A stretch of DNA of 7,626 nt from an uncultured Gammaproteobacteria bacterium (GTDB taxonomy: Bacteria; Pseudomonadota; Gammaproteobacteria; Pseudomonadales; Azotimanducaceae_A): positions 1-7,626 of the forward strand of contig CAJWZG010000136.1 of the NCBI GenBank assembly GCA_913049565.1, read 5' to 3'. Position numbers and translations under genes: made by a program. Below the pieces are notes generated by a model. It searched no databases. It saw only the letters and a program-made list of their open reading frames with translations, and was not told the origin of the DNA. The stretch's first letter is position 1. Every line of letters starts with the position of its first letter. Positions 1 to 7,626 of the stretch are shown here, piece after piece.

Positions 1-1
1 A

Positions 2-32
2 AGCGTGTGCGGGCCTATAACCCGCACACGCT
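2..32 (-). terminator. Probable intrinsic terminator hairpin downstream of the MDR oxidoreductase gene
   Basis: A perfect 12-bp GC-rich inverted repeat (arms 2-13 and 21-32) with a 7-nt loop lies 9 nt beyond the stop codon of the minus-strand oxidoreductase gene. Reading leftwards this is a strong stem typical of a Rho-independent terminator. The U-tract that would prove it falls outside the window: only one T is visible after the stem. It could also serve a convergent gene to the left. Confidence 0.7.
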
Positions 33-41
33 GCATCCTCG

Positions 42-1169
42 CTAAAGGCTGGGATTGATCAAGAACTTCTTGCCTGTCGCTTGTAGCGCATAGCTCTTGA
101 GCACATCAAGATCCAGTGCCTGATTCAGAGATATCTCTTGTGCATAGCTGCTGGCAAACGTTGTTTTGATCTCATCGGCGACGCGCTGACGCAACTCACC
201 TGCGCGCTCACGACCGATCTTTTGTAGGAACGGCGTCAGCAACCAGCCGCCTACCCCCCACTGCAAACCATAACTGCGGGTCAAGGTAGTGGGTCGACGC
301 TCTAGGCCGCCGTAAATGTAAACCTGCTTTTCTTGGGATGAGCCGTAGCGGCTGTACTCGGTTGCAGTTTCATTTGCTGCGGCTTCCATGGCTACCAATA
401 TCTGATTGGCCAGCTCGCCGCCGCCGGTGGCGTCAAAAGCCAAATAGGCCCCTGTGGCAACGATAGCGTTCTTTAAATCCTCAGTAAAAGTTGGAAGGCT
501 GGAGTCACAAACGTGGGTTGCGCCGATATCGCGAAGCAACTGCGCCTGTTCAGGTTTGCGCACAATGTTCACCAGCGCCACATCGTCGGCGATACATATT
601 TTCTGCAGCATCTGGCCTAGGTTCGAGGCTGCTGCCGTGTGGATAAGCGCGGTGAACCCTTCTCGTCGCATGGTCTCAACCATGCCCAATGATGTGAGGG
701 GATTGACGAAGCAGGAAGCACTTTCGGCAGGAGTGACGCCGTCGTGCATCACAAGACATTGGCTAACATGCAGTGTTCGGTACTCGCTGTACATGGCCCC
801 GCCCAGCACGCCGACCGTTTTACCAAGCAGCGCCTGAGCCTCAACACTGTCACCTGCTGCAACAACCACTCCGCCACCTTCATTACCCACCGGCATGGCT
901 TCGTCAAAACGAGCCTTTAGCGCCGGCAAAATATTCGCCGGCACATCGGCTTCTACATGATTGACCCCCACGGTTTGTGCATTGGTGATGTCGGCCATAC
1001 CCAACAGCAAACCAAGATCAGAGGGATTAATGGGCGACGCCTCTACGCGAACTACCACTTCTGCGGCTGCGGGCGCAGGAATCTGGGTTTCGCCAATGGT
1101 CAGTTGTAGTTTGCCGCTAGATGTCACGCATGACAGCAATTGACGGCTGCTCGAAGGCAAATCACTCAT
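42..1169 (-). CDS. MDR-superfamily oxidoreductase (quinone oxidoreductase/enoyl reductase type, zinc-less)
   Basis: A 375-aa cytosolic NAD(P)H-dependent oxidoreductase of the medium-chain dehydrogenase/reductase superfamily. The N-terminal GroES-like domain carries 'SPINPSDLGLLLG' (45-57) and 'PVGNEGGGVV' (93-102). The Rossmann domain begins near 172 with 'ALIHTAAASNLGQM' (174-187) and continues with 'FDATGGGELANQ' (245-256), which places the cofactor. The usual catalytic zinc ligands are missing: no Cys at the start of the catalytic domain, Asn in place of His in the GHE-type motif, and no four-Cys structural lobe. This points to a quinone or enone/enoyl reductase rather than an alcohol dehydrogenase, although databases often label this family 'zinc-binding dehydrogenase'. 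I chose the ATG at 1169 because an AAGGAG lies 7 nt upstream and the family N-terminus fits; a longer frame to 1277 has no such support. It is divergent from the FBP gene. The substrate is unknown; a carbonyl-conjugated intermediate of the neighbouring catabolic genes is an inference. Confidence 0.88.
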   Translation of the reverse strand: MSDLPSSSRQLLSCVTSSGKLQLTIGETQIPAPAAAEVVVRVEASPINPSDLGLLLGMADITNAQTVGVNHVEADVPANILPALKARFDEAMPVGNEGGGVVVAAGDSVEAQALLGKTVGVLGGAMYSEYRTLHVSQCLVMHDGVTPAESASCFVNPLTSLGMVETMRREGFTALIHTAAASNLGQMLQKICIADDVALVNIVRKPEQAQLLRDIGATHVCDSSLPTFTEDLKNAIVATGAYLAFDATGGGELANQILVAMEAAANETATEYSRYGSSQEKQVYIYGGLERRPTTLTRSYGLQWGVGGWLLTPFLQKIGRERAGELRQRVADEIKTTFASSYAQEISLNQALDLDVLKSYALQATGKKFLINPSL

Positions 1170-1176
1170 AGTCTCT

Positions 1177-1182
1177 CTCCTT
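1177..1182 (-). promoter_or_regulatory. Shine-Dalgarno site of the MDR oxidoreductase
   Basis: On the minus strand AAGGAG stands 7 nt before the ATG at 1169. It decides the start against an in-frame ATG at 1277 that would add 36 non-conserved residues. Confidence 0.85.
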
Positions 1183-1196
1183 AAATACGGCCGCAG

Positions 1197-1225
1197 AGCA
1201 TAGAAGATCTGACCGATGGTGTCTG
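1197..1225 (-). promoter_or_regulatory. Candidate sigma70 promoter for the MDR oxidoreductase
   Basis: On the minus strand CAGACA (1220-1225) and TATGCT (1197-1202) are 17 bp apart, each matching 4 of 6 consensus positions. The predicted start of transcription is near 1190, leaving a leader of about 20 nt that just contains the ribosome site. The -35 hexamer lies inside the dyad at 1214-1235. This is pattern matching only. Confidence 0.35.
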
Positions 1226-1235
1226 CTAACCATCG
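1214..1235. promoter_or_regulatory. Dyad, candidate operator between divergent genes
   Basis: CGATGGT (1214-1220) and ACCATCG (1229-1235) are perfect 7-bp inverted arms around an 8-bp spacer. A second overlapping pair, GTGTC/GACAC, lies at 1219-1223 and 1235-1239. The dyad covers the candidate -35 of the leftward gene, a position suited to repression. No regulator gene is in the window, so the binding protein is unknown. Confidence 0.45.
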
Positions 1236-1254
1236 ACACGACAAAAAGGGCCGC

Positions 1255-1284
1255 TTGTGTCTTTCTTGGTCCACCACATAGACT
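1255..1284 (+). promoter_or_regulatory. Candidate promoter of the FBP-type gene, possibly leaderless
   Basis: TTGTGT (1255-1260) and TAGACT (1279-1284) with an 18-bp spacer are a weak sigma70-like pair. A start of transcription about 7 nt after the -10 would fall at about 1291, on the GTG start codon at 1292. No Shine-Dalgarno sequence precedes that codon, which fits a leaderless message. Both hexamers are imperfect, so confidence is low. Confidence 0.25.
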
Positions 1285-1291
1285 ACTGGCA

Positions 1292-1768
1292 GTGGACGCC
1301 CTTAACGCAAAAGACATTAGAGATTTGTTTCGCCAGTCCAATGGCGCAGAGCTTGCCCTGCCTAATTTGGCGCCGGTTGACTGGGGGGTGCTCGATTATT
1401 TCGGTTGGATCCACCCTTCCGGCTCAATTGCTTTCGTTGTCATGCCAGTTGCAGGGGATCTTCGTGGCCTACGCCTGCGACGCGCAATGAACAACAGCGC
1501 ACGCCCACGAACGCGCATGTGCTCTTGGTGTCATCACGTTTATCGCAGTCGCGGCACTGCACTGTTCAGTGTTTATGTCGCTGGATCAGACGGACGACGC
1601 AGCATCGGCAATCACGTATGCCGCAATCTTGATTGCAGTCTGCGCATTCGTAATCTGGTTTCAGATCCTCCCACTTACCTGCCGGAAACCCTGCATATCC
1701 AATCGAAGGTGCGCCGACTGGAAACTTCTGTTCTGCAATTCATGTCACGAGCCAACGTACTCGCCTAA
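1292..1768 (+). CDS. FBP-domain (FusB/EF-G-binding type) treble-clef zinc-finger protein
   Basis: A 158-aa protein. The N-terminal part has the family pattern 'MDALNAKDIRDLF' (1-13) followed by 'WGVLDYFGWIHP' (31-42) and a small beta region to about 64. The C-terminal part is a zinc finger with Cys77-x2-Cys80 ('MCSWCHHVY') and Cys110-x4-Cys115 ('VCRNLDCSLRIR'), then a helix 'LPETLHIQSKVRRL'. This arrangement matches the FBP C-terminal treble-clef domain, whose best-known member FusB binds elongation factor G and frees it from fusidic-acid-stalled ribosomes. Chromosomal homologues are common and mostly of unknown role, so resistance should not be assumed. The start is GTG at 1292: the family N-terminus begins here, there is no upstream in-frame ATG, and no good ribosome site is visible. 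It lies between the MDR oxidoreductase and acyl-CoA dehydrogenase genes. Confidence 0.83.
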   Translation: MDALNAKDIRDLFRQSNGAELALPNLAPVDWGVLDYFGWIHPSGSIAFVVMPVAGDLRGLRLRRAMNNSARPRTRMCSWCHHVYRSRGTALFSVYVAGSDGRRSIGNHVCRNLDCSLRIRNLVSDPPTYLPETLHIQSKVRRLETSVLQFMSRANVLA

Positions 1769-1805
1769 TCACCTCACCCCTTTGCGACATTTTATAGACG
1801 CTGCC

Positions 1806-1833
1806 TTGTACTTTTGAGGCATCCGCCTAGCAT
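1806..1833 (+). promoter_or_regulatory. Candidate promoter of the acyl-CoA dehydrogenase gene
   Basis: TTGTAC (1806-1811) and TAGCAT (1828-1833) are separated by 16 bp in the 175-bp non-coding stretch between the FBP stop and the preferred dehydrogenase start. The match is weak. The rest of the stretch shows only the dyad at 1856-1874. Confidence 0.22.
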
Positions 1834-1855
1834 TCTGCGACGAAATTACTTGGTT

Positions 1856-1874
1856 GGCACCCATCTGGGTAGCC
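1856..1874 (+). promoter_or_regulatory. Imperfect dyad upstream of the acyl-CoA dehydrogenase gene
   Basis: GGCACCCA (1856-1863) mirrors TGGGT (1866-1870) plus GCC (1872-1874), with one bulged A. It lies after the candidate promoter and just before the ATG at 1881, so it could be an operator or a leader hairpin that affects initiation. If translation began at TTG 1854 it would be coding, which I consider less likely. Confidence 0.3.
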
Positions 1875-1943
1875 TTCATAATGGCAGACAAGAATCCTGC
1901 GCTCCAAGGCGCGCCGACAGAATCACCAACGATGAGAGACGTT

Positions 1944-3131
1944 ATGGAACTCGATACATTCCGCGAAGAGACCCGAGACTGGCTGGAAACCAATTGCCCG
2001 CAAGAAATGCGCTTGGGCGCTATCCACTTCGAGGATGCCTACGAGTTGTACCGTACCGATGCCGCTATGGAGTGGCGAGATCGCGCACTCACACGGGGCT
2101 GGACTGCGCCGACTTGGCCAACCCAGTACGGTGGCGGTGGCCTCGATGCGGCACATCAAAAAGTGCTGGGCGAAGAGATGGCGCGCATTAAAGCACTCCC
2201 CGCTGCCTCTGGTATGGGACTAGCGATGATCGGACCGACCATCTTAGAAATGGGCTCAGAAGAACAGCGACAACGCCACATCCCGAAAATCATCAGCGGC
2301 GAAGCACAATGGTGCCAGGGCTATTCAGAGCCAGGAGCAGGATCTGATTTAGCTGGCCTACAAACTAAGGCTGTTTTGGACGGTGATCAATTCATTATCA
2401 ACGGCCAGAAAATATGGACTAGTGGCGCACAGTACGCCAACTGGATGTTTGCTCTGGTTCGCACCGACCCGACAGCGCCCAAGCACGAAGGCATTAGCTT
2501 CGTTGTGCTGTCCATGGATCAGCCCGGCGTGACGGTTAAGCCGATCAAACTTATCTCCGGCAGTTCACCTTTTTGCGAAACATTTTTCGATAACGCCATC
2601 GCTAAGCGCGAGGATTTGATTGGCGAACTTAATCAAGGGTGGAGTGTAGGCAAACGCCTGCTGCAATACGAGCGCAATGCGACAACTCGAGCCAAACCAA
2701 AGAAGAAGGCGAATGAAAAACAGAAGTTGAACATTTATGCCAGCACAGCCAAACAGTATCTTGGTGAAGATGCTGCAGGACATATCGCTGACACGGATCT
2801 GCGAAGCGACGTGCTCGAACAGGTGATGAACGAGCGGGCGCTGTCACTGACGACGGCGCGAGTTGTCGAAGAAAGCCGTTCGGCTGGTGCTCCGGGTGCC
2901 GCAACGTCGATCTTTAAGATGGTTGGCTCCTCTCTAACTAAATCAGGCTCCGAACTAAAGTCTCGTTTGCGGGGCACGTCGGGGTTAGTCTGGGACAGCA
3001 ACGAATTCTCTGCTGATGAATTAGAGTCGACGCGCGGCTGGCTGCGAGATCGTGCCGTAACGATCTACGGGGGTACTAACGAGGTGCAGCAGAACATCAT
3101 TGCTAAGCGCGTATTGGGTATGCCGGACTAG
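1944..3131 (+). CDS. Acyl-CoA dehydrogenase (FAD-dependent)
   Basis: A 395-aa flavoenzyme that introduces an alpha,beta double bond into an acyl-CoA and passes electrons to ETF. Order of domains: N-terminal helices (1-115), with 'RGWTAPTWPTQYGG' at 51-64; middle beta domain with the FAD/substrate motif 'QGYSEPGAGSDL' (125-136) and 'INGQKIWTS' (152-160); and the C-terminal helical domain. The Glu found in 'YEGT' of medium-chain enzymes is Gly here ('YGGTNEVQ', 375-382). Glu243 in 'QYER' (241-244) sits where isovaleryl-CoA dehydrogenase carries its base in helix G, so it is the likely catalytic residue. A lysine-rich stretch follows (251-261). The start at ATG 1944 fits the family opening 'MELDTFREETRDWLE' and has GAGAG 5 nt upstream. 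ATGs at 1881 and 1932 and a TTG at 1854 are in frame and possible. It ends tail-to-tail on the amidohydrolase. The substrate is unknown; a branched or ring-bearing acyl-CoA is an inference. Confidence 0.93.
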   Translation: MELDTFREETRDWLETNCPQEMRLGAIHFEDAYELYRTDAAMEWRDRALTRGWTAPTWPTQYGGGGLDAAHQKVLGEEMARIKALPAASGMGLAMIGPTILEMGSEEQRQRHIPKIISGEAQWCQGYSEPGAGSDLAGLQTKAVLDGDQFIINGQKIWTSGAQYANWMFALVRTDPTAPKHEGISFVVLSMDQPGVTVKPIKLISGSSPFCETFFDNAIAKREDLIGELNQGWSVGKRLLQYERNATTRAKPKKKANEKQKLNIYASTAKQYLGEDAAGHIADTDLRSDVLEQVMNERALSLTTARVVEESRSAGAPGAATSIFKMVGSSLTKSGSELKSRLRGTSGLVWDSNEFSADELESTRGWLRDRAVTIYGGTNEVQQNIIAKRVLGMPD

Positions 3132-4552
3132 CTTTCTTTTACCGACTCGCTATCAAAAGCCACCGAGCCGCCAATCAGGGTGGCTCTTACCTGCCCCCTG
3201 TAACCACCCTCAAAGAGCGCCCGTTCCGACCAAGCCTGATGCAACACGCATAAATCCGCCGGCATACCAATACGAATTTCTCGAGCATCGGCAAACGATA
3301 GATCTTGATTCAGCGCATTCATCGGGGTGAGGTAACCCGATAACGCTTCTGCAGCGCTAACGCACTCTTGCTCGCCGACGATCGCGCCAGCTCGGGTTCG
3401 CCGAGTCGCCGCACAGCCAATCACCTGCCAAGGGTCTAACGGACCATAGGGTGCATCACTACTGGCCACGACACACACACCCTGCCGCTGCAATGCGGCG
3501 AAACGATATAAGTCACGCACCTCAATCTCGCTTAAATCGTCGAGATACTGGTCTCCTTTGCTAAACAGAAACCCAGGCTGTGTAACGACCGGCAATCCTA
3601 AGTCAGCTAGCCTGCACGCCATTTCATCATTCACTACCGCGCCATGCTCGATCCGATCGAAGCCGAACTCGCAGGGGGCGGCCTCCTCCAAAGCTGCTAT
3701 GGCAAAAACAAGCTCTAAGTGCGTCACGCAGTGAAAAGCAACATTGCGCCCTTTGCTTCGTGCCGCATTGATACGAGTCACCAGCTGTTCAAGTGGCGGC
3801 AACCGATCGTCGTCCAGCAAAATTTTCAGATAGCCGCTATCTAGGCAATCGCCGCCCATTAAGCTCACCCGTTGGAGTAGTACGCCATTGCACCGCATTT
3901 GTTCAAAGTTCGCGAGCGTATCGAGATTGTTACGCGCTGATGTATCAGTAACGCCTACAATGCCGAGACTGGCGAGTTGTCGAGAAAAAGCTCCGATGTC
4001 TGGCTGATAGGTCGCCTTCGCCGCTCGCATACGCTGAAGTATCAGACCGTCGTTACGAATGATTCGCCCCGACAGCACACCACTCTTGCTACGCTCAACT
4101 CCGTCGATCTGATCTGAATCGCTGAGACCCAGTTCATTCAACGCCAATGAATTGCAGACCCAAATCTTGCCGCTGCGGTGTTGAATGCGGATAGGCCTGC
4201 TGTCGCACAACTCATCTAGCGCCCAGCGGTCTAGGTCACCGAGCTGTTGTTCTTGATAATCAACACCTCGAATCCACCCGTCACCCGATGCCGCCTTAAG
4301 ACGCGCTTCGAGTTCACTTCGACAGTGCCCTTGGCTTGCAGCACCGACATTGCAATCCACCGACTCATAAGAGGCCGCTGCTGCGAACACATGAATATGA
4401 TGATCATGCAGGCCGGGCAGCACTTCGCCGCCACCAACGTCGATTTCCGCCTCGCCGGGTTGAGCCGCAAGCTCGGTCGCTACGGCATCGACGGTTTGGC
4501 CCACCCGCAAGTCCACCCGTCGCCGGTTAATTTGAGCGTTTTTGATTAACAT
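3128..4552 (-). CDS. Metal-dependent amidohydrolase, YtcJ/Amidohydro_3-like
   Basis: A 474-aa cytosolic TIM-barrel hydrolase. 'MLIKNAQI' opens the small beta domain. 'LPGLHDHHIHV' (45-55) supplies the HxH metal pair (His52, His54), and Lys243 in 'YLKILLDD' is placed like the carboxylated lysine of YtcJ-type enzymes. His274 in 'VAFHCVTH', His303 in 'DRIEHGAVV' and Asp366 in 'VVASSDAPYGPLDPW' complete the site. The C-terminal 'GMPADLCVL' (429-437) returns to the beta domain. All metal ligands are present, so an active hydrolase of an amide, imide or formamide-type bond is expected; the substrate cannot be read. The start at 4552 overlaps the CoA-transferase stop in ATGTTAA, and GGAGG lies 10 nt upstream, which indicates coupled translation as the second gene of that operon. 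An ATG at 4576 lies upstream of this ribosome site and is rejected. The stop overlaps that of the acyl-CoA dehydrogenase by 4 nt. Confidence 0.9.
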   Translation of the reverse strand: MLIKNAQINRRRVDLRVGQTVDAVATELAAQPGEAEIDVGGGEVLPGLHDHHIHVFAAAASYESVDCNVGAASQGHCRSELEARLKAASGDGWIRGVDYQEQQLGDLDRWALDELCDSRPIRIQHRSGKIWVCNSLALNELGLSDSDQIDGVERSKSGVLSGRIIRNDGLILQRMRAAKATYQPDIGAFSRQLASLGIVGVTDTSARNNLDTLANFEQMRCNGVLLQRVSLMGGDCLDSGYLKILLDDDRLPPLEQLVTRINAARSKGRNVAFHCVTHLELVFAIAALEEAAPCEFGFDRIEHGAVVNDEMACRLADLGLPVVTQPGFLFSKGDQYLDDLSEIEVRDLYRFAALQRQGVCVVASSDAPYGPLDPWQVIGCAATRRTRAGAIVGEQECVSAAEALSGYLTPMNALNQDLSFADAREIRIGMPADLCVLHQAWSERALFEGGYRGQVRATLIGGSVAFDSESVKES

Positions 4553-5640
4553 GTTGCCGCAGCCTCCAGCGGACACGTTACGCTATTGCCTGCTCTTACT
4601 ATTTTTTGCCGGCACTGTTGCGCCAGTGCGGCCATGGAAAAATCCAACAATCCGCTGTTGCCTCGGGCCATGGCGTCGATCACCGCCAAAGCTGAATAAA
4701 CTCCGGTCAATGGATCCGCAAGGGCGTCACCAACAAAACTCGGCTGACCGACCCTATCCCAGGCCACCAAGCCAGCGCTCACGGCAACATCGTCACCAAA
4801 CCCAACCCATTGATCAGCCGGAGGGGTTCGTCCGTAAGCCGTGATAGACAGCCAAATTTGCGGTTGATTAATAGACAAGGCTTGACGGTCTAAGCCCAAG
4901 GCATGAAGGGCGCGCGGTCGAGACGCTTCGATCACCACATCTGCTCCTCTCAACAGCTCAGCCAATACCTGTCGTTGCTCTGAGTCATTGAAATCCAACT
5001 GCAGCAACTCGTGTCCAAGGTGTAATTGTTCATAAAGTGTCGGACTGCCTGCTTGTGCCCCATCGGGTCGGTGAGGGCTGCTCACTGTCGTGACCTGCGC
5101 ACCACAGCGTTGTAGCAGGTGAGCGCAAAGCGGGCCCGCCCACAGCGCTGAAAGGTCTACAACCTTGGCCTCGGCGAGTGAGCGAGGAAGCGAAGGCCGA
5201 TGATCAAGCGCCATCGCAAGATCAAGGCTTAGAGGGTTTGCCTTGGACCGCGGAAGCACCGCATCAGACTCGAGGCGGGCTAAAGGCAACCCCATCTCTC
5301 GCCCGCGTTCCTGAAGCGGCAAGCTAAGTCGGCCGGCCAGAATCCCTCTCACTGCTTGCCATGATGACAAGATTGCATCTGTCTCGAGCCATGCGTTAAG
5401 CAATTGCCAGTCGGTTTCACGGGCAAGATTAAGAGCGAGCCAACCATCTAAACAACGTATCAACTCGCAGCTGCCGTTAGCCGATCGCAGCCCTTCGGGG
5501 CCAATACCCAATTCTTGTGCTCTAGCAGACAGCACCCACTGCGCCGTTGGGAGTACCGCCGCCGGACAGTATTTGGCAATACCGTTAAGTCCGTGATCGA
5601 CGCAGGCACTGAGTTCATCGGCAGGTATACTCAGTGCCAT
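4546..5640 (-). CDS. CoA-transferase family III (CaiB/BaiF) protein with permuted domain order
   Basis: A 364-aa protein that probably moves CoA between acids. The usual N-terminal signature, 'VVDLSALWAGPLCAHLLQ' with 'CGAQVTTV', occurs at 160-186 instead of near residue 5. It is followed by 'ADVVIEASRPRALHALG' (233-249), 'QIWLSITAYGRT' (261-272), 'VGFGDDVAVSAGL' (279-291), 'DPLTGVYSALAVIDAM' (309-324) and 'LLDFSMAALA' (331-340), and then the protein ends. The part normally C-terminal, a 'DGWLALNLARETDW' strand-helix segment with a helix ending in 'GLPLARL', is found at 51-123. Asp283 or Asp284 is the best candidate for the aspartate that forms the acyl anhydride; the local spacing differs by one residue from the usual motif. 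The start at ATG 5640 is chosen because upstream residues look non-conserved and GAAG is the only ribosome-like site; ATGs at 5676, 5715 and 5751 would run deeper into the crotonase gene. First gene of an operon with the amidohydrolase. Confidence 0.88.
   Translation of the reverse strand: MALSIPADELSACVDHGLNGIAKYCPAAVLPTAQWVLSARAQELGIGPEGLRSANGSCELIRCLDGWLALNLARETDWQLLNAWLETDAILSSWQAVRGILAGRLSLPLQERGREMGLPLARLESDAVLPRSKANPLSLDLAMALDHRPSLPRSLAEAKVVDLSALWAGPLCAHLLQRCGAQVTTVSSPHRPDGAQAGSPTLYEQLHLGHELLQLDFNDSEQRQVLAELLRGADVVIEASRPRALHALGLDRQALSINQPQIWLSITAYGRTPPADQWVGFGDDVAVSAGLVAWDRVGQPSFVGDALADPLTGVYSALAVIDAMARGNSGLLDFSMAALAQQCRQKIVRAGNSVTCPLEAAATC
4563..4567 (-). promoter_or_regulatory. Shine-Dalgarno site of the amidohydrolase inside the CoA-transferase gene
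   Basis: GGAGG on the minus strand, 10 nt before the ATG at 4552 and within the last codons of the CoA-transferase. It fixes the amidohydrolase start and supports translational coupling across the 7-nt overlap. Confidence 0.7.
5605..5638. promoter_or_regulatory. Perfect 10-bp inverted repeat at the divergent starts, candidate operator
   Basis: GGCACTGAGT (5605-5614) and ACTCAGTGCC (5629-5638) are exact reverse complements separated by 14 bp. The right arm ends one base before the crotonase ATG, and the whole element is codons 1-12 of the CoA-transferase. TATACT (5626-5631), a 5-of-6 match to a -10 box, overlaps the right arm; no convincing -35 was found. It could be an operator controlling the rightward gene. 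In the leftward mRNA it could instead form a hairpin just after the start codon. Confidence 0.5.
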
Positions 5641-6688
5641 GTCGAATGCTTCGAAATTTCTCACCGCTAACGTCATTTCGTTGGATACGTTTTGCCAGTT
5701 GCTGCAAAACCCCATGTTGGCTGAAGAACGCAGCGTTGTCAGCGGGTTCAACTATCTCGCCATAGATCTCAATTCTCATAGCGTTTCCGCCCGAGATCTG
5801 CCAATCGCTGCTGCTGCCTGCTGGCGACCGACGACGGTGATTATTGGGCTGTACGAAGGCGCTGTTATGACGCTTCCTTCCCAGGTAAAGACCCTATTAC
5901 CTTTCATTGACGTTGTTGCCGATACCAACACCCCCGAATTCTTGTTAGATACTGCACTCACCAATCTCGCCGCCAACCCGGTGGCCAGCACCACACTGAT
6001 TCAGCTTTTGCGGCAGAGCCAAGACCTGACTGTTGAGCAAGCGCTTATCGCGGAGTCCTTGGCATATAGCAGCTTACAACACGGCTCTGAGTTTCTTGAT
6101 TGGCTTCGATCAAGAGGCACCTCCGGTGATCCCAGCGAGGATAAAGAACCGACTGTACTGATGCAGCGAGACGATGGGCACCTGACAATCAGCTTGAACC
6201 GCCCGGCGAAACACAACGCTTTTTCCGCTGCCATGCGCGACGGATTAACACAAGCACTGCAACTCGCCTCGTCAGATAGCGCAATTAGCAAAGTCACTTT
6301 GCGCGGCACAGGACCCTCATTCTGCGCTGGAGGCGATTTGTACGAGTTTGGTCAAGCACGCGATGCAGCATTAGCGCATGTGACCCGAACCACCCGGTCT
6401 CCCGGACGATTGATCTACGGCGTCTGCGACAAAACTATTGCCCATCTGCACGGTGCCTGCATCGGGGCAGGGATCGAAATGACGGCCTTTGCAGGTCATT
6501 TGATAGCAGCTCAAGGTACTACCTTCGCACTGCCCGAGGTTGGGTTTGGTTTAGTGCCCGGAGCGGGTGGAACCGTAAGCATGCCGCGCCGCATTGGTCG
6601 GCAGCGAACGGCTCTGCTAGCTCTTAGCGGGCAGCCCATTGACGCCGGATTGGCCCATCAATGGGGGTTAGTAGACGCTGTCGAATAA
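5639..6688 (+). CDS. Enoyl-CoA hydratase/isomerase (crotonase) with N-terminal crotonase-tail-like domain
   Basis: A 349-aa crotonase-fold protein, expected to hydrate an enoyl-CoA. The recognisable core is residues 171-349: 'LTISLNRPAKHNAFS' (182-196), the oxyanion-hole motif 'FCAGGDLYEFG' (228-238), Glu280 in 'GAGIEMTAFAG' and Glu300 in 'FALPEVGFGLVPGAGG'. The two glutamates are 20 residues apart, as in rat hydratase (Glu144/Glu164), so hydratase chemistry is plausible. The core stops at 'GLVDAVE', exactly where normal crotonases go on for about 50-70 residues of helices. A segment of that kind lies at 86-160 instead: 'LLPFIDVVAD', 'ALTNLAANPVASTTLIQLL', 'TVEQALIAES', 'SEFLDWLRSRG'. Residues 1-85 ('FNYLAIDLNSH', 'RPTTVIIGLYEG') may be a vestigial crotonase start. 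The start at ATG 5639 keeps this extension; no strong ribosome site is visible, and a -10-like TATACT 7 nt upstream suggests a leaderless message. Divergent from the CoA-transferase and convergent with the acyl-CoA ligase, 9 nt away. Confidence 0.9.
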   Translation: MSNASKFLTANVISLDTFCQLLQNPMLAEERSVVSGFNYLAIDLNSHSVSARDLPIAAAACWRPTTVIIGLYEGAVMTLPSQVKTLLPFIDVVADTNTPEFLLDTALTNLAANPVASTTLIQLLRQSQDLTVEQALIAESLAYSSLQHGSEFLDWLRSRGTSGDPSEDKEPTVLMQRDDGHLTISLNRPAKHNAFSAAMRDGLTQALQLASSDSAISKVTLRGTGPSFCAGGDLYEFGQARDAALAHVTRTTRSPGRLIYGVCDKTIAHLHGACIGAGIEMTAFAGHLIAAQGTTFALPEVGFGLVPGAGGTVSMPRRIGRQRTALLALSGQPIDAGLAHQWGLVDAVE

Positions 6689-6697
6689 GGGTTTAAA

Positions 6698-7626
6698 TCA
6701 GAGCTGCTCGAGGAAGGATGCTTTCACCACACGTCGCAGCAGCTTGCCTGTCTCGTTGTAGGGAAGCTCTGCCCATACTTCCATGTGCGCGGGTACGCGA
6801 GAGCTTCGCAGCTGTTCTTTGACCCAATCTTTGAGTGCCTGCATATCAATATCTGCGCCAGCCTTCGCCACAACCGCAGCTGCGACGGCTTCACCCCATT
6901 GATCGTCGGGAACACCGACCACCGCGGCATCTGCAACCGCAGAGTGCGTTAACAGCACGTCCTCTATCTCGCCCGGCGACAAATTTTCACCGCCGCGCAC
7001 AATCACATCATCTGCACGACCCTCAAGAAATAAATACCCCTCCCCATCCATGCTGCCCGCATCACGAGTTGGGAACCAACCTTCGGCGTCCACAACGGAG
7101 CCTTTCCCCTCATACTCGCCGGAAACTTGCTCGCCACGTACATAGATTTCGCCGCGTTCGCCAGCACCCAGCACCTGACCCTCGTCATCGCGGATCTCGA
7201 TCTCTACGCCGGGCAGCGCTTGCCCTACAGATACCAAGCGACGGCGGCCTGTCGCGGTAGTGCTAGCCACTGCCTCGCGGTGAGCATCGGGGCCCAACAC
7301 ACAAATCGTTGAACTGGTCTCGGTCAAACCATAGGCATTGGAAAAGTCTGTATTTGGGAACAGTGTCATCGCCTTCTCAATTACGCTCAACGGCATCTTG
7401 CCACCGCCATACGCAAGACTGTTGAGATACGGCATATCTGCTGTCGTCGCCCCTTGGGCTTCCAGAGTTTCAACAATCCGCGCCAGCATCGTCGGCACCA
7501 CAAATGCGGTTGTCACATTATGCTGACGCGCCAGCTCGATCCACCGCTCGGCACTGAAGTTCGGCAACTGAATCACATGTCTACAGGAGTAAACCGAGCT
7601 CATAATCGCCGCGATACCCGCTATAT
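6698..7626 (-). CDS. AMP-forming acyl-CoA ligase, 3' part (5' end beyond the window)
   Basis: The last 309 or so codons of an ANL-superfamily adenylating enzyme, which activates a carboxylic acid to acyl-AMP and then to acyl-CoA. The frame stays open to the right edge ('AGIAAIMSSVYS'), so the Met at 7603 is internal. Visible motifs: 'NAYGLTETSST' (YGLTE at 7319-7333), 'GERGEIYVRG', 'GWFPTRDAGSMDGEGY', the hinge region 'LEGRADDVIVRGGENLSP' and, near the end, 'LPYNETGKLLRRVV', whose Lys (codon 6743-6745) is the conserved lysine that acts in adenylation. The P-loop and most of the acyl-binding pocket are outside. The active-site residues that can be seen are all present, so the enzyme is likely functional. 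With the CoA-transferase and crotonase next to it, it probably supplies the CoA ester; the substrate cannot be deduced. Confidence 0.93.
   Translation of the reverse strand, partial: IAGIAAIMSSVYSCRHVIQLPNFSAERWIELARQHNVTTAFVVPTMLARIVETLEAQGATTADMPYLNSLAYGGGKMPLSVIEKAMTLFPNTDFSNAYGLTETSSTICVLGPDAHREAVASTTATGRRRLVSVGQALPGVEIEIRDDEGQVLGAGERGEIYVRGEQVSGEYEGKGSVVDAEGWFPTRDAGSMDGEGYLFLEGRADDVIVRGGENLSPGEIEDVLLTHSAVADAAVVGVPDDQWGEAVAAAVVAKAGADIDMQALKDWVKEQLRSSRVPAHMEVWAELPYNETGKLLRRVVKASFLEQL

What the first reader, a model, noticed from the sequence alone, without database searches (positions are those of the whole stretch)
5639..6688. Crotonase whose C-terminal helical segment precedes the catalytic core
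The core with both catalytic glutamates (280 and 300) ends at 'GLVDAVE' and lacks the usual C-terminal helices that cap the active site and form the oligomer. A segment with the look of exactly that part ('IDVVAD', 'LAANPVASTTLIQLL', 'VEQALIAES', 'EFLDWLRSRG') lies at 86-160, before the core (core DNA 6149-6685, tail-like DNA 5894-6118). This suggests a circular permutation, or a tandem duplication in which the first copy lost its core and the second its tail. The missing helices are not hidden in another frame after the stop, because the ligase gene begins 9 nt on.
Basis: partly seen in the sequence, partly recalled or inferred. Interest (0 to 1): 0.72.

Follow-up and report, generated by a model that had tools for sequence, protein, structure and literature searches.

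The report
Enzyme with tail before its core
A bacterial fatty-acid-type enzyme carries its helical end piece in front of its catalytic body instead of behind it, and the gene beside it shows the same kind of rearrangement in an unrelated enzyme fold, which suggests that fused enzyme pairs can shrink down to a single working site.

Summary
Residues 171-349 are a crotonase core with both catalytic glutamates, ending at GLVDAVE without C-terminal helices. Residues 86-160 match the C-terminal helices of ordinary crotonases, in register, yet precede the core. This is a conserved family: 129 of 130 aligned sequences have tail-like segment and core in this order, and none has over 20 residues after the core. 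It occurs in Gamma- and Alphaproteobacteria, Rhodococcus and Streptomyces.

The displaced tail is well supported.

New here: the divergent neighbour, a family III CoA-transferase, shows the same inversion in an unrelated fold. Ordinary 800-aa tandem CoA-transferases give most of its best matches: first copies for the N-part (90 of 115), second copies for the C-part (98 of 115). Of 194 genomes, 16 carry either odd gene and 12 both.

Proposed mechanism: both folds build an active site from one subunit's core and another's cap. A fused pair that loses one of its two composite sites keeps cap 1 and core 2, the order seen. Packing, oligomer and substrate are untested.

The parts
5639..6688 (+). Crotonase-family enzyme with inverted order: N-part with tail helices, linker, catalytic core; 349 aa
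5639..5923 (+). Residues 1-95: poorly conserved, predicted alternating helices and strands; possible vestige of a first copy's core, or partly the end of the core in a plain permutation
   Evidence: two competing alignments
5936..6118 (+). Residues 100-160: four helices matching the crotonase C-terminal tail; R125 and E139 identical in 130 of 130 rows, S140, Y143, Q147, F152, W155 in 96% or more
6149..6685 (+). Residues 171-349: crotonase core with E280 and E300, ends at GLVDAVE without a tail
6689..6697 (.). 9-nt gap to the convergent acyl-CoA ligase gene, whose 3' end is at 6698
4546..5676 (-). Neighbouring family III CoA-transferase (376 aa from the ATG at 5676), also inverted: small-domain half first, catalytic half second
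5167..5676 (-). CoA-transferase N-part: small-domain hairpin (DGWLALNLA) and helices; decayed first copy
4546..5166 (-). CoA-transferase C-part: Rossmann half with the invariant D321 aligned to the Asp of the canonical GD motif

Best explanation
The protein is a crotonase-superfamily enzyme, most likely an enoyl-CoA hydratase, whose tail precedes its core, and the architecture is best read as a collapsed duplication. (1) Shown: the catalytic core sits at the C-terminus without a tail; a tail-like helical segment sits at the N-terminus; the layout is conserved across a large family. (2) Inferred: an ancestor had two crotonases fused head to tail. (3) From literature passages: in several crotonases the tail of one subunit packs on the core of a neighbour and helps bind CoA or substrate, so a fused pair has two composite sites, core 2 + tail 1 and core 1 + tail 2. 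(4) Inferred: the second site was lost, so core 1 and tail 2 decayed together, leaving tail 1 followed by core 2. (5) Inferred: in the present enzyme the N-terminal helices cap the core's active site, in cis or in a neighbouring chain. [quoted passage not shown]
For: Layout conserved: 129 of 130 aligned sequences (120 with the query, 10 locus translations) have at least 60% of the tail columns and 80% of the core columns filled, and no row has more than 20 residues after the core. Tail homology; a profile search of 177,635 PDB sequences gave 13 hits at E<=10, two of them crotonases, aligned at their C-terminal parts (4jyl_A 175-255, E 0.21; 4fzw_A 188-228, E 0.31); 6 of 25 N-parts hit a crotonase model in NCBIfam at E<=1 (best 0.018). 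Selection: mean majority fraction 0.59 in residues 100-160, 0.41 in 1-95, 0.71 in the core. Model pLDDT 93, pTM 0.92. CoA-transferase: the N-part matches the canonical small domain (columns 256-335, E 1.4e-4, probability 53%) and, before it, 168-198 (P 0.047); the C-part matches 25-223 (E 4.5e-34) and the extreme C-terminus 382-399 (P 0.0085). N-parts have their best hit in first copies of tandem CoA-transferases in 90 of 115, C-parts in second copies in 98 of 115. Composite active sites in both folds: passages of PMC3660561, PMC5834635, PMC3637252, PMC12246613, PMC9196870.
Against: The best alignment of the whole N-part is continuous through the end of the core and the tail, which suits a plain permutation. 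I found no uncollapsed tandem crotonase and did not search for one specifically. The N-part HMM finds 8 of 27 canonical crotonases against 5 of 27 reversed (8 and 6 of 31), which hardly discriminates. Eleven of the 13 PDB hits are not crotonases, among them the two best (spike-protein constructs), designed TIM barrels, an epimerase and Cgi121. No ECH family among Pfam matches of 25 N-parts. CoA-transferase tree: grouping with three tandem second copies has support of only 50/56, and grouping with first copies is not rejected (p-AU 0.46). L128-L131 were found with the N-part query; in L128 the N-part HMM prefers the second copy (27.4 against 1.2 bits) and L099 shows no preference. First copies are more divergent, which alone could make C-parts prefer second copies. 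Packing was not measured.
Confidence: 0.58

Rival explanations
1. Simple circular permutation of a single crotonase: the end of the core and the tail were moved to the front, with residues 1 to about 65 an unrelated or newly acquired extension.
For: Tail and core together make about one complete crotonase. The best alignment of the whole N-part is one continuous stretch of 78 columns through the end of the core and the tail.
Against: Residues 1-95 alone match best the core stretch kPviA...cDlvia (P 0.0069) and are predicted as alternating helices and strands. The neighbouring CoA-transferase has traces of both copies, which plain permutation does not give.
Confidence: 0.28
2. The N-terminal 160 residues are an unrelated helical partner domain fused to a tail-less crotonase; the resemblance to the tail is generic for amphipathic helices.
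For: No curated Pfam or NCBIfam cut-off is reached on the N-part; the N-part HMM hardly separates canonical crotonases from their reversals; 11 of 13 PDB hits are other proteins.
Against: The canonical HMM finds the N-parts about four times as often as shuffled or reversed controls, and at the tail; the gapless 55-column match exceeds 200 of 200 shuffles and the reversal; the missing tail would need a replacement.
Confidence: 0.1
3. Truncated pseudogene or assembly artefact.
For: The core ends abruptly and no tail follows.
Against: Same layout in 129 of 130 aligned sequences and in named isolates; catalytic residues identical in all rows that have them.
Confidence: 0.01

Closest known systems
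Crotonase / enoyl-CoA hydratase superfamily (Pfam PF00378; e.g. PDB 4jyl, 3i47, 3h81)
   Different: No tail after the core; tail-like helices precede it
MenB (DHNA-CoA synthase) and DmdD, crotonases whose C-terminal helices or loop serve another subunit's site
   Same: Tail of one unit completes the site of another (passages of PMC3637252 and PMC3660561)
   Different: There the tail follows its own core; here it precedes the core in the chain, and whether it acts in cis is inferred
Family III CoA-transferases (PF02515), including tandem forms of about 800 aa (e.g. L091, R. rhodochrous plasmid)
   Same: The neighbour gene's catalytic half matches them (E 4.5e-34); sites made of large and small domain of different subunits
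   Different: The neighbour has the small-domain half first and the Rossmann half second in 376 aa

Membership tests
Crotonase superfamily (ECH_1) | Profile match over the core | tested here: met
Crotonase superfamily, hydratase type | Two catalytic glutamates | tested here: met
   E280 and E300 in 129 of 129 rows with a residue there; that they correspond to Glu144/Glu164 of rat hydratase is recalled
Crotonase superfamily | C-terminal helical domain following the core | tested here: not met
   Match stops at profile 173 of 251 and the stop codon follows; no row has over 20 residues after the core; similar helices precede the core
Crotonase superfamily | Trimer or hexamer with the tail on a neighbouring core | not testable with these tools
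   No multimer prediction, no coordinates
Circular permutation of a single crotonase | All elements of one copy present once, order rotated | tested here: inconclusive
   Tail + core fit, and a continuous 78-column match supports it; residues 1-95 alone match core strands instead
Collapsed tandem duplication | Vestiges of both copies with complementary losses | tested here: inconclusive
   Crotonase: competing alignments. CoA-transferase neighbour: traces of both copies, tree unresolved
Family III CoA-transferase (neighbour gene) | Catalytic Asp in the Rossmann half | tested here: met
   D321 invariant in 58 of 58 rows, aligned to the GD of canonical enzymes; that this Asp is the catalytic one is recalled
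Family III CoA-transferase (neighbour gene) | Small domain following the Rossmann half | tested here: not met
   Small-domain match lies in the N-part

The most novel reading that the evidence does not exclude
A general route of protein evolution, 'one-site collapse', has run in parallel in two unrelated CoA-enzyme folds within one gene cluster. Enzymes whose active sites are built from the core of one subunit and the cap of another become fused in tandem, lose one of the two composite sites, and end as a single chain with cap before core that mimics circular permutation. The parallel suggests that the two proteins work together, perhaps as one complex that hands over a CoA ester and tolerates only one site per chain.
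Probability: 0.4. Interest if true: 0.78.

Novelty: new variant of a known kind. Interest (0 to 1): 0.62.

Why it matters
Crotonases and family III CoA-transferases are large, well-studied families, and the records I saw name these proteins only as generic members. If the reading is right, the gene pair shows a concrete path from an oligomeric enzyme to an apparent circular permutant, and makes it testable: separate the two halves, complement in trans, look for the uncollapsed fused ancestors. It also warns that domain annotation which scores only the core misses nearly half of the protein.

Tried and rejected
Mended on recheck: my first canonical crotonase set (31 rows) held 4 rows that were wrong reading frames; I dropped them by HMM score and repeated the tests with 27. 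The tail statistics became stronger on the whole (P 0.019; 107 of 128 against 21 and 33; now P 0.0016; 98 of 128 against 24 and 25). The whole N-part now aligns continuously, which counts for plain permutation, so I lowered the collapse odds and raised the rival's. An earlier test with the first 19 rows gave P 0.04 for the tail and 0.19 for residues 1-85.

Pfam, NCBIfam and PDB sequence searches with the N-part alone gave nothing above curated cut-offs; weak evidence only. Seven weak N-part matches (E 0.016-0.1): six were read by eye and show nothing like a crotonase tail; one was not shown. Free-standing N-parts (149 proteins at E <= 0.01, 120 listed; 11 read): most look truncated or frame-shifted. 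P0322 (160 aa, 1.75-Mb contig) and P0244 (140 aa, 49-kb contig) may be free-standing or broken, which I did not resolve; P0253 runs into a GNAT-like domain on a 1.4-kb contig. The CoA-transferase tree does not place the inverted family with either tandem copy.

Literature (open-licence library only): crotonase + circular permutation (3 papers, listing and abstract starts, unrelated); family III CoA-transferase + circularly permuted (0); enoyl-CoA hydratase + CoA transferase + circular permutation (0); crotonase tail terms (0); cluster terms (0); duplication terms (0); class III / BbsEF terms (0); enoyl-CoA hydratase + circularly permuted (3, listing and abstract starts, unrelated). Searches gave the papers whose passages I read in find mode (PMC3660561, PMC5834635, PMC3637252, PMC12246613, PMC9196870); none was read whole.

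Full report

It is a family. One search scored 7995 candidates and found 3800 at E <= 0.001; of the 120 listed (one is the window's own shorter version), those covering 92-100% of the query are 43-64% identical. In a 130-row alignment (the query, the 119 other listed proteins and 10 locus translations), 129 have at least 60% of the tail columns and 80% of the core columns filled, and none has more than 20 residues after the core. In a 78-row alignment the N-part carries invariant residues (D91, P114, A116, R125, L136, E139, S140, L146, Q147). Glu280 and Glu300 are identical in 129 of 129 rows with a residue there. The mean majority fraction is 0.71 in the core, 0.59 in residues 100-160 and 0.41 in residues 1-95. 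So the N-terminal helices are under strong selection and the stretch before them much less.

Is the N-terminal helical segment the crotonase tail? My first canonical set of 31 rows contained 4 wrong frames; I removed them and repeated the tests with 27 (19). Results: residues 86-160 align best, without gaps over 55 columns, to the canonical tail (score 24.8, P 0.0016; reversed profile 15.0; 0 of 200 column shuffles as high, maximum 17.9). Residues 1-95 align best over 34 columns to the 'kPviA...cDlvia' stretch of the core (20.6, P 0.0069; reversed 17.9; 0 of 200, maximum 16.6). The whole N-part aligns best as one continuous stretch of 78 columns covering the end of the core and the tail (25.8, P 0.0035; reversed 18.2; 0 of 200). 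The last two results compete for the same residues: the first suits a shrunken extra copy, the second a plain permutation with a small overlap. Sequence by sequence, the canonical HMM finds a domain at i-E <= 0.1 in 98 of 128 N-parts (2 of 130 dropped as too short) against 24 shuffled and 25 reversed; 83 of 102 domains lie at HMM midpoints 200-250 (tail) against 4 of 24 and 3 of 25. The sequences are related, so these counts are not independent. A search of 177,635 PDB sequences with the N-part profile gave 13 hits at E <= 10; two are crotonase C-terminal parts, and the other eleven are spike constructs (the two best), designed TIM barrels, an epimerase and Cgi121. The opposite test, N-part HMM against canonical crotonases, hardly discriminates (8 of 27 against 5 reversed), though its best match lies on a tail. 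Predicted structure (78 rows, pLDDT 93, pTM 0.92): H15-22, E39-43, H56-62, E67-71, H81-84, E92-94 and smaller elements, then helices 100-112, 114-127, 132-146, 150-159, then the core. I could not read coordinates, so packing is not shown.

The neighbour shows the same thing. The divergent gene on the - strand (4546 to the ATG at 5676) is a family III CoA-transferase in which the canonical N-half (profile 1-182 of 366) sits at the C-terminus, confirmed by fold (about 166-367 of the model, pLDDT 90, against the first 200-260 residues of canonical enzymes in most rows). Its N-part matches canonical columns 256-335, the small domain (E 1.4e-4, probability 53%), and before it 168-198 (P 0.047); its C-part matches 25-223 (E 4.5e-34) and the last segment 382-399 (P 0.0085). 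Both copies thus seem to have left traces, with complementary losses. The canonical HMM finds 95 of 113 N-parts (of 126; the others lacked the junction motif or were short) against 9 shuffled and 6 reversed. At the position aligned with the catalytic Asp, the N-part has another residue in 16 of 17 rows, while Asp321 of the C-part is invariant in 58 of 58.

Uncollapsed relatives exist for the CoA-transferase. Tandem proteins of about 800 aa occur in the genomes of L001 and L002 and on the R. rhodochrous plasmid. N-parts have their best BLAST hit in a first copy in 90 of 115, a second copy in 16 and a canonical enzyme in 9; C-parts in a second copy in 98, a canonical one in 17, a first copy in none (115 of 127 sequences passed the junction filter; the window's own sequence was put in twice). 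Four of the tandem proteins (L128-L131) were found with the N-part query itself, so part of this is selection. L091 and L100 were not and show the same preference; L099 shows none, and L128 (cut at 697 aa) prefers its second copy for the N-part. First copies are more divergent, which alone could turn C-parts to second copies. The tree makes the inverted family one clade (100/100) but does not resolve its place: with three second copies 50/56, with first copies not rejected, p-AU 0.46.

The two genes travel together. In 194 genomes of the order of G001, the crotonase N-part is in 15 and the CoA-transferase N-part in 13 at E <= 4.3e-25 (3 further genomes match only weakly, in 809-846-aa frames of tandem type). 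12 have both, 3 only the crotonase, 1 only the CoA-transferase (Fisher p 1.4e-15). The centre G001, chosen because it has the gene, is one of the 12. In all 12 the two lie on one contig, 0.5-18 kb apart. In a wider draw of the phylum 2 of 150 genomes, again with G001, carry the crotonase N-part at E < 1e-20. Of 40 plasmid records listed (1667 with any match) I fetched 8: all 8 have the inverted crotonase; 6 have the inverted CoA-transferase and an amidohydrolase near it (Rhodococcus, Streptomyces, Sphingobium); L091 has a tandem CoA-transferase 2.6 kb away and L095 a canonical one. L004 has the inverted crotonase beside a canonical CoA-transferase, the amidohydrolase and the ligase. So the two inversions are linked but separable.

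Mechanism. Passages read say that in crotonases the C-terminal domain packs on the core of a neighbouring monomer and that C-terminal loop or helices contribute to CoA or substrate binding there (DmdD, PMC3660561; DspI, PMC5834635); in MenB it reaches across trimers, and in others it folds back on its own core or covers a neighbour (PMC3637252). [quoted passage not shown]). A tandem fusion of either can therefore have two composite sites. If one is lost, the core of copy 1 and the cap of copy 2 lose their use together, and cap 1 + core 2 remain. This single idea gives the observed order in both genes. It is an inference: the crotonase's uncollapsed ancestor is not in hand, and crotonases whose tail folds back on its own core would not fit the argument.

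Function. With both glutamates kept, beside an acyl-CoA ligase, an acyl-CoA dehydrogenase and a CoA-transferase, hydration of an enoyl-CoA in a beta-oxidation-like pathway is the likeliest role (inference). The substrate is unknown; gene contexts differ between lineages.

Novelty. No paper describing either inversion turned up in the searches listed under Tried and rejected, which cover an open-licence library only. I rate it a new variant of a known kind.

Noticed in passing
window 5638-5676: The crotonase and CoA-transferase genes start head to head: from the ATG at 5676 they overlap by 38 nt, and an alternative CoA-transferase ATG at 5640 shares a CATG with the crotonase start. The 38-nt offset recurs in L001, L002 and L003; the divergent pairs in L093, L094 and L097 are annotated with gaps of 31-138 nt.
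   Followed up: partly
window 4546-5676: The CoA-transferase neighbour has its small-domain half before its catalytic half.
   Followed up: yes
L091, L099, L100, L128-L131: Tandem CoA-transferases of about 800 aa (L128 cut at 697) with two copies each; canonical profile scores of first copies are lower than those of second copies in all seven.
   Followed up: partly
window 3128-4576; L092-L094, L096-L098: An Amidohydro_3-type protein in the window, and proteins annotated as amidohydrolase in the plasmid loci, accompany the two inverted genes; role unknown.
   Followed up: no
L004:4537-5817: Here the inverted crotonase is divergent from a canonical, not inverted, CoA-transferase, so the two inversions are separable.
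   Followed up: partly
P0253: A 244-aa protein joins the crotonase N-part to a GNAT acetyltransferase-like domain on a 1.4-kb contig; it may be chimeric.
   Followed up: no
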